Shown here one piece after another: positions 1 through 64,000 of a stretch of 64,000 bases of DNA. Below the pieces are notes generated by a model that was not told where the DNA came from, did not search any database, and was given only the letters and a program-made list of their open reading frames with translations. Each line of letters starts with the position of its first letter. Position 1 is the stretch's first letter. Source of the DNA: Paenibacillus odorifer (GTDB lineage Bacteria > Bacillota > Bacilli > Paenibacillales > Paenibacillaceae); the NCBI RefSeq assembly GCF_000758725.1, contig NZ_CP009428.1:2604001-2668000 (forward strand). Direction: 5' to 3'. A program made the position numbers and the translations under genes.

Positions 1-251
1 CCTTTATGAAACCGCTCATCTGTGGAAGATACCACAACACCGGATAAATCTATCCCTGGAATAAAGGGATATGTTCTTAGAATTTTACCGTTTGGAATAC
101 TGGCTAAACCGTCTTTATAGTTTACACTGGAGTAAGCAACCTTAATTACAACCTCTCCAGCTGGCAGATCCTCTAGGGTAACCGGCTTAACAGCTACGGA
201 GAAGGATGATTCTGTTTTGTCGACAACTAACGCCTGAAATGATTCTGTCAT
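1..251 (-). CDS. YhdH/YhfP-family quinone oxidoreductase, partial (N-terminal 83 residues)
   Basis: The gene starts at an ATG at 251 on the minus strand, behind a GAAGGAG ribosome site, and runs off the left edge of the window. The translation opens MTESFQALVV and contains the medium-chain dehydrogenase N-terminal segment YSSVNYKDGLA followed by PFIPGIDLSGVV. This pattern is typical of the zinc-independent YhdH/YhfP group, which are NADPH-dependent acrylyl-CoA or quinone reductases of the cytoplasm. Only the GroES-like part is visible, and the Rossmann nucleotide-binding half lies outside the window. The family call is good; the substrate cannot be told. Confidence 0.85.
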   Translation of the reverse strand, partial: MTESFQALVVDKTESSFSVAVKPVTLEDLPAGEVVIKVAYSSVNYKDGLASIPNGKILRTYPFIPGIDLSGVVVSSTDERFHK

Positions 252-390
252 AAGTGTGAGCTCCTTCAACTACGTTATAGGTAAGACATGTATATAATAT
301 TTATTCTGCCCGGTCAACTTGTGATTGTCTATGATATAGCGCAATTGTTTATTAAGGTTCCGTTAAATCTTGTGATAGAGGGTGAAGCTT

Positions 391-966
391 ATGAAATGGA
401 AAAATTTAATGGGTACAGTCTTAGCGGGTATCACATTAGTCTCACTTGGCTTTAATGGATATTCTTTTTATAACAAGCCACCAAAAGAGACTAACCAAAC
501 TACCAAGGAGCTTGTTCAAACTATAGGCGAGATTTCAATCCAATCTAACTCTGAGAGTGGAGTGCAGGGTGAAAGCGTGGAGGAACTGAAAAAAATTATT
601 TATAACTTACCTCAAGTGGAGAAAAAATTAGCTTTTATAAAGGGAGTAATCACAGAAGGGAACTCGGTTTATCTGGATCTGGATGAGGTGGAATGGTTCG
701 GTGGAGAGGCGGCAGAAATTGCGGCTAAAGAAGATGGTATACAAGAACCCGAATCATTGCCTAATGGATTCTATATCCGAAATGCAAGCGATGAAATCGA
801 ACGACTTAAGCTTGAGACTGATGTAACTATAGCTGAACTAAATGGGGCGAGACCTCAGCAAGTTGACTATACGAATTTTATTAGCGAAGAGCTTGTGGAT
901 AGATTATTCCATCTGACATTTGTAGAAGGTAAGGCTGTTTTGCTAGAAGAGCAGTACAGACCTTAG
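391..966 (+). CDS. Hypothetical membrane-anchored protein
   Basis: This protein of about 191 residues belongs to no family I recognise. An N-terminal hydrophobic stretch (roughly residues 5-25, NLMGTVLAGITLVSLGF) is followed by a polar, Glu-rich soluble part with no cysteine. It therefore looks like a signal-anchored extracytoplasmic protein rather than a lipoprotein. The ATG at 391 is preferred over the in-frame GTG at 382 because AGAGGG sits about 8 bases before it. It is transcribed alone, divergent from the quinone oxidoreductase, and is followed by about 320 bases without a gene. Confidence 0.6.
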   Translation: MKWKNLMGTVLAGITLVSLGFNGYSFYNKPPKETNQTTKELVQTIGEISIQSNSESGVQGESVEELKKIIYNLPQVEKKLAFIKGVITEGNSVYLDLDEVEWFGGEAAEIAAKEDGIQEPESLPNGFYIRNASDEIERLKLETDVTIAELNGARPQQVDYTNFISEELVDRLFHLTFVEGKAVLLEEQYRP

Positions 967-1287
967 TGAGGGAGAGCAACTGAAAGTGCCAGCGGAGAAA
1001 AGAATCGGCGGGATGCTCTACAGCATGCAGTGAAGGTAATGAAGAGTAGAAGAGCTTACGGTTTGTTTATGCTTACATACACTTAAGATTATGATGAAAT
1101 TAATTTTCACGGGAAAAATGGCTCTGTGTCCGTAGCTGCCATACCTGATGTATTTGGACCGGGTGCGGATGGGAATACTGTATGAAGAAAAATTTTTCGT
1201 TGATCTAGTTAATAGGCGGAAGATATGTTTAAATGGGAAAGTATAGTATTTTTTAAATAATAGGATTGAAGAAAGAGAGGCTAATTC
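967..1287. other. Gene-free stretch, possible decayed coding DNA
   Basis: No convincing gene is present. A 31-codon open frame from about 1091 (MMKLIFTGKNG...) has no ribosome site and reads like the tail end of a larger protein, so the stretch may hold a degraded gene. The last 60 bases before 1288 are AT-rich and probably carry the promoter of the malic enzyme gene. No clear hairpin terminator was seen. Confidence 0.35.
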
Positions 1288-2706
1288 ATGTCGATTGCGA
1301 CTACAATGATTATCAGGCTCGAAATTCGGAAATCGGTTGCATCTTTTGGCGATGTTGCTTCAGGAATTGCCGCAGCTGGCGGAGATATTGTTGCTATTGA
1401 CGTGATACGTGCAGGGAAGGATGTCACTACCCGAGATATAACAGTGAATGTGCAAGACGCAGCTAATGGAGAAATTATCTCAATATTATCGAAGATGCCG
1501 GGAATTAAAATAATCAACGTGTCGGATCGGACGTTTCTGGCTCATCTTGGCGGAAAAATCGAAATCACACCTAAAATGCCGATTAAAAATCGGGAGGATT
1601 TATCCTTAGTGTATACGCCGGGGGTAGCCCGAGTGTGTACGGCGATTGCCGAAGATCCCAGAAAAGCTTATTCTCTGACGATGAAAAGAAATACAGTTGC
1701 AGTCGTTTCGGACGGCACTGCTGTGCTTGGACTAGGGGATATCGGCCCGGAAGCAGCTATGCCTGTCATGGAAGGTAAGGCGATGCTGTTTAAGCAATTG
1801 GCGAACATTGATGCTTTTCCGCTATGCTTAAATACCAAAGATCCGGAAGAAATTATCAATATCGTAAAAGCAGTTTCTCCTGGCTTTGGAGGGATAAACT
1901 TAGAGGATATAAGTTCACCACGCTGCTTTGAAATCGAACGGCGGCTTGCGGAAGAGCTGGACATTCCGGTATTCCATGATGATCAGCACGGAACTTCCGT
2001 GGTGGCTTTTGCAGGACTTTTGAATGCGCTTAAAGTTGTTAATAAATCTATTGAAAATGCGCGGATTGTTGTTGTGGGTATAGGGGCGGCTGGGGTGTCC
2101 ATATGTAATCTGCTGCTGGCAGCGGGCGCGCGTTATATTTATGCGGTTGATCGTGAAGGCGTTCTCAGAAAAGATCTCCAGTATGATAATCCGGAATGGC
2201 AGAAGCTTGCTGCCGCAACCAATCCTGAGGGAATTGAGGGTGGAATAACGGAGGTTATACGAGGGGCAGATGTCTTTATTGGGGTGTCCCGTGGGGGGAT
2301 TCTGACCGTGGAGCATCTTAAAAGCATGGCCAGTGATAACATCGTTTTTGCGATGGCTAATCCTACACCGGAGATTGAACCGGATTTGGCAGAACCTTTT
2401 GTTCGCGTTCTAGCGACAGGCAGAAGTGATTATCCGAACCAGATCAACAATGTGTTATGTTTTCCGGGTATTTTCCGTGGCGCACTTGATTGCCGGGCTA
2501 GAACTGTGAATCTGGAAATGAAGCTGGCTGCGGCAAAAGCCATTGCATCGGTCGTTCATCCCGATGAACTCAATGAGCAATATATCATCCCAAGTATTTT
2601 TAACGAAAAAGTAGTTGAACAGGTCCGCCTGGCAGTAATCCAAGCGGCTATATCCACGGATGCAGCACGCCGGATTCCTAAAGACGTAGCAGCTATAACG
2701 GAATAA
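1288..2706 (+). CDS. NAD(P)-dependent malic enzyme with N-terminal ACT domain
   Basis: This cytoplasmic enzyme of 472 residues should decarboxylate malate to pyruvate, linking the TCA cycle to gluconeogenesis or NAD(P)H supply. Residues 1-75 resemble an ACT regulatory domain, as in several Bacillus and Paenibacillus malic enzymes. The catalytic part follows: SLVYTPGVARV (conserved Tyr), the metal-site segment INLEDI, FHDDQHGT, then a Rossmann motif VVVGIGAAG. The ATG at 1288 has GAGAGG seven bases upstream. The gene stands alone and is followed by a hairpin terminator. Whether NAD or NADP is used cannot be told, and the paralogue (YtsJ, MaeA or MalS type) is uncertain. Confidence 0.93.
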   Translation: MSIATTMIIRLEIRKSVASFGDVASGIAAAGGDIVAIDVIRAGKDVTTRDITVNVQDAANGEIISILSKMPGIKIINVSDRTFLAHLGGKIEITPKMPIKNREDLSLVYTPGVARVCTAIAEDPRKAYSLTMKRNTVAVVSDGTAVLGLGDIGPEAAMPVMEGKAMLFKQLANIDAFPLCLNTKDPEEIINIVKAVSPGFGGINLEDISSPRCFEIERRLAEELDIPVFHDDQHGTSVVAFAGLLNALKVVNKSIENARIVVVGIGAAGVSICNLLLAAGARYIYAVDREGVLRKDLQYDNPEWQKLAAATNPEGIEGGITEVIRGADVFIGVSRGGILTVEHLKSMASDNIVFAMANPTPEIEPDLAEPFVRVLATGRSDYPNQINNVLCFPGIFRGALDCRARTVNLEMKLAAAKAIASVVHPDELNEQYIIPSIFNEKVVEQVRLAVIQAAISTDAARRIPKDVAAITE

Positions 2707-2720
2707 GAGCTATACGATAA

Positions 2721-2762
2721 ATGGACTGCTTTGCTTACTTAGAGAGCAGTCTATTTGTTTTT
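2721..2762 (+). terminator. Rho-independent terminator of malic enzyme gene
   Basis: The inverted repeat GGACTGCT ... AGCAGTC (2723-2730 with 2745-2751) is followed by a T-rich tract (ATTTGTTTTT). It lies 15 bases after the stop codon. Confidence 0.7.
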
Positions 2763-2822
2763 ATATTTGGAGGGAAATTGCCCGAATTGCAACTTTAAAT
2801 CCACTTAAAGGTGAGGGAATGT

Positions 2823-3356
2823 ATGAGAAAAATTCATATTATGGGAGCCTCAGGCGTAGGAACGAGTACATTAGGTTACGAATTAGCTAAAGTGTTGCCA
2901 CATGTCCAGTTAGACAGTGACGACTATTTTTGGGAGCATAAATTCACTAAGCAACGTGAGGTCAATGAGCGATTAGCAAGACTTACAAGAGATTTGACTC
3001 ATAAGGAACCTTGGATTCTGAGCGGTGCGGTATGTGGCTGGGGAGACGGCCTTCGACCATTATTCGATTTGGTTATTTTTCTAGGACTTCCACCGGAAAT
3101 TCGTTTAGATAGATTAAGAGCCAGAGAGTACGAGAGATATGGTGATCATATTTTGCCTGGAGGAAGTAAATATGAAGCGTATCAGAGCTTTATGGAGTGG
3201 GCGGCATTATATGATGTAGCTGGAGTTGAAGTCAGGAGCAAAGTGCTGCATGAGGAATGGATGTCCGCACTGGAATGTCCTATTTTACGAATAGAGGAAG
3301 ATTTATCGGTTGGAGATCGTGTTGAGATCGTGCTGAGATATTTACAAATGGTATAG
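2823..3356 (+). CDS. P-loop NTPase, adenylate/shikimate-kinase-like
   Basis: This protein of 177 residues starts with beta-strand KIHIMG and a Walker A loop GASGVGTST. The segment LDSDDYFW follows and is typical of small P-loop kinases annotated as AAA or adenylate-kinase-like. A lid-like arginine-rich region (LDRLRAREYERYG) sits near the middle. The substrate is unknown. The ATG at 2823 is chosen because GGTGAG lies about 7 bases upstream; an in-frame GTG at 2811 would use none. It is probably transcribed on its own. Confidence 0.75.
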   Translation: MRKIHIMGASGVGTSTLGYELAKVLPHVQLDSDDYFWEHKFTKQREVNERLARLTRDLTHKEPWILSGAVCGWGDGLRPLFDLVIFLGLPPEIRLDRLRAREYERYGDHILPGGSKYEAYQSFMEWAALYDVAGVEVRSKVLHEEWMSALECPILRIEEDLSVGDRVEIVLRYLQMV

Positions 3357-3729
3357 GAGGAACTTTTGGTCGGCGGAATATATTCAACAGGCTACAGAAG
3401 AATTCAGCAATAATGTTGAGGGAGTCAACGGCGAGTTAAAGTCCGTACATTCTGGGATTGGTGCGTAGAGTGGGATGGACAGATGGATGAATTCGAGTTG
3501 ATAGTTCGTAAATAATGGGGCTATGAAGAAGATTAAGCTGCATCCATTTTATGTGGCTAGTGCTGGGGCGGATGGCTTGGTATTATGGGCATTCTTCTTT
3601 TATGAAGATGTTGGCACAGCAGTTGGTCCAAAGAGGTTATAATTGAAAGCGTATATCTCATCCACGGAATGGTGGACTGTATGTGTATGAGCAGGGCTGT
3701 TAATTTAAAAGAAAGCAGGATGAACAATC
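3357..3729 (+). pseudogene. Likely decayed coding remnants between kinase and GNAT genes
   Basis: Several short protein-like frames lie one after another and are interrupted by stops. About 3371-3467 reads ...AEYIQQATEEFSNNVEGVNG... and stops. Another fragment reads EWDGQMDEFELIVRK. A third from about 3523 opens MKKIKLHPFYVASAG and ends after about 39 codons. None has a proper start and ribosome site together. The pattern suits one or two genes broken by frameshifts, but I cannot name the parents. Confidence 0.35.
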
Positions 3730-4173
3730 ATGGTTGATATTAAAGAAATAGAAATGGAATCTCTTCCTGAACTGGGGAATTTATATCAAGAGCTGATGAA
3801 TAAACCGTCTGACCTTAATAAGCTTGAAGAAGTGTTTAAAGTGGTTAAGGCGGATAACCGGTACATTCTATTGGGTGCTTTTGTAGAGGGGGAGTTACTA
3901 GGGTCTTTGATGGGCATCGTGTGTCAGGACTTAGTGGGGGACTGCAAACCGTTTATGGTGATTGAGAATGTGGTCGTTTCAGCGCGGGCACGCCGTCAAG
4001 GCGTCGGCAAAAAACTTATGAACGCCATTGAACAAGCGGCCCGGGAAAGAGACTGCTATTATATTATTTTAGTCTCCGGTGAGCAGCGGAAGGAAGCGCA
4101 TGTGTTCTATGAATCGTTAGGTTATAGAGATGAAAAGGTAGAAGGATACCGAAAACATTTAAGTTCCCATTAA
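3730..4173 (+). CDS. GNAT-family N-acetyltransferase
   Basis: This protein of 147 residues is the usual length of a single-domain GNAT. The acetyl-CoA-binding motif A is clear: VIENVVVSARARRQGVGKKL, with the R/Q-x-x-G-x-G/A loop RRQGVG. A C-terminal HVFYESLGYR motif B follows. It transfers an acetyl group from acetyl-CoA to an amine; the acceptor cannot be predicted. It may be co-transcribed with the DinB-like gene 31 bases downstream. Confidence 0.9.
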   Translation: MVDIKEIEMESLPELGNLYQELMNKPSDLNKLEEVFKVVKADNRYILLGAFVEGELLGSLMGIVCQDLVGDCKPFMVIENVVVSARARRQGVGKKLMNAIEQAARERDCYYIILVSGEQRKEAHVFYESLGYRDEKVEGYRKHLSSH

Positions 4174-4204
4174 AAAGTACAACAACTTTCTAGGAGGTTT
4201 TTAT

Positions 4205-4696
4205 TTGCAGACATTTTTTCAATATAACTGGATGGTCCGCGAACAATGGTATGAGTGGTGTGCAAATATTTCTGAGGAGGAGCTGCTTGCAATACGTATA
4301 GGTGGTGTAGGCAGTATACTCAAGACGCTTTTTCACATTGTGGATGTGGAGTGGAGCTGGATTCAAGTATTGCAAGGAAAACCGGATTTCCAAGAGGATT
4401 TTGAGCAGTACAAGACTTTGCAGCATGTACGAGAATTGGATGCAAAATTCCACACAGAGGTGGAACCCTTTGTAACGGCTTGGCATGAGGGGCTGGAGCA
4501 GAGGATTTTTGAGGATCACCTTCCGGATGGCAGGATCGTGACCGATGCCTGGGGTGAGGTAATGCGCCATGTGATTGCTCATGAGATTCATCATGTCGGG
4601 CAATTATCTGTCTGGGCCAGAGAGATCGGAAAACCGCCGGTTTCAGCTAAACTGATTGGCAAAGGGCTGATAAACAGCCTGCCTGGCAAAGCGTAG
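4205..4696 (+). CDS. DinB/YfiT-family metal-dependent protein
   Basis: This four-helix-bundle protein of 163 residues has the three-histidine pattern of the DinB/YfiT superfamily: FHIVDVEWSW near residue 47 and HVIAHEIHHVGQ near residue 125. These His residues normally bind a divalent metal, and members include thiol transferases. The start is TTG at 4205, behind AGGAGG, with no nearby ATG. It follows the GNAT gene closely. Confidence 0.85.
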   Translation: MQTFFQYNWMVREQWYEWCANISEEELLAIRIGGVGSILKTLFHIVDVEWSWIQVLQGKPDFQEDFEQYKTLQHVRELDAKFHTEVEPFVTAWHEGLEQRIFEDHLPDGRIVTDAWGEVMRHVIAHEIHHVGQLSVWAREIGKPPVSAKLIGKGLINSLPGKA

Positions 4697-4736
4697 ACAA
4701 GCTATTCAGCGTATACTCAGATTCATATTTTACAAT

Positions 4737-4776
4737 CTCCTTGAACTGCGAAAACATAAATCTGTACTTCAAGGAG
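4737..4776 (+). promoter_or_regulatory. Hairpin that would hide the ribosome site of the CotH gene
   Basis: CTCCTTGAA (4737-4745) is perfectly complementary to TTCAAGGAG (4768-4776), with a 22-base loop. The 3' arm contains most of the AAGGAGG ribosome site for the ATG at 4785. No T-run follows, so it is not a terminator. It could act as a translational switch; this is inference from base pairing only. Confidence 0.45.
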
Positions 4777-4784
4777 GATTACAC

Positions 4785-6764
4785 ATGGTGAAGAAGAAAA
4801 ATTTGCTGAGAAAGTTTATGGCAGTTACACTAAGTCTTGCTATCGTCTCAACAGCGTTTGGAGTTGCTGGAAACACGCCCGTAGTTAGTGCGGCGGATGC
4901 AGGTGTAACGAAAGCGTATGAATCCCTGTTCGCGGGTGACAGAATCATTGATGTTAAAGTAACGATTGATGATGCGGATTGGAAAAGTATATTAGCAAGT
5001 CCCCTCGAAAAAGAATACAAAAAAGTTAAGGTTGAAGTTGACGGGAATGTTGTTGAAAATGTTGGATTTTCTACTAAAGGGAATCTGACGTTAAAATCGG
5101 TAGCCAGTATGACAGACTCGGACAGATACAGCTTCCGGCTGAAATTTGATAAATATGATAAGAAGCAAACGTTACTTGGTCTTGATAAAATGGTACTGAA
5201 CAACAATTTTTCGGACCCTTCGTATATTCGTGAATATTTACATTACGAAGCGCTCCGTTCTGTTGGTGTGGATGCACCTTTGACTGTGTTCACCAACCTG
5301 TATATCAACGGAGAATTATATGGGTTTTATGTAGGTGTGGAAGCGATAGATGACAGCTATCTAGAACGTACCTATGGAGAAACTTATGACGAAGGTGTTC
5401 TGTATGATACAGAAGAAAAAAGTTATCTGCAGTACAAAGAAGACAGTGACTACGAAACGATAACTTATGATACAGGTAAAGAAGATGATAAAGCTTCGTT
5501 AAAGAACTTCATCAAGGTACTGAATGAGATGCCTGCCGGTGAGAAGGGTTCTATTGAAAGTGTGCTAGATGTGGATTCGGCCCTGAAGTATATCGCCGCT
5601 AATGCTGTATTGGGTAACTATGACAGCTATAACGGGGATAAAGGTCATAATTATATGTTGTACGGGGATGCATCCGGTAAATTTAGTGTACTTCCATGGG
5701 ATATGAACATGTCCTTTAACGGGTATTCTGGTGGCGGAGGCGGCAGAGCAGGTACAACAGCTGCTGCGGGCACAACATCTACATCGGCAACAACCATTGC
5801 AGCCAATACCAACGCAGTAACTGCATCGATTGATAATCCTACACTTGGGATAAGTTTAGATCAGGTCCCAATGATTGCTAATCTGTTGGAAGTGCCTGAA
5901 TATAAGACTAAATACTTGAAATATGTATCTGAGCTGGTAGATTATTTGGAAGGAATTCAGAGCAGAATCACTGAATTGGCTACCTTGATTAAACCTTACG
6001 TTCAAGCAGACCCAACCAAATTTTATACCATGGAACAATTTGAAAGTAATGTTACTTATTCAGCAACAGGTGAGACGGGTGGTAGTGGAGGAATGACTCC
6101 ACCAGCTGGGATGGAAGGCATGACACCTCCTGAAGGGATGGAGGGCATGACACCTCCGGATGGAACGACACCGCCAGCACGTCCTGATAATACAGGGACT
6201 GCGACTGATGGTAATCCTACACCTCCAACAGGTAACGCTGGAGGCGGGGGACAAGGTATGGGCACAATGGCTGCAGGTTCGATTATGACCTTTGCGCTGA
6301 ACAGACTTGCTAATCTGCAAGGCCAGCTAGGACTTAACGTCACACCTCTACCCTCTGTAACTACAACACCATCAACAACTAATCCGAACACGACGGGCAC
6401 TAACGGAATATCCGTACTTTTAAACGGAACAGCGGTCAGCTTTGCAGATCAGCTTCCTGTGAATAAGGATGGTCGGGTGCTTGTGCCAGTGAATGCAATC
6501 TTTAATGCTCTGGGTGCTACAGTAACCATGGATCAAACGACTAAGAAAATCACTGCAGTAAAAGACAATACAACGATCGTAATGGCCATTGGCAGCAAGA
6601 CTGCTTACATCAATGGAAAAGCGCTCACACTCGACGTTCCTCCGCAAATTATCGGAAATCGGACATTAGTTCCGGTTAGATTTATTTCCGAGGGATTGAA
6701 TATGGATGTGAAGTGGGATGCGGGGACTTCTACAGTTACAGCTACGACTAAAACAGCAGCTTAA
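4785..6764 (+). CDS. Secreted CotH-kinase-domain protein with copper-amine-oxidase N-like stalk domain
   Basis: This protein of 659 residues has a signal peptide (about 1-35, ending near VSAADA). The CotH domain runs from about 45 to 440, with FSTKGN, LNNNFSDPSYIREYL, GNYDSYNG and LPWDMNMSF. CotH proteins are atypical secreted protein kinases, and the Asp in PWDMN is the metal-binding position. A Pro/Gly/Met linker with repeats of GMEGMTPP follows. The C-terminal 110 residues form a copper-amine-oxidase N-terminal-like domain (VLLNGTAVSF ... NRTLVPVRFISE) common in Paenibacillus surface proteins. It is a paralogue of the CotH protein at 22-24 kb but lacks that operon's partners. The ribosome site is AAGGAGG, inside a hairpin. 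Confidence 0.9.
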   Translation: MVKKKNLLRKFMAVTLSLAIVSTAFGVAGNTPVVSAADAGVTKAYESLFAGDRIIDVKVTIDDADWKSILASPLEKEYKKVKVEVDGNVVENVGFSTKGNLTLKSVASMTDSDRYSFRLKFDKYDKKQTLLGLDKMVLNNNFSDPSYIREYLHYEALRSVGVDAPLTVFTNLYINGELYGFYVGVEAIDDSYLERTYGETYDEGVLYDTEEKSYLQYKEDSDYETITYDTGKEDDKASLKNFIKVLNEMPAGEKGSIESVLDVDSALKYIAANAVLGNYDSYNGDKGHNYMLYGDASGKFSVLPWDMNMSFNGYSGGGGGRAGTTAAAGTTSTSATTIAANTNAVTASIDNPTLGISLDQVPMIANLLEVPEYKTKYLKYVSELVDYLEGIQSRITELATLIKPYVQADPTKFYTMEQFESNVTYSATGETGGSGGMTPPAGMEGMTPPEGMEGMTPPDGTTPPARPDNTGTATDGNPTPPTGNAGGGGQGMGTMAAGSIMTFALNRLANLQGQLGLNVTPLPSVTTTPSTTNPNTTGTNGISVLLNGTAVSFADQLPVNKDGRVLVPVNAIFNALGATVTMDQTTKKITAVKDNTTIVMAIGSKTAYINGKALTLDVPPQIIGNRTLVPVRFISEGLNMDVKWDAGTSTVTATTKTAA

Positions 6765-6783
6765 TAATTAGCTTTATCGCGTA

Positions 6784-6823
6784 TGCGGAAATCCGGGGCA
6801 AGCTCTGGATTTCCGCATTTTTT
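6784..6823 (+). terminator. Terminator between convergent CotH and SgrR-like genes
   Basis: An 11-bp stem TGCGGAAATCC / GGATTTCCGCA (6784-6794 with 6807-6817) is followed by seven T on the plus strand. It lies between convergent genes and could serve both. Confidence 0.85.
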
Positions 6824-6835
6824 AATTCAAGCAGA

Positions 6836-8530
6836 TCAACTCGTGCTGCTGCTAGAGAGCAGTGGCGGAAACCAGACATGACGAAGATCGACCCAACCCT
6901 GGCTATTGAAGCTAACCCCGCGGACAGAGGGGAGATAAGCTGTCTGAGTGGGCTTTTCATACAAAATATGTAGGTGGTGCTCTTTAATCAGACGGTTCTC
7001 GATGATACTGAAACTTTCCGCTCGGGCCACCGGATTAGGTTCGCGCGCGATGGTATACAGCCAGCCTTCTATATCCGCCCGGGTATACGGTTCAATATGC
7101 TGGGAGAGCGTAAGGTATAGATCAAATAAACGAAGTTGTTCATCCTCGTCACGGAATAATGAGAAAACAATCAGGTCAGATTCCAGCCGAATCGGACCTT
7201 TAAATTCCTCTGGAGACACGGAAATGACATTGCATTTATAACCTTGTTGCTCTAGTCTAGTGGCAATAAAATCAGCATCGCCAGCATATTGTGGAATCGT
7301 AGAGATTTGCAACGTGATTTCTTGATCTTTTATCGCTTCTTGCTCGATGGACGCTGAATCGTCTTTTAAACAGGAGACTATTTTTGCCCGAAGCAGGGGA
7401 TCGCTTAGCGGTCCCTTTTTTTGCGTATTGCAGGTGACGAATTTCCGGATGGAAGACTCCGAATGAATTCGGCTCCAGGTCGAAGAACTGGCGGATGAGG
7501 GATTCTGAATCACGTGAAAAGCAGAACCCGTATCAGAGGATGACGTTTCGGTATCCCACGGGACATAAAGGATTTCAACCCGATCTAAATGAGCCCGTCC
7601 TTGAAAATAATAAGGAAAAACCTCCAGCACACAAGTGTCCTCGGTCATGTCCACAACCTTAAAGGGGCCAGTCCCCACGGGTCTACGGCCAAAGCTCTGC
7701 TCATCTATTCCTTCTAAATCACGCGGTACAATTGCGGCTCTGCTCGTGCACAAAAATGGCAGAAATAGTTCATTAGGCTGCTTAAGCGTAATTTGAACGG
7801 TAGATGGATTTAATGCGGTGACCCGCTGGATTTCTTTGAAAATATAGCTATAGAGTGTCCGTTTAGAGGTTCGCATCAACCGTCCCAGGGAATAGACTAC
7901 ATCCTTGGCTGTAAGCACTTTTCCATGATGGAATAACACCTCTTTGCGCAGAAAAAAAGTCCAGAGCGTCCGGCTCTCATCGACTTCCCAGGCGTGAGCC
8001 AGACAGGGAACAATTTTGTCCCGTTCACCGCTTCTTTTCACTAACCCGTCGAAAACATGGCTGGAAACAAATGACTCTGCCAGCAAATTCATATATAACG
8101 GATCGAAGGTATGTAGCTGCTGGGTAATGGGCAGGCGGAGAGTATCAATTTGTTTGTCACTACGAATTTCAGAATGATGCCCAAAATAGGTCAGCAGCCA
8201 ACCCTGTAGTGTATCCTGCAGTGAGGTGGAGCTGGCATGGGTTTTGATGCCTTCTATAGCGTGGTGGACATCTTTGCGGCTAATCGCCTGCATCATGGAT
8301 TGAAGGGCAATTTCTTCGGAGGGAACAAGAAATTGCAGCAAAGAGCGGCTTCCCCGCCCACGCTTAGGCGTCCATTTGATCCATTCCTGCAACATCATTT
8401 TATTCACAATATGCATGGCATTGCGGTGTGTACAGCCGAAAATCAATGCCAACTCATCCATCGTCACTGAGATTTCTGTGGCTCCCCCAAAATGAGATTG
8501 CAGCTTTAAAAATTGGCTATGCAGCTTCAT
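6836..8530 (-). CDS. SgrR-like regulator: winged-helix domain fused to a solute-binding-protein domain
   Basis: This protein of 564 residues has an N-terminal DNA-binding domain of the SgrR_N type (about 1-115, with ALIFGCTHRNAMHIVNKM as the helix-turn-helix). An SBP_bac_5 oligopeptide/sugar-binding-like domain follows (about 160-560, e.g. TFFLRKEVLFHHGK and PVGTGPFKV). No signal peptide is present, so the binding domain works in the cytoplasm as a ligand sensor. In enterobacteria SgrR senses sugar-phosphate stress, but relatives in Gram-positives are mostly uncharacterised. It is divergent from the DUF4173-like gene and no sugar exporter is adjacent, so the target is unknown. Confidence 0.88.
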   Translation of the reverse strand: MKLHSQFLKLQSHFGGATEISVTMDELALIFGCTHRNAMHIVNKMMLQEWIKWTPKRGRGSRSLLQFLVPSEEIALQSMMQAISRKDVHHAIEGIKTHASSTSLQDTLQGWLLTYFGHHSEIRSDKQIDTLRLPITQQLHTFDPLYMNLLAESFVSSHVFDGLVKRSGERDKIVPCLAHAWEVDESRTLWTFFLRKEVLFHHGKVLTAKDVVYSLGRLMRTSKRTLYSYIFKEIQRVTALNPSTVQITLKQPNELFLPFLCTSRAAIVPRDLEGIDEQSFGRRPVGTGPFKVVDMTEDTCVLEVFPYYFQGRAHLDRVEILYVPWDTETSSSDTGSAFHVIQNPSSASSSTWSRIHSESSIRKFVTCNTQKKGPLSDPLLRAKIVSCLKDDSASIEQEAIKDQEITLQISTIPQYAGDADFIATRLEQQGYKCNVISVSPEEFKGPIRLESDLIVFSLFRDEDEQLRLFDLYLTLSQHIEPYTRADIEGWLYTIAREPNPVARAESFSIIENRLIKEHHLHILYEKPTQTAYLPSVRGVSFNSQGWVDLRHVWFPPLLSSSSTS

Positions 8531-8642
8531 TGTTTTGGTTCCTTTCGGAAAATAGGAAATTATAAATAAATTCTTTCTCTTTTTTTTCTTATTTTATCAC
8601 GTAAAATAAGGATGAGAAAGTAAGAAAATGGGGGTAATTACC

Positions 8643-10154
8643 ATGACCGAGGAAATGGAAACGGGAACGGGACTTAGGCTTAATCGATCGCTTGCTGCTT
8701 TGCTTGCTGCGTTCTTACTGGCAATAGTTCATCAGTATTTATTTTATGGAAAGCTGGCGGGCCTATCGTATCCAATCTTTGTGTGTCTGTTCTATGCGTT
8801 CATGCTTTATTATGCCAAGGCTAAAATCCGCAAGCTCAACAAATTCAGTTACTTCTGGTTTGGAGCGATTTTTCTACTTTCATTAACCTATTTATTCTTT
8901 CATAATTTTTTCTTCTTTGGGCTGAACCTGCTGGTGATCCCGGTGTTGATTTTATTACATATGACTTATTTGCTTAGTGATAAACGGCCGGCTTGGAGCC
9001 GGCTTGGATTAGTGGGGAACACGCTGGAGCATGTGCTTCCACAGAATTTCCGCCATTGGAGCACTGTGTTTACGATCATTAAAAGGACTGGCGGCAGTAA
9101 AATGAAGGACGAGCGTAAGCAGGTCATGGGGAAAGTGCTGATAGGACTTGCGATCTCTTTTCCAATATTGCTGGTTGTGGTTACTTTGCTGTCCTCAGCG
9201 GACGGAGTATTTCATCATGTACTGCTGGAGCTGCCGAATGTGCTGGATCGGATTTCATTTGGGGAAGGTTTTGTGCGGGTGCTGTGGATTATCCTGCTGG
9301 GCATGGGCTTTTTCGGCTTAGTGTGGGGGTATGTGGATTCGAAAATCTATGACTGGAATATGCAGCCTAAGGAATATGGTCCAGTACTGGCGCCTGTAAG
9401 CTTTAAAATGGATCCGATAATTATGACGACGATTCTTATAGTCATTAACACGGTATATGTATTGTTTGTTTTCGTACAGTTTTCTTACTTGTTTGGAGCA
9501 TGGGAAGGGATTTTACCAGAGGGCAGCTCATATGCTGATTACGCACGTAGTGGATTTTTTGAGCTGATTATGGTGGCTGCGATTAATTTCGTGATTTTGC
9601 TGCTGGCTTTGGTATCGGAAGGAAAAAGAAGTGGAGGGCTGCAAAAATTTATTAATGTCCTGCTCTACATTCTGGTTGGTTGCTCGACAGTGATGCTATA
9701 TTCCGCCTATACCCGTCTGACTCTATATGAAGAGGTGTACGGCTATACCACGACTCGGTTTTTAGTGCATGCATTTATGATATTTATGGGCTTATTGTTG
9801 GTGGTTGCAGCCTTACGGATAGCTGTTCAACGTGTGCCATTGGCGAAATGTTATATTGTGCTGGGCTTGATCTCCTACGTCGTCATGAACTATATCGGGA
9901 TGGATGTTATTATCGCTAATAAAAATATGGATCGTTATGCGGCAAGTGGTAAATTGGACGCCAATTATTTGGTCCGTTTATCTCCGGAGGTCATCCCTTC
10001 TCTGATAAGGTTTAGTGAACAGGAAGATGGGATGCTGGATGATTTTTTAAAAAATGAATGGAGAGAACTCAATAAGCGTGAGCGGGCCTGGCAGTCGTTC
10101 AATTTCCCGCAATATCTGGCGCAGCGTGAGCTGGCTGAATATTTTGCACAGTAA
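8643..10154 (+). CDS. DUF4153/DUF4173-type polytopic membrane protein
   Basis: This protein of about 503 residues has some twelve hydrophobic segments. Characteristic stretches include GNTLEHVLPQNFRHW, a basic loop MKDERKQVMGKVLIGL, and FELIMVAAINFVILL, which match the DUF4173 family of unknown function. The ATG at 8643 has GGGGGT seven bases upstream; an in-frame ATG at 8628 is an alternative with a weaker site. The next gene follows after about 25 bases and is probably in the same transcript. Confidence 0.75.
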   Translation: MTEEMETGTGLRLNRSLAALLAAFLLAIVHQYLFYGKLAGLSYPIFVCLFYAFMLYYAKAKIRKLNKFSYFWFGAIFLLSLTYLFFHNFFFFGLNLLVIPVLILLHMTYLLSDKRPAWSRLGLVGNTLEHVLPQNFRHWSTVFTIIKRTGGSKMKDERKQVMGKVLIGLAISFPILLVVVTLLSSADGVFHHVLLELPNVLDRISFGEGFVRVLWIILLGMGFFGLVWGYVDSKIYDWNMQPKEYGPVLAPVSFKMDPIIMTTILIVINTVYVLFVFVQFSYLFGAWEGILPEGSSYADYARSGFFELIMVAAINFVILLLALVSEGKRSGGLQKFINVLLYILVGCSTVMLYSAYTRLTLYEEVYGYTTTRFLVHAFMIFMGLLLVVAALRIAVQRVPLAKCYIVLGLISYVVMNYIGMDVIIANKNMDRYAASGKLDANYLVRLSPEVIPSLIRFSEQEDGMLDDFLKNEWRELNKRERAWQSFNFPQYLAQRELAEYFAQ

Positions 10155-10178
10155 AGGTAAGAAGAAGGTGTGAGGTCA

Positions 10179-10703
10179 GTGAGGAAGAAGCCATTTAAAA
10201 GAGGCTGGTCATTTATCATCATTTTTATTACGGTAGGTTTAAGTTACGGGATCTATCATATCTATTTATACAATGCGCCCAAACAAAATCATTACTCGCG
10301 TGTTTCCAGCACCAATCTTGAACAGGAAAGTCTGGGCGGCATTCAGCTGCTTCAAAGCCTTGATTCAATTGCTAGGGAACCTAAGCCAAATAATGATATA
10401 GAGCGGTATCAGTATTATGATCTGGGCCACGAGACAACAATAGCCACAGCACGTGGTGATGATAAAATAATTCTAATCAGCGTCTATTCCGATCATACGA
10501 TGAGTACGGCAAGAGATATTCATGTTGGAGCTTCAGCGGACGAAGTGATCAAGGCTTATGGCACTTCTTATTATAAAAGAGGGGAGCAAGGGGCTGAGAT
10601 TATCGGATACGTGGATAAAATCAACCATCGGAGTATTGAATTTTGGCTGCAGGATCAGAAGGTAGATATGATTCGTTATTGTGTGGATTCTGTTGTAATG
10701 TAA
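10179..10703 (+). CDS. Hypothetical single-pass membrane protein
   Basis: This protein of 174 residues has a short basic N terminus, one transmembrane segment (WSFIIIFITVGLSYGIYHIYLY) and an extracytoplasmic domain. The segment DIHVGASADEVIKAYG resembles the small repeat-like beta-alpha motif seen in several secreted Bacillales proteins of unknown role. The GTG at 10179 is preferred because GAAGGTG lies eight bases upstream; a GTG at 10170 is the alternative. It follows the DUF4173-like gene closely and is closed by a terminator. Confidence 0.6.
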   Translation: MRKKPFKRGWSFIIIFITVGLSYGIYHIYLYNAPKQNHYSRVSSTNLEQESLGGIQLLQSLDSIAREPKPNNDIERYQYYDLGHETTIATARGDDKIILISVYSDHTMSTARDIHVGASADEVIKAYGTSYYKRGEQGAEIIGYVDKINHRSIEFWLQDQKVDMIRYCVDSVVM

Positions 10704-10725
10704 AGTGTCATAGGAAAACCTCATT

Positions 10726-10747
10726 AAAAAGGACATATGTCCTTTTT
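10726..10747 (+). terminator. Palindromic terminator
   Basis: The perfect palindrome AAAAAGGACAT / ATGTCCTTTTT, with a T-run, lies 22 bases after the previous stop. The tiny loop makes it a weaker example. Confidence 0.6.
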
Positions 10748-10797
10748 TTGTGGGGTATTCTAAATTACACTGGAGCAAACAATAGAGGGGGCACTAC

Positions 10798-11496
10798 ATG
10801 CAGACGATAAATGACCGTGAGGCTGTCCGTGCCTTGGCAGTGAAGAACGGTCTGGACGGAATATTTAGCCCGCTGGTAACGCATAAAATGGAGTTGAGAC
10901 GTTACGCGGATGAAGAAAAGCTGTGTTTGGTTGGCGATCAATTGGATGGAATGTTCATATTGGTTGAGGGCAAGCTCAAAATTCAGACCTTGCTGCCAAA
11001 TGGCAAATCTATGCTGGTGCGGTTTACAAATCCGATATCTGTTATTGGGGATGTAGAGCTGCTTCACCGGTTCCCTGTTAAGAATCAAGTGGAGTCTGTG
11101 GGTGAGAGCTTGATTCTTTTTGCAGGTAGAAGACTACTCCTGAGAGAGCTTGAGGAAAATACAGCGTTGTTACGTTTTCTCGTCGGAGAACTTAGTCACA
11201 AATTGCATACGCTCGGTCAAGCCTCCGCACTTAACCTGTTGTATCCTGTGGAGAATCGATTTGCCAGTTATTTAATGTCTTTGTTCGCAGATAAAAACGG
11301 TGACCGGCGAGTGGAGGAGATTCGGACCTCAAGTCTTATTGAAACAGCAGAATTGCTTGGCACAAGCTATCGGCATCTTAATCGAATCGTACGTCGTTTT
11401 ATTGATGAAGGAATCATTACACGAAATCGTGGACGCTTAAGTGTACTGGATGAATCGAAGCTGGCAGAGCTGGCTAACGGAAATTTATACGAATAA
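10798..11496 (+). CDS. Crp/Fnr-family transcriptional regulator, YeiL-like
   Basis: This protein of 232 residues has a cyclic-nucleotide-binding-type beta-roll (about 15-130: CLVGDQLDGMFILVEGKLKI ... NPISVIGDVELL). It is joined by a long helix to a C-terminal winged helix (TAELLGTSYRHLNRIVRRFIDEGII). The sequence layout matches E. coli YeiL and its Firmicute relatives. No Fnr-type cysteine cluster is seen. The ATG has GAGGGGG upstream. It is monocistronic between two terminators, and no target can be assigned. Confidence 0.87.
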   Translation: MQTINDREAVRALAVKNGLDGIFSPLVTHKMELRRYADEEKLCLVGDQLDGMFILVEGKLKIQTLLPNGKSMLVRFTNPISVIGDVELLHRFPVKNQVESVGESLILFAGRRLLLRELEENTALLRFLVGELSHKLHTLGQASALNLLYPVENRFASYLMSLFADKNGDRRVEEIRTSSLIETAELLGTSYRHLNRIVRRFIDEGIITRNRGRLSVLDESKLAELANGNLYE

Positions 11497-11505
11497 AAAG
11501 ATCTC

Positions 11506-11555
11506 AAAAGACCATTAGTTCCTGCCCTCGGCCGGAAATAGGGGTCTTTTTGTTT
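11506..11555 (+). terminator. Rho-independent terminator
   Basis: AAAAGACC ... GGGTCTTTT forms the outer stem, with an internal GC-rich stem (CCCTCGGCCGG region), followed by TTTTTGTTTTTTT. It lies 10-60 bases after the Crp/Fnr gene. Confidence 0.75.
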
Positions 11556-11657
11556 TTTTAAGCAAACATTCAGTTCAAATTCAGAGAGGCTTAAGGGAGA
11601 GCTAGTAGGATAAAAGTACCAAATAGACCTACATACATATAGAGATGAGGAAAAACG

Positions 11658-13352
11658 ATGGTGAAAAGTATCCGTGGGAAAATAGTCTTAGGATTTACTG
11701 CTGTGATTATAGTCTTTCTAGTGGCGATAGCCGGAAACACATTGTTTCAGGGGAAGGTTACCCAATTGACAGATCAGGTTAATCGTAACTGGGACAAGCT
11801 GTCACTTGTTCAAGGCTTAACGGATAAGATTCGTACCGCAGATGAGCTGGGTGCTCGTTATGTGATGAGCAACACAGATGATGAGCGGAATTCCTATCTG
11901 GCGCAGTATGAAGAAATGCTCCCATTGATTGAAAATGCTATTACAGAGCTGGAGAGTGCCCGATTAATTGAAGCTGAGTTAAAGGGTGTAACTGAGCTGA
12001 AGAGCAAATGGAATGATTATTTGATCGTTCTGAAGGAAGCTTTTGCTTTAGCTAAGGAAGGCAACTTCCCGGAAGCGCAAAAGAAATTCACGGACCTATC
12101 ATTAGACGCTATGATAGAATCTCAGATTGTGTTTCAGAACATGCTCATGGAGGAAATAGAGAATGGACAAAGCCTGGCAAATTCGCATCGTAATAACGCT
12201 TTGATTACTAGCTTTGGTGTGACCGGATTGTCGGTAGTGCTCGCGGTGATCCTTGCGCTGCTAATTTCTGGACGGATTATTAAACCGCTTCGTGATGTGA
12301 ACACGCAGTTGAAGGAAATTGCAGATGGGGATGCCGATCTTACGCGCAAATTAAGTGTTCGTTCTAAAGATGAGATTGGTGAACTGGCGTTTAACTTTAA
12401 TAAAATGACAGATAATCTGGGCACGATGATTGAACAGGTGAAGTTATCGGCAAATAGTCTCGCGAATTCCTCTACAAAGCTTAGGTCAGATAGTGGAGTG
12501 ACGGCAGGCGCCACAGAACGAATATCGGATTTTATGGGTGAAATCGCTACCGGAACAGCCAAACAGATGAATGATTTGCAGACCAATACGATTACAATCT
12601 CAGAAATATCACTAGGAATCGGCCAAATTGCTGCCAGTGTCCAGGACATCTCGGAAGCCTCCCATCGCTCTGCGGCATTTGCCATTACAGGAGATGAATC
12701 CCTTCAGGCCGCAGGGCAGCAAATGGAATCGATTAATCACTCCATACAATCTTTATCACAGCAGGTCCAAGGTTTTGTGAATCGATCTCAGGAGATTGGC
12801 AGTATTGTAGGAGTCATAAAAGGAATCGCTTCGCAGACGAATATGCTGGCCCTAAATGCGACGATTGAGGCAGCTCGTGCTGGTGAGCAAGGTAGAGGTT
12901 TCGCTGTGGTTGCCGATCAGGTCCGCAAGCTGGCAGAGCAGTCCGCGGAATCCGCCAATCAAATTGCAGAAATGGCGACTGGGATCCAAAGTGAAGCAGA
13001 TGACGCGATGAAGGTGATGATGAGCAGCATGCGTGAAGTAAAGGGAGGTACGGAGATTATTGAGGAAGCGGGACGATCCTTCGGTGAGATTCGATTATCT
13101 ATAGATTCACTCGCCGAACAGGTTCAGGAAGTATCTGGAGCCGTGGAGGAGATTACGGCGGCTGCGGATGAGATTGTAGAGTCAATTCGTAACGTTACGC
13201 AAATCTCGGAAACAACCGCTGCGAGTACTCAGCATGTGTCAGCAGCCTCACAAGAGCAAATGGCTTCGGTTGAACAAATTGCATCCTCTGCAAGTGAATT
13301 AAGTACAATGGCGCATGGACTGCAAGGGTTGGTAGCTAGATTTAATGTATAA
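11658..13352 (+). CDS. Methyl-accepting chemotaxis protein
   Basis: This protein of 564 residues is a membrane chemoreceptor. TM1 (about 9-29) is followed by a periplasmic-side four-helix-bundle sensor (about 30-180) and TM2 (about 181-203). A HAMP domain follows (about 204-258: [25 protein letters not shown]). The cytoplasmic signalling domain carries the conserved hairpin tip [20 protein letters not shown] near residue 395. It should couple to CheA/CheW; no other che gene is nearby, so it is an orphan receptor. The ligand is unknown. A ribosome site GAGG precedes the ATG. Confidence 0.95.
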
Positions 13353-13354
13353 CA

Positions 13355-13413
13355 CGAAGCTTCGGAGAGTTAAGGGGCAATATAGTCCCCTTGTCCTCTC
13401 TGGGGCTTTTTTG
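13355..13413 (+). terminator. Terminator of chemoreceptor gene
   Basis: A compound hairpin has an inner stem AAGGGG ... CCCCTT and an outer imperfect stem AAGCTTCGGAGAG ... CTCTCTGGGGCTT, followed by six T. Confidence 0.75.
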
Positions 13414-13559
13414 TTGAACGTAATATCCCACATACAAAGCATAGAAATTGCCATCGACGGCCATCTACCTATAACTTATATTATTAGCGTTATTAGTTAG
13501 CTTGTATCCGTAATCCATCATTTCAAATGTAGGAGGCGAATGTCTATAAAACTACTGTT

Positions 13560-13574
13560 TTGAAAGCGCATCCT
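13560..13574 (+). promoter_or_regulatory. Candidate cre (CcpA) site upstream of alpha-1,3-glucanase
   Basis: TTGAAAGCGCATCCT fits the degenerate cre consensus WTGNAANCGNWNNCW at every position. It lies about 45 bases before the glucanase start, in the 5' region. The surrounding 13414-13617 stretch holds no gene larger than a 7-codon frame (13540-13563) behind AGGAGG. The site suggests carbon catabolite repression. Confidence 0.45.
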
Positions 13575-13617
13575 TTCTGCTGTATAGCTCCACAAAATTT
13601 TGGAAGGTGGTTATTCA

Positions 13618-16600
13618 ATGATAGCAGCTTCTAAAAGATTTACCGGGAAGACGGCAGTACTTTATTGTTTGATTGTTATATTATTTGTAGGTCAGTTAGG
13701 ATTATATCCCTCGGTGAGTTTAGCTGCGGGGAATTTAGCCCAAGGGAAGACTATTACTTCAAGCTCGTTCGGTGATGTATACGTAGCAGCCAATGCTAAT
13801 GACGGCAGCCAAGGAACGTATTGGGAGAGCGCAAGCGGTGTTTTTCCGCAATGGATTAAAGTGGATTTAGGGGCAGCAAGCAGCGTGAATCAGGTTGTGT
13901 TAAAGCTGCCTACGAATTGGGAAACAAGAACTCAAACGTTAGCGGTGCAAGGGAGTACAGATGATGCAGCTTACAATAACTTAGTAGATTCCGCCAATTA
14001 TACATTTAATCCAACGAGTGATTCCAATACAGTGACCATCAGCTTTACAGCTGCGAATGTCAGATATGTTAAACTGAATTTCACATCCAATACGGTCTGG
14101 CCAGCAGCACAGTTAGCGGAATTTGAGGTTCATGGTAATACAACTACAACTCCATCCTCAGGATATGAAGCGGAGAATGCCGCATTATCCGGTGGTGCCA
14201 AGGTTAACACGGATCATACAGGTTATACAGGTACAGGATTTGTTGATGGTTACCTAAATCAAGGTGCTGCAACTGCATTTAGCGTTAATATGGCTTCTGC
14301 TGGTAACTATGATGCTACATTAAGATTTTCAAATGCATCAGGCAGTACAAAAACCATTAGTGTTTATGTGAATGGAACTAAAATTAAGCAAACCTCACTT
14401 GCGAATCTGGCCAATTGGAATACGTGGTCAACAAAGATTGAGACGCTGGCTCTGAATGCTGGCACTAACACGATTACTTATAAGTACGATACAGGAGACA
14501 CTGGAAATGTGAATCTAGATAATTTGAACGTCACTCCAGCTTCTGCTACAACACCAACTCCGACGGCAACTCCAACACCAACGGCAACTCCAACACCAAC
14601 GGCAACACCTACCTCAACTCCAACGGTAACACCAACACCGACACCGACGGTAACTCCTACGCCAACACCGACAGTAACACCTACACCAACTCCAACGGTA
14701 ACACCGACCCAGACACCAACAGTTACACCAACGCCTGGGGCGGGTTCCAATCTGGCTTTGAACAAAAGCATCAACGCTTCCTCTTCCGTCTTTACCTTTG
14801 TTCCTGCAAATGCGAATGACGGTGATGTAACTACTTACTGGGAAGGAGCAGGAGGAAGTTATCCCAATACATTATCTGTAAACCTGGGTAGTAATGCCGA
14901 TATTACATCCATTGTCCTCAAACTGAATCCATCATCAGCCTGGTCCACACGTACTCAGACTATTCAAGTGCTTGGGCATAATCAGAATACAACAGCCTTT
15001 ACTAGTCTTGTGCCAGCAACCGTGTATACTTTTAATCCGGCAACCGGCAATACGGTCACTATTCCGGTAACGGCCACGGCTAGTGAAGTACAGTTGAAGA
15101 TTACCACCAATACTGGTTCAACCGCTGGACAAATCGCTGAATTCCAAGTGATGGGTGCACCAGCTGCTAATCCGGATTTGGCGATAACCGGTCTTACATG
15201 GTCACCTTCAGCTCCAGTAGAGACCAATGCCATTACTTTAAATGCAACGGTAAAAAATATTGGAACATTAGCTTCCACAGCGACTAATGTAAATTTCTAC
15301 TTGGGCAGCACACTTGTAGGTACTAGCCCAGTGGGGGCATTAGCGGCTGGCGCATCTACGAACGTCACTTTAAATATGGGCGTAAAGGATGCAGCTACCT
15401 ATACTTTAACTGCAAAGGTTGACGAGAATAATACGGTTATTGAATTGAACGAAGGCAATAACAGCTTCACTAGTCCAAATTCTCTTATTATTGCTCCCGT
15501 ATCCAGTTCTGATCTAGTAGCTTCCCCAGTTAGCTGGACACCAAGCAATCCAGCAGGCGGCAATGTGGTCAGCTTCTCGGTGGCAATCAAGAATCAAGGG
15601 ACGGCAGCATCCGCAGGGGGTGCGCATAACATAACCCTGAAGGTTCTGGATGCTACTACGAATGCTGTACTCCAAACCTTAACTGGAACCTATAACGGCG
15701 TGATTGGCAGTGGAGTAACAGCGCCTCCTGTTAGCCTTGGCACTTGGACAGCAGCTAATGGCAAATATACTGTGAAGACCGAAATTGCCGTAGACACTAA
15801 TGAGCTGCCAGTTAAACAAGCCAACAATATTCAAACACAGTCTCTTTTTGTAGGTCGTGGAGCCAATATGCCTTACGACATGTATGAGGCTGAGGAGGGC
15901 GTGATTGGTGGCGGGGCTGTGAAGCTTACTGCTAATCGGACCATTGGAGATCTTGCGGGTGAGGCTTCAGGCAGAAGAGCAGTTACACTGAATACTACAG
16001 GCAGTTATGTAGAATTCACTACTAAGGCTGACACTAATACACTGGTCACCCGCTTCTCGATTCCAGATTCGGCGAGTGGAGACGGTACGAATGCTACACT
16101 GAACATCTATGTGAACGGAGTTTATACCAAGGCGATTAATCTGACCTCTAAATATGCATGGCTGTACGGTTCAGAGATAAGTCCCGGCAATTCACCAAGC
16201 GCGGGCTCTCCGCGGCATATTTATGATGAAGCCAACATTATGTTCGACAGCACGATTCCGAAAGGTAGTACGATTCGACTGCAAAAGGATGTGGCAAATA
16301 CCTCGCAGTATGCCATTGATTTCATCAGTCTGGAGCAGGTTTCACCAATTGCCAATCCAGATCCGGCCAAATATACGGTCCCAGCCGGCTTTACACATCA
16401 GGATGTGCAAAATGCGCTAGATAAAGTACGCATGGATACGACCGGAAATCTCGTAGGTGTGTATTTGCCAGCAGGTAACTATCAGACCTCCAGTAAATTT
16501 CAGGTCTATGGAAAAGCAGTGAAGATCATTGGTGCAGGCCCATGGTATACGAGATTCTACGCTCCAACGAATCAGGAGAATACGGATATCGGTTTCCGGG

Positions 16601-17538
16601 CAAGCGATACTGCTAATGGCTCTACTTTTGCGAATTTTGCTTACTTTGGGAACTACACATCACGTATTGATGGTCCGGGTAAAGTATTTGATTTCTCCAA
16701 TGTGGCAAATATTACGATCGATAACATCTGGACCGAACATCAGGTGTGTATGTACTGGGGAGCTAATACGGATTACATGGTGATCAAAAACTCCCGTATC
16801 CGCAACACCTTCGCTGACGGCATCAATATGACGAATGGCAGCACGAATAATCTCGTATCCAATATTGAGGCACGGGCTACAGGGGATGATAGCTTTGCAT
16901 TGTTTTCGGCTATTGATTCCGGTGGTGCAGATATGAAGGATAATATTTATGAGAATCTCACTTCAATCTTAACCTGGCGGGCAGCAGGTGTAGCCGTCTA
17001 TGGCGGATATGCCAATACCTTCCGCAACATTTATATTGCCGACACGCTTTGCTATTCTGGAATTACGATCAGCTCACTTGACTTCGGGTATCCAATGAAC
17101 GGCTTTGGCGCTTCACCGACAACGAATTTTGAGAATATTTCCATTGTTCGTGCAGGTGGACATTTCTGGGGGGCACAGACCTTCCCGGCAATCTGGGTAT
17201 TCTCAGCCTCTAAGGTATTCCAAGGCATTCGTGTCAGTGATGTGGATATCATTGATCCAACCTATCATGGTATCATGTTCCAGACCAACTATGTCGGCTC
17301 CGCGCCGCAGTTCCCAGTGACAGATACCATCTTCACGAATGTCACAATTTCCGGTGCGCAAAAGAGTGGAGATGCTTTTGACAGCAAATCCGGAGTGGGC
17401 ATCTGGGTAAATGAAGCGGCTGAGGCTGGGCAAGGTCCTGCCAGAGGGTCAGCCACCTTTAACAATCTGAAAATTACCAACACGGTAACGAATATTAAAA
17501 ATAATACGTCTACTTTTACGATTAACGTTAATCCGTAA
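13618..17538 (+). CDS. Secreted GH87 alpha-1,3-glucanase (mutanase), multimodular
   Basis: This protein of 1306 residues has a signal peptide (about 1-36). The modules in order are a discoidin/F5-8C domain (about 37-175), a CBM6/35-like domain (about 183-305) and a Thr-Pro linker (about 311-374). A second discoidin domain (about 378-512) and two CARDB-like domains (about 518-625 and 635-745) follow. A CBM-like segment from residue 755 leads into the beta-helical GH87 catalytic domain to the C terminus. The aspartates expected to catalyse are visible: D1067 in FADGIN and D1090/D1091 in GDDSF, with the 23-residue spacing of characterised GH87 enzymes. The enzyme should cleave alpha-1,3-glucan of fungal walls or dental-type mutan. 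The ATG at 13618 follows GGAAGGTGG; a TTG at 13600 is rejected. Confidence 0.93.
14551..14742 (+). repeat. Thr-Pro linker repeat within the glucanase gene
   Basis: A degenerate short tandem repeat of ACNCCNACN-type codons encodes Thr-Pro-Thr-(Val/Ala) units. It links the CBM6-like and second discoidin domains. Such tracts are slippage-prone. Confidence 0.85.
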
Positions 17539-17554
17539 AAATAAAGCTGCCAAT

Positions 17555-17599
17555 ACTGAACAGCCGTCTCCCGCTTTCGTGGGGGGCGGTTGTTTTCAG
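17555..17599 (+). terminator. Hairpin after alpha-1,3-glucanase gene
   Basis: CTGAACAGCCGTCTCCC can pair imperfectly with GGGGGGCGGTTGTTTTCAG. The T content after the stem is modest, so this is a likely but not ideal terminator. Confidence 0.55.
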
Positions 17600-17685
17600 G
17601 TTGCAGAAACCAAGGGTTCTGAATCGACAGGAGGTGCTGCTCACGTTACAATAATGGAAGGTACAGAAATGAAGGAGGCTCTAAA

Positions 17686-18606
17686 ATGACATCCTTAGTG
17701 GTTAACAATATAACAGAGCTGATTGGGAATACACCGGTTGTAAGATTAAATCGGCTGACTAGCCCCCAAGATGCAGAACTATATGTGAAGCTGGAGCTTT
17801 TTAATCCAAGTGGCAGTGTAAAAGACCGGGCAGCTTATAATCTAATCCTGCAAGCCGAGCTAGCAGGTTTGTTGAAGCCGGGCGGGACGATCATTGAGCC
17901 GACTAGTGGAAATACAGGGATAGGATTAGCGATGAATGCCGCGGCAAAAGGGTATAAAGCGATTCTTGTCATGCCTGATAATATGACCAAGGAACGAATC
18001 AATATTCTAAAGGCTTATGGTGCGGATGTTGTGCTGACGCCGGCAGCAGAACGGATGCCGGGAGCTATAGCAAAAGCGATTGAGCTGGGAAAAGAAGTGG
18101 AGAACAGTTTTATTCCACAGCAATTCGAGAACAAAGCCAACCCTGATATTCACCGGACAACGACCGCTCTGGAAATCTTGGAGCAAATGGAAGGTAAGCT
18201 GGATGTGTTTGTTGCTTCATCAGGAACTGGGGGCACGATAACTGGAACCGGTGAGGTTTTGCGTGAGCATCTACCTGATATCCGGATTCTTGTGGTTGAG
18301 CCGCAAGGCTCGCCCGTATTATCTGGAGGAAAGCCAGGACCACATAAGCTGGTAGGAACGAGTCCGGGCTTTGTGCCCGCAATTTTGAATACACAGGTCT
18401 ACGATGACATCGTTCAGGTCGCGGATGAAGCTGCCTTGGAGACGGTAAGAAGGCTGGCTGCAAAAGAAGGAATTCTGCTGGGTCCATCCGGTGGTGCCAC
18501 TGTATGGGCGGCGTTGCAGGAAGCGCGTCGTCTTGGGGCTGGCAAACGCGTGCTTTGCATTGCACCTGACACAGGGGAACGGTATCTTAGTATGGGAATA
18601 TTTTAG
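17686..18606 (+). CDS. cysK: Cysteine synthase A (O-acetylserine sulfhydrylase)
   Basis: This PLP enzyme of 306 residues makes cysteine from O-acetylserine and sulfide. The pyridoxal lysine is K46 in PSGSVKDR, the substrate loop TSGNTG is at 73-78, the phosphate-binding SSGTGGTITG lies near 180, and the C-terminal LGPSGGA is present. Length and motifs match CysK. The ATG follows GAAGGAGG. A lipoprotein gene follows 20 bases downstream. Other members of the family (cystathionine-beta-synthase-like or CysM) are possible but less likely. Confidence 0.92.
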   Translation: MTSLVVNNITELIGNTPVVRLNRLTSPQDAELYVKLELFNPSGSVKDRAAYNLILQAELAGLLKPGGTIIEPTSGNTGIGLAMNAAAKGYKAILVMPDNMTKERINILKAYGADVVLTPAAERMPGAIAKAIELGKEVENSFIPQQFENKANPDIHRTTTALEILEQMEGKLDVFVASSGTGGTITGTGEVLREHLPDIRILVVEPQGSPVLSGGKPGPHKLVGTSPGFVPAILNTQVYDDIVQVADEAALETVRRLAAKEGILLGPSGGATVWAALQEARRLGAGKRVLCIAPDTGERYLSMGIF

Positions 18607-18626
18607 TTTCGTCTGGAGGAATGGGA

Positions 18627-19520
18627 ATGAATAAGCTCAGTGTGAGTTTTCTTATTGTTCTACTGCTGGCGGGCTGCTCAGGCTCTAACAAGCCAACCCC
18701 TTCTCCAAGTGCAGAGCCAACACCAACGGCAAGCATGCAGCAGCCAGCAACTTATCTGGAAGCTGGAAAGCTGAAGGCGAATTTTGGTTTTGCAGATGAG
18801 TCTGGCAAGAGCATCTTAGTCACCGGGCAGGAAAAAGGGCTGGATGCGCAAATGCAACAATTGAATGAGGCGATCGGCGATCATGGGCAAGTGCTAAAAG
18901 TGAAGTTGAATAAATGGCAGGAGGGTACGGAGAACAGTAATGGCCGGGAGATGGCTCACAATTTTGTGAATCTGCCAGGGTATCTTTATACGGTTGAAGA
19001 GGGGAATGCGACTCCTGATGAGACCTATTACCTGACGGATCAGGCAGAGTTTAATACGAATGCGCTAATCTCTGTTAAGCCTACGGAGGTTAAGCAAGCC
19101 TCGCTAAATGTTGCAGAAAATGTGCGGCAGAATATTGTTTCTGCAAAAAATCGTGAAGTAGAGCATATTTGGAAACTTGCTGACCTGTCTGGTGAACGGC
19201 AGCTGTATCTCGTTCAATTCATTAGGCAGGATCAGGATATGTTATTCAGTCTCGTGCTGGAAGACAAGGTCGGGCTTACCTTTATGGATTATCCGGCTGT
19301 CATTCAAGGCGATGAATTTTCCGTCTGGAGAGTGGATGATGGTGGGGAAGTCATACCAGAGATGTTCTCTATTCTTTTTGCGGCGGAAACCGCTGAAGGC
19401 CCATTACTCGGTATGGAGTGGTGGGGAGCGGAAGGCGTAAATACATTTTTCCTGAAAAAAGAGGGAGATGTTTTTAAAGAAATGGACATTCAATACGGAC
19501 GCTACACATCACCACTATAA
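18627..19520 (+). CDS. Putative lipoprotein
   Basis: This protein of 297 residues has a lipobox LLLAGC after a short hydrophobic signal. A Pro/Ser/Thr-rich spacer (PTPSPSAEPTPTA) and an alpha/beta soluble domain that I do not recognise follow. It should be anchored to the outer face of the membrane. The start at 18627 is chosen because GGAGGA lies seven bases upstream; the ATG at 18621 would abut it. It is probably co-transcribed with cysK, with no functional link evident. Confidence 0.65.
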   Translation: MNKLSVSFLIVLLLAGCSGSNKPTPSPSAEPTPTASMQQPATYLEAGKLKANFGFADESGKSILVTGQEKGLDAQMQQLNEAIGDHGQVLKVKLNKWQEGTENSNGREMAHNFVNLPGYLYTVEEGNATPDETYYLTDQAEFNTNALISVKPTEVKQASLNVAENVRQNIVSAKNREVEHIWKLADLSGERQLYLVQFIRQDQDMLFSLVLEDKVGLTFMDYPAVIQGDEFSVWRVDDGGEVIPEMFSILFAAETAEGPLLGMEWWGAEGVNTFFLKKEGDVFKEMDIQYGRYTSPL

Positions 19521-19530
19521 CTGGGATGCA

Positions 19531-19558
19531 GATACATCGAAGGATGTATCTTTTTTTT
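19531..19558 (+). terminator. Rho-independent terminator
   Basis: The stem GATACATC / GATGTATC (19531-19538 with 19543-19550) is followed by eight T. It closes the cysK-lipoprotein unit. Confidence 0.9.
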
Positions 19559-19740
19559 GCTACAATATAAGAAAGTATAAATTTTCACTATATATTGCTT
19601 ATAATATTATGAAGGATAGCATTAATTTTTTAAAATACTTAAATTTGTAACAATAAGAACTTTAAATAGCCCGATCGAGTCATGTAGCAGAATTGTGACG
19701 GTGATATTGTTAATCATAAGATGTACGGGAGGGGACAGCA

Positions 19741-20580
19741 ACGTATAACCGAATCAAGTACATGATCCTGTTACTGCCAACGCTAATGGTAGGGATCTGG
19801 GAGGTCGTGCGCCATCAGTTTCTAATGCCTTATATTTCGATGGATCTGGGGAATTATTTGACACCTGTTCTCGTATTTTTGTTCACTCTTGTATTGCTCG
19901 TCCCTATGTTTTCGCTTATGGAGCGGAATCAGCGGGAGCTGGAGCAGGAACGTGCGCTCAAAGAGGCAATGAAAGCCCGGGAAGGGCTAGCTAAGGAACT
20001 GCATGATGGGATGGCGCAATCTTTATTTCTTTTATCTGTCAAAATAGATCGTTTGGAAGCAAGCCGCAGGAATGGGGAAGTCAGCGAAGAAAATGTGGAT
20101 CAGATCAAAAAGACCGTCCACGAGGTGAACCGTTATGTTCGGCAGGCGATCGCTAATCTGAAGGTACCAGTGTCTGAGCAGCACTCTTTTTCATTGGAAC
20201 AGTCGGTTAAAGATCAGCTTGCTCAAATGGCTAACGAGATTATGATTGAAGTTTCCTTGGATTGGAGTCTACAGGATGAAGCCCTCTCTCCTTCGGAAAA
20301 AGCAGAGCTACTATCTTGTATCCGAGAGGCTATTATTAATGTGCGTAAGCATACAAGAGCGGCGAAGGTTTCTATCACGGGTGCAGGCACTGAGAAAAAC
20401 TGGAGCGTGGCGATTGTCGACAATGGCGAAGGATTTCAGCAAGACCCTTTTGAGGTAAACGGAAGTTACGGCCTTCAGATCATGAAGGAACGTGTCGAAG
20501 GAATGGGTTGGAAGCTTCAGGTGAGCTCCGGCAATACGGGGACAAATGTGGAAATTACGAAAGGAGGGGGAAGTTTATGA
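19741..20580 (+). CDS. Sensor histidine kinase, NarL-partner (HisKA_3) type
   Basis: This protein has two N-terminal transmembrane segments (MILLLPTLMVGIWEVV and YLTPVLVFLFTLVLLVPMF) with almost no outside loop, then a short coiled coil. A HisKA_3 phosphoacceptor region follows (AKELHDGMAQSLFLL, His in ELHDG). A HATPase domain ends the protein (AIVDNGEGFQ ... GSYGLQIMKERVEGMG). It resembles intramembrane-sensing kinases such as LiaS. A strong GGGAGGGG at 19727-19734 stands six bases before an ACG codon at 19741, while the first in-frame ATG (19762) has no ribosome site. I therefore suspect a non-standard start; the ATG is the alternative. The gene overlaps the response regulator by ATGA. Confidence 0.9.
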   Translation, partial: TYNRIKYMILLLPTLMVGIWEVVRHQFLMPYISMDLGNYLTPVLVFLFTLVLLVPMFSLMERNQRELEQERALKEAMKAREGLAKELHDGMAQSLFLLSVKIDRLEASRRNGEVSEENVDQIKKTVHEVNRYVRQAIANLKVPVSEQHSFSLEQSVKDQLAQMANEIMIEVSLDWSLQDEALSPSEKAELLSCIREAIINVRKHTRAAKVSITGAGTEKNWSVAIVDNGEGFQQDPFEVNGSYGLQIMKERVEGMGWKLQVSSGNTGTNVEITKGGGSL

Positions 20581-21236
20581 GCCGGTACCGGGTTTTGGTT
20601 GTGGATGATCATGCGCATGCGCGTGAGGCGATGTGTGAGATTTTGTCCATGGATGATAGTTTTGAGGTCATTGGTGTAGTGGAGAGTGGTCCTGAGGCGA
20701 TCGCGTTCACGGCCCAGTGGATGCCTGATCTCATTCTTATCGACATTCAGATGCCGGAGATGGACGGGCTGGAGACTACTCGCCGGATCAAGCAGGAATA
20801 TCCCTATGTCAAAATCGTTATCGTTACGGTATCGGACGAAATTTCCCACCTCCTCGAAGCGCTGAAGCAAGGTGCACAAGGGTACTTATTGAAGAATCTG
20901 GCACCTTCCACCTGGATTGAATATTTGCAAGCCATTGTGAATGAAGAAGCACCGCTAAGCCGGGAGCTGGCTTTTCAAATCCTGAAAGAATTTACCGTTC
21001 CTTCAGTAACGGACGAAGGAGAGTCATTGACGGCAAGGGAGAAGGAGATTTTAAGCTGTGTGTCTTCCGGATCGACGAATAAAGAGATTGCCATAAGCCT
21101 GTCGATTTCGGAGCATACCGTAAAAAACCATCTGAAAAACATCCTTCAAAAGCTTCAACTCCAAAATCGTACGCAGCTGACGCGTTATGCTCTGGAGCAG
21201 GGGCTTGCTTCACGTAAACGTGATTTTCCGCGGTAA
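20577..21236 (+). CDS. NarL/FixJ-family response regulator
   Basis: This protein of 219 residues has a receiver domain with acidic pocket VVDDH, phosphoacceptor Asp in LILIDIQMPEMDG and the later conserved Lys. A LuxR-type helix-turn-helix follows (LTAREKEILSCVSSGSTNKEIA ... SEHTVKNHLKNIL). The start overlaps the kinase stop (ATGA) and is preceded by AAGGAGGGGG, so the two are translationally coupled. The ycnI-like gene lies 63 bases downstream and might be a target, but nothing in the sequence proves it. Confidence 0.95.
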   Translation: MSRYRVLVVDDHAHAREAMCEILSMDDSFEVIGVVESGPEAIAFTAQWMPDLILIDIQMPEMDGLETTRRIKQEYPYVKIVIVTVSDEISHLLEALKQGAQGYLLKNLAPSTWIEYLQAIVNEEAPLSRELAFQILKEFTVPSVTDEGESLTAREKEILSCVSSGSTNKEIAISLSISEHTVKNHLKNILQKLQLQNRTQLTRYALEQGLASRKRDFPR

Positions 21237-21299
21237 TTATGAGGATAGAGATGAAAGTGAAAAATGATAAAATTACTTAAGGAAAGAGGCACTCTAACT

Positions 21300-21941
21300 A
21301 TGAACAGATTATCTCGCAAAATAATGACACTATTCGCACCAGCCGCTGCAACACTTCTGTTGTTCGCAGCCGTGGCAAGCGCACACGTAACCGTGGCACC
21401 AGCACAATCCAGTACCGGAGCATGGGAGACTTACACACTTAAAGTCCCTTCAGAAAAAGATGTAGCGACTGTACAAGTTGATCTACGTATCCCGGCAGGT
21501 GCCGAGTTCAAGCAATATGAGGCTACACCGGGCTGGGATGTTACCATTGAGGGGAACAAAGTTAGCTGGATAGCTAATGGAGAAGGAATTAAAGCAGGAC
21601 AATTCCAACGTTTCTATTTCACAGCGAAGAACCCTGATACTGCAGGTGACATTGCTTGGGATGCTTATCAGCATTATGCCGATGGCAGCTTGGTGCAGTG
21701 GTCTGGTGAGGCAGGAACAGAAAGTCCGCATTCTATTACTTCGATTGTGCAAGCCTCCGGTGGGAATGAACATTCTCACGGTTCCAGTGACAATGGCATG
21801 AGTATGGAAGAACATAATGCCATCATGGAAAGCGAGAACAACTCAACCAGTGTCAACCCAATGGTCTATATCGCATTAGGGATCTCTTTACTAGCCTTTT
21901 TAATAGCAACCATAAGTATATTGCGCGGGCGGAAAGAGTAA
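21300..21941 (+). CDS. ycnI: YcnI-like copper-binding secreted membrane-anchored protein (DUF1775)
   Basis: This protein of 213 residues has a signal peptide ending at ASA, leaving a mature N-terminal His (HVTVAP). That residue with a conserved Trp (near TPGWDV) forms the copper site described for YcnI proteins. The DUF1775 domain covers about 28-150. A His/Met-rich stretch (NEHSHGSSDNGMSMEEH) follows, then a C-terminal transmembrane helix and basic tail. In B. subtilis ycnI sits with the copper importer ycnJ and regulator ycnK; neither is here. The start at 21300 has GGAAAGAGG upstream. An earlier ATG at 21264 lacks one. Confidence 0.88.
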   Translation: MNRLSRKIMTLFAPAAATLLLFAAVASAHVTVAPAQSSTGAWETYTLKVPSEKDVATVQVDLRIPAGAEFKQYEATPGWDVTIEGNKVSWIANGEGIKAGQFQRFYFTAKNPDTAGDIAWDAYQHYADGSLVQWSGEAGTESPHSITSIVQASGGNEHSHGSSDNGMSMEEHNAIMESENNSTSVNPMVYIALGISLLAFLIATISILRGRKE

Positions 21942-21973
21942 GCGGGAACTAGTTGTGATACAAGAATATAGTG

Positions 21974-22022
21974 TTCATGCAAGAAGCCTCCGTCAATAAA
22001 CGACGGAGGCTTCTTGCATGAA
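21974..22022. terminator. Perfect 21-bp hairpin between convergent ycnI and CotH genes
   Basis: A 21-bp perfect stem (21974-21994 with 22002-22022) encloses a seven-base loop AATAAAC. The arms contain GAAGCCTCCGTC / GACGGAGGCTTC. It probably serves as a bidirectional terminator for the facing genes, though the flanking T- and A-runs are short. Confidence 0.75.
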
Positions 22023-22053
22023 TTATTTGTTGATGAGGATACTTTTTACTGCT

Positions 22054-23964
22054 CTACAGCCGTTTGCGTTTGTAGTAGGTTACGAAAGCAGCGGTTAGTA
22101 TTAGGAGAAGGATGGCGACGCCAGTGGTGATGGCTTCACTCGTGCTGCCTTTTTGCTGCATAGTACCAGCACCACCAAAGTCGCCACCGCCCATACCACC
22201 AGGCATACCGCCACCAAAGCCACCGCCGCCCATGCCGCCACCACCAGGACCATTTCCGCCGCCTTCAGGGAAAGCGGGTCCGCCCATAGCTCCAGGCTCA
22301 CCACCCGCGCCGCCGTCAAATCCACCTTGAGCAGCTTGGCCGTTAGTGTTGTTTTGTCCGTCTTGAGCAGTTTGCCCTGTTTGTGTAGTCTGCCCACCCG
22401 CAGTTGCTTGTGAGTTACTGCCAGGACCATCGCCGGCATTAGGGACAGCCGGTCCGCCCATGGCACCAGGCTCACCACCTGCACCACCCTGAGCAGTCTG
22501 TCCATCCGTAGCCGCTTGCCCTCCGGTATTTGCTGCAGCTGCGTTTGCGCCAGTATTACCAGTAGCGCCATCCGCACCTGTGGCCTGCCCAGCACCCGCA
22601 GCGCCTTGAGCTGCACCATTTTTAGCGCCGCCACCAAAGCCACCGCCGCCCATGCCACCACCCATGCCGCCACCACTTCCTGATCCGTCACCGGATGAAG
22701 GAATGGTGCCGTCGAGCTGCTGCTGGATACTTGTGGCCATGTTCGACATGAAGGTCTCAACAGCCTTTATCCCATTTTCATACTGTTCGAAAGTGTAGAA
22801 GGCGGATGGATCCGCTTTGACATAGCTGGAAATCATCGTGTTCAGCTCATCAATCCGAGCCTGGAACGTATCGTCCGCTAGATAGCCAGTAATCATCTCA
22901 CTAACAATTTCGTGATATTTCGTTTTGTATTCCTCATTAGCGAGTAGTTTCGCAATCAGCGGGCGTTCTGCCAACGCACCTTGGGTAGGCTCGTCAATTA
23001 ACACATCTGCGCTTCCCATGCCGCCAAAAGCCATATTATAATCCCACGGTAGAATCGAGAAGACTCCATCGTCTTCATATAAGTAATAATTCTGCTTATT
23101 TCCACCTAAATAACTGTCCATATTACCCGTGACCGCATTTAGAGCGATATACTTCAGCGATTCCTCTACGTCGATGTATTTTTCATAATCGGTGCCGTTA
23201 TTTAGCTCATTCAGCATGTCGACAAGAATATCATCGTTGGACTTATCGGATTTCATTTCTAGTCCAGTATAGAGGGCTGGATCATCGCCCAGCCAAGTCA
23301 AATCACTGCCCTGACCGGTCATTATGCCTTTATAAAGTGCACCATAAGTGTTGCCGAAATTGCGTTCCAGATAAGCATCACCGATCTGTTCTACTGCAAG
23401 ATAGAAACCCTTCAGTTCATCGTTTACATACACATTGACGAAGGAATATTTCGGCGTCGGGAGACCGACACTTTCAGCGAGCTCATAGGTCAGAAATTCA
23501 CGCATATAAGAAGCATCGCTGTAATTATTATTAAGATTGATTTTAGTAATGCCGAATAAATTCTGGTTAACATACTCATCAAAAGAAATTTTGAAGCTGT
23601 AGCGGTCAGAGTCTGTCATCTGTACTACGCTTCTGAGACTGAGATTTCCTTTGGTCCGTACAGCTACATTATCGTATTTCATACCGTTGTACTCTACGGA
23701 AGCCATTTTATATTCTTCTGCACTGGCATTATCCAGCATATCCTGAAAATCGTCCGGGTCCAAAGTGATTTTGACATCCACTACCTTATCTTTTGGAAAG
23801 ACCTGCTCGTCTAGCTTTTTCTCATCGCTCGAAATGACCTTGTCTTGAGCATCAGACGTTGGATTATTTGTTGCAGACGGACTTGCGTTCTGACACCCGG
23901 CTACGGCGATGACCAGCAGCAGGCAGCAAAAACTCAGCAGGATTGACTTACCTCTGGTTTTCAT
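22054..23964 (-). CDS. CotH-kinase-domain lipoprotein with Gly-rich C-terminal region and membrane tail
   Basis: This protein of about 636 residues has a lipobox (VIAVAGC) at its N terminus. A CotH domain follows (about 55-430: VRTKGNLSL, LNNNYSDASYMREFL, GNMDSYLGG, LPWDYNMAFGG). A long Gly/Gln/Ala-rich low-complexity region has two copies of GGAGGEPGAMGGPA, and a C-terminal transmembrane helix ends in KRKRL. It would thus be tethered at both ends and act outside the membrane. It is the last gene of the VTC - DUF4956 - CotH operon. The start at 23964 (ATG after GGCGG) is preferred over the GTG at 23973. The target of CotH phosphorylation here is unknown. Confidence 0.9.
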   Translation of the reverse strand: MKTRGKSILLSFCCLLLVIAVAGCQNASPSATNNPTSDAQDKVISSDEKKLDEQVFPKDKVVDVKITLDPDDFQDMLDNASAEEYKMASVEYNGMKYDNVAVRTKGNLSLRSVVQMTDSDRYSFKISFDEYVNQNLFGITKINLNNNYSDASYMREFLTYELAESVGLPTPKYSFVNVYVNDELKGFYLAVEQIGDAYLERNFGNTYGALYKGIMTGQGSDLTWLGDDPALYTGLEMKSDKSNDDILVDMLNELNNGTDYEKYIDVEESLKYIALNAVTGNMDSYLGGNKQNYYLYEDDGVFSILPWDYNMAFGGMGSADVLIDEPTQGALAERPLIAKLLANEEYKTKYHEIVSEMITGYLADDTFQARIDELNTMISSYVKADPSAFYTFEQYENGIKAVETFMSNMATSIQQQLDGTIPSSGDGSGSGGGMGGGMGGGGFGGGAKNGAAQGAAGAGQATGADGATGNTGANAAAANTGGQAATDGQTAQGGAGGEPGAMGGPAVPNAGDGPGSNSQATAGGQTTQTGQTAQDGQNNTNGQAAQGGFDGGAGGEPGAMGGPAFPEGGGNGPGGGGMGGGGFGGGMPGGMGGGDFGGAGTMQQKGSTSEAITTGVAILLLILTAAFVTYYKRKRL

Positions 23965-23993
23965 CTGGGGCACCGCCTTTCATCTCGTTGTAA

Positions 23994-24722
23994 TTAAGAT
24001 ACATAGTCACCGCTATAGCTGATCAAGAGTGCATTTTTGACACCTTTTAGGTCAGAGACTGTGTTGACAAAGCCGCCTACTTTATCATCCAGACGAAGCT
24101 CCAGCGTCAATTCAATATTGTTTGCGGAGACTGTTTTTTGCTTCACATTGTAACGTTTTACGGATTTGGTGATATGGCTGTGTACTTCACGTTCACTTTC
24201 ATCACTGTCGCAGTTAATGACCAGTAAGTATGGCGTTTCGATAGAAGAGTGTTTGATGAACAGGAACAAAATGAGGCCGATAATGATCGAACCGATAATA
24301 GCCAAGGTGAAAAATCCTGCGCCTGTTACAATCCCTGCTACAGCTGCCCAGAACAAGAAGATCAGATCAGTTGGATCTTTGATTGGTGTTCTGAAACGAA
24401 CGATGGACAATGCGCCGACCATACCGAGGGACAGCACAAGGTTAGAGTTAATCGCAATAATGACAGTAGCTGTAATCATGGTCATGCCCATAAGTGAGAC
24501 GTTAAAGCTTTTGGAATATAAAACACCGCTAAAGACACGTTTGTAGAGCAGGTAAATGAAGTATCCGATCAGAAAAGCTACGCCCAAGGTAATCAGCATC
24601 TTGGAGATACTAATATCAGATACAAAATTGTCGATCACCGAGTTTTTAATAATGTCCGAAAAATTATTTGTAGTATCTGTAGTCGTTGTTGTAGCTGCTA
24701 GCGGTGCTAGTGATGCATTCAT
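23994..24722 (-). CDS. DUF4956 integral membrane protein
   Basis: This protein of 242 residues has four or five transmembrane helices. The hallmark segment GMVGALSIVRFRTPIKDPTDLIFLFWA is present, and a C-terminal soluble ferredoxin-like domain follows (about 165-240). DUF4956 proteins are regularly encoded beside VTC-type polyphosphate polymerases and CotH proteins, and here the gene lies between the two. The start at 24722 follows GGGAGG with the upstream stop two bases away, so translation is coupled. A channel or scaffold for polyphosphate is a reasonable guess but not shown. Confidence 0.92.
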   Translation of the reverse strand: MNASLAPLAATTTTTDTTNNFSDIIKNSVIDNFVSDISISKMLITLGVAFLIGYFIYLLYKRVFSGVLYSKSFNVSLMGMTMITATVIIAINSNLVLSLGMVGALSIVRFRTPIKDPTDLIFLFWAAVAGIVTGAGFFTLAIIGSIIIGLILFLFIKHSSIETPYLLVINCDSDESEREVHSHITKSVKRYNVKQKTVSANNIELTLELRLDDKVGGFVNTVSDLKGVKNALLISYSGDYVS

Positions 24723-24724
24723 AA

Positions 24725-25438
24725 TCAATAATCCTCCCAAGTGTTAGTTTTTAAGAATTTGCGGCAGATCACGTATTTCGAAGCGGACTGCCTATTCAGT
24801 CCCTCAAGCTGCAACGCGATTTTAATGTACTCCGGAATGTACTCATCAAATTTCACTTCAAAAATTATGAAGTTCTCATCAATCGCCCGAATCGGATGCA
24901 AATCCTTATCGAAAATATCCGTAGAATGCAGGCCCGTACGTAATTCTTTATCGAACGTTATTCGCACATTGCCGTTGTGGCAAACATAAGGCTCGCGAAC
25001 ATAATCCACGATGACCTTGGGTCGCAGCAGGTTATGGCGCATCTGATCGTATAACTCCATGAACAGCGGACTGTCCGGGACGTTCAGCACTTCGTAGTTG
25101 CCCGCCATAATCTCGTCGTACATTTGCCGTGTTAGCGGTTCTTTGATTTTGGCGATATAATCGTCCATTTTAATTTTTTTCTCAAAGTGAATGATGTTGT
25201 CTTGGATGTTGTAAATGCGAATCCGGTATTTGGCCCGCTCTCTGAGACCGCCGAGCTTGTCTGCAAGTGCCGTGTTGTTGATATCGTCAAAATACAAACT
25301 CCGAATGTGGTATTCTCCACTCTCATTAGCGTGTTGATCTTTATCAATCAAGCTTTGCAATCGCTGGCGTAATATAAGGTATTGATGATAGTTAATGAAA
25401 AATTTAAGTTCATGCCGGAATTGAAGCTTCTTATTCAT
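24725..25438 (-). CDS. VTC-domain polyphosphate polymerase-like protein
   Basis: This protein of 237 residues matches the bacterial VTC domain. RHELKFFIN at the start, the basic tunnel residues in YRIRIYN and FEKKIK, then VDYVREPYV, and a final EVKFDEYIPEYI are the expected tunnel-lining elements. In yeast, Vtc4 makes polyphosphate from ATP within such a tunnel; bacterial versions are assumed to do the same or a related phosphotransfer. It is the first gene of a three-gene operon. The ATG at 25438 (GAGGTG five bases before) is preferred over a GTG at 25444. Confidence 0.92.
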   Translation of the reverse strand: MNKKLQFRHELKFFINYHQYLILRQRLQSLIDKDQHANESGEYHIRSLYFDDINNTALADKLGGLRERAKYRIRIYNIQDNIIHFEKKIKMDDYIAKIKEPLTRQMYDEIMAGNYEVLNVPDSPLFMELYDQMRHNLLRPKVIVDYVREPYVCHNGNVRITFDKELRTGLHSTDIFDKDLHPIRAIDENFIIFEVKFDEYIPEYIKIALQLEGLNRQSASKYVICRKFLKTNTWEDY

Positions 25439-25546
25439 TTTCACACCTCGTTTCTCTCTCTATCTCTGGCTAACCTTCCTGCTTGACTAATTCTAGGAGA
25501 CAGACCTTATGCTTAACTTAAAATAGACTGAATGTTTGCTGAATGT

Positions 25547-25577
25547 TTTACACTGCGTTAACAAAAGTCTGTATAAA
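25547..25577 (+). promoter_or_regulatory. Candidate PhoP box and -10 of the phosphatase gene
   Basis: TTTACA (25547-25552), five bases, TTAACA (25558-25563), eight bases, then TATAAA (25572-25577). The 11-base period of TT(A/T)ACA hexamers close upstream of a -10 is the layout of B. subtilis PhoP-activated promoters. It lies in the 226-base divergent region between the VTC operon and the phosphatase. Further upstream repeats (TTAACT at 25513, TAGACT at 25524) are weak. Confidence 0.5.
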
Positions 25578-25664
25578 GAATCGTGTGCAGATTTGACTTC
25601 TGACTTTGTAGGGGGCTATCTTATTTAGAAGGCTAGAGAGAAATTTTCATAAGGAGGTACCGTG

Positions 25665-26906
25665 ATGAGAGACTATAAATTTGCCATCATCCTAGGAGTG
25701 CTTGTGATTGTGGTTATTTTAGTGGCTTATGGGTTGGAACGATCGAAAAGCGGAAGTGATGCAAATTCACCAGCACCGTATGATCTCGTGACTACCTTTA
25801 AGGGAGCCGCGAGCACAAGCCGCGCGTTTACTTGGTATACAAGTGATTCTAGTGCAGCAGGCATTCTGGAGATTGTAAAGGGACAGGTGTCCTCTTTTGC
25901 AAATACGGATGTACAAAGGGTAGAAGCGAAAAGCAGTTCCATCAAAACAGACAATGGCACCAAAGGTGTTCATAAAGTGGAAGCTACGGGTCTTGAACCC
26001 GGGACGTTATATACTTATAGAGTGGGTAGTGGCGTTGAAGGGGAATGGAGTCCGGCAGCGGAATTTACAACGGAAGAAGATGGACTGGACAGTGTGTCTT
26101 TTATCAACGTAACGGATTCTCAAGGGGAAACGGAAGAGGATTTTAAGCTGTGGGGGAATACACTGAACAAGGCTTTTCAGACATTTCCTGAAGCCAAATT
26201 TATTGTGCATAACGGCGATTTGACGGAGGATCCGGAGGATTCGGCAGGCTGGGATGATTTTTTTGGCAATGTGCAGGGCTGGATTTCAGGGATTCCGTTA
26301 ATGCCGGTAACAGGCAATCATGATGAGGTGGATGAGGATGCAACGTATTATACTTCACACTTCAACCTGCCGGATAATGGGGCGAAGGGTTCAATTGCAG
26401 GTACCTCGTATTCCTTCGATTATGGACCTGTGCATGTAACGGTACTGAATACAGAGAGCAATCTAAAAAAGCAAACGGAATGGCTGAAGGAAGATCTGAA
26501 GAACACAGACAAGAAATGGAAAATCGTTGCGATGCACCGTCCGGCTTACGGGGGGAACTCCTATAAGAAAGTTGAAGATTGGACGGATATTTTTGATACG
26601 TATCAGGTTGACTTAGTGCTGCAGGGTCATAATCATGAATATTCCAGATCCTACCCGTTACGTGGCGGAAAAATAGTTCTAGAAGGTGAGATTTCCAAAG
26701 GTGCTAAACGAGGGACAGTCTATGTTGTGACTAACGCTTCTGGAGGGAAATTTAACGAGAAAAAAGAAGATCAGTTCTATCATGCGGTGCATTTTCAGAA
26801 CAATAAGCAAATGTTTGCCGGCATTAACGTTACCGGGGATACATTAACCTATCAGGCCTATGATGTGGATGGAGAGCTGCTGGATGAGTTTGTGCTGACA
26901 CATTGA
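25665..26906 (+). CDS. Membrane-anchored purple-acid-phosphatase-like metallophosphoesterase
   Basis: This protein of 413 residues has an N-terminal signal anchor (FAIILGVLVIVVILVAYGL). A fibronectin-III-like purple-acid-phosphatase N domain follows (about 35-140, with EATGLEPGTLYTYRVGS). The calcineurin-type catalytic domain has all metal motifs: VTDSQG, HNGDLTEDP, TGNHDEVD, MHRPAYGG and QGHNHEYSRS. It should release phosphate from monoesters outside the cell. The ATG at 25665 follows AAGGAGG by seven bases. It diverges from the VTC operon across a PhoP-box-like promoter, which fits phosphate scavenging. Confidence 0.93.
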   Translation: MRDYKFAIILGVLVIVVILVAYGLERSKSGSDANSPAPYDLVTTFKGAASTSRAFTWYTSDSSAAGILEIVKGQVSSFANTDVQRVEAKSSSIKTDNGTKGVHKVEATGLEPGTLYTYRVGSGVEGEWSPAAEFTTEEDGLDSVSFINVTDSQGETEEDFKLWGNTLNKAFQTFPEAKFIVHNGDLTEDPEDSAGWDDFFGNVQGWISGIPLMPVTGNHDEVDEDATYYTSHFNLPDNGAKGSIAGTSYSFDYGPVHVTVLNTESNLKKQTEWLKEDLKNTDKKWKIVAMHRPAYGGNSYKKVEDWTDIFDTYQVDLVLQGHNHEYSRSYPLRGGKIVLEGEISKGAKRGTVYVVTNASGGKFNEKKEDQFYHAVHFQNNKQMFAGINVTGDTLTYQAYDVDGELLDEFVLTH

Positions 26907-26930
26907 GCTAAGGGAATTGGTAATATTACT

Positions 26931-26972
26931 AAAATACCTTCTCAGCTGTAAAGGCGGGGGAGGTATTTTTTT
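26931..26972 (+). terminator. Terminator of phosphatase gene
   Basis: AAAATACCTT pairs with GAGGTATTTTTTT around a loose 20-base loop. The T-run is clear. Confidence 0.7.
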
Positions 26973-27124
26973 GATTTGCATCAAAGCACCAAACCCGGCG
27001 CAACTGTACACCTTAAGACGCTTTTTCACATGTCTACCTTTTCCGTCATATAAGCTGTTAGCTTTATAATGATAAAATAGATTTAGTTATATTTGGATTT
27101 CATTTGAAGTGAAGGGGAAGTAAT

Positions 27125-27883
27125 ATGTTTATCAGAAAAGCGGTTTTTATCGGTATCATTTGTATGTTAGGTTTGACAGGTTGTGCAACGAACACTAAAT
27201 CGGGTGCTGAAGGAGGGGGAGATAAGCGTGCAGAGGAGCTGCTCAGCATGTCTCGGAGTGAACTGGCTAAGCAGGAGAGCTACACTATAGAAATGGAGAA
27301 ACAAGAAGAAACATCAAGCAAATCGGAAAAAAGTGAAGATAAACATTGGTCGAGCGCTGTCTCATTTCATGTCGACTATGTTAGAAATCCTTATACCGTA
27401 TATCTAAAATCGGAGACTGCGGAAGGGAAGGAACGAGAAGAGTACATATCAGATACTGAATATCATACAAAGGTAATGGATGATTTATTTATCAAGCAAG
27501 ACGATTATATTCCAGTGAAAGAAAAACAAATGGTACAAAGATTTATTGATCCGTACGATTATATAGACACGTACCAGATAGATTCTCAGGAGATCGTTGT
27601 TACTGAAGAGGAACAAGAATACATACTTTCGATGGAGATATCGTCTAATGATGCGAGTAAGGAAACACTCAAATTGATGAAACAGAATTTAACAGACAAA
27701 ATTAAACTAAGATATACGCTGGATAAAACTACACATTTGCCGCAAAAAGTGGAAGCGGAAATATTCACTTCATTGAAATCAGAAAACTTAGATTCAGAAT
27801 CAGTGCTCACTTTGCAAACAAATATCAGCCATTTTAATGGTATAAAAGAGATTGTTATGCCTGCAGATACTAGTGAAGAATAG
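27125..27883 (+). CDS. Putative lipoprotein of LolA/LppX-like (DUF6612-type) fold
   Basis: This protein of 252 residues has a lipobox (LGLTGC) and a Gly-rich spacer. Alternating beta-strands follow in the manner of LolA/LppX-like outer-face lipoproteins: SYTIEMEKQEE, NPYTVYLKSE, YTLDKTTHLPQKVEAE. The final part is VLTLQTNISHFNGI. It is the usual length for this group, often annotated DUF6612. The function is unknown. It is transcribed alone, and a hairpin terminator follows. Confidence 0.65.
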   Translation: MFIRKAVFIGIICMLGLTGCATNTKSGAEGGGDKRAEELLSMSRSELAKQESYTIEMEKQEETSSKSEKSEDKHWSSAVSFHVDYVRNPYTVYLKSETAEGKEREEYISDTEYHTKVMDDLFIKQDDYIPVKEKQMVQRFIDPYDYIDTYQIDSQEIVVTEEEQEYILSMEISSNDASKETLKLMKQNLTDKIKLRYTLDKTTHLPQKVEAEIFTSLKSENLDSESVLTLQTNISHFNGIKEIVMPADTSEE

Positions 27884-27891
27884 TTATATTA

Positions 27892-27927
27892 GAAAGCCTC
27901 TGGGATTTATTCCGGAGGTTTTCTTTA
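27892..27927 (+). terminator. Terminator of lipoprotein gene
   Basis: AAAGCCTCTGG pairs with CCGGAGGTTTTCTTT around a seven-base loop, and a T-rich tail follows. Confidence 0.75.
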
Positions 27928-28031
27928 TCAACAGAATTATTTTTGATCAAAATTTAGTGAAATTGTATCCTGAAGTGTGAAAATGGTACGATTTTTAGAG
28001 ACAATCTTCTGCAAAATATAACCATTTTCTC

Positions 28032-28073
28032 TCGATAATGAAAAACCTTACCATTATAATGAAAGCGTTATCA
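28032..28073 (+). promoter_or_regulatory. Promoter overlapped by a near-ideal cre site, upstream of xyloglucanase
   Basis: TCGATA (28032-28037), a 17-base spacer and TATAAT (28055-28060) form a sigma-A type promoter. The cre sequence TGAAAGCGTTATCA (28060-28073) fits TGWAANCGNTNWCA fully and covers the expected transcription start. CcpA bound here would block transcription when sugars are plentiful. No other gene is seen in 27928-28183. Confidence 0.75.
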
Positions 28074-28183
28074 GAAAATGGATTCTAAGTTCTAAAGGTA
28101 TGGATTAAGGGGGAGGGAGGAGCAGGGATATAGAGTAAGAAGAAGGCATAAACAAACCAATTATATCGTAGGAGGCGTAAAAC

Positions 28184-31100
28184 GTGATTCGTAACCGTAT
28201 CCGGAAAACAGGACTTTTGGTCCTGCTTGGCGCGATGGTAGGCTCTTTATTCTCTGCATTCCCAGCTACTACCCATGCAGCCTCAAGTGAACCTTACACC
28301 TGGAAAAGCGTTGTAACGGGAGCTGGCGGGGGCTTTGTACCCGGAATTATTTTTAATCAAACTGAACCGAATCTGATTTATGCCAGAACAGATATTGGCG
28401 GTGCCTATCGCTGGAATCAAGCTACATCCAGTTGGGTCTCAATTAGTGACTCGGTAGGCTGGGTAGATTGGAACAAGAATGGCGTAGATGCTCTGGCTAC
28501 AGACCCAATTGATCCTAATAAAGTCTACATGGCAACGGGTACGTATACTAATCATTGGGATAATAATGGCCAGATTATGCGCTCTAATGACCGGGGGAAC
28601 ACCTGGCAAACTACTCCACTGCCTTTTAAAGTAGGTGGCAATATGCCGGGCCGTTCCGCTGGTGAACGCCTAGTCATCGACCCCAATAAGAACAACATTC
28701 TCTACTTTGGAGCTAGAAGTGGTAACGGTCTCTGGAAGAGTATTGACTCTGGTGTAACTTGGTCAAAGGTAACCTCTTTTCCAAATGTAGGCACGTATAT
28801 TCAGAATCCGACACTTGATTATGGGAATGATCTCGTCGGATTGTCTTGGATCACTTTCGATAAGAGTACAGGTACACTTGGCAACGCTACTCAAACGATC
28901 TATGTCGGTGTAGCCGACACGGCTAGCAGCGTATATCGGAGTACAGATGGTGGAGTAACCTGGACAGCTCTGGCTGGACAACCTACGGGTTTCTTGCCAC
29001 ATCACGGCGAGCTGTCATCCACAGGCGACCTCTATATTACTTATAGTAATGGTGTAGGACCGTATGATGGTAGTAAGGGTGAAGTATGGAAATACAACAA
29101 AACTAGTGGAGCTTGGACCAATATCAGTCCTACGACTGGTACAGATAATTGGTACGGCTTTGGTGGATTGGCACTGGATGCTCAGCACCCTAATACATTG
29201 ATGGTATCCAGCTTAAACGCTTGGTGGCCTGATGAAGTCATTTTCCGCAGTACCAACGGTGGCGCTACTTGGAGTCGCATTTGGGATTGGGGCAATTATC
29301 CAGAACGGACTTATAAGTTCAGCATGGATATCACCGCCGCTCCATGGCTCGATCATGGAACCACTTCAACATCCCTGGATCCTTCACCCAAGCTAGGCTG
29401 GATGATGGGTGATTTGGAAATTGATCCATTTAACTCGAATCGAATGATGTACGGCACTGGAGCAACAATTTATGGCTCGAACAATTTGACCTCATGGGAT
29501 ACCGGTGGCAAGGTAAATATCTCTGTCATGGCAAAAGGTGTGGAGGAAACTGCAGTGCTGGGGCTAATTAGCCCGCCAACTGGAACTTCCCATTTGATCA
29601 CTGCACTTGGTGACGTTTCCGGTTTCCGTCATGAGGATTTGTCGGTAGCACCAACCAAATTCCAGACCAGTCCTTCATGGGCAACAACGATGAGTATTGA
29701 CTACGCTGAATTGAGTCCGTCCTATATGGTGCGGGTAGGCAGTGCAGATAAAGAAAAAACGCCAAGCATGAAGTCTATTGGTATCTCTAACGATGGTGGA
29801 GTGAACTGGTATATGCCAAACTCCGAGCCTTCAAATGGAACCAAAACAACGGTGGGCCATGGACAAGTGGCAGTCTCTGCAAGTGGTAATTCCATTCTGT
29901 GGAGCACCTCAGATATTGGGGTGTATTATTCCAAAACCTCAGGCAATTCTTGGACAGCAAGTGCAGGATTACCGGCAGGGGCGAAGATAGCGTCTGATCG
30001 CGTGAATCCTAACAAATATTATGGATTCTATGCAGGAACTTTCTATGTAAGTGTGGATGGTGGAGCTACATTTACTGCCACCGGAGCTTCGGGCTTCCCG
30101 ACCAATAATGTGGCTGGATTACAGCCGAATGAAGCCCAAATCAGTATGAAGGCAGTTCCAGGTATTGAAGGCGACATTTGGTTCGCCGGAGGGAATACGG
30201 TTGAGAATAAATATGGTCTATGGCACTCCACTAATTCAGGTGCGAGCTTCACGAAGTTAACGAATGTAGAAGAAGCTGATCTTATTGGTTATGGTAAGGC
30301 TGCTCCGGGCCAAACTTATATGTCATTGTACACCGTAGCGAAGATTGATGGTGTAAGGGGCGTTTTCCGTTCCGATGATGTTGGCGCAACTTGGGTACGT
30401 ATTAATGACGATGCTCACCAATACGCTAAGATCAATATGGCGATTACTGGGGATCCAAGAATCTATGGACGTGTATATCTCGGTACGAATGGCCGAGGCA
30501 CCTTGTATGCTGATCCTGTAAATCCACCAGCTACAGGCTCGACCATTACGCCAATAACTGCAAGCTTTGATAAGAAAACAGCGAATCAGGTAGACGTCGC
30601 AGTAACTATGACGTTGAACGGAAATACACTGAGCACGATCAAAAATGGAACGGCAACCCTCGTAGCCGGAACGGATTATACGGTAAGTGGATCAACAGTG
30701 ACGATTAAAAAAGCGTATTTAGCGACGCAAGCGGTAGGAACGACTACGCTGACATTCAGCTTTAGCGCTGGAGCTACACAATCTTTGGCGGTAGCGGTAA
30801 CGGATACTACAACACCAGTATCCAACTCGACCATCACCCCAAGCAGCGCAGGTTTTGATAAGAAAACAGCAAATCAAGCAGACGTTGCAGTAACTATGAC
30901 GTTGAACGGAAATACGCTGAGCACGATCAAGAACGGAACGGCAACCCTTGTAGCCGGAACGGATTATACGGTAAGTGGATCAACAGTGACGATTAAAAAA
31001 GCGTATTTAGCGACACAAGCGGTAGGAACGACAACGCTGACGTTCAGCTTTAGCGCTGGAGCCACACAATCCTTGGCGGTAGCGGTAACGGATACTACAA

Positions 31101-31855
31101 CACCAGTATCCAACTCCACGATAACGCCAACAAGCGCCGGATTTGATAAGAAGACAGCGAATCAGACAGACGTCGCCGTAACTATGACGTTGAACGGAAA
31201 TACGCTGAGTGCGATCAAAAATGGAACGGCAACCCTCGTAGCTGGAACGGATTATACGGTAAGTGGATCAACAGTCACTCTCAAGAAGGAGTATCTGGCA
31301 ACTCAAGCCGTAGGAACGACAACGCTGACCTTTGAGTTTAGTGCCGGAGCCGCACAATCCTTGGTTGTCACTATCTCAGATACGTCAGTAGCTCCTACAG
31401 TAGCACTGAAAGTGCAGATGTATAACGGTACAGTGACTGCTTCCGGAAATACACTAAATCCAAAGTTTAAGCTGGTGAATACAAGCACAAGTGCTGTTGC
31501 ACTTTCTGATGTGAAATTAAGATATTATTACACAATTGACGGTGAGCAGGCACAAAGCTTCTTCTGCGATTGGTCACAGGCTGGAAGTGCGAATGTAACG
31601 GGCACGTTTGTGAAGCTGCCAACGGCTAAAGCAGATGCGGATTATTATCTGGAGCTTGGATTCTCGAGTGCAGCAGGTTCACTTGCTGCGGGTGCGAGCA
31701 TCGATATCCAAGTGCGAGTGGCTAAAGAGGATTGGTCAAATTACACTCAAACCGGAGATTACTCCTTTAATGCGGTTGATACCAATTTTGTAGATTGGAC
31801 AAAAGCGCCAGCCTACATCTCGGGTAATCTGATCTGGGGTAGTGAACCTAACTAA
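28184..31855 (+). CDS. Secreted GH74 xyloglucanase with three X2 modules and a CBM3
   Basis: This protein of 1223 residues has a signal peptide (about 1-32). The GH74 catalytic domain is a double seven-bladed propeller (about 35-780) with many SxDGGxTW blades. Its likely catalytic aspartates lie at D70 in DIGGAYRW and near 410 in GDLEIDPFN. Three X2 (CBM_X2) immunoglobulin-like modules follow (about 785-1070), then a C-terminal family-3 cellulose-binding module (about 1074-1223, QMYNGTVTASGN). It should cut the beta-1,4-glucan backbone of xyloglucan in plant cell walls. The start is GTG, with AGGAGGCG upstream. It is regulated by a cre site over its promoter. Confidence 0.95.
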   Translation: MIRNRIRKTGLLVLLGAMVGSLFSAFPATTHAASSEPYTWKSVVTGAGGGFVPGIIFNQTEPNLIYARTDIGGAYRWNQATSSWVSISDSVGWVDWNKNGVDALATDPIDPNKVYMATGTYTNHWDNNGQIMRSNDRGNTWQTTPLPFKVGGNMPGRSAGERLVIDPNKNNILYFGARSGNGLWKSIDSGVTWSKVTSFPNVGTYIQNPTLDYGNDLVGLSWITFDKSTGTLGNATQTIYVGVADTASSVYRSTDGGVTWTALAGQPTGFLPHHGELSSTGDLYITYSNGVGPYDGSKGEVWKYNKTSGAWTNISPTTGTDNWYGFGGLALDAQHPNTLMVSSLNAWWPDEVIFRSTNGGATWSRIWDWGNYPERTYKFSMDITAAPWLDHGTTSTSLDPSPKLGWMMGDLEIDPFNSNRMMYGTGATIYGSNNLTSWDTGGKVNISVMAKGVEETAVLGLISPPTGTSHLITALGDVSGFRHEDLSVAPTKFQTSPSWATTMSIDYAELSPSYMVRVGSADKEKTPSMKSIGISNDGGVNWYMPNSEPSNGTKTTVGHGQVAVSASGNSILWSTSDIGVYYSKTSGNSWTASAGLPAGAKIASDRVNPNKYYGFYAGTFYVSVDGGATFTATGASGFPTNNVAGLQPNEAQISMKAVPGIEGDIWFAGGNTVENKYGLWHSTNSGASFTKLTNVEEADLIGYGKAAPGQTYMSLYTVAKIDGVRGVFRSDDVGATWVRINDDAHQYAKINMAITGDPRIYGRVYLGTNGRGTLYADPVNPPATGSTITPITASFDKKTANQVDVAVTMTLNGNTLSTIKNGTATLVAGTDYTVSGSTVTIKKAYLATQAVGTTTLTFSFSAGATQSLAVAVTDTTTPVSNSTITPSSAGFDKKTANQADVAVTMTLNGNTLSTIKNGTATLVAGTDYTVSGSTVTIKKAYLATQAVGTTTLTFSFSAGATQSLAVAVTDTTTPVSNSTITPTSAGFDKKTANQTDVAVTMTLNGNTLSAIKNGTATLVAGTDYTVSGSTVTLKKEYLATQAVGTTTLTFEFSAGAAQSLVVTISDTSVAPTVALKVQMYNGTVTASGNTLNPKFKLVNTSTSAVALSDVKLRYYYTIDGEQAQSFFCDWSQAGSANVTGTFVKLPTAKADADYYLELGFSSAAGSLAAGASIDIQVRVAKEDWSNYTQTGDYSFNAVDTNFVDWTKAPAYISGNLIWGSEPN
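30541..31404 (+). repeat. Three tandem 288-bp repeats encoding X2 modules
   Basis: The element starting GATAAGAA recurs at 30569, 30857 and 31145, exactly 288 bases (96 codons) apart. Copies 1 and 2 are almost identical base for base; copy 3 diverges near its 3' end. This points to recent duplication or gene conversion inside the xyloglucanase gene. Confidence 0.92.
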
Positions 31856-31877
31856 GAATCTCCATTAATAGTTATGC

Positions 31878-31925
31878 TGAAAAGGCTGTCCTAAAAGTAG
31901 AAAATTCTACTTTTGGGGCAGCTTC
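31878..31925 (+). terminator. Terminator of xyloglucanase gene
   Basis: A long imperfect stem AAGGCTGTCCTAAAAGTAGAA / TTCTACTTTTGGGGCAGCTT encloses a tiny loop. The run of T lies inside the stem and no long T-tail follows. Confidence 0.7.
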
Positions 31926-31939
31926 TTACTTTAACCCAC

Positions 31940-32140
31940 AGGCTATAGGAGGTATGTTATATGTGCTATACGCTATGTGCTATGTACTACGTTCTATGAG
32001 GCATGTGGTATATGCTATGTGCTACGTTCTATGAGTCATGCGATATGTGATATATCGGATGGCTTCGTTCTATGAATCATGTGGTATGTGGTACGTGCTA
32101 TGAGGAGGTGTGTGGTATACGTTATGTGGTATGTCGGATG
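31940..32140. repeat. Low-complexity TATGTG/CTATG tract
   Basis: Degenerate reiterations of short words such as GCTATGTGCTA, TATGTGGTATGTG and CGTTCTATGA fill about 200 bases. No open frame, promoter or structure with a clear role is visible. Confidence 0.7.
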
Positions 32141-32175
32141 CATTTATGGTTCCTACAGTGTTGGCTATATAGTAT

Positions 32176-32361
32176 TTAGGGAAAACCTCCCTGAAAATAG
32201 CCGATATTTGCTTTAAATGAACGAAATCAGGGAATACCTCCCTAAAAATCAGGCGAATTCGTTATTTGCCAGTAAATTAGCTAATAATTAGGGAGGTTTT
32301 CCCTAATTATTGGTTGGATGGCCAGAAAACTCAGAATTTTAGGGAGAAATTCCCCAATTAT
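32176..32361. repeat. Four copies of an AGGGAAAACCTCCCT-type palindromic element
   Basis: Copies at about 32176-32198, 32226-32248, 32287-32309 and 32337-32361 share the core AGGGA-(5-6)-TCCCT flanked by A/T-rich arms such as AATTAGGG ... CCCTAATT. Their starts are spaced 50, 61 and 50 bases. They lie in a gene-free 600-base gap, and each could fold as a small hairpin. Confidence 0.8.
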
Positions 32362-32454
32362 TCTATTAACGCTTCACTTCCTCCTGTACGGTACGTAAGA
32401 ACCAGCTAATGATACTTAAAAGTAGTTCTGACATACCATTAGCTGTTTTGACTG

Positions 32455-33195
32455 TTACAATGTTTGTCCGCTATCTATGGTAATGATCTGTCCAGTCATT
32501 GCTTCCTGTTCTAGCGCAGCGCAGACAAACTGGGCGATATCTTCGGCGGTTGAAATATGCTGAAGCAGCAGATTAGGGGCTAGTTTATACATCTGTTCTT
32601 CTCGTCCAGCCCACCATCTAGTAGCAACGGCGCCCGGTGCTACACAGTTAACTCTAATATTTGGAGCCAGCGCGTGTGCCAGCGATTTCGTAAGACCGTG
32701 GACAGCCGCTTTGGAGACGGCATAAGGAAGGGAGGAGCCTAAGCCTGTCTGTCCAGCGATGCTGCCGAGATTGATGATGGCTCCTGAATTTTTATGATTC
32801 ATATATGGTGCAACCGCTCTGGCGCAGAAAAACATTCCTTTCACATTTACATCATATAGCTCATCCCATACTTCCTCGGTTGCCTTTTCCAGATCTCCGA
32901 GAGCAATATGTTTAGTTATACTGGCATTATTCACTAGCAGATCTATTGTCCCGAAATGCTGAATAATCGAATCCACCATACTCTGCACTTCTTGATCTTT
33001 AGAAACGTTGGCTTGTATTGCTATAGCCTGCCCCCCTTGATTCAGAATTGTCTTTACGGTTTCAATGGCTTCATCCTCAGATCTAGAATAGTTCACTACG
33101 ACGTGAGCCCCGCGTTTGGATAGTTCCAAGCTTACAGCTTTGCCAATTCCAGTCCCTCCACCAGTTACTAATGCGACTTTATCGTTGAGATCCAT
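32455..33195 (-). CDS. SDR-family oxidoreductase (FabG/glucose-dehydrogenase-like)
   Basis: This protein of about 246 residues is a classical short-chain dehydrogenase. It has the NAD(P) motif TGGGTGIG, NNAS, the catalytic Ser in INLGSIAG, Y-x-x-x-K in LPYAVSKAA, and the C-terminal GQIITIDSGQTL. It reduces or oxidises an unknown carbonyl or alcohol in the cytoplasm. The start at 33195 is chosen because AAGGAG lies nine bases upstream; an ATG at 33201 is the near alternative, and the in-frame extension further upstream lacks a ribosome site. It is divergent from a LysR regulator that likely controls it. Confidence 0.92.
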   Translation of the reverse strand: MDLNDKVALVTGGGTGIGKAVSLELSKRGAHVVVNYSRSEDEAIETVKTILNQGGQAIAIQANVSKDQEVQSMVDSIIQHFGTIDLLVNNASITKHIALGDLEKATEEVWDELYDVNVKGMFFCARAVAPYMNHKNSGAIINLGSIAGQTGLGSSLPYAVSKAAVHGLTKSLAHALAPNIRVNCVAPGAVATRWWAGREEQMYKLAPNLLLQHISTAEDIAQFVCAALEQEAMTGQIITIDSGQTL

Positions 33196-33288
33196 CCTCA
33201 TGCACTCCTTAAGTTGGCGTATGTTGTTGATATAAAGTATTCTATAGAGAAAAGTGGATTTCGTATAATTGAATATAATGAAGGTTTG

Positions 33289-33310
33289 GTTCAATTTATT
33301 TGAATTGAAC
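33289..33310. promoter_or_regulatory. Dyad in the SDR/LysR divergent region
   Basis: A perfect 8-bp inverted repeat GTTCAATT - 6 bases - AATTGAAC ends 16 bases before the LysR start. Its position and symmetry suit autoregulation by the LysR protein and control of the divergent SDR gene. Confidence 0.5.
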
Positions 33311-33326
33311 ACTGGAGGACACTAAG

Positions 33327-34220
33327 ATGGATCTAAAAACAATAAAAACCTTTCAAACGATCGTAACTTCCGGAAGCTTTAATCGTGCCGCAGAAGAATT
33401 GAACTATGCCCAATCTACAGTTACTATGCAGATGCAAAGGCTTGAATCCGATCTGGGATGTCAATTGCTTGAGCGGGGTAAGCAGATTAGCTTAACAGAA
33501 GCAGGCAGATTGTTTTATGAAGAGAGCTTACATATCGTTAAAGATATGGAACGACTAGAGAGCCGTTTGGCTGATTTAAAAATAGGAGAAGCTGGCAACG
33601 TGCGATTAGGAGTAACGGACCCGACGGCGAGCTATCGTTTGCCGCAGCTTTTAAGTAGGTTTATGGTGCAATTTCCTAAAGTGAAGGTCTCCGTGGATAT
33701 TGCGGGAACCGCCGCACTTAGTGAACTACTCCTGAGTGGTGAAATTGATTTGGCAGTGTGTTCGGCACCAGAGCTCGGTAAGGAGCTTTATTTTGAACCG
33801 TTATTTGCGGAGGAATTTGTGTTACTTTTGCCAGAAGAGCATCCGCTAGCATCCAAGGAGAGTATCACCCCAGAGGATATACAGGCTCATCGCTTATTGA
33901 TTACGGCAGCGAATTGTCCTTATCGCAAAAAATTAGAAAGTGTGCTGCAGGAATCAGGCGGGCCGCCACTAGATACAATGGAGATTGGGAGTATGACAGC
34001 GCTGAAATATTTTGTGGGAAGTGGTTTAGGCGTGGCACTTGTTCCTGAGATTGTGCTGAATCCAGCCCCAGCAGGAACTATAGTACGGAAGCTGGAGGGA
34101 AAGGTTATTGATATGACCTGTGGGATCCTATGTAAACTTTCAGATTATCCGCTCAAGCTAGCGAGCTCCAGATTGTATCATTTTTTAAAACAGGAACTAA
34201 CCGTGACAAGGATATTTTGA
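33327..34220 (+). CDS. LysR-family transcriptional regulator
   Basis: This protein of 297 residues has an N-terminal winged helix (MDLKTIKTFQTIVTSGSFNRAAEELNYAQSTVTMQMQRLE, given here only as the recognisable LysR opening in two parts: TFQTIVTSGSFNRAAEEL and YAQSTVTMQMQRLE). A linker helix and a periplasmic-binding-protein-like effector domain follow (about 90-295). GGAGGA precedes the ATG. It diverges from the SDR gene, the classic arrangement for a LysR regulator and its target. Confidence 0.95.
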   Translation: MDLKTIKTFQTIVTSGSFNRAAEELNYAQSTVTMQMQRLESDLGCQLLERGKQISLTEAGRLFYEESLHIVKDMERLESRLADLKIGEAGNVRLGVTDPTASYRLPQLLSRFMVQFPKVKVSVDIAGTAALSELLLSGEIDLAVCSAPELGKELYFEPLFAEEFVLLLPEEHPLASKESITPEDIQAHRLLITAANCPYRKKLESVLQESGGPPLDTMEIGSMTALKYFVGSGLGVALVPEIVLNPAPAGTIVRKLEGKVIDMTCGILCKLSDYPLKLASSRLYHFLKQELTVTRIF

Positions 34221-34270
34221 ATTTTAAACGAATTGTTAAGAAATAGAAAAAATAGAAAGGGCGGTGTTTG

Positions 34271-34570
34271 ATGTTTTTTAGGAGGAAATTCAGTTTCTGG
34301 CTTTCGATTATAAGTATCATCATCTGTCTGAGTGACTATCTGGGAGTGGGGATCTCGAATATTATTCTTGTACGATTGAACCCTATTATAGATACACTGA
34401 TCTTTACAGAACCTTTTGAAAGCTTCATGGTTGATGTAAATAATCCGAGATGGGGAACCAATAGTGCGTTAATCAGCGTCAGATTCCCAACTTATATTAT
34501 TCATTTTGGAACGTTTTTGATTTTGGGGATTCTAATTGATTACCTTATTCGTATATTAAAACAGAAGTAG
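34271..34570 (+). CDS. Small hypothetical membrane protein
   Basis: This protein of 99 residues has two transmembrane segments (WLSIISIIICLSDYLGVGI and YIIHFGTFLILGILIDYLI) separated by about 45 polar residues. I do not recognise a family. The ATG at 34271 follows a weak GGGCGG site. It lies 50 bases after the LysR gene and 38 before the methyltransferase gene, so it may belong to that transcript. Confidence 0.55.
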   Translation: MFFRRKFSFWLSIISIIICLSDYLGVGISNIILVRLNPIIDTLIFTEPFESFMVDVNNPRWGTNSALISVRFPTYIIHFGTFLILGILIDYLIRILKQK

Positions 34571-34608
34571 AAGTGTAAATGAGCCTAGAAGAGGAAAGGT
34601 GAGCTGAG

Positions 34609-35319
34609 ATGAGCGGAGCAAAGGGAAAGCTTGATTTGGAGAGAATTGTTTTTATTGGCAGGACCTATGAGGAATATTTACGTATGTTTGATCTGCTGGA
34701 ATCAGATCTCATCGGCCAGAGAATTCTGGATTGTCCTGCGGGTGCTTGTTCTTTTACAGCAATAGCGAATCAGTTGGGTGGTGCTGTAACGGCTGCCGAT
34801 ATTGCTTACTATTACTCTGAAGATGAGCTGGCAGACAAAGGGGTTCAAGATATTGCGCATGCGATGTCCGGAATGGAAAAAGTACAGGATAACTTCGTTT
34901 GGAACTACTTTAAATCAATCGAGGGCCTGACCGAAGCTAGGAACGCAGCTTTAACCGCCAGCACTAAAGATCGAAGACAAACCCCGGAGCGTTATGTTCC
35001 TGTGGTACTTCCGGATCTGCCATTTGCGGATGAAGCATTTGATCTGACATTATCTGCTCACTTTCTATTTATGTACAGCGATCGGCTGGACTATGGATTT
35101 CATCTAAAGACTATTAAGAAACTAATGCGGGTGACGAGAGGCGAGCTTCGAATCTTTCCACTAGTCGACCTTTCTTGTAAAAGGTATGAGCATTTAGACC
35201 GCCTTATTGATGATTTGGTGAGGCAAGGATTTACTGCAGAGGAACTAGAGGTTCCTTATGAATTTCAAAAAGGTGCAAAGCAGATGTTGAAGATTAGAAG
35301 AGCAGAATTGTTCCTCTGA
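34609..35319 (+). CDS. Class I SAM-dependent methyltransferase-like protein
   Basis: This protein of 236 residues has the SAM-binding motif I variant ILDCPAGACSFTAIA and motif II-like VTAADIAYYY. A later LPFADEAFDLTLSAHFLF segment occupies the place of motif IV. The acidic residue expected after strand 2 is present (AADIA). The substrate is unknown. A terminator shared with the convergent MFS gene follows. Confidence 0.82.
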   Translation: MSGAKGKLDLERIVFIGRTYEEYLRMFDLLESDLIGQRILDCPAGACSFTAIANQLGGAVTAADIAYYYSEDELADKGVQDIAHAMSGMEKVQDNFVWNYFKSIEGLTEARNAALTASTKDRRQTPERYVPVVLPDLPFADEAFDLTLSAHFLFMYSDRLDYGFHLKTIKKLMRVTRGELRIFPLVDLSCKRYEHLDRLIDDLVRQGFTAEELEVPYEFQKGAKQMLKIRRAELFL

Positions 35320-35324
35320 AATAT

Positions 35325-35376
35325 AAAACGAGGGTGCCTCAAGCCATGATGACTTTGGGAGCGCCCTCGTTTTTTG
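35325..35376. terminator. Bidirectional terminator between methyltransferase and MFS genes
   Basis: AAAACGAGGGTGCC pairs with GGGAGCGCCCTCGTTTT, followed by T on the plus strand and by T on the minus strand too. It lies between convergent genes. Confidence 0.88.
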
Positions 35377-35394
35377 TATAAATATCTATAAAGC

Positions 35395-36609
35395 TTACGC
35401 TACAGTTTCTTTCCGTTCTGCTACAAAACAAGCTATGCCTAATACCAGACCAAGACCCACTAGAACCGCACCGACCCAAGGAAGCGAAGTGATCGCTAAA
35501 TGAGAAATGACCCAACCGCCAATAAAGGCACCCGTTGCGTTACCGAGATTCCCGGCGGAGTGGCTGGTCGTTGAGGCAAGTGCAGGGGCTGCCTGAGCCA
35601 GACTCATAATCCGTATTTGCAGACCCGGCATGACCGCAAAGGACACCATACCCCAGAAAAATATTGTGATTACCGCAGCTATTGGGCTATGCATCGTGAA
35701 GGAAAAGATCGTTAGAATCATACTGACTGCAAAATAAAGTCCCACGATAGAAGGCATCAGCTTCCAATCCGCAAGCTTTCCGCCAACGATGTTCCCGATG
35801 GTCACCCCACAGCCGAATAAGACTAGAATCCAAGTCACACTATGTTCAGCAAAACCAGTCACTTCTTCAAGCAGTGGAGTAATATATGTGAACACGGTGA
35901 ACAAGCTGGCGTTCCCTAACGCCCCGATCAATAAGAATAGTAGCAGCTTTGGATTAGCCAGCGCAGCAATCTGCTGGATAACACTCGCTGGTTTCTCTTG
36001 TTTAAGCTTTGGAATAAAAATGAGAATACCGATCAGCGCGGCGACTCCCATGACAGCAATCGCTGCAAATGAGGCCCGCCAGCCCATACTTTGTCCAATA
36101 AATGTCCCTAGAGGAACTCCGACAATATTGGCTATCGTTAAACCTGCCATCATAATAGATACGGCTCCGGCCCGCTTATTGGGTTGTACAAGATTGGATG
36201 CGATGACTGCGCCAACCCCAAAAAAAGTACCATGAGTTAAAGCTGTAATTATACGAGCTACCATGAGAACGGTATAGTTGGGTGCAAACACAGAGATTCC
36301 GTTGCCCAGTATAAAAAGAATCATGAGAAGACATAACAGTTTCTTTTGTGGAATGCGTTGCGTGAGAATGGTCAGGATGGGTGCGCCAACGGCCACTCCA
36401 AGTGCGTACATTGTAATGAGTTGGCCAGCAGTCGAAATACTAACCTGTAAATCGTTGGCGACATTTGGTAAAATACCCATAATAACAAACTCAGTCATAC
36501 CAATCGCAAAAGCGCCTACCGTAAGAGAAAGTATAGAGATGGGAAAGGGCTCTTTCCCTGCTCGTTCTTTGCGTGTTTGTGCCTTGTTGAGGTTTGGAAT
36601 TGCATTCAT
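35395..36609 (-). CDS. MFS transporter, DHA1 (AraJ/YdhP/PbuE-like) family
   Basis: This protein of about 404 residues has twelve transmembrane segments. The first helix reads FVIMGILPNVANDL, with the preceding GMTEF typical of DHA1 sugar-efflux or purine-efflux exporters. It also has the motif A-like loop TQRIPQKKLL and the motif C helix GLTIANIVGVPLGTFIG. It should export a small molecule with proton exchange; the substrate is unknown. The start is uncertain: ATG at 36609, or TTG at 36624 directly after AAAGG. Confidence 0.9.
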   Translation of the reverse strand: MNAIPNLNKAQTRKERAGKEPFPISILSLTVGAFAIGMTEFVIMGILPNVANDLQVSISTAGQLITMYALGVAVGAPILTILTQRIPQKKLLCLLMILFILGNGISVFAPNYTVLMVARIITALTHGTFFGVGAVIASNLVQPNKRAGAVSIMMAGLTIANIVGVPLGTFIGQSMGWRASFAAIAVMGVAALIGILIFIPKLKQEKPASVIQQIAALANPKLLLFLLIGALGNASLFTVFTYITPLLEEVTGFAEHSVTWILVLFGCGVTIGNIVGGKLADWKLMPSIVGLYFAVSMILTIFSFTMHSPIAAVITIFFWGMVSFAVMPGLQIRIMSLAQAAPALASTTSHSAGNLGNATGAFIGGWVISHLAITSLPWVGAVLVGLGLVLGIACFVAERKETVA

Positions 36610-36710
36610 GATGCCGATGTTCAACCTTTCTTCTGCCTGTAATGAAGCTCCACCTTGGTTAAGATGATAGATCCGACATGTAAGTATTGCCTTTCTATTA
36701 TTTAGTTTTC

Positions 36711-36724
36711 TGAAAATATTTTCA
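36711..36724. promoter_or_regulatory. Perfect palindrome upstream of MFS gene
   Basis: TGAAAATATTTTCA is a 14-bp perfect palindrome about 100 bases before the MFS start. It may be a repressor operator. The regulator is not identifiable. Confidence 0.4.
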
Positions 36725-36783
36725 AGATAAATATTTTTTCAGATAGTTTTCATTTTTATAGATCATTGAAGGGATGGTTATTT

Positions 36784-36945
36784 ATGAATGTTGAAGGCCA
36801 AGTCCAAGTGCTTGAATTGCCGGAAATGAAGCAAGAATTTAATAACAGTTTGCAGAGTAATGATCTTGGATTGGATATAGAAATCTATCAAATTGCGAAC
36901 CCTTCCTGGCCCGATGAGGCTGAAGTGTTCCTTCCTTTGCGATGA
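36784..36945 (+). CDS. 53-residue GyrI-like (effector-binding domain) fragment
   Basis: This short frame, MNVEGQVQVL ... DIEIYQIANPSWPDEAEVFLPLR, matches the C-terminal end of GyrI/AraC-effector-binding domains, which close with an 'E-Y/F-x-x-x-NPSSDDxxCEIWIP' pattern. It is much shorter than a full domain (about 150 residues), so it is probably a remnant. However, it has a GAAGGGATGG ribosome site, and its stop overlaps the next start as ATGA. That is the usual sign of coupled translation, so it might be expressed. Confidence 0.5.
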   Translation: MNVEGQVQVLELPEMKQEFNNSLQSNDLGLDIEIYQIANPSWPDEAEVFLPLR

Positions 36946-37904
36946 GAAAAAATTATAAGCAGGCAGCTTTAATAGCGCTTCAGAACTTTGACCTGGATTG
37001 GACGCAGATTCGTTTTAACCAGCTATCGGATAACTGTACCTTTGTAATCGAAACTAATAAAGAGGGAACTTTTTTACTGCGCCTTCATTCGGGGAGATCT
37101 AAAGAGGAAATTAACTCCGAAATCGCGTGGCTGGAGCTTTTAAGGAGCAAAATTGATGTCTCCCTGCCAAAAGGTGTTCATGATCGCACGGGTGCTGTAA
37201 CGTTCAAAGTGGAACAGGGAAATGGAGAAGGCGTGTATGCCTCTTTAATGCGTTGGGTTGAAGGGGAACATGCGAATGAAAATCTTACCGAAGAACAAAT
37301 TTACAAAGAAGGCGTTCTATTAGCCAAGCTACATAAGGCGGCACAGGAGCTGGAGTTACCCCCTGGCTTTAATCGTCCTGTTTGGGATGAACATAGCTTT
37401 CGAAAAGCAATGCTTCGTTTAAAGCTGCATTATCATTGTTTTCTTACGGATGATGAGTTTGTGCTGTATCAGTCGGCAGCTGAAAAATTATACAACTGGT
37501 TAAGCAAGCAGCATAAAAATAAGAACAGAAGGTCTTATGGCGTTATCCATGGAGATTTACATCAAGGCAACATCATATTTAAAGAGGGCGAACCTCGGCC
37601 GATTGATTTTGGAAGATGTGGTTGGGGTTATTATCTTTATGACGTGGCACATACCCTTCTTGGACTGTATCCATTGCAAAGAGAAGGGGTCATTAAGGGG
37701 TACGAAAGTATCGCCAAGCTCGATGGGGAGTGGGTTCAGACTTTAGAGAATTTTACGGTCATGGTTATGATCGAAAATTATTGCCATCACGTATCCGATC
37801 CTAGGGAAACTGAGGGTCTAAAAGCAGAACAGCCCTATGCGCTAGCGATCCTGAAAAATTATCTTAAGGGAGAACCCTTTCTTTTTGACAGGATTGAGAT
37901 TTAA
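36942..37904 (+). CDS. Aminoglycoside-phosphotransferase-fold kinase
   Basis: This protein of 320 residues has the APH/choline-kinase fold. The catalytic loop is VIHGDLHQGNIIF and the metal site is PIDFGRCGWGYYLYDVAH. It phosphorylates an unknown small hydroxyl compound; homoserine kinase type II and spectinomycin-type resistance kinases belong to the same fold. It is coupled by ATGA to the short GyrI-like frame. A weak hairpin follows before the next gene. Confidence 0.85.
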   Translation: MRKNYKQAALIALQNFDLDWTQIRFNQLSDNCTFVIETNKEGTFLLRLHSGRSKEEINSEIAWLELLRSKIDVSLPKGVHDRTGAVTFKVEQGNGEGVYASLMRWVEGEHANENLTEEQIYKEGVLLAKLHKAAQELELPPGFNRPVWDEHSFRKAMLRLKLHYHCFLTDDEFVLYQSAAEKLYNWLSKQHKNKNRRSYGVIHGDLHQGNIIFKEGEPRPIDFGRCGWGYYLYDVAHTLLGLYPLQREGVIKGYESIAKLDGEWVQTLENFTVMVMIENYCHHVSDPRETEGLKAEQPYALAILKNYLKGEPFLFDRIEI

Positions 37905-37964
37905 CGTATAAAAATAGGGTCTCTTTGGGGAATTTATATAAAGTTCCCTAAGGAGGCTATTGTG

Positions 37965-38450
37965 ATGAAAAAAAGCTGGATTACTCCCCTTCTTGTCGCA
38001 GTGATGCTTGTTCTGACGCCACAACCTTGCTCCGCTAATAGGTTAATTCAACCTCAATCTATAACGCCCTCCAGGTCTGATTCGGGACTTCAACTGCCAG
38101 ATCAAGATTCTCGCGAACTTAAGTTTCAAGACATTCTGATGTTATTTCTTTTACCCCATATTGAGAAAAAAATTGCAGATATTTATTCACCGCTTCTGCG
38201 AGAATCGCCAATGGTTTATCCTTACTTTGTGGATGTGACTGAGGTGAAGCGGCTCAATGGTTTCCGTGGGTTTGATTTCTTGATTACACTTAACGTATAT
38301 CCTACAGTAGGTCCACATATTTCAGTTGGAGAAGATACCATGACTTTTAGGATCTCTCCTGGTCCTAAGGTGAAGCTTGAATCGTTCAAGCATCTAAAAG
38401 ACCCCAAAAAGTCAGACTTCCCACCAAATTATCAGAACATCCTGAGATAG
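37965..38450 (+). CDS. DUF3888-type secreted protein
   Basis: This protein of 161 residues has a signal peptide (about 1-26, ending CSANR or SAN). The DUF3888 core follows: FQDILMLFLLPHIEKKIADIYSPLL, then DVTEVKRLNGFRGFDFLITLNVYPTVGPH and DTMTFRISPG (each family landmark shown in parts). These proteins are found in spore-forming Bacillales and have no known function. The ATG at 37965 follows AAGGAGG by eight bases. Confidence 0.75.
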   Translation: MKKSWITPLLVAVMLVLTPQPCSANRLIQPQSITPSRSDSGLQLPDQDSRELKFQDILMLFLLPHIEKKIADIYSPLLRESPMVYPYFVDVTEVKRLNGFRGFDFLITLNVYPTVGPHISVGEDTMTFRISPGPKVKLESFKHLKDPKKSDFPPNYQNILR

Positions 38451-38595
38451 TGTAGTTTCGGTAAGGCAGGCGGAAGAGTAGATGTTAATATGTGCCGCGT
38501 GTTGAGTTATGAGGCGAGCTATTTTTACATGAGTAGGGAGTTCTGCGGCAAAGGTGATGGGTTGAGTAGGGAAGGGAGTCTTAGGAGATGGTGAG

Positions 38596-38815
38596 TGAGA
38601 GGGGAGGAAGGTTGGGCTAGTGGCGTGATGAGGGTGAGTGGAGGGGAGGAAGGTTGGGCTAGTGGCATGATGAGGGTGAGTGAGAGGGGAGGAAGATTGG
38701 GTTAGTGGCATGATGAGGGTGTGCGTGAGGGGATAGAAGTTGGGTTAGTGGCGTGATGAGGGTGTGTGAGAGGGAATGAAGGTTGGGCTAGTGGCGTGAT
38801 GAGGGTGAGTGCGTG
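38596..38815. repeat. Five tandem copies of a 42-43-bp G-rich repeat
   Basis: The word TTGGG(C/T)TAGTGGC starts at 38612, 38654, 38697, 38740 and 38783. Each copy contains GATGAGGGTG and GAGGGGA. There are no spacers, so it is a minisatellite and not a CRISPR array. The plus strand is strongly G-rich and C-poor. Confidence 0.88.
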
Positions 38816-38839
38816 TGTCCGGGAGCGGGCAAACGGGAT

Positions 38840-39240
38840 AGTTGCAGTTTATACACTTATTTGCAGGAGATAAGAAGCTTAGTCACTTTTAGTTGCATTT
38901 GGTGCAGTTAAAAGAAGTCTTTTCACACTAATTTGTTAATATCGTTGAATTTAGTTGCAGAGAATACACTTATTTCGCTCGGGCAGCACTATGTATTGTT
39001 TATAGTTGTATAAAGTGCAATTAACTCATACATTCACAAAAAAATTTAAGCAAAATAAAAAATCCATGGGTTAACGTTGCAATACCCAACTCATACCCAA
39101 CTCATACCAAACTCATGCCCAGCCCACCACACACACTCCGATCTTTGGGGTGTTTTTTTGTGGTTAGAATTGTGGTGGATTAATGGCGATTATGGTATTA
39201 TGAAATTAGTGAATATATTGATTTAAGTTACTAAATTCAA
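38840..39240. other. Gene-free stretch with AGTTGCA / TACACTTATTT words
   Basis: AGTTGCAGTTTATACACTTATTT at 38840-38866 is echoed by AGTTGCAGAGAATACACTTATTT at about 38953-38975 and by shorter AGTTGCA words between (each cited word is 23 bases; the shared parts are AGTTGCAG and ATACACTTATTT). A second group, CAACTCATACC-type, is repeated three times near 39085-39115. No gene is seen; the promoter of the ribbon-helix-helix gene probably lies in 39180-39240. Confidence 0.6.
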
Positions 39241-39258
39241 ATATGGAGGTGTGAGGGA

Positions 39259-39594
39259 TTGGGTGATCATAAATTCGAAGGCGAACACAAGGGGAGCAGT
39301 ATTAGCGAAATTAAAGATAAAGTCACTAGCGATAGCGCAAGTAACAACGAGGATAAAGTCAAAGTAGGTGTAGCTACTAAAGATGGGCAGTTGGGGTTTC
39401 TTTTTACAAGGGGAGGTCTTCGGGAGGGTGCGGGTAGAAAAAGCACTGGTGTAACTAAAAAGGTATCTTTGACGTTATCTGAGGACGTTTGGCAGGAGAT
39501 AGAGCAGGCTTGTGCGGATCAGAACGCATCTCGCTCTCAAGTATTTCGGAACATTATTGAGGCGCATTTTGTAAAGGAATCTAAGGAGAGTTAG
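39259..39594 (+). CDS. Ribbon-helix-helix (CopG-type) protein
   Basis: This protein of 111 residues starts at TTG, eight bases after GGAGGT. The N-terminal half is charged and probably disordered. The C-terminal 55 residues read KKVSLTLSEDVWQEIEQACA ... ASRSQVFRNIIEAHF, a ribbon-helix-helix DNA-binding fold with the S-R-S-x-x-x-R pattern. The stop codon directly abuts the GTG start of the sliding clamp gene, so the two form an operon. It may repress that operon or bind DNA with the clamp. Confidence 0.8.
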   Translation: MGDHKFEGEHKGSSISEIKDKVTSDSASNNEDKVKVGVATKDGQLGFLFTRGGLREGAGRKSTGVTKKVSLTLSEDVWQEIEQACADQNASRSQVFRNIIEAHFVKESKES

Positions 39595-40737
39595 GTGAAG
39601 TCTTTGCTAATCCATGTATTAAAAGATTCTCTGAGTACCGCTTTACAGGCAGCATTAAAAGCCATATCCGCGAATAGTTCCTCACGTGTTCTATCTGGAA
39701 TACTTATTCAAGCGCAAACTCAGGGTCTGATATTAACAGCCAGCAATATAAGAATGACCATTGAATATAAGCTCCCTGTAAAAATGGATTCGGTGGTTGT
39801 GCACAACACAGGTGAGATCGTAGTTCCCGCACGTTATTTTTATGAGATCATTCGTAAGCTTGATCCTGGACTAATTAGGCTGGAAATCGTAGAGTCATTG
39901 ATATTAAATATTCAATCAGGGAACACTCAATTTCGTTTATGTGGAATGGATGCAGCAGAGTTTCCGAGAATCCAATACATAGATCATCCAAATATTCAAA
40001 GGATAAGCATGAAGAACATTCTCTTGAAGCAAATATTTAAAAGAGTGGTTTTTGCGGTCTCTTCATCGGAAACCAGACCTGTGCTCACAGGAGTTTTGCT
40101 TCAAATAGATAAGCGAAATATTCGTGTAGTCGCCACTGATGGCATCCGCTTCGCCCAGCATATTGTTGAAAGCATAGAAGATTACGGTGCAATTCCTTTA
40201 GATGTTGTAATCCCGGGCAGCAGCCTGGAGGATCTTTTAAAAATATTAAGCGATGATGCAGACAGCAGCACCGATTTAGAAATAGGCCCCAAGCAGATCA
40301 GATTTATTTCTAATGGATTGAGGGTTCAGTCTGCCCTTTTAGAAGGAACTTATCCCTCTGTCAATAATTTAATCCCAAAAGCGTATCTCTCCGAAGTGAT
40401 TGTTAAGACAGACCGTTTGTTACATGTGGTTGAACGTATTTCTATATTGGCTGGTGAGAGTGTTATGCTCAGCGTACTTCCTTCTAACACGCTAAGTTTA
40501 GTGTCCAAGACTGCAGAAATTGGGGATGTAAAAGAAGAGATTCCTTTGGATCATCTAGAGGGTGATCATTTTCGAGTAGCCTTTAACGGAAAATATTTCA
40601 GGGACATCCTTCGGGCGATAGATAGTGAGACGCTTAGAATAAGGTTCGCGGGAAAAGAAAGGCCGCTGGTGATCCTGCCTGTAGACGCATCTTCGTCCAC
40701 ACTTTTTTTAATTACTCCTGTGAGGACGCATGATTGA
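39595..40737 (+). CDS. dnaN: DNA polymerase III beta subunit (sliding clamp) paralogue
   Basis: This protein of 380 residues spans all three clamp domains. LTASNIRMTIEYKLP, FRLCGMDAAEFPRI, the second-domain VLTGVLLQIDKRNIRVVATDGIRFA, and the C-terminal ILPV and LFLITPVRTHD with the hydrophobic pocket residues are all seen. It is diverged from housekeeping DnaN (for example no dnaA/recF neighbours, and an extended start MKSLLIHVLKDSL). It is therefore most likely an accessory second clamp. The GTG start follows the AAGGAG inside the upstream gene's end. Confidence 0.88.
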   Translation: MKSLLIHVLKDSLSTALQAALKAISANSSSRVLSGILIQAQTQGLILTASNIRMTIEYKLPVKMDSVVVHNTGEIVVPARYFYEIIRKLDPGLIRLEIVESLILNIQSGNTQFRLCGMDAAEFPRIQYIDHPNIQRISMKNILLKQIFKRVVFAVSSSETRPVLTGVLLQIDKRNIRVVATDGIRFAQHIVESIEDYGAIPLDVVIPGSSLEDLLKILSDDADSSTDLEIGPKQIRFISNGLRVQSALLEGTYPSVNNLIPKAYLSEVIVKTDRLLHVVERISILAGESVMLSVLPSNTLSLVSKTAEIGDVKEEIPLDHLEGDHFRVAFNGKYFRDILRAIDSETLRIRFAGKERPLVILPVDASSSTLFLITPVRTHD

Positions 40738-40773
40738 GGATATGTTAATTGCAGTATTTGAGTAGATTTGGGT

Positions 40774-41234
40774 GAATAGCTGCAACTGAGTCCGAGCAAT
40801 TGCTGAAAAGAACGCCACCTGCCAAATCTGCTCCTAAACGTGCTAACCAGTGCTTAAACTAACTGTCTATGGCTCAACTTATCTACTCCGTGCGCGGAAT
40901 TAGCTGCCTATTGCTCAACCTATCTACACCGTGCGGAATTAGCTACCTATAGCTCAACCTATCTACTCCGTGCACGAAATTAGTTACCTATAGCACAATC
41001 TATCCGCCTACGTCTCGAAACCAGTTACCTTTTGCTCGATCTAGATCGTAGCGGACCGTACTGCAGCTATTTCAGCATATGGGTTTATTTTGCGAAGGTT
41101 TCGGACTGTATAGCACCTATTGCCCTTGATTTACTCAGAAAAGGAGTACATTTGAGCGAATAGCTGCAACTGAGTCCGATAGTGTGGCAAAACGAGCGAA
41201 ATTATAGAAATAAGAGCAACTGAGTCCGAAATAG
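40774..41234. repeat. Direct repeats: CAACTGAGTCCGA words and a 40-bp tandem repeat
   Basis: AATAGCTGCAACTGAGTCCGA occurs at about 40775 and 41159, and AGCAACTGAGTCCGA at 41214 (common core CAACTGAGTCCGA). Between them, a degenerate 39-41-bp unit containing CTCAACCTATCTACTCCGTG is repeated at about 40873, 40913, 40952 and 40992. The 560-base gap contains no credible gene. Confidence 0.8.
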
Positions 41235-41304
41235 CCCAAACCCACTTCAGCATCACAGCTTTCCCAGACGGGAATGAGGTATATTTGATCTGGGAGGGGA
41301 TGGA

Positions 41305-42189
41305 ATGCATAATGCAAAGACGGCCATATTTTATTTCTCAGGTACTGGCAATACGGAGATTATTGCTAAGCAATTTGCTGAAAGGCTAAGAAGTAAAGGG
41401 CAAGACGTAGATTTGTTTAGAGTGGAAGATATTATTAAAGGCACTCGTTCTGTAGAATATGAAGCCTATGATCTTATAGGTATTGGTCATCCGGTTCTAG
41501 GCTTTGGCGCTTCCGGTTTTGTTGAACATTTTGCAGATCAGCTGCCTGAATGTAATGGAACCCCGGCATTTGTATTCAAAACGGCATCCTCTCCACACTA
41601 TATCAATAACGGTGCTTCGAATACGGTTCTTCGTTCTTTGCGTGGGAAGGGATATATCCCTTTTCACAATTCCATTTTGGCGATGCCATGTAATTTTTAT
41701 ATCAAATATGATGACAGGTTGAATAAGCAGTTGTACCAAGCCGCACAGCGTAAGGTGGAATTGTTTGCAGAGGAAATCGTAAACCGAACACCACGAAATC
41801 TGCCGATTCACCCTGTGTTGGAGCGGGTTCTGAGAACAGTATATTATTGTGAGGAACACCAAGGGGGAAAATACTTCGCAAAAGGATTGCGTACAACGGA
41901 CGCTTGCACACTATGTTTAAAATGTGTCAGCAACTGTCCAACATCCAATATTAGTAGCGGCGTAGAAGGAATTGTTTTCAGTCAAAATTGTTTATTATGT
42001 ATGCGTTGTGTTTATTCTTGTCCTCAGAAGGCAATCCAAGCGACAAGACTGAAGGCTAGCGTAGTAGATCCCTATACTGGAGGTCCGAATCTTCATAAAC
42101 TAATGAAGGATTCTGCGAATGATGGACGGTTTGTTACTCCCAAATCCAAGGGCTACTATAAGCATTTTATTAAGTATTTGGAGGAATGA
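41305..42189 (+). CDS. EFR1-type flavodoxin-ferredoxin fusion
   Basis: This protein of 294 residues begins with a flavodoxin-like FMN loop (YFSGTGNTEIIA). Around residues 195-245 it carries two 4Fe-4S motifs, CTLCLKCVSNCP and CLLCMRCVYSCP. This domain order defines the EFR1 family of presumed low-potential electron carriers. The ATG follows GGGAGGGG. It is followed after three bases by the EVE/PUA-like gene, so they form an operon. The partner enzyme is unknown. Confidence 0.92.
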   Translation: MHNAKTAIFYFSGTGNTEIIAKQFAERLRSKGQDVDLFRVEDIIKGTRSVEYEAYDLIGIGHPVLGFGASGFVEHFADQLPECNGTPAFVFKTASSPHYINNGASNTVLRSLRGKGYIPFHNSILAMPCNFYIKYDDRLNKQLYQAAQRKVELFAEEIVNRTPRNLPIHPVLERVLRTVYYCEEHQGGKYFAKGLRTTDACTLCLKCVSNCPTSNISSGVEGIVFSQNCLLCMRCVYSCPQKAIQATRLKASVVDPYTGGPNLHKLMKDSANDGRFVTPKSKGYYKHFIKYLEE

Positions 42190-42192
42190 CAT

Positions 42193-42813
42193 ATGAATCT
42201 GTTTCGGATGGGATCTAAGCCACTGGGGATTGAGCGGATCAGCACATTTTTGGAGGATAATTATGTGAGTATCGGCTACCCCGGAATAGGGGATCTGGAG
42301 AATCTAAGCATAGAGGAACTTCGTGATCGATTAATCGGTACTTACCAATATAGTGAGCCGGAGCTTATGCAACATCTGCAAGCCCTTCAGCTATTTGTAC
42401 ATACGATGCAAGATGGAGATTATGTGCTGGTGGCCGATGGAGATTGGGTACATCTCGGAGACCTCGGAGATTATTTTTACAACGAGTTAAATGATAATGT
42501 TGACGAGGGTACATGCCATCGGCGTGGTGTAACGTGGTTGAAAAGTCTGCCGATTTCTGAACTAAACACAGGCGTGCGGGAGTTATTTAACCAAAGTGCA
42601 CCGGTTGTACAATATAAGGGTCCAAAACCAAGTGCTCGCTTGGATCTGTGGATTACAGGTGTTTCTGCTAATGAACAAGAAGTGAATAGTCCGCTGCAAT
42701 TGGATGAGGAGATGCTCTCTAAGGCGCTTAATATTTTGAAAGAAGCTTTGATTTGTGATGACTCCGAACGACGGGAACGAGCAGCGATTGCCATTTTACA
42801 ATATGCGAAGTAA
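42193..42813 (+). CDS. Protein resembling EVE/PUA-like reader domains of restriction systems
   Basis: This protein of 206 residues has a pattern (FLEDNYVSIGYPGIGDLENLS, HLQALQLFVHTMQDGDYVLVADGDWVHLGDLGDYFY, then CHRRGVTWLKSLPISEL, each a separate landmark) like the N-terminal domain of Mrr- or McrBC-type proteins that sense modified DNA. That likeness is GIGDL + RFV..M + GDYV + RR-V-WL. No nuclease domain is attached. The ATG follows GGAGG within the EFR1 end. The call is by pattern only; an unrelated PUA-like role is possible. Confidence 0.5.
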   Translation: MNLFRMGSKPLGIERISTFLEDNYVSIGYPGIGDLENLSIEELRDRLIGTYQYSEPELMQHLQALQLFVHTMQDGDYVLVADGDWVHLGDLGDYFYNELNDNVDEGTCHRRGVTWLKSLPISELNTGVRELFNQSAPVVQYKGPKPSARLDLWITGVSANEQEVNSPLQLDEEMLSKALNILKEALICDDSERRERAAIAILQYAK

Positions 42814-42870
42814 AACTTCTTCTGTATAACGAGCGCATGGTCGACTATCTTCATGATGAGTTTCAATTAA

Positions 42871-42911
42871 AAAACGTTCCACCCGCTACTTGCCTCGGAT
42901 GGAACGTTTTG
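42871..42911. terminator. Bidirectional terminator
   Basis: The stem AAAACGTTCCA / TGGAACGTTTT (42871-42881 with 42900-42910) lies between the convergent EVE-like and nitroreductase genes. Confidence 0.85.
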
Positions 42912-42923
42912 CTGTATCTATAA

Positions 42924-43541
42924 TCAGATGAACTCAACGAATTCGTTGACTGGCTTACGGTAGCCGCGGGGTCTGATTTTATGTTTTTTGTCTTTGCCGA
43001 TCGTGATCAGCATAACAGGTACCATATGATCCGGCAGATTCAAGGTGGATTGGATAACATCAGCATCGAAGCCGATCATCGGGCAGGTATCCCAGCCTTT
43101 ATCTTTGGCGATCAGCATAAAGTGCATGGCCGAGAGAGAGGCATTACGTATTGCTTCATCTCTTTGAAAAGCATCCTTATCAATGTAAGCATTGTTAATC
43201 ATCTCTATTTGCTCATCATATTCCTCTTGTGACATCGCTCCTAAAGCTTTAAGCCCGCCATAGATTTCTGGAGCCTGCTGATAAGCATGCTTATCTCCTA
43301 GCACTACAATAACTGCTGAAGCAGTATGGATTTTATATTGGCCGTAAGCCGCTTCGCGAATTTCTTCTTTTAAGCTCTCGTTAGATATCACTTTGTAATT
43401 TGTATGCTGTAGATTATAGGCCGATGGTGCCAATCTGGCGTAAGAGAACATTTCCTCTAATTCATTTTGAGGGATGGTGACCCCTTCCACAAAATTCATA
43501 GCGGATCTGCGGGACTGAATCAAGTCTGTAAAAGCGCTCAT
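42924..43541 (-). CDS. Nitroreductase-family FMN oxidoreductase
   Basis: This protein of 205 residues has the family N terminus IQSRRSAMNF, the FMN-contacting LAPSAYNLQHTNYKV, and the C-terminal MIGFDADVIQSTL with the MLITIGK strand. It resembles B. subtilis YodC/MhqN, which reduce quinones or nitro compounds with NAD(P)H and respond to electrophile stress. The ATG follows GGAGGAATACTT. A direct repeat in its promoter region suggests local control. Confidence 0.92.
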   Translation of the reverse strand: MSAFTDLIQSRRSAMNFVEGVTIPQNELEEMFSYARLAPSAYNLQHTNYKVISNESLKEEIREAAYGQYKIHTASAVIVVLGDKHAYQQAPEIYGGLKALGAMSQEEYDEQIEMINNAYIDKDAFQRDEAIRNASLSAMHFMLIAKDKGWDTCPMIGFDADVIQSTLNLPDHMVPVMLITIGKDKKHKIRPRGYRKPVNEFVEFI

Positions 43542-43603
43542 AAGTATTCCTCCGTTGTGTATGTATTCGGTTGTAAAATATAAACACCTGATATTTGTAA
43601 ATG

Positions 43604-43629
43604 TACTAACTAAATGTTACTAACTAAAA
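43604..43629. promoter_or_regulatory. Direct repeat upstream of nitroreductase
   Basis: TACTAACTAAAT (43604-43615) is followed at 14-base spacing by TACTAACTAAAA (43618-43629). Such repeats upstream of nitroreductases are often operators for MarR or HxlR (YodB-like) repressors. No regulator gene is adjacent. Confidence 0.45.
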
Positions 43630-43762
43630 ATAACACAGCCTATAAAATTCGTCAATGATAAAATTTATTGAAGTTAATCTTGAATACCCTGTTGTCAAAA
43701 AATAGGACATAAATTAGGATATTAGGATATGTAAAAACACGGTGAATGAAAGGGTGGATAAA

Positions 43763-44605
43763 TTGATTAATAGTAGAGAACGATTGATGATAGATTTACA
43801 AAGAATCGAAGAGAATGACTACGAGCTTAGAAGTGGACAGGACATAAAGGATTATGTGAAGTTGATGCTTGAGCATTTAGGAGATCCCGAGCCTGTGCTG
43901 CGTGATGAATTGATTTATTCCACATTCTACAAATGGATTAATGAGAAACATTGGTTTAATGATGCGGAGCTTCGTGAACTGCTGTGGATACTCCTTGACG
44001 AGCAGCATCTATTTTATCACATTGGGAACAAAGAAGATCAGACGGTGTATACAAGAACATTTTCTGTATTGGTTGTTGCTCTTATTCTCCAGCGGAATAG
44101 GGAAAAGGCTATATTGGATAGCTCTGAATTTACAAAGGTGAAGCAGGGTTTAATTCGTTATTATAAGGAAGAACGGGATTTAAGAGGTTATATGGAAAAA
44201 GAAGGCTGGGCACACGCAGCAGCCCATGGCGCAGACGCCTTGGATGAGCTGGTTTTATGCTCGGAGAGTGATGCCGAGGTGCGGGAAGAGGTTCTGACAG
44301 TTGTTCAAAAGATGCTTTATAACGATCAATACATATTCAGGGAGGAAGAAGATGAACGGATTGCTACTATTATAGTTACAATCATCGATCATCATTTACT
44401 TCCACAGCAGTCTATAACCGAGTGGATTCTCAACTTGGCGCAATGTGGCAGTTGGCCTAGAAGCCACAGCCAGTATGTTACTCGAATAAATACAAAGAAC
44501 TTCCTGCGTTCTCTTTATTTCAGGTTACTTCTAATAGAGAAGAATATGGACATTGTGGATGTTTTGTTGAAAACTGAGAAGAATTTGAATGAATTTGTAC
44601 ATTAA
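43763..44605 (+). CDS. DUF2785 protein
   Basis: This mostly helical protein of about 280 residues matches DUF2785, with LGDPEPVLRDELIYSTFYKWI, EGWAHAAAHGADALDELVL and WPRSHSQYVTRINTKNFLRSLYF (landmarks shown separately). The function is unknown; it is thought to be a cytoplasmic alpha-solenoid. The TTG at 43763 is chosen because GGGTGG lies five bases upstream; a GTG at 43742 gives a seven-residue extension. Confidence 0.78.
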   Translation: MINSRERLMIDLQRIEENDYELRSGQDIKDYVKLMLEHLGDPEPVLRDELIYSTFYKWINEKHWFNDAELRELLWILLDEQHLFYHIGNKEDQTVYTRTFSVLVVALILQRNREKAILDSSEFTKVKQGLIRYYKEERDLRGYMEKEGWAHAAAHGADALDELVLCSESDAEVREEVLTVVQKMLYNDQYIFREEEDERIATIIVTIIDHHLLPQQSITEWILNLAQCGSWPRSHSQYVTRINTKNFLRSLYFRLLLIEKNMDIVDVLLKTEKNLNEFVH

Positions 44606-44698
44606 TTCACTCAAACGGTTTTAATTAACACTGGTAATTTAAATAATTTATTATAATGTAATAAAAATCACAAAATTTTATGGAAATTCAAAAACTTT

Positions 44699-44729
44699 GT
44701 GACATTTATAACTTGATAAGTGCTATAAT
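44699..44729 (+). promoter_or_regulatory. Extended -10 promoter for DUF1641-ndh
   Basis: TGC-TATAAT (44721-44729) is an extended -10, with GTGACA (44699-44704) as a poor -35 at 19 bases. A TTGTGA word overlaps the -35 region, and an inverted TCACAA lies about 25 bases upstream. Confidence 0.45.
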
Positions 44730-44805
44730 AGAAATATGGCGTTAAAAGTTCTTATGTTTTTCATTACTATTAAGCAGCAAAGCTTATTGCAGAGGAGATT
44801 TGGAT

Positions 44806-45249
44806 ATGTCAGAATCAATCACTCAAACACAACCTGAACAAGAATCACCAAAAGTAGCTGTTAGCAAGGAACAAATGGATGTTCTAGAGCAGCTCTTGAA
44901 ACCAGAAGTTCAGGAATCATTAACAGTCTTGGTGGAACAGCTGCCAAAATTAACTGAGCTTGTTGGCGTGCTTACAAAGTCCTATGACTTTGTGCAAACT
45001 GTCGCAGCGGATGATGTCTTGAAAAGTGATACGGTAAGTGCAATTAAAGAACTTGCTGAACCTGTAGTGCATTCCGCGAAGAATATGGCAGCTACAGTGA
45101 TCGAAGCAAAAGATCGTGCGAATGAAAGTAACGAAGTTATTGGTCTTTTTGGTCTTATGAAGTTGTTGAAAGATCCACAAGCACAAAAGCTTTTCCGTTT
45201 CGTAAATGCATACCTTCAAGTTGCTGGAGAACGCAGTAAGCAGAAATAA
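44806..45249 (+). CDS. DUF1641 protein (YrhD-like)
   Basis: This small acidic protein of 147 residues ends with the DUF1641 signature GLFGLMKLLKDPQAQKLFRFV. The rest is helical, with a Gln/Glu-rich N terminus. The family often accompanies oxidoreductases and is assumed to be an accessory subunit. The ATG at 44806 follows AGAGGAG by eight bases. It lies 40 bases before the NADH dehydrogenase gene, so the two form an operon. Confidence 0.85.
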   Translation: MSESITQTQPEQESPKVAVSKEQMDVLEQLLKPEVQESLTVLVEQLPKLTELVGVLTKSYDFVQTVAADDVLKSDTVSAIKELAEPVVHSAKNMAATVIEAKDRANESNEVIGLFGLMKLLKDPQAQKLFRFVNAYLQVAGERSKQK

Positions 45250-45289
45250 TCATTTTCATATCTTATTCGTAAGGGACGGAGGAAACATC

Positions 45290-46468
45290 ATGTCTAAACA
45301 TATTGTCATTCTAGGAGCAGGTTATGGTGGTCTACTAAGCGCCTTAACCGTACGCAAGTATCTCAAAAAAGATGAAGCTAAAATTACTGTAGTTAATCAG
45401 TATCCTACCCACCAAATCATCACAGAATTGCATCGTCTTGCAGCAGGTAGTGTTGCAGAGGGTGCTGTTGCTATGCCTCTAACTAAGCTTTTCGCAGGTA
45501 AAGATATTGACCTGAAAATCGCGAAGGTTAATTCATTTTCTGTGGAGAACAAACAAATTGTTCTTTCTGATGGTGTGACACTTACTTATGATGCGCTTGT
45601 TGTAGGTCTTGGCAGCACTACAGCTTATTTTGGCATTCCAGGGCTTGAACAATACAGTATGGTATTGAAATCAGCTGCAGATGCTAACAAAATTCATCAA
45701 CATATTGAAGATCGTATTCGTGAATATGCGAAATCGAAAAATGAAGCAGATGCAAACATCCTGATCGGTGGCGGCGGCTTAACCGGCGTTGAGCTTGTTG
45801 GTGAAATCGCGGATGTATTGCCTACACTTACTAAAAAATATGGCGTTGATCCTAAAGAAATTAAGCTTATGCTCGTTGAAGCAGGTCCTAAAATCCTTCC
45901 AGTATTGCCAGATGCATTGATCGAACGTGCTGTAGCAAGCTTGGAAAAACGTGGTGTACAATTCTTGACAGGTCTTCCTGTTACGAATGTAGAAGGCAAT
46001 GCGATTGACTTGAAAGACGGTCAAAAAATTATTGCTAACACGTTTGTATGGACTGGTGGCGTACAAGGAAATCCACTCATCGGCGAATCCGGTCTTGAAG
46101 TTAACCGCGGTCGTGCAACGGTGAATGAGTTCTTGCAATCCACTTCTCACAAAGATGTATTCGTTGCTGGTGACAGCGCGGTGGTCTTTGCAGAAGATGG
46201 ACGTCCATACCCTCCAACTGCTCAAATCGCTTGGCAAATGGGTGAATTGATCGGATACAATCTGTATGCCTTCTTGAAAAATAAATCGTTTGAAAGCTTT
46301 AGCCCAATCAACTCTGGTACGCTTGCTAGCTTAGGCCGTAAAGACGGTGTAGCCATCGTTGGTGCAAGTTCTACTCCGTTAAAAGGCTTGCCTGCAACTC
46401 TGATGAAGGAAGCAAGTAATATTCGTTACTTGTCCCACATTAAAGGATTGTTCAGCCTAGCTTACTAA
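45290..46468 (+). CDS. ndh: Type II NADH dehydrogenase (NDH-2)-like FAD oxidoreductase
   Basis: This protein of 392 residues has an FAD-binding Rossmann motif (VILGAGYGGL) and a second NADH motif (ILIGGGGLTGVELVGE). The late FAD site VFVAGDSAV and the C-terminal amphipathic segment expected of NDH-2 enzymes are also present. It would pass electrons from NADH to menaquinone at the inner face of the membrane without pumping protons. The ATG at 45290 follows GGACGGAGG. Its pairing with DUF1641 is as in B. subtilis relatives. It could also be a ferredoxin-NADP reductase-like enzyme. Confidence 0.88.
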   Translation: MSKHIVILGAGYGGLLSALTVRKYLKKDEAKITVVNQYPTHQIITELHRLAAGSVAEGAVAMPLTKLFAGKDIDLKIAKVNSFSVENKQIVLSDGVTLTYDALVVGLGSTTAYFGIPGLEQYSMVLKSAADANKIHQHIEDRIREYAKSKNEADANILIGGGGLTGVELVGEIADVLPTLTKKYGVDPKEIKLMLVEAGPKILPVLPDALIERAVASLEKRGVQFLTGLPVTNVEGNAIDLKDGQKIIANTFVWTGGVQGNPLIGESGLEVNRGRATVNEFLQSTSHKDVFVAGDSAVVFAEDGRPYPPTAQIAWQMGELIGYNLYAFLKNKSFESFSPINSGTLASLGRKDGVAIVGASSTPLKGLPATLMKEASNIRYLSHIKGLFSLAY

Positions 46469-46482
46469 TATAGTTTAACCCT

Positions 46483-46512
46483 AAACCCTGCTCGAATCTG
46501 AGCGGGGTTTTT
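46483..46512 (+). terminator. Terminator of ndh operon
   Basis: The stem AAACCCTGCTC / GAGCGGGGTTT (46483-46493 with 46500-46510) is followed by TT. Confidence 0.85.
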
Positions 46513-46632
46513 GTTATTGTTTTTTTAGTGAAATGTTTGCATTATTGATGTTTCGTAGTAGGCTGTATTCATTGTATTTGATATAATAGATTGGGTTATA
46601 TTAACAGAGGTAGTTAGAGGAGGATTTCATTT

Positions 46633-47259
46633 ATGATATTCCAACAAAACGATGTCATTCTGTTTCAAGGTGACAGCATAACAGACTGGGGACGTAATCA
46701 TGAAGACGCTTCATCGCTTGGAGTGGGTTATGCAATGATGGTCGCCGCTCGTCTGGGGTATTTATATCCAGAGAAGAATCTTACTTTTATTAACCGTGGC
46801 ATTGGTGGCAACCGTATTGTTGATTTACAGGGGCGTTGGGATAAGGATTGCCTGGATTTGAAGCCGACTTGGGTGTCCATTTATATTGGAATTAACGACA
46901 CTTGGCGCCGTTTTGATTCTGGTGAAGAAACCACTCCCAAGCAGTTTGAAGCTTCATATCGGGACCTGATTAAACGCACTCAGAAATCTTTGGATGCTAA
47001 ATTAGTGCTTATAGAGCCTTTTGTTTTGCCTGTACCGGAAGATCGTAGAACTTGGCGTCAGGATCTTGATCCTAAAATTCATATTGTCCGCGAGCTGGCA
47101 CGTGAATATGGGGCGCCGCTGGTTCCGCTAGATGGACTTTTTGCAGCGGCCTCCGTAAAAGCAGAACCGGCTTACTGGGCATATGATGGAGTACATCCTA
47201 CTCCTGCAGGTCATGCACTTATTGCGGATGCTTGGCTCAAAACGATGGGAGCAATCTAA
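46633..47259 (+). CDS. SGNH/GDSL-family hydrolase
   Basis: This protein of 208 residues has no signal peptide. It shows block I LFQGDSITDWG (catalytic Ser in GDS), block II NRGIGGNR, block III YIGIND, and block V DGVHPTPAGH (catalytic Asp and His). It is an esterase, acetylxylan- or rhamnogalacturonan-acetylesterase-like, acting in the cytoplasm. The substrate is unknown. It is transcribed alone, and the IS3 element sits 38 bases after its stop. Confidence 0.92.
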   Translation: MIFQQNDVILFQGDSITDWGRNHEDASSLGVGYAMMVAARLGYLYPEKNLTFINRGIGGNRIVDLQGRWDKDCLDLKPTWVSIYIGINDTWRRFDSGEETTPKQFEASYRDLIKRTQKSLDAKLVLIEPFVLPVPEDRRTWRQDLDPKIHIVRELAREYGAPLVPLDGLFAAASVKAEPAYWAYDGVHPTPAGHALIADAWLKTMGAI

Positions 47260-47340
47260 TCAATTGTCATTTTAAGACTAGAACCACGCTTTAATAATGA
47301 ACTGTGACCGTATTTGTGGAAAGTTGAAAAAAGAAGACCT

Positions 47341-48249
47341 TTAAGAAGCAATTAATAGGTGACTCCTGAATTCATCGGGAGTCATCTTTTTTAATGTCCA
47401 TTGATATCGCTCGGAGTTATAGTAGGCGATATAGTCATCAACCTTTGTTCGTAATTCCAAGAGAGTCATACATGTCTTGTACTCCAAATCATCCTTCAGA
47501 TGGCCAAAAAAGCTCTCCATGGCGGCGTTATCCCAGCAGTTCCCTTTCCGTGACATGGACTGTGTAAACCCAGCTTCGCGTACGAGAAGGCGGAATCTAG
47601 GGTGAGTATAGTGCATTCCTTGATCCGAATGCAAAAGGGCTTCTGGATGAATATTGCCATCCAGTCGTTCAAGTAGTTTCTCCAGTGTTCGTTCTACAAT
47701 TGGCATAGCCAATGAAGAAGAGAGGTAGTGAGCTAAAATTTGTCTCGTAGCCCCGTCTTTCACCACGGATAAATAAGCACATTGTCCATTACCATAATGC
47801 ATATAGGTAATATCCGTCAGCAGCACTTTCTCAGGCTCTCCTTGGTCAAACTGGCGCTTGAGTAGGTTGGGACATGTTTGGTGCTCTTGTGTGGCTTTTG
47901 CCATCTTGCGATAGGGATTTGCTTGCCGGATCGTAGCAACAAGCTTATATTTTCGCATTAATCTTCGAATCTTTTTATGATTCATGATGATACCATTCTC
48001 CCGTTCCAGCCACATCTTCACGACCAATGCTCCAGCTTTACCATTCAAAGCGTCATAGTGTTTCTTGATAAGGAAAGCGTCTCGTTCGTCTGCCTTCTCT
48101 CGCAACTGTCTTGCTTCCTCAGCGACTTGCCAACGGTAATATCCGCTTAAGCTCACACAAGCTAGCTTACACAAATAACGCGTCATTCGCTGCAGACCGT
48201 GCTTACGTATCGTTTGGTTAATAATTTCGTAGCGCTCGGAGGGGGTCAA
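47341..48249 (-). CDS. IS3-family transposase, OrfB (DDE integrase)
   Basis: This frame of about 302 residues carries the rve integrase core. The three acidic residues are visible: VLLTDITYMHY, HSDQGMHYTH and NAAMESFFGHLK, with the spacing of IS3 transposases. An HTH_21 region lies at the N terminus. The frame has no proper start of its own with a ribosome site; the TTG at 48249 only begins the open frame. It is expected to be made as an OrfAB fusion by -1 frameshifting. Confidence 0.94.
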   Translation of the reverse strand: MTPSERYEIINQTIRKHGLQRMTRYLCKLACVSLSGYYRWQVAEEARQLREKADERDAFLIKKHYDALNGKAGALVVKMWLERENGIIMNHKKIRRLMRKYKLVATIRQANPYRKMAKATQEHQTCPNLLKRQFDQGEPEKVLLTDITYMHYGNGQCAYLSVVKDGATRQILAHYLSSSLAMPIVERTLEKLLERLDGNIHPEALLHSDQGMHYTHPRFRLLVREAGFTQSMSRKGNCWDNAAMESFFGHLKDDLEYKTCMTLLELRTKVDDYIAYYNSERYQWTLKKMTPDEFRSHLLIAS

Positions 48250-48692
48250 CGTTTCCTCTGCATCTTCTGCTTTTCGAGCGCCTCCAGCTTTTTTAAGAAG
48301 TCGTTCTCCATCTCCAGAAGCTTGATTCGTGCTTCTGCACGTTTTAACTTTTCCTCGGTAGAAAGTTCCCCTGTCGGTCGTCTGCCCGGGGATCCTTTTC
48401 CTCGTTGTTCCTCTAGTAGTCCAGCCTCTCCCAGAGCATTATATGTATTACGCCAACGGGTTAGGCAATGCTTAGGCTTCTTGCGACCGATAATATCTAG
48501 GTTAAATCCTGCGCTAAGGAAGATCTCCATTGGGGCTTGGCCTTCCTTATAGGCCTTAACCGCAGCCAACTTAAACGTTGGTGAATAGGTAATACTCTTT
48601 TCCGTCACGTTCTCTACATTTGGATTGTTCTCTAGTTGTTTGATCTCATTTTCGTTGAATATCCTTGAGCTTCCTCTTGTTTTGTTATTCAT
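48246..48692 (-). CDS. IS3-family transposase, OrfA
   Basis: This protein of 148 residues has a helix-turn-helix of the HTH_28/HTH_29 type (SPTFKLAAVKAYKEGQAPMEI ... CLTRWRNTYNALGEAGL) and a C-terminal leucine-zipper (EARIKLLEMENDFLKKLEAL). The ATG at 48692 follows CGGAGG. The slippery heptamer A AAA AAG at 48288-48294 (minus strand) is in the right frame for a -1 shift into OrfB, and no stop intervenes. Confidence 0.9.
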   Translation of the reverse strand: MNNKTRGSSRIFNENEIKQLENNPNVENVTEKSITYSPTFKLAAVKAYKEGQAPMEIFLSAGFNLDIIGRKKPKHCLTRWRNTYNALGEAGLLEEQRGKGSPGRRPTGELSTEEKLKRAEARIKLLEMENDFLKKLEALEKQKMQRKR

Positions 48693-48897
48693 GAAGGCTT
48701 CCTCCGTTATTTCGATATTTCGATTAAAACACAAAATGACCCGTAAGAGGGTCACTTTTTTCAAAGTTTCCATCTTACGGGTCACAGTTCATAAGCAGGT
48801 TGTAGTCTTTTTTTAATCGCGTGTTAGTAAAGTCGTTTTTATATATTTATAGACACTGTTATAATTGGAATATGCTTATGTATTGGAGGCGATTCGC

Positions 48898-49911
48898 ATT
48901 AGGCGGTTAATATGGATAGCACCTTTGTTATTGGTCGTAGTGTTAAGCGGATGTAAAAGTGATTTGGGCTTCATCAATGCCAGATGGATCGAAGGCGTGT
49001 CGTTGACACCCGTGGCAACTAGTGATCAGAAACAAGCGGATCGTCCTTTGCACTCAGAGAGCTTAACGCTAAAGGATTCTGTTTTGATCAAGACGCTTGC
49101 GGAGGCTATGAACAAGAGTAAAAAATTTTCTGATGATCTGGATTGGGGTCCGGAATTTGAAATGAAGCTTGTTTATGGGGACGGCTATTCGGAAGACTAT
49201 TACATAGCGCTTGGAGATCAACTTGGACATGAAGGGATGTTTACTACAGCGGAGAACAGCAGTCAGGGCTACACGATTCCTGTAAAAAACTCTGACCAGT
49301 TAAGAAAGCTCATTTATGGAACAATCGATACGGAGAACATTGAACAGGCAGACCCTGTGGAGACTTCTGTCGAGGTAAAAGGTCCAGTAACCCTATCACA
49401 TAATGAACTGTCTCCGGTCACAGGCAGAGCGGGATTTTTAAATCTGCAACTGCTAGAGGGGACATATAGCGAAGATTGGACTACACCCAGTCCGTTAACG
49501 GGAAGAAACTGGAGTGGCCGATTTAGGCTAGTAGTGACTGATGAGCGTGGAAAAACGCTGAGTAGCTATCCGTTAAATGATCAATTTGCCCAGACCTTTA
49601 ATGATTTTTTCCAGCTTCAGTTTGAGGATTATAATGGAGATGGTGATCCCGATTTTACGATCGGACAATATGGAACGAGTAACGGTTATTTCTATAAGCT
49701 TTTTACACTCAGAAGAAATAACGTGATAGAAGAACTGCCTATTAAACCTGAAAATCAGTTGTTTATCAGCAGTCCTGAGCGGTATTCCATAAAGCTGGAT
49801 AAAGTTGATGAGCATAGCTTCAAGAGAAGTTACTACGATAACGCAGCAGGCAAACAAGTGGAAGATACTTTTCAGTGGGTAGGGAGTGCATTTCAGAGGC
49901 TGGATAATTGA
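48898..49911 (+). CDS. Putative lipoprotein with an apparent ATT start
   Basis: This protein of 338 residues has a perfect short lipoprotein signal (RRLIWIAPLLLVVVLSGC) and an extracytoplasmic domain. That domain contains a calcium-loop-like segment DYNGDGDPDFTIG near residue 245, as in FG-GAP or dockerin-like loops. I do not recognise the family. GGAGG (48885-48889) stands eight bases before the in-frame ATT at 48898, which gives the ideal signal. The only normal start codons upstream (TTG at 48883 and 48865) lack a ribosome site. The gene lies just after the IS element. Confidence 0.65.
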   Translation: MRRLIWIAPLLLVVVLSGCKSDLGFINARWIEGVSLTPVATSDQKQADRPLHSESLTLKDSVLIKTLAEAMNKSKKFSDDLDWGPEFEMKLVYGDGYSEDYYIALGDQLGHEGMFTTAENSSQGYTIPVKNSDQLRKLIYGTIDTENIEQADPVETSVEVKGPVTLSHNELSPVTGRAGFLNLQLLEGTYSEDWTTPSPLTGRNWSGRFRLVVTDERGKTLSSYPLNDQFAQTFNDFFQLQFEDYNGDGDPDFTIGQYGTSNGYFYKLFTLRRNNVIEELPIKPENQLFISSPERYSIKLDKVDEHSFKRSYYDNAAGKQVEDTFQWVGSAFQRLDN

Positions 49912-49943
49912 TTAATTCATGAAGTGAGAGGAATGTGTGTTGG

Positions 49944-50690
49944 ATGACAAGTGATACGGTACAAGATTTAGAAGGGTTAAAAGCTATTGGAAAAGTGGTG
50001 GGCCACACCATCGCCGAGATGAAAAAGAAAGTAACCCCTGGGATGACGACTGCGGAGTTGGATCTTATTGGAGCTGAGATTCTGGAAAGCTTCGGAGCAT
50101 CCTCAGCCCCGAAGATAACTTATAATTTCCCGGGCAGCACCTGCATCAGTGTGAACGAAGAGGTTGCTCATGGTATTCCGGGTCCGAGAGTGATTAATGC
50201 TGGCGATTTGATCAACATTGATGTCTCTGCTGAGCTGAATGGGTATTATGGGGATGCTGGCGTTTCTTTTCAACTGCCGCCCTATAACGATGATATTCTG
50301 CGTTTATGCACGAGTACTGAGGAAACCATGATGAGTGTGATCAATCATCTGCGGGCAGGGATGAAGGTTAACGAGATCGGCAGAATGATGGAACTTGAAG
50401 CTCGCAAACGCGGTTATAGAGTGGTGCGTAATCTGTGCAGCCATGGAATTGGCAAATCACTGCATGAGAAGCCTTTTGAAATTCTACCCTTCTATAATCC
50501 AAGAGTGACCACAGTACTGAAGGAAGGACAAGTAATTACAGTAGAGCCTTTCCTCTCGACTGGAGCGGACTATGTGGAGCAGCAATCGGATGGCTGGACG
50601 CTAAGTGTTGTAGATAACGGTCGGGTAGCGCAGTTTGAACATACGATTATCGTGACTAAAGGTGAGCCTATTATTCTGACTAGTGTGTAA
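49944..50690 (+). CDS. map: Methionine aminopeptidase, type I
   Basis: This protein of 248 residues removes N-terminal Met from new proteins in the cytoplasm. The five metal ligands are present: Asp in NIDVSAELNGYYGDAG (two Asp), His in CSHGIG, Glu in VEPFL and Glu in FEHTIIV. The length fits the type I enzyme without a zinc-finger extension. It is not in the usual secY-adk-infA locus, so it is probably a second copy (compare B. subtilis MapB/YflG). The ATG at 49944 is chosen; a GTG at 49935 is also open. Confidence 0.93.
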   Translation: MTSDTVQDLEGLKAIGKVVGHTIAEMKKKVTPGMTTAELDLIGAEILESFGASSAPKITYNFPGSTCISVNEEVAHGIPGPRVINAGDLINIDVSAELNGYYGDAGVSFQLPPYNDDILRLCTSTEETMMSVINHLRAGMKVNEIGRMMELEARKRGYRVVRNLCSHGIGKSLHEKPFEILPFYNPRVTTVLKEGQVITVEPFLSTGADYVEQQSDGWTLSVVDNGRVAQFEHTIIVTKGEPIILTSV

Positions 50691-50825
50691 GCCCGAATAG
50701 CGACTTAAAGGGGTGGAGGATGGAGGGGGATATGAGCAAAAGCCCTTACCCGGACCCTCCGTTCCTTCCATGTCGTTAGCGAAGATGTTATTAGCCGTGA
50801 TAAGTGGCAATGCGGTAAATGCTTT

Positions 50826-50860
50826 AAAGAGACCTGTCTATTTGACAAGTCTCTTTTTTT
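50826..50860 (+). terminator. Terminator between map and the BtrH-like gene
   Basis: AAAGAGAC (50826-50833) pairs with GTCTCTTT (50849-50856), followed by T. It could also help the convergent gene. Confidence 0.82.
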
Positions 50861-50886
50861 CTAGGATGAGGCGTTACGCTTATATC

Positions 50887-51975
50887 CTATATTTGGCATA
50901 AATTATCGATGTTTTTTTCAATGGAATGATAAAACAGGTCTTCCGCATGAAGGACATAGGCCATGTATTCTTCCATCTGGTCAGTAAGTGTAAATTCATT
51001 CATGATATACTGCCTGGTCATAACATTCCTTAAAAGTTCCCATTGTTCGATGCTTTGCCGAGCACAATGAATGACATCGCTGAGAGCATTAGGATTTGCT
51101 AAGGAATTCAGCAGCAACAGCAATACTTTTTTTCGATCTGAATGACGGGTGAGCGTCGTCCGGGTTAAAGAGTAAAGGTCATGGGGGCGGTTTGAAATCT
51201 TTGTATTGAGGATGAAACGTCCACTTGCAAACAGATTGTTCAGTTCCTGGATGGCTGATCGTCCGATATATTCCAGGCGTCCTTCGGTACAAGAGGGCGG
51301 CTTATAATAATTCGATAGTGCGGTTCTTAAAATGAGCGAGGCTCGGGCTGGCAATTCAGCAAGCTCATCTTGATTAGGATGCACTGTGAAACAGGAAAAC
51401 TGCCGATTGTAGGCATCCATAAACGAAGTTTTGGCATCTTGACCGATATTTTTGTTATGCGGATAAGGCTTGAAATACTCTTTGTTGTAATTTATATAAT
51501 TGTCCAAGAAATAAAAATCAGTTGCCGTCTGCCCTAGGATCAAAAATATATGCCCATCCACAATATGATCTGTTTCCAGAGCCGGGTTTAATTCAAATGT
51601 TCTATAAAAGGGGACTCGTTTCATTAACGTATTGACAAATACGACTTCGTTATTTGCTAACAGTGTCTCTATCGTCTGGATGGCTGCCTCTGCATTGTTG
51701 CTAAAAGTATGTTTATTAGCGACTGTTATATAATCCTCGGGATCTTTGATCTCGTTCAAGCTTAATTCAAACTGGTCACTGTCAGTATGGGTAACTAATT
51801 TCAGATTAAAATCATCTAAAAACATCTTGTACAATACGCTAGAGTCATTGACATACCTCTTTAGCATGAAAAAAATATTACGGGTATAGCAGTTTCCCAG
51901 TGACTGTACCTCTGCAATAGGCTCCCCTGCAGAATTATAGTAATATTCCATTTCTAACGTCTGCAACGTCTGCAT
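50887..51975 (-). CDS. BtrH-N-terminal-like cysteine peptidase/acyltransferase-type protein
   Basis: This protein of 362 residues has a weak likeness to the butirosin protein BtrH N-terminal domain, a papain-like fold. The likely nucleophile is C29 in SLGNCYTRN, with His in DGHIFLILG and a polar residue in FLDNY. The C-terminal half is helical and rich in Arg/Leu. GGAGGGAC precedes the ATG. It is the second gene of a two-gene minus-strand operon, 33 bases behind its paralogue, and diverges from the biosynthetic operon. BtrH-type enzymes move acyl groups from carrier proteins to acceptors. Confidence 0.55.
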   Translation of the reverse strand: MQTLQTLEMEYYYNSAGEPIAEVQSLGNCYTRNIFFMLKRYVNDSSVLYKMFLDDFNLKLVTHTDSDQFELSLNEIKDPEDYITVANKHTFSNNAEAAIQTIETLLANNEVVFVNTLMKRVPFYRTFELNPALETDHIVDGHIFLILGQTATDFYFLDNYINYNKEYFKPYPHNKNIGQDAKTSFMDAYNRQFSCFTVHPNQDELAELPARASLILRTALSNYYKPPSCTEGRLEYIGRSAIQELNNLFASGRFILNTKISNRPHDLYSLTRTTLTRHSDRKKVLLLLLNSLANPNALSDVIHCARQSIEQWELLRNVMTRQYIMNEFTLTDQMEEYMAYVLHAEDLFYHSIEKNIDNLCQI

Positions 51976-52008
51976 AATTGTCCCTCCAACTGCTGCTAAT
52001 TCTCCAAT

Positions 52009-52995
52009 TCATCCCTTGGAGCCGAGCGCGCTTATTATTTCGCCCAATAATTTGGTTTCGTCTGTTTGTATGGTCAACAGAGAATGTTTGAGTGCGTCTA
52101 GCACCTTGGGGTCCATGGACAGATTATACCGAAGCACCATATTTCTGTTCAGAAGAGAGCGTTCTTCAAGCTCAGTACAACGCTCAATCCATCGGTCGCT
52201 TTGCAGCAGGAGTTTTATTTGTTGGAGATATTTAAGTCTTAAAACCATAAGCTTCTTATGCTCCCACAGCAAATGATAGGCTCTAATGTCAAGCTCAGGG
52301 TCATCTTCTTTAGGATGCTCCATTTGATAAATGAGGTGTTGGTACACACTTTGTCCATAGATGCTGGTAGTGGTATGGTTAATAAAATCGAATGAGCGCT
52401 TGGAGGATAGATATCGCTGCAAGCTGTCGACAATCTGTTCGACGTTTAAGTCAAATTCTGCATCGATTTTGCTAAGCAAAGTTACACGCGTAATAAAATT
52501 TTCTTCCCCGGACAGATAGTCAAAGGCGGATTCCAGTTCGGAAAAGGTGCATTGAGCGGTCATAAATTTACCGCCCGTAATATTGTCCCGAATGCAGACT
52601 GTTTGGCGATCAAGATCGTAGCCGTAAATTAATGTCTCGTGAAAACGGTGCTCTTGGCCGAACTCCTGATATGCAGATATAAAGTACCGGTCGAGATGGC
52701 ACCATACATAGCAATCGCCGTTGATAGAGTCTACTACAAAATCCGTAAAGGAAGACCACTTGGAAATGATGGTTCTAGGCAATATGAACTTATTGAGAAA
52801 TGGGCAATAATCAACAAGAAGCTCATGATTGTCAAAAAAGTAAGTTTCCCAATCCGTTACATATCTCAGCTGAATGAAGTTGGAATAAACCCAGGGCCAT
52901 ATGCGGTTATCCGAAGAAATAATAGAAAACAAAGTCCCATAGGCGTTGGAAGTATTTATTAGTGGATCGGAAACGGGTAAAGTAATTTTACTCAA
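52009..52995 (-). CDS. BtrH-like protein lacking the candidate catalytic cysteine
   Basis: This protein of 328 residues shares the domain layout of the neighbour. At the matching N-terminal place it has TSNAYG (A18 instead of Cys), while HETLIYGYD and IRDNITG match the His and Asn positions. It might be a non-catalytic partner or use another chemistry. The start is TTG with GGAGGTG seven bases upstream. The promoter region, shared with the ETF operon, carries AT-rich dyads. Confidence 0.5.
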   Translation of the reverse strand: MSKITLPVSDPLINTSNAYGTLFSIISSDNRIWPWVYSNFIQLRYVTDWETYFFDNHELLVDYCPFLNKFILPRTIISKWSSFTDFVVDSINGDCYVWCHLDRYFISAYQEFGQEHRFHETLIYGYDLDRQTVCIRDNITGGKFMTAQCTFSELESAFDYLSGEENFITRVTLLSKIDAEFDLNVEQIVDSLQRYLSSKRSFDFINHTTTSIYGQSVYQHLIYQMEHPKEDDPELDIRAYHLLWEHKKLMVLRLKYLQQIKLLLQSDRWIERCTELEERSLLNRNMVLRYNLSMDPKVLDALKHSLLTIQTDETKLLGEIISALGSKG

Positions 52996-53083
52996 TTTAC
53001 ACCTCCATATTCCCCTTATATGTAAATGAAAATGAAATAAATGACATTATTATACTATAATAATTGTTCATTCCAATTATGTG

Positions 53084-53106
53084 ATGATAATCATATTATG
53101 ATAATA
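53084..53106. promoter_or_regulatory. Two overlapping AT-rich dyads in the divergent promoter region
   Basis: ATGATAATCAT (53084-53094) and TATTATGATAATA (53094-53106) are palindromes whose centres are 11 bases apart, so they face the same side of the helix. GATAAT words suggest a Fur-family site, but the match to TGATAATNATTATCA is only partial. They lie between the BtrH-like and ETF operons. Confidence 0.4.
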
Positions 53107-53207
53107 AAGGGAAATGGTAATCTGGCGAAGAATAGTACTTTTGGAAACATTTTGACATACGTTTCTCTGATAAAAAAGCAGCAGAATGTGATGGGAGGAG
53201 CGATATA

Positions 53208-54020
53208 TTGCGAATAGTGGTTTGTTTAAAGTTTATTGCACACGTGAACAAAGGCGATGTGCGTGGCATTGCTGATGGCCGTAAGATCTCGGCCTCACCG
53301 CCACCGAAGGCAACCTTTGAGCTAAACTATCCGGACCGGCAAGCCATCCATGTGGCATTGGAGCTGAAGAATAGCTGTAATGCTAATGTAACTCTTATTT
53401 CCATGGCCCCTCCCGGTTGTAAAACGGCTCTGCAGGAGTTTATGGGTTATGGAATCGATGAGGCAGTCCTGCTCAGCGACGCTTCTTTTGCCGGTTCGGA
53501 TACATTGGCGACATCGCTGGTACTGGCTCGTGCTGTTGAGAAGCTTGGTGGATGTGATCTGGTTCTGACCGGCAGCCATTCAACCGACAGTGATACCGGT
53601 CAGGTAGGTCCGGGAATCGGCGAGTATCTAGATATCCCCCACGCGATAAATGTAACACGGTTTGAGGATATTTCGACCGATGAGGTATTGTTCCACCGCC
53701 AGCATGACGAAGGGGTAACAACCAGACAGTCTTGCCGGCTTCCGGCAGTATTGAGTATTGGTGGAATGACAGCCGTCTCTGAGTTGAAACCGCTAACAAT
53801 TGCTGCCAAATTGCATGCCAGAACCAAGGATATTCTGGTATGGTCCTGTCATGACCTTGGCCTTGACCCACAGACGGTTGGTTTGGCAGGCTCGGCTACT
53901 GAAGTAGTTTCAGTGTACGAACAGCACTCCGAAAGAAAGGGGATTTTGCTAGAAAGCGATGAATATCTACGGGTATTGGAGCCGATAATCAGCAAAATCA
54001 GCGAGGTTAGAAATGGATGA
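53208..54020 (+). CDS. etfB: Electron transfer flavoprotein beta subunit
   Basis: This protein of 270 residues opens RIVVCLKFIAHV and contains ELNYPDRQAIHVALELK, GSDTLATSLVLA, TGSHSTDSDTGQVGPGIGEYL and RLPAVLSIGG. These are all landmarks of EtfB/FixA with the nucleotide-binding pocket. It pairs with the alpha subunit encoded next (ATGA overlap). The start is TTG behind GGGAGGAG. As the first gene of the plus-strand operon it marks the operon's redox side. No acyl-CoA dehydrogenase partner is present in the window. Confidence 0.93.
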   Translation: MRIVVCLKFIAHVNKGDVRGIADGRKISASPPPKATFELNYPDRQAIHVALELKNSCNANVTLISMAPPGCKTALQEFMGYGIDEAVLLSDASFAGSDTLATSLVLARAVEKLGGCDLVLTGSHSTDSDTGQVGPGIGEYLDIPHAINVTRFEDISTDEVLFHRQHDEGVTTRQSCRLPAVLSIGGMTAVSELKPLTIAAKLHARTKDILVWSCHDLGLDPQTVGLAGSATEVVSVYEQHSERKGILLESDEYLRVLEPIISKISEVRNG

Positions 54021-55219
54021 TTAGGATTGATCAGGAACAATGCACATATTGCCTCCTGTGTTTAAAACGCTGTCCCGCCGCTGCAATCAAGGATGAGGAT
54101 GAGGGCTTGCGTATCGACGTTGCGGCATGTACTTATTGCTCAGTCTGCACGTCTTGCTGTCCTAACCAAGCCATTATAATGAAAGACAGGGCACAGGAGA
54201 CCAGACAACCGTACCCTGAGCATGAGGGTATTTGCCTTGTTGTGGAACATGCTGAAGGCGCTCTCTCCTCATATTTTCCGGAACTGGTTACCGCAGCAAA
54301 ACAGCTGCAGGCTATGAGAGCCCAGCGCATTTACGCTTTGGTGGTCGGAGAGCGTATAGAAGACCTAGCCCAGCGTCTGCTTCAGTGGGGAGTAGATGAG
54401 GTGTGGATGGTGAACAAACCGGGAATACAGCGTTACGCCGAAGATATTCATTATAATTTGATTTCTGCGGTGCTCCGGGATCAAAGACCGTCTGTCGTAC
54501 TAGGTATGGCTACCGCATGGGGGAGGTCTATTTTCCCCAGAGTCGCAGTTCGCCTGCGGACGGGGCTATGCGCCGATTGCATCGATTTGAAGATGGGACC
54601 GGATCACGGGGATTTTATTATCACCAGACCGACGCAAATGGGCGAGCAATTCGCTGAGATAAAAATACCGGCAAGACGGCCGCAAATGGCAACTGTAAAA
54701 ACCAATTTTTATTCCGCTGCTGAGACCGCACACGTCGCGCAGGGCAAGATTGTTGATCTAAGCTCCCTGTATTCTTGCTCTTCCTCAGTCCTGCAGTTTA
54801 TGGGAGTAATTGAAGAAGCCGCGGGCAAGGAGAACATCGAGACTACAGAAATTATTGTTGCTGCCGGGAGAGGCATTCAAAACGCAGACAATCTTCGTTT
54901 AATCTATGCGCTCGCCGATGCGCTTGGGGGGAAAGTAGCGGTTACCAGACCGCTTGTAGAATGTGGATGGATGGATAGTATGCATCAAGTCGGACTGACA
55001 GGTAAAATGGTCAAGCCCAAACTGTACATCGCCTGCGGAGTGTCTGGGGCAGTGCAGCATAAGGTTGGGATGCATCATTCGGAGACGATAATTGCAATAA
55101 ATACGGATCGCAATGCACCTATCTTTGATTACTCCACATATGGGATCGTAGGCGATCTTTTTACAGTCATACCTGAAATATTGTCGGCATTGAACACAGT
55201 ACAGGAGGTTGGGCGATGA
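54017..55219 (+). CDS. etfA: Ferredoxin - electron transfer flavoprotein alpha fusion
   Basis: This protein of 400 residues has an N-terminal 2[4Fe-4S] ferredoxin (CTYCLLCLKRCP and CTYCSVCTSCCP). The EtfA domain follows, with the FAD site intact: AAGRGIQNADN, TRPLVECGW, HQVGLTGK, CGVSGAVQH and STYGIVGDL. Such Fd-EtfA fusions occur in clostridial caffeyl-CoA reductase and other bifurcating or low-potential ETF systems. Overlaps of ATGA on both sides show tight coupling. The electron acceptor is unknown. Confidence 0.94.
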   Translation: MIRIDQEQCTYCLLCLKRCPAAAIKDEDEGLRIDVAACTYCSVCTSCCPNQAIIMKDRAQETRQPYPEHEGICLVVEHAEGALSSYFPELVTAAKQLQAMRAQRIYALVVGERIEDLAQRLLQWGVDEVWMVNKPGIQRYAEDIHYNLISAVLRDQRPSVVLGMATAWGRSIFPRVAVRLRTGLCADCIDLKMGPDHGDFIITRPTQMGEQFAEIKIPARRPQMATVKTNFYSAAETAHVAQGKIVDLSSLYSCSSSVLQFMGVIEEAAGKENIETTEIIVAAGRGIQNADNLRLIYALADALGGKVAVTRPLVECGWMDSMHQVGLTGKMVKPKLYIACGVSGAVQHKVGMHHSETIIAINTDRNAPIFDYSTYGIVGDLFTVIPEILSALNTVQEVGR

Positions 55220-55911
55220 TTGAGAAGGAGCTATTAAGACAACAAACGCTGCATACGATTGGCGTCATGCTCGATGAGCACTTGCTTCAGAAGGAGGATA
55301 TGTTCAGGTTTCAAAGTGATGTCCACGACACATATTCTCCGGAATACATCCGGAGCGAGATGGAGAATTGGTACAGAACATTAGGAATCGAATATATCAT
55401 CCAGCGAAAATTTTCACTTCGGATGCCGCAGTTTACTAGAGAAGAATTAGAAGAAGCGGACCGAAGAAACGAGATCATTTTATGTGTTCCCCAAGGCGTC
55501 AGTCGCAAGCAATTAGGCTGCTTGTTTAATATCCGCAATTGGGCGCTGGAGAGTGGACTGGTCGCAGCAACTCCGGAAATTGAGGATTTCTGGTTCACCG
55601 TTCCGCGGACAACCGAACCGGATATGCTGGATCGGACGGCTGTGGAAATACAGCGTACATACAAGAAAACCGGAAAATTGGGAATGAGTCTGGAGCGGTA
55701 TCTGGTATTTGTCGCCCGCATGAGGCATCTGACAGGACAAACACCGGATATAAGGACAAAGATGTGGATTACCAACGGCAAATATGAAGGAAAGGCGATG
55801 CTTGTGGTTGGTTTCGACTCGGCTGGCGAGTTTACAGCACATGGCTGGATGCCGAATTTCCACTCGCCTATGGTGGGCGGACGTTATACCTGGATACCTG
55901 ACCATATATAA
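55216..55911 (+). CDS. Unrecognised protein of the ETF operon
   Basis: This protein of 231 residues is not one I recognise. It is rich in charged and aromatic residues, without a membrane helix, signal peptide, or obvious cofactor motif. The N-terminal half is helical. The C-terminal part has MRHLTGQTPDIRTKMWITNGKYEGKAMLVVGFD as the best-marked segment (shown here as MRHLTGQTPD, KMWITNGKYEGKAMLVVGFD). It starts at ATG, overlapping the EtfA stop. Its place suggests a partner or substrate-handling protein for the ETF. Confidence 0.55.
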   Translation: MIEKELLRQQTLHTIGVMLDEHLLQKEDMFRFQSDVHDTYSPEYIRSEMENWYRTLGIEYIIQRKFSLRMPQFTREELEEADRRNEIILCVPQGVSRKQLGCLFNIRNWALESGLVAATPEIEDFWFTVPRTTEPDMLDRTAVEIQRTYKKTGKLGMSLERYLVFVARMRHLTGQTPDIRTKMWITNGKYEGKAMLVVGFDSAGEFTAHGWMPNFHSPMVGGRYTWIPDHI

Positions 55912-55937
55912 ACAGTAAGGAGACGGTTATTTCGGCT

Positions 55938-56795
55938 ATGTACAATAAGTTCACTGAATCGGGGCCTCAGCCTAGTGTACACTTCACCGCTGCTCGCAAG
56001 GCGGAACCGGGTCCTAATGAATTGTTCATTACCAACCGTTTTACTTTAACGGGAACGGTAAAGGACCCATCCTGCTTGCAGCTTTTTCATGGGGCATGCC
56101 ATTTACCAGGGCATTATCCTTACTCCAGTGTCGGAGTAGTGACTAAAGCGGGGCTTGGAGCAGAGCATCGCGTAGGCCAAGCTCTTGTGTTTTCTCCTCA
56201 TTATACAAAGGATGTATGTGTCCCTCTGCACAGTGGGGTGGATGGTCAGATCTTTATTTCCAACGACTTAGACCCTGTGACAGCTGCGTTTGTTCCTATG
56301 TTTTGTGTGGCACTAAATGTGTGTGAAGAGCTGGCAGATGAAGGCATTAAAACGGTGGAACTGTGGGGAATGGGACTGCTAGGAAAGCTTTTATTAAGGT
56401 TGCTTAAGCAGGATGAAGATTTGAGCTTCAGTGTTGAAAAGAAGGAGGCCAAGGATGAGATTTGGGCCGGGTTAAACAGCGGTGTGTGGGACTGCGAGGA
56501 GAGAGCCATTGTTGCACTTGATTCGGACCTGCTCTCGCAGGTTCAACGGCATTCGGCTTTAAAAAACCATCCACCAGACCAGCACATACAATTTATTGAT
56601 CTGACAAGACCTGGAATACTTAAGGAATCCATAACGCATGACCGTATTCAGGAAATCTCTCGCAGAATTGGGAAGCAAGAGCTTGAAGTAACCAGCCTAA
56701 TTGCCCAACATATTCATGCGGAACATATGGAGCAATTTATCAGGCAAGCGGCGGAAGGCTTTTTTGAAGGGAAAACTGTAGTCTATGACTGGTAG
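55938..56795 (+). CDS. Medium-chain dehydrogenase/reductase-like protein, diverged
   Basis: This protein of 285 residues has a GroES-like fold (PGHYPYSSVGVVTKAG, GQALVFSPHYTKDVCVPL) and a short Rossmann part (GMGLLGKLLLRLL). It thus belongs to the zinc-containing alcohol dehydrogenase/BchC-like superfamily. The usual structural and catalytic zinc ligands are not obvious, and the protein is shorter than normal (about 330-350). It may reduce a carbonyl, or have lost zinc catalysis. It lies in the operon 26 bases after the previous gene. Confidence 0.6.
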   Translation: MYNKFTESGPQPSVHFTAARKAEPGPNELFITNRFTLTGTVKDPSCLQLFHGACHLPGHYPYSSVGVVTKAGLGAEHRVGQALVFSPHYTKDVCVPLHSGVDGQIFISNDLDPVTAAFVPMFCVALNVCEELADEGIKTVELWGMGLLGKLLLRLLKQDEDLSFSVEKKEAKDEIWAGLNSGVWDCEERAIVALDSDLLSQVQRHSALKNHPPDQHIQFIDLTRPGILKESITHDRIQEISRRIGKQELEVTSLIAQHIHAEHMEQFIRQAAEGFFEGKTVVYDW

Positions 56796-56807
56796 AGGAG
56801 GTTCGTC

Positions 56808-57956
56808 ATGCAGTTGACACAAGGTGTTATGGATGTACCCGCACTCGATATTGCATTTTCTGAGCAGGAGCGGCGTATCATTATGGAGCGAATTGATGAT
56901 TGTCTGTCGAGAGGAGCGTTGAGTCAGGGTAGGTATGTACAGGAGCTGGAGGAACGTTTTGCCCGGTATGTAGGAGTTACTCATGCCATTGCGGTTAATT
57001 CGGGTACAAGTGCGATTGAAGCGGTAATGAGAGTGCTCGAAGTAAAGGGGCAGGAAGTGCTGGTTCCGGCAAATACGTTTATTGCCACGGCTTCCAGTGT
57101 CCTGTTTGCCGGAGGGCATGTTCGCCTTGTTGATATTGATCCCCGTACATTTTCGGTGTCGCTGGCTGAAATAAAGAAGCAGGCCACGAGTCGTACCCGA
57201 GGGGTTATTATCGTACATATTGGCGGAATTGTTACACCGGAGATTGAAGAAATCAGGCAATGGTGCGATGAGCAGGGGCTCTGGTTATTTGAAGATGCCG
57301 CTCATGCACATGGCAGCAGGATGGCCGGAAAAGGTGCGGGAGCTTTCGGAATTGCCGGAAGTTATTCCTTTTTTGCCACGAAAATCATTACCTCGGGGGA
57401 AGGAGGGATCATTGTCACAAACGATCATTCAATGGCTGAGAAGCTAAGAATGTTCCGCAATCATGGCAAGCCCCAACCTTGGGAGACTTACCACACCTCG
57501 CTTGGCAACAATTATCGAATGAGTGATATCACAGCAACGATAGCGCTTACCCAGTTTGAGCGGCTCGACGCGATCATTGAACAACGGGAAGCGATCGCCA
57601 ACCGTTATACTTCCTTCTTTACGAAAAATCTTCCTGATTTCGAGATTGTGATGCCGCAGGACAGATGCAGTTGGTATAAGTACATTGTTATAGTGCCTTT
57701 AGACGTTGACAGTTCCGATTTGAAGGACAGACTCAAGGAGAAAGGCGTTTCGCTCCAAGGGGAGGTATATGCAACGCCGCTTCATAGGCAGCCGATCGCT
57801 GCTTCCCTACAGTTCAGTGGGGAATATCCGCTAGCGGATGATTATTGTCGGCGTCATATCTGCTTGCCGATTTATCCCAATTTGACTGATCAGCAGATCG
57901 ATTATGTTTTGGCTGTATTCTTAAGTGTGGTCGCAGAGTTAAGGGGGCAGCAATGA
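56808..57956 (+). CDS. DegT/DnrJ/EryC1/StrS-family PLP aminotransferase
   Basis: This protein of 382 residues carries the family motifs: VNSGTSAIEAVMRVL, VPANTFIATASSVL, FEDAAHAHGS and YSFFATKIITSGEGG. The pyridoxal lysine is K192 in ATK. The late segment YRMSDITATIALTQF completes the set. The family aminates keto sugars for antibiotics and surface glycans, sometimes dehydrates them. It fits an amino-sugar step together with the SDR and glycosyltransferase downstream. The stop overlaps the ABC ATPase start (ATGA). Confidence 0.93.
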   Translation: MQLTQGVMDVPALDIAFSEQERRIIMERIDDCLSRGALSQGRYVQELEERFARYVGVTHAIAVNSGTSAIEAVMRVLEVKGQEVLVPANTFIATASSVLFAGGHVRLVDIDPRTFSVSLAEIKKQATSRTRGVIIVHIGGIVTPEIEEIRQWCDEQGLWLFEDAAHAHGSRMAGKGAGAFGIAGSYSFFATKIITSGEGGIIVTNDHSMAEKLRMFRNHGKPQPWETYHTSLGNNYRMSDITATIALTQFERLDAIIEQREAIANRYTSFFTKNLPDFEIVMPQDRCSWYKYIVIVPLDVDSSDLKDRLKEKGVSLQGEVYATPLHRQPIAASLQFSGEYPLADDYCRRHICLPIYPNLTDQQIDYVLAVFLSVVAELRGQQ

Positions 57957-58960
57957 ACGAGGGCATTATTATTGATAATCTGAGAAAGGTCTATCGCGTC
58001 CCTGTAAGAGAACATGGGTTAAAGCATGCGTTCAAAAGTCTGATCAAAATGGAATACAACGAAGTTGAGGCGGTAAAAGGTATCGACCTCAGGGTTGAGC
58101 CGGGAGAAATTGTCGGGTTCATCGGACCTAACGGCGCGGGAAAGACAACCACGCTGAAGATGCTCTCCGGTATCCTGTATCCGACATCAGGCAACATTTC
58201 CGTCTATGGCTTCAAACCGTGGGAACGCCAACATAAGTTTCTGCGCAACATCAGTATGGTAATGGGGAACAAATCGACGTTAACCTGGGATATTACGGTC
58301 GAGGACTCTTTCTTTGTGATGAAGGAAATATACGGAGTCTCTGATGCTGATTTTAAACAAAGACTCAACGAGCTAAAAGAACTACTGGATATAGGGCATC
58401 TGCTTAAGAATCAGGCACGGAATCTCTCTTTGGGAGAACGCTCCAAGTGTGAATTAACAGCAGCGTTGTTACATCAGCCACGTGTATTGTTTTTGGATGA
58501 GCCTACTTTGGGGCTGGATGTTAGCATGCAGCTGCGGCTTCGCAGTTTTATCAAGGAGTATAACCAAAAACATGAGACAACCATCCTGCTTACCAGTCAC
58601 TATATGGAGGATATTTCTTCCCTTTGTAAACGGGTTGTGCTGATCAATCAAGGCAAGCTGTTATACGACGGATCTCTGGAGCAGCTGAGCGGTAAAATAG
58701 CTCCCTACCGCATTCTCAAAGTCAGTTTTATGGATGAAGACGTAACGGGCACAATTGAAGAGCTAAAGGAGAAGTTTACTGACAGCTTGCAGGTCATGGA
58801 GCTTGCGGAAAGCTACGTATTGTTTAAGATTCAGAAGGAAGCTGTACCTGAGATTGTTTCAGAAATCTTTAATAGCTATTGCATTGGAAATGTAACAATC
58901 AATGATGCTCCAATCGATTCGGTAATTGATGAAGTGTATCGAGAGGGGAGGCTCCTTTGA
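57953..58960 (+). CDS. ABC transporter ATPase, ABC-2 exporter type (COG4586-like)
   Basis: This protein of 335 residues has Walker A GPNGAGKTT, signature LSLGERSK, and Walker B VLFLDEPTLGLD followed by the H-loop TSHYMED. An extended N terminus (VREHGLKHAFKSLIKMEYNEVEAVKG) marks the uncharacterised COG4586 group. That group works with two ABC-2 permeases, both of which follow. It powers export of the cluster's product or a surface molecule. Coupled to the previous gene by ATGA and to the next by TTGA. Confidence 0.94.
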   Translation: MNEGIIIDNLRKVYRVPVREHGLKHAFKSLIKMEYNEVEAVKGIDLRVEPGEIVGFIGPNGAGKTTTLKMLSGILYPTSGNISVYGFKPWERQHKFLRNISMVMGNKSTLTWDITVEDSFFVMKEIYGVSDADFKQRLNELKELLDIGHLLKNQARNLSLGERSKCELTAALLHQPRVLFLDEPTLGLDVSMQLRLRSFIKEYNQKHETTILLTSHYMEDISSLCKRVVLINQGKLLYDGSLEQLSGKIAPYRILKVSFMDEDVTGTIEELKEKFTDSLQVMELAESYVLFKIQKEAVPEIVSEIFNSYCIGNVTINDAPIDSVIDEVYREGRLL

Positions 58961-59748
58961 ATTTTCGCGGAGGCTTTGCGCTGATACGTAGGACTATGTT
59001 CGGGTTTATGGCTGAGAAAGGTTTCTTCTGGACATTGACGCTTGGTTGGATGATGGGACCTATCATCTATATGTTTGTTTGGACCGTTGCTGCGGGAGAT
59101 GGAAGCATAACCGGGTTCACTCAGCAGGATTTTGTGAGGTATTATATTCTGTTAATTCTTGTGAACCAGCTGACCTACCCTACATCACACTGGACGGTCG
59201 GCGATCAAATCTATGGCGGCAAGATGTCGATTGTATTATTGAGGCCGATATCGCCTTTTTACGATGTGGTTGCATCAGATTTGGCTGTCAAAATCGTCTG
59301 TATGCCTTTTGTTATATTTGTTGCCGGTGTGGCTGCCATTTTTTTGAACTTCAGACTGGCTATATCCGGTCTGGACTTGCTGGTGGCCGTTTATCTTCTT
59401 CTCATGGCTCAAATAATCAGATTTATGCTGGCCTATACACTTTCCCTGTTTGCATTTTTCACCAATAAAATCAAGTCCTTGCTTTCTATTAATGACACCC
59501 TGGTATTTTTGCTGGCCGGACAGGTAGCGCCTTCGTCGTTGCTTCCGGGATTTATGCAGGATATCTCGGATTATTTGCCTTTTCAATATATGATCAGCTT
59601 TCCGATAGAGTTTTCCCTTGGAAAGTTGGATCATTCACAGCTTGTTTTTGGCATAATTGTTCAATTCATTTGGGCGGTCGTTATCATATTATGTAACCGT
59701 TTAGTGTGGAAAAAAGGGATTCGTGCATACATGGCCGTGGGAGGGTAG
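58957..59748 (+). CDS. ABC-2 type permease (COG4587/COG3694-like), first
   Basis: This protein of 263 residues has six transmembrane helices. The extracellular loop and the mid-part QIYGGKMSIVLLRPISPFYDVVASDLA (landmarks IYGGKMSIVLLRP and DVVASDL) are typical of the exporter permeases with COG4586 ATPases. The start is TTG at 58957, with GGGGAGG six bases upstream, overlapping the ATPase stop. It forms the membrane half with the next gene. Confidence 0.9.
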   Translation: MNFRGGFALIRRTMFGFMAEKGFFWTLTLGWMMGPIIYMFVWTVAAGDGSITGFTQQDFVRYYILLILVNQLTYPTSHWTVGDQIYGGKMSIVLLRPISPFYDVVASDLAVKIVCMPFVIFVAGVAAIFLNFRLAISGLDLLVAVYLLLMAQIIRFMLAYTLSLFAFFTNKIKSLLSINDTLVFLLAGQVAPSSLLPGFMQDISDYLPFQYMISFPIEFSLGKLDHSQLVFGIIVQFIWAVVIILCNRLVWKKGIRAYMAVGG

Positions 59749-59753
59749 GGAAC

Positions 59754-60548
59754 ATGCTGAGATATATGCGTTTGCTGAGATTGTTTTTCTCTACAGCGCT
59801 TCTAAAGGAAGCGTCATTCCGCGGTGACTTTCTAATCAAAATTTTGTATACCGCAATTAATTTAACCGGGACGATTGGCGGGATCGCGATCCTCTTTTCC
59901 AACACAAATTCGCTTAACAGTTGGACTTTTGCGGATACGCTGGCATTATCGGGCGTGTACTATTTTATTTTGGCAATGAAAAATCTATTTGTTGGTCCAA
60001 GCCTTGGCTCATTAGCCGGGATGGAAGGGGAGCTATGGACTGGAGGATTTGATTTAACGCTGCTCAAACCGATTGAGACCCAGTTTTATGTGAGCACGAG
60101 ATACTGGTCTCCGCTTAATCTGTTTGATGTTATGGTGGGAGTAGCGGTGATGGTGCTGGGCGTTTCTCAAATGCAAGAAGCGATAGGAATATCCACTTGT
60201 CTGATGTTTGTATGGGCCATTTGCAATGCTTTACTGCTGTTGTACTCAATACTGCTGTTATTAAGCTCTTTGGCGTTTTGGTATGCCGGAAGTCCGATGT
60301 TGAGTATATTCGACAGTATCATGCAGATGGGTAGATTTCCGGTCAATGTATATCAGAAACCAATCCAATTGGCGCTTACCTGGATCGTTCCTGTCGCCTT
60401 TATCGTTTCCATTCCTGCAGAAGCATTAGTGGGCAGGGTAAGCCTGTCCTATTTATTCGGAGGCAGCTTGCTAGCTGCGGTTTTGCTAATGTTAGCCAGT
60501 GCGTTTTTTAAACGAGCAGTGAAAAAATATGCAAGTGCTTCTAGCTGA
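59754..60548 (+). CDS. ABC-2 type permease (COG3694-like), second
   Basis: This protein of 264 residues has six transmembrane helices with the loop LTLLKPIETQFYVSTRYW, the counterpart of the LLRPIS motif of its partner. The ATG at 59754 is chosen because GGGAGGGTAGGG sits just upstream; in-frame codons before it overlap the previous gene. With the ATPase and first permease it makes a heterodimeric exporter. Confidence 0.9.
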   Translation: MLRYMRLLRLFFSTALLKEASFRGDFLIKILYTAINLTGTIGGIAILFSNTNSLNSWTFADTLALSGVYYFILAMKNLFVGPSLGSLAGMEGELWTGGFDLTLLKPIETQFYVSTRYWSPLNLFDVMVGVAVMVLGVSQMQEAIGISTCLMFVWAICNALLLLYSILLLLSSLAFWYAGSPMLSIFDSIMQMGRFPVNVYQKPIQLALTWIVPVAFIVSIPAEALVGRVSLSYLFGGSLLAAVLLMLASAFFKRAVKKYASASS

Positions 60549-60560
60549 GGAGGATTCTAA

Positions 60561-62042
60561 GTGAACACTTCTTCCATATTGGATTTGATCTATTTCAATT
60601 GCTCGAATAATCCAGGGCTTACGGCCATTGATTATGAAGGATCAACGATCACTTATGAAGAGCTACGGCAGGAACTGGAGCACAGTAGTGAGAAGCTGGA
60701 TCTCGCGGGGATCCGGCCCGGGCACAGAGTTGCCTTAGCCGTTGCAGACAAATCTGCTTTTATCATGCTGTGGCTTGCATGCTGGCATACGGGAGCCGTT
60801 CCGATCCCATTTGAACCTGTGAAGAACTTACCGGAACTGGAGAGAATGCACTCGTCAAGCCATTGTCAGTATTTAATTTGCGATCTAATTGATTCGGAGG
60901 GCAGCAGTCAGCTTGAGCTCGTACTCAGAGTACCGATGTTTATTTTTAGGACTGCAACGCTTTTTTTACAGGCAGATAAGCAGTCTGATGAAGATATTGC
61001 TTTGAATTTTTATACCTCAGGAACGACTGGACCGCCTAAATGCGTACAGTTTAGCCATCGGGCCATCTACAATAATGTAATGGCCATCTGTAGAGGGCTT
61101 GAAATTACTGCAAACGACAAGCTGTTCACACCGATTTCGCCGTGGCTGCCCGCGACGCTAACCACTGTAGTCCTACCGGCCCTCTGTGCCGGTGCTACAT
61201 TAATCATGTCGAAGGGAACAATGCCTGCTAGAATTTGCGAGCAGATCAATCGCAAAGAGGTAACGATTCTTTTTGCGGTTCCCTATATGTATGCCTTGCT
61301 TAATGAGTCAGTCGTGTCATCGTCAAGTGTAGCTTGGGATAAAGTGAGACTGTGCATCAGCTGCTCTGCTCATCTGGACGCAGCGACTTTTAAGGACTTT
61401 TATAAGCTGTCGGGCAAGTCTATCCGTTCATTGTTCTGTTCATCCGAAGGTGGGGCAATTGCCTATAATCCTTCAAATGAGCAAGAACTGATCAGAGATT
61501 CGGTGGGACAGCCACATCTGGGAGTTTCTATTCGGCTGCTTGACCCGGAGGGGCACGAGGTTGCTCATGGAGAGGAAGGAGAGATATGGGTCAGCGGCGC
61601 TCATATATCGTGCGGGTATTACGGGCAGCCCGAGTTGCAGGCAGAGGTCTTTCAACAGGGTTGGGTACGTACGGGTGATCTGGGAAGGTTGGATGAGGCT
61701 GGGTATCTGTATTTGTCGGGACGGCTTTCTGATAACATCAATGTCGGCGGACATTTGGTAAATCCGGCAGAGATTGAACAAGTCCTGCTGCTCCATAACG
61801 GCATTAAAGAAGCACTTGTATATGGTGTTTCCGATAAATACTATGGCAGCAAGCTGATTGCGGAGATCGTGCCGCTGGATGCCCAGGTATCAGCCGATGA
61901 TATTATCAGATTCTGTTCAGCGAGACTTGCGGCATATAAGGTGCCGAGAGTAATCAAGTGGACGGATAACATTCCCAAGGGTCGCTATGGGAAGAAGCTG
62001 AGAAATCAGAATCAAGCAGCCAGTCACATCCTGACGCCATGA
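60561..62042 (+). CDS. AMP-dependent acyl/amino acid ligase (adenylation enzyme)
   Basis: This protein of 493 residues has the ANL fold: phosphate loop FYTSGTTGPPK, A5-like SSEGGAIAYN, A7 GWVRTGDLG, A8 GRLSDNINVGGHLVNPAEIE, and the C-terminal lysine in IPKGRYGKKLR. The acid-specific residues do not allow a substrate call. It lacks a carrier domain and may load a stand-alone carrier or form a CoA ester. The start is GTG behind GAGGAGG. In this operon it could activate the acyl group that the ETF system modifies. Confidence 0.92.
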   Translation: MNTSSILDLIYFNCSNNPGLTAIDYEGSTITYEELRQELEHSSEKLDLAGIRPGHRVALAVADKSAFIMLWLACWHTGAVPIPFEPVKNLPELERMHSSSHCQYLICDLIDSEGSSQLELVLRVPMFIFRTATLFLQADKQSDEDIALNFYTSGTTGPPKCVQFSHRAIYNNVMAICRGLEITANDKLFTPISPWLPATLTTVVLPALCAGATLIMSKGTMPARICEQINRKEVTILFAVPYMYALLNESVVSSSSVAWDKVRLCISCSAHLDAATFKDFYKLSGKSIRSLFCSSEGGAIAYNPSNEQELIRDSVGQPHLGVSIRLLDPEGHEVAHGEEGEIWVSGAHISCGYYGQPELQAEVFQQGWVRTGDLGRLDEAGYLYLSGRLSDNINVGGHLVNPAEIEQVLLLHNGIKEALVYGVSDKYYGSKLIAEIVPLDAQVSADDIIRFCSARLAAYKVPRVIKWTDNIPKGRYGKKLRNQNQAASHILTP

Positions 62043-62965
62043 GGTTTCTTGTGACAGGTTGCAGCGGTTTTATCGGGAGCAGGTTAACAAGCAGTTTACT
62101 GGAACAGGGACATGCTGTCAGAGGGCTTGTATTGCCGAAGGAAAAAGGCGTTGGCGAAACACTTGCAGAATTGGGTATGGAACTGTGGGTAGGCGACGTT
62201 CTGAACCCTGAAACGATGGATGGCATAGGGGAGGATATTGATGTCGTCTATCATCTTGCCGGCAAACATTCTGGTTCTGTGTCCCGGATGAGGCAGCTGT
62301 ATGTAGAGGGGACGCGGAATCTGCTGGACCAACTTTTGCGCAGCGGAACGTATGGCAAGTTCATTGTGGCAAGTAATGGGGCTGTATATGGAAGCGACAA
62401 CGTTTGTGTGGCCGATGAATCTGCACTGTGCCATCCCGTTCATCCATTTGGAAGAATTACACTCGAAATGGAGCGGCTGGTCCAGCAATACTGCACCCAT
62501 GCGAAATTTTCTTATATCATTCTCAGGATCGCTGAAGTGTACGGCCCGCTTGAGCATAATTATATCCGGCAATTAATGCGCTGCACTCAGATGCTGGGGA
62601 ACGGGCGCAGTTATTCATCTAAAGTGCATATTGATGATGTTATTTCAATGATGCAGTTGGCCTGGAGTAATCTTGCTGTTCAAGAGATTTATAACGTGAG
62701 TGATGATCTTCCTCTAACACAGGAGGAATTGATAAAAGAGGTTCGGAAATATGCTCAACTGTCTGAAATACAATGGATTTCTCCTGAGGCTGTCACTGAT
62801 CGTATCAGACTAAGTATACATGGTTTACGCGCCCTTTCCGTACGTATGGGAAACGAAAAGATAAAAAAGAATGCCGATGTACGGCTGGCATACCCTACTT
62901 ACGCCCATGCGATTCCTTATTTAATCGAAGAAATGTCCAATAGAAGCGAGGTGAATAGTTTGTGA
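62039..62965 (+). CDS. Extended-SDR (NAD-dependent epimerase-like) protein without catalytic Tyr and Lys
   Basis: This protein of 308 residues has an NAD-binding motif TGCSGFIG and the later VYHLAG, NGAVYG and AEVYGPLEHNYI. At the active site, where homologues have PYGxSK, it reads HPFGRIT: F137 replaces Tyr and T141 replaces Lys. Thus the usual Tyr-x-x-x-Lys pair is absent. It might be a binding protein or have an altered reaction. ATGA overlap with the ligase and GTGA overlap with the glycosyltransferase show coupling. Confidence 0.88.
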   Translation: MRFLVTGCSGFIGSRLTSSLLEQGHAVRGLVLPKEKGVGETLAELGMELWVGDVLNPETMDGIGEDIDVVYHLAGKHSGSVSRMRQLYVEGTRNLLDQLLRSGTYGKFIVASNGAVYGSDNVCVADESALCHPVHPFGRITLEMERLVQQYCTHAKFSYIILRIAEVYGPLEHNYIRQLMRCTQMLGNGRSYSSKVHIDDVISMMQLAWSNLAVQEIYNVSDDLPLTQEELIKEVRKYAQLSEIQWISPEAVTDRIRLSIHGLRALSVRMGNEKIKKNADVRLAYPTYAHAIPYLIEEMSNRSEVNSL

Positions 62966-64000
62966 GTCCGCCAAGAATTATGCTTCTTCCAAGCCCCCCT
63001 AGCTCCGGTTCTGTAGGATCAGTGAGCAAAACGCTGGGCATTGCCAAGGTTCTGCAAAGCCAAGGTTGCACGGTCAGCTTTGTGATTGGCGGCAAGCTTG
63101 CTGACTTTGTCCGAGCCAACGGCTTTCAGGTTTATGACTATCCGATTCCGCTTCCTTCAGGGAATTCCGGAGATGTTCGCAGTGCTGCCGATTATGTAGA
63201 GTGGACAGGGATGGCAGAATCGGGCTTTATTCGTCAAGCGGTTGAGGCTGAACTGAAGGCGATACAGGCTTTTAAACCCAACGCCATATTTGCCGAGTCT
63301 CGTCCGAGTGCTTCCATTTCAGCTGCCGTGGCCCAGATTCCCGCTTTGATGATTGCGAGCTGGCCAAGCCATCCAGCCTTCCCGGCCAACCTACAGTATC
63401 CGGGATCTGCCAAAGCTATCGCCGCTTTTAATGAGGTGTTGGCGGATTATTCACTGGATTCTGTTTCCAATCTGGCTGAATTATTATTTTCAAGAGCAAC
63501 AATTAAAATGGCACCGACACTACCGGAACTGGAGCCGGAGCTGGCTGGGTTGAAGGAGTGCGATTTCGCCGGTTACATTCTGGATTTGGAGGCAAGACAA
63601 TCTTCAAATCTGCAGTGGCATCCGGACTGGCAGGGCAAGCCGCTAATTTTTATTTATTTAAGCGTTAGTGCCATTCCCCCTTTAATTTATATTGAGCTGG
63701 TCAAAGAGATCTTTGACAAGCAACCCTACCGTGTTGCCTGTTTATGCGGATTTCATTATGAGCTTAAGGTGCTTCCTGACCATACCGACAATATTCAATT
63801 CCATTGGTTTATCCCGGCTGCTGAAATTATGCCGGAAGCAGCTCTGGTAATCTTTCATGGCGGACAAGATACTATGCTTACGACAATGCTTCATGGACTT
63901 CCGAGCATAACCGTTCCCGGTCAACATTTTGAACGGGACTATAATTGTACGCAGCTCCAAAATCTTGGTCTCACTTATAAGCTACCCGTTCAAGCATTCA
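62962..64000 (+). CDS. GT1-family (UGT/MGT-like) glycosyltransferase, partial at window end
   Basis: The gene opens at GTG 62962 (GAGGTG eight bases upstream) and runs past 64000, giving at least 346 residues. The N-terminal domain has SSGSVGSVSKTLGIAKVLQ and IFAESRPSASI, and the C-terminal domain has FHGGQDTMLTTMLHGLPSITVPG, the UDP-sugar-binding signature of macrolide-type transferases (landmarks shown in parts). It would glycosylate a small molecule with a nucleotide sugar in the cytoplasm. It overlaps the SDR stop. Confidence 0.9.
   Translation, partial: MSPPRIMLLPSPPSSGSVGSVSKTLGIAKVLQSQGCTVSFVIGGKLADFVRANGFQVYDYPIPLPSGNSGDVRSAADYVEWTGMAESGFIRQAVEAELKAIQAFKPNAIFAESRPSASISAAVAQIPALMIASWPSHPAFPANLQYPGSAKAIAAFNEVLADYSLDSVSNLAELLFSRATIKMAPTLPELEPELAGLKECDFAGYILDLEARQSSNLQWHPDWQGKPLIFIYLSVSAIPPLIYIELVKEIFDKQPYRVACLCGFHYELKVLPDHTDNIQFHWFIPAAEIMPEAALVIFHGGQDTMLTTMLHGLPSITVPGQHFERDYNCTQLQNLGLTYKLPVQAF

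Follow-up and report, generated by a model that had tools for sequence, protein, structure and literature searches.

A sporadic Paenibacillus odorifer gene cluster joining a ferredoxin-domain ETF to U32 and DAO proteins, with a putatively oxygen-independent core

Parts of the locus analysed here resemble systems described elsewhere. UvrA homologues that confer self-resistance (DrrC, Ecm16, MtrX and SgcB2) are encoded inside biosynthetic clusters for DNA-targeting compounds, and these proteins are devoid of the UvrB-binding region; the clusters surveyed are those of Actinobacteria (PMC10413001). For the U32 oxidases TrhP, RlhA and UbiU/V, a cysteine spacing of CX6CX15CX3C is described (PMC11574389, PMC6599085). 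The ETF subunits CarE and LctC belong to systems with an acyl-CoA dehydrogenase or a GlcD-type lactate dehydrogenase as partner. In the family of DMGDH and sarcosine oxidase beta, which is built on a DAO-family flavoprotein, DMGDH passes electrons to ETF and enzymes of the sarcosine/glycine oxidase type use O2, as do most tailoring oxidations of known antibiotic pathways.

Extent and gene content of the cluster

From position 53208 to beyond the end of the window (the whole stretch of 64,000 nucleotides analysed), eleven coupled plus-strand ORFs follow one another (Table 1), with intergenic distances in gene order of −4, −4, 26, 12, −4, −4, −43, 12, −4 and −4 and with the last ORF open at the window end. 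The overlap of 43 bases turns into a gap of +5 if translation is instead taken to start at an internal ATG (59754, by eye), which agrees with the original prediction of a coupled operon of at least ten genes with gaps of 5–26 bases. Pfam likewise supports its naming of etfB, ferredoxin-etfA, DegT, the three-gene ABC-2 exporter, the AMP ligase, the SDR and the glycosyltransferase; the label 'MDR-like' for the 285-aa protein found no Pfam match. The run does pass the window end, as had been expected, and continues to about window-equivalent 81870, giving a total of 26 genes in ~31 kb (within contig positions 2654800–2686000) that includes two divergent genes upstream of 53208. The range first proposed, 53208..64000, captured the operon and omitted this minus-strand pair. 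The window holds the front half of a ~31-kb cluster, which probably makes and exports a sugar-decorated, DNA-acting small molecule by means of oxidation enzymes of a type known from anaerobic organisms. There is little in its GC content to suggest recent import.

Table 1. Features of the cluster within the window, in order of position
Feature	Coordinates	Strand	Evidence or remark
362-aa protein, family unassigned	50887..51975	-	no Pfam/NCBIfam match
328-aa protein	52009..52995	-	paralogue of cluster gene L003:14722-15750, 27% identity
EtfB, ETF beta subunit, TTG start	53208..54020	+	PF01012
EtfA with N-terminal ferredoxin domain	54017..55219	+	PF00037 (4Fe-4S), PF01012, PF00766
UnkA, 231-aa family	55216..55911	+	no Pfam match; paralogue of UnkB (L003:16941-17684)
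285-aa dehydrogenase-like protein, candidate only	55938..56795	+	no Pfam match
DegT/DnrJ/EryC1/StrS sugar aminotransferase	56808..57956	+	PF01041, 346 bits
ABC exporter ATPase	57953..58960	+	PF00005
ABC-2 membrane subunit	58957..59748	+	PF06182
ABC-2 membrane subunit, start probably at ATG 59754	59706..60548	+	PF06182
AMP-forming acyl/aryl ligase	60561..62042	+	PF00501, PF13193
Extended SDR, NAD epimerase type	62039..62965	+	PF01370; in 5/5 clusters
GT1-type glycosyltransferase, 398 aa	62962..64000, ends at window-equivalent 64158	+	L003:962-2158; PF06722/PF04101

Beyond the window lie genes for a U32 Fe-S-type protein, a GT4, an NTF2-domain protein (Unk580), a UvrA-like protein, a carbamoyltransferase, two carrier proteins, a C-A(Ser)-PCP NRPS, a DAO flavoprotein, UnkB, a radical SAM enzyme and a PPTase. 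The downstream part is not confined to housekeeping genes, and its carrier proteins, NRPS and PPTase, together with the amino-sugar-type and acyl-activation genes, are in keeping with the biosynthesis and export reading. Where carrier proteins, an NRPS/PKS or an acyl-CoA dehydrogenase had been suggested as the genes to look for, carrier proteins and an NRPS are present; Pfam scans matched none of the 26 cluster proteins to a ketosynthase and none to an acyl-CoA dehydrogenase, so that the polyene or reduced acyl moiety of the original prediction finds no support. Literature searches gave no published description of such a cluster, and among the searches made no homologous counterpart with an established product came up, in line with the earlier statement that no described pathway has this gene set.

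The Paenibacillus cluster (genome G000) was compared with those of four other genomes (G100–G103), namely Acetivibrio mesophilus, Lacrimispora algidixylanolytica, a Clostridia MAG and an uncultured-bacterium MAG. The core common to all five clusters comprises UnkA, UnkB, ETF, DAO, the AMP ligase, the SDR, Unk580 and a carrier protein, the last resting in G103 on a short tblastn match. A U32 protein also occurs in 5/5, one copy being divergent and located just past the first-read stretch. As judged from these sequences, the related clusters appear sporadic and mostly clostridial.

The AMP ligase, whose best solved matches are a fatty-acyl-CoA synthase and feruloyl-CoA synthetase, lacks the Asp residue to which the alpha-amino group of an amino acid binds (alignment with A domains, by eye). 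The NRPS (L003:11130-14471) contains C, A and PCP domains (PF00668, PF00501 and PF00550), and its A domain reads DVWHISLIDK, a Ser code taken by eye from an alignment at the usual code positions. One of the two carrier proteins (L003:10795-11091) is without a Pfam match and gave a sub-cutoff acyl-carrier match only. The best solved matches of the DegT aminotransferase are 7b0d and perosamine synthetases; the 285-aa protein adjoins DegT in three of the five clusters and has two diverged relatives (27% and 23%), in L007 and L021. The GT1 glycosyltransferase (GT28_C/EryCIII-like) has relatives in 3/4 other clusters. For Unk580 (580 aa), a transglutaminase-like guess is at odds with the His position, where many members have Q or Y, as read by eye.

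Regarding the divergent pair, membership of the 362-aa protein in the cluster is uncertain, its 15% identity to the 342-aa protein L003:14722-15750 not being convincing as a relationship. The 328-aa protein belongs to the same family as L044:8171-9298 of the Lacrimispora cluster (E 1.8e-16), and a weak profile match to the BtrH_N type (probability 13.6, E 0.002 over 48 columns) suggests that it is possibly BtrH-like.

Electron-transfer and oxidation proteins

By its sequence the ETF is assigned to the ferredoxin-domain/bifurcating group and may, by homology, be low-potential. The closest solved relatives of EtfB are 7koe, 4kpu, 6fah, 5ol2 and 7qh2, which we take to be bifurcating ETFs, and its DTGQVGP fits DTxQVGP, presumably the EtfB FAD-site motif of bifurcating/low-potential ETFs; the motif is degenerate in two of the relatives' ETFs. 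EtfA best matches CarE (6fah, E 2.8e-77) and aligns with it over residues 2–394, ferredoxin domain included, followed by LctC (7qh2, E 6.3e-74) over 16–392, whereas the relatives' ETFs have no ferredoxin domain, unlike CarE, LctC and the Paenibacillus EtfA. The partners of the CarE and LctC systems are absent from the Paenibacillus cluster, none of the 26 proteins being a dedicated low-potential dehydrogenase of the Bcd, CarC or LctD type. The EtfA, which sits inside the cluster, is the only one found in genome G000 at E<=1e-15, and for this reason the ETF looks dedicated to the cluster.

The DAO flavoprotein matches near sarcosine-oxidase and dimethylglycine-dehydrogenase chains (1y56, E 5.3e-53; 4pab, DMGDH, E 2.4e-37; 3ada, E 1.9e-29), its match list also including oxidases of the sarcosine/glycine oxidase type. 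It differs from the described family in that its gene is paired with that of UnkB. UnkA and UnkB appear to be two branches of one new family, both without a Pfam match, which among 100 same-genus genomes is present only in the Paenibacillus genome under study; the C-terminal parts of UnkA and UnkB are candidates for a C-type-lectin/FGE fold, which the model of UnkA suggests. EtfA adjoins UnkA in 3/5 clusters and DAO adjoins UnkB in 4/5; since UnkA accompanies the ETF and UnkB the DAO, a role as partner or adaptor subunits of these proteins, respectively, is probable.

The U32 protein matches PF01136 with 49.5 bits (cutoff 22.4) and 5d88 with E 2.3e-13. Of its eight cysteines, a conserved quartet is spaced C-x3-C-x27-C-x3-C and a further quartet is C-terminal. 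It thus shares PF01136 and a conserved cysteine quartet with TrhP, RlhA and UbiU/V but departs from their spacing and lies in a biosynthetic cluster, and its NCBIfam matches to TrhP and UbiU are weak, far below cutoff. C114 and R151 mark the cluster-type U32. At the edge of the G101 cluster, a DAHP synthase constitutes the sole hint of shikimate demand, which bears on a putative prephenate-dependent hydroxylation by U32.

A proposed route and its alternatives

On balance we favour, by a modest degree, the view that the operon forms the leading half of a sporadic biosynthetic cluster whose core is built for O2-free chemistry. What is observed is the gene content, a core that recurs in five genomes and an ETF that is the only one found in its genome; from protein families and neighbourhood we infer the following five steps. 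The AMP ligase would take a carboxylic acid that carries no alpha-amino group and is plausibly aromatic, and transfer it to a stand-alone carrier protein, which the PPTase of the cluster would prime. The carrier-bound or a later intermediate would then be oxidised without O2, the eight-cysteine U32 protein acting as hydroxylase, the SDR as dehydrogenase or reductase, and the DAO flavoprotein as an amine dehydrogenase delivering electrons to the cluster's own ferredoxin-ETF. Serine would be added by the C-A-PCP NRPS. The DegT aminotransferase and the 285-aa protein could provide an amino sugar, with sugars attached by GT1 and GT4 and carbamoylation by a NodU/TobZ-type enzyme; the NTF2-domain and 342-aa proteins are candidates for acyl transfer or release. 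Finally, the ABC-2 transporter would export the product and the short UvrA-like protein would shield the producer's DNA, and because of this putative protective role the product probably binds or damages DNA. The product of such an oxygen-independent pathway would be an acyl/aryl-seryl compound, glycosylated and carbamoylated, with DNA as its target. A Paenibacillus host may have access to O2, so that strict anaerobiosis is not required of the pathway.

In an alignment with three long-form copies, a single stretch of the four cluster UvrA-like copies shows gaps (23, 13 and 44 columns), and we take this stretch to be the UvrB-binding domain; a long form (open frame of 942–970 aa) is encoded elsewhere in each of G000, G100, G101 and G103. 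The cluster resembles those of DrrC, Ecm16, MtrX and SgcB2 in enclosing a UvrA homologue of this kind, and echinomycin-type starters are called to mind by its ligase of aryl-acid type, its carrier protein and its Ser-activating NRPS. It differs in its ETF/DAO/U32 core, sugars and carbamoyltransferase, in having no long NRPS/PKS, and in its hosts, one Paenibacillus and mostly Clostridia. The oxygen-independent reading could be right and the product nevertheless not DNA-directed, the UvrA-like protein then being a general repair paralogue: the G102 cluster stretch that was read contains no UvrA-like gene, and a second short paralogue stands at 2511746 of the Paenibacillus genome, adjoining a MarR-like gene (by eye) and with no obvious cluster. 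Against this, the UvrA-like gene is present in 4/5 otherwise variable clusters, every copy without the UvrB-binding stretch, and we judge a non-DNA product unlikely, though worth keeping in view.

Three other explanations are less likely. An ETF for the oxidation or reduction of fatty acids or acyl-CoA, of the Bcd or caffeyl-CoA-reductase kind, that stands beside the cluster by chance would fit the closeness of EtfA to CarE, which is the ETF subunit in caffeyl-CoA reductase, and its best NCBIfam match, an acryloyl-CoA reductase ETF model, though far below cutoff. However, an acyl-CoA dehydrogenase is also absent from the relatives' scanned proteins (part of their ORFs), and ETF, UnkA and DAO occur together in 5/5 clusters, which together with the single EtfA match of the genome makes a chance neighbour quite improbable. 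A butirosin-like acylated aminoglycoside, in which an acyl side chain is moved off its carrier onto a sugar core by BtrH-type transferases, is suggested by the carrier proteins, ligase, DegT and radical SAM enzyme of the Paenibacillus cluster and by four BtrH_N-type proteins, all below the Pfam cutoff, in G101 and G102. Yet PF14399 matches none of the Paenibacillus proteins and the BtrH link of these proteins is weak, no 2-deoxy-scyllo-inosose (dehydroquinate-type) aminocyclitol synthase occurs among the 26 proteins, and a UvrA-like protein is ill-suited to a ribosome-targeting aminoglycoside, so that we find this product improbable. The DegT aminotransferase, SDR, two GTs and ABC-2 exporter are frequent in loci for cell-surface glycan or capsule assembly, and SIS, HAD and GT9 proteins in the G103 cluster suggest a heptose; but the same run holds an NRPS module, carrier proteins, PPTase, AMP ligase, carbamoyltransferase and UvrA-like protein, and relatives encode LoaP (G100) and SbnA and SbnB (G102), with matches above cutoff, leaving very little likelihood for a glycan rather than a secreted small molecule.

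Meaning for the cluster family

Beyond the single locus, we tentatively envisage, at somewhat below an even chance, an undescribed cluster family centred on anaerobic Clostridia and shared with Paenibacillus, which would make DNA-targeting glycosylated acyl/aryl-peptides independently of O2, with U32 and ETF-coupled DAO replacing oxygenases and oxidases and UnkA and UnkB acting as dedicated ETF- and DAO-side partners. If true, its U32 protein would be the first such enzyme in secondary metabolism, and its ETF-driven amine dehydrogenase among the first there; we know of no U32 enzyme in such pathways, and literature searches found none. The recurrent association of U32, DAO and ETF with adenylation/NRPS proteins, sugars and a UvrA-like gene would make anaerobic antibiotic oxidation chemistry testable, and UnkA, UnkB and a U32 carrying C114/R151 could serve as a marker set for cluster mining. 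While the pathway is elsewhere scattered among harder-to-grow bacteria, Paenibacillus offers a practical entry point, because it holds one complete copy in a usually tractable genus and is probably growable.

Extent of the biosynthetic operon

The window (G000:C1:2604001-2668000) belongs to a single-contig genome of 6.81 Mb. The predicted plus-strand run that starts at 53208 was borne out by reading ORFs and junctions: it numbers eleven genes up to the window end, joined by the overlaps and short gaps described. Pfam supported most of the family labels, though not that of the 285-aa "MDR-like" gene, which had no Pfam match. A Pfam search also gave no match for the protein encoded at 55216 (UnkA). 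As predicted, the operon continues past the window, keeping to the plus strand to about window-equivalent position 81870, and of the proteins looked for downstream, two carrier proteins and an NRPS were found there. A gap of 283 bases follows the U32 gene 3', every later junction measures -29 to +41 bases, and the genes in the next 14 kb past the PPTase appeared unrelated by eye.

The divergent gene pair that precedes etfB matched no model in Pfam or NCBIfam. Its second member has a paralogue in the cluster, the 342-aa protein gene ~24 kb further downstream (27% identity), and because of this resemblance probably belongs to the cluster; membership of the first is uncertain. Some 2 kb before the cluster begins, two adjoining ORFs resemble by eye an IS3-type transposase pair. 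The prediction of a biosynthesis and export operon stands, while its polyene suggestion falls, since domain searches found neither a ketosynthase nor an acyl-CoA dehydrogenase among the 26 cluster proteins.

Features of the P. odorifer cluster and related loci (L003, downstream stretch, position + 62000 = window-equivalent position; L038, stretch G000:C1:2505000-2522000; unprefixed, window positions)
Feature	Location	Strand	Remark
Transposase-like ORF pair	47341-48785	-	
Two divergent genes	50887-52995	-	
GT1	L003:962-2158	+	
U32	L003:2162-3331	+	
GT4	L003:3615-4808	+	
Unk580	L003:4810-6552	+	580 aa
UvrA-like	L003:6527-9130	+	
Carbamoyltransferase	L003:9124-10776	+	NodU/TobZ-type
Carrier protein	L003:10795-11091	+	NCBIfam match below cutoff only
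NRPS	L003:11130-14471	+	C-A-PCP
Carrier protein	L003:14472-14750	+	PF00550
342-aa protein	L003:14722-15750	+	
DAO flavoprotein	L003:15747-16919	+	
UnkB	L003:16941-17684	+	
Radical SAM	L003:17703-19127	+	
PPTase	L003:19169-19870	+	Sfp-type
Second short UvrA-like	L038:6753-9257	+	genome position 2511746
SbnA, SbnB, methionine adenosyltransferase	L044:7075-12215	-	G102
LoaP	L043:10925-11467	+	G100
NusG-type protein	L023:3614-4180	-	adjoins Lacrimispora cluster

Distribution and shared core

UnkA and UnkB are paralogues (42% identity) of a family with 145 homologues, detailed for the best 120 of them; A and B types were told apart by eye in an alignment of 33 sequences. Among 100 genomes of the same genus, its own included, UnkB found a match in this genome only. 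Parts of the cluster are present in other Paenibacillus strains: among the matches listed, Paenibacillus sp. FSL R5-0887 has a protein 99% identical to UnkA and Paenibacillus sp. FSL H7-0918 one 98% identical to the cluster U32, and Paenibacillus CN-4 has an Unk580 relative (79% identity). A pattern scan of species genomes yielded four more genomes, Acetivibrio mesophilus (G100), an uncultured Clostridia MAG (G101), Lacrimispora algidixylanolytica (G102) and an uncultured-bacterium MAG (G103), each with one Unk copy nearer UnkA and another nearer UnkB. In group searches the centre genome was the sole match each time (1/391, 1/398, 1/392, 1/14, 1/25 and 1/150); this makes the cluster type rare, with the scattered occurrence expected of horizontally moved pathways; base composition added little on this point.

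All five clusters encode UnkA, UnkB, ETF, the DAO flavoprotein, AMP ligase, SDR, Unk580, U32 (divergent in G102, 26% to the Acetivibrio U32, with PF01136 above cutoff) and at least one carrier protein, which in G103 rests on a short tblastn match. GT1 and the UvrA-like protein each occur in four clusters, DegT with the 285-aa protein in three, the cluster-type radical SAM protein in three, and the carbamoyltransferase here and, in two copies, in G103; the G101 and G103 stretches stop at contig ends or stretch limits, so that absences there are not proof. EtfA and UnkA are neighbours in three clusters, DAO and UnkB in four. A Lachnospiraceae homologue of Unk580 (P0141) is fused to a PIG-L-type deacetylase.

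Electron transfer, U32 and UvrA-like proteins

The nearest solved relatives are CarE and LctC for EtfA, the CarE alignment including the ferredoxin domain, and 7koe, 4kpu, 6fah, 5ol2 and 7qh2 for EtfB. Only the Paenibacillus EtfA, of the five, carries this domain; beta and alpha are fused in G100 (just beyond the first locus, found by whole-genome search) and G101, and separate in the other three. The cluster copy is the sole EtfA match in the host genome (whole-genome search, E<=1e-15), which argues that the ETF is likely dedicated to the cluster and unlikely to serve fatty-acid oxidation. Its natural partner within the cluster would be the DAO flavoprotein, close to chains of sarcosine-oxidase and dimethylglycine-dehydrogenase; its match list also includes oxidases that use O2. 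The alternative candidates are U32, because G103 has the order U32-EtfB-EtfA-UnkA, and the radical SAM enzyme.

The four cluster UvrA-like copies (843-876 aa) lack a stretch that aligns in three long-form copies of G100, G101 and G103, presumably the UvrB-binding domain; a long UvrA frame (970 aa) lies outside the cluster in the host. UvrA-like proteins without this region are reported to confer self-resistance where a cluster makes a DNA-binding compound (PMC10413001). The host has a second short copy (834 aa, 52% to the cluster copy, with a MarR-like neighbour by eye) outside any obvious biosynthetic cluster, so the short form alone is no proof of such a role.

Cluster U32s share the cysteines C180-x3-C184-x27-C212-x3-C216 and C340-x4-C345-x2-C348-x2-C351. 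In the best 120 of 213 homologues (E<=1e-30) all eight are invariant save C212, kept in 23/25 top-scoring and 85/95 other sequences. With the cluster type taken as the top 25 by score, its marks are C114 (23/25 vs 0/95) and R151 (24/25 vs 0/95). The set of eight cysteines recurs almost unchanged in a large U32 subfamily (P0169-P0263), whose names, where given, are those of MAGs including Omnitrophica, Dehalococcoidales and Chloroflexi. The U32 oxidases described so far act on RNA bases or ubiquinone and carry CX6CX15CX3C (PMC11574389; PMC6599085), whereas the cluster U32s have a CX3CX27CX3C quartet and a C-terminal quartet; hydroxylation by the latter would therefore be an analogy, implying no membership.

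Variable part and cluster type

An alignment read by eye gave the A-domain code DVWHISLIDK (Ser) here, a Cys-like one in G100 and a Gly-like one in G101. G102 encodes SbnA and SbnB (2,3-diaminopropionate), above cutoff, and a methionine adenosyltransferase; a G101 protein is 60% identical to the latter. DAHP synthase lies at a contig edge in G101, and the SIS, HAD and GT9 proteins of G103 suggest a heptose. The G100 cluster is headed by a LoaP antiterminator (above cutoff); a NusG-type relative (42%) adjoins the Lacrimispora cluster.

No description of this cluster type was found in the literature searched, and its product, substrates and electron flow are what we infer. It is a real biosynthetic cluster type, apparently a dedicated one, in which a constant core is combined, to judge from the predicted proteins, with a varying amino acid and varying sugars, as in a natural-product family.
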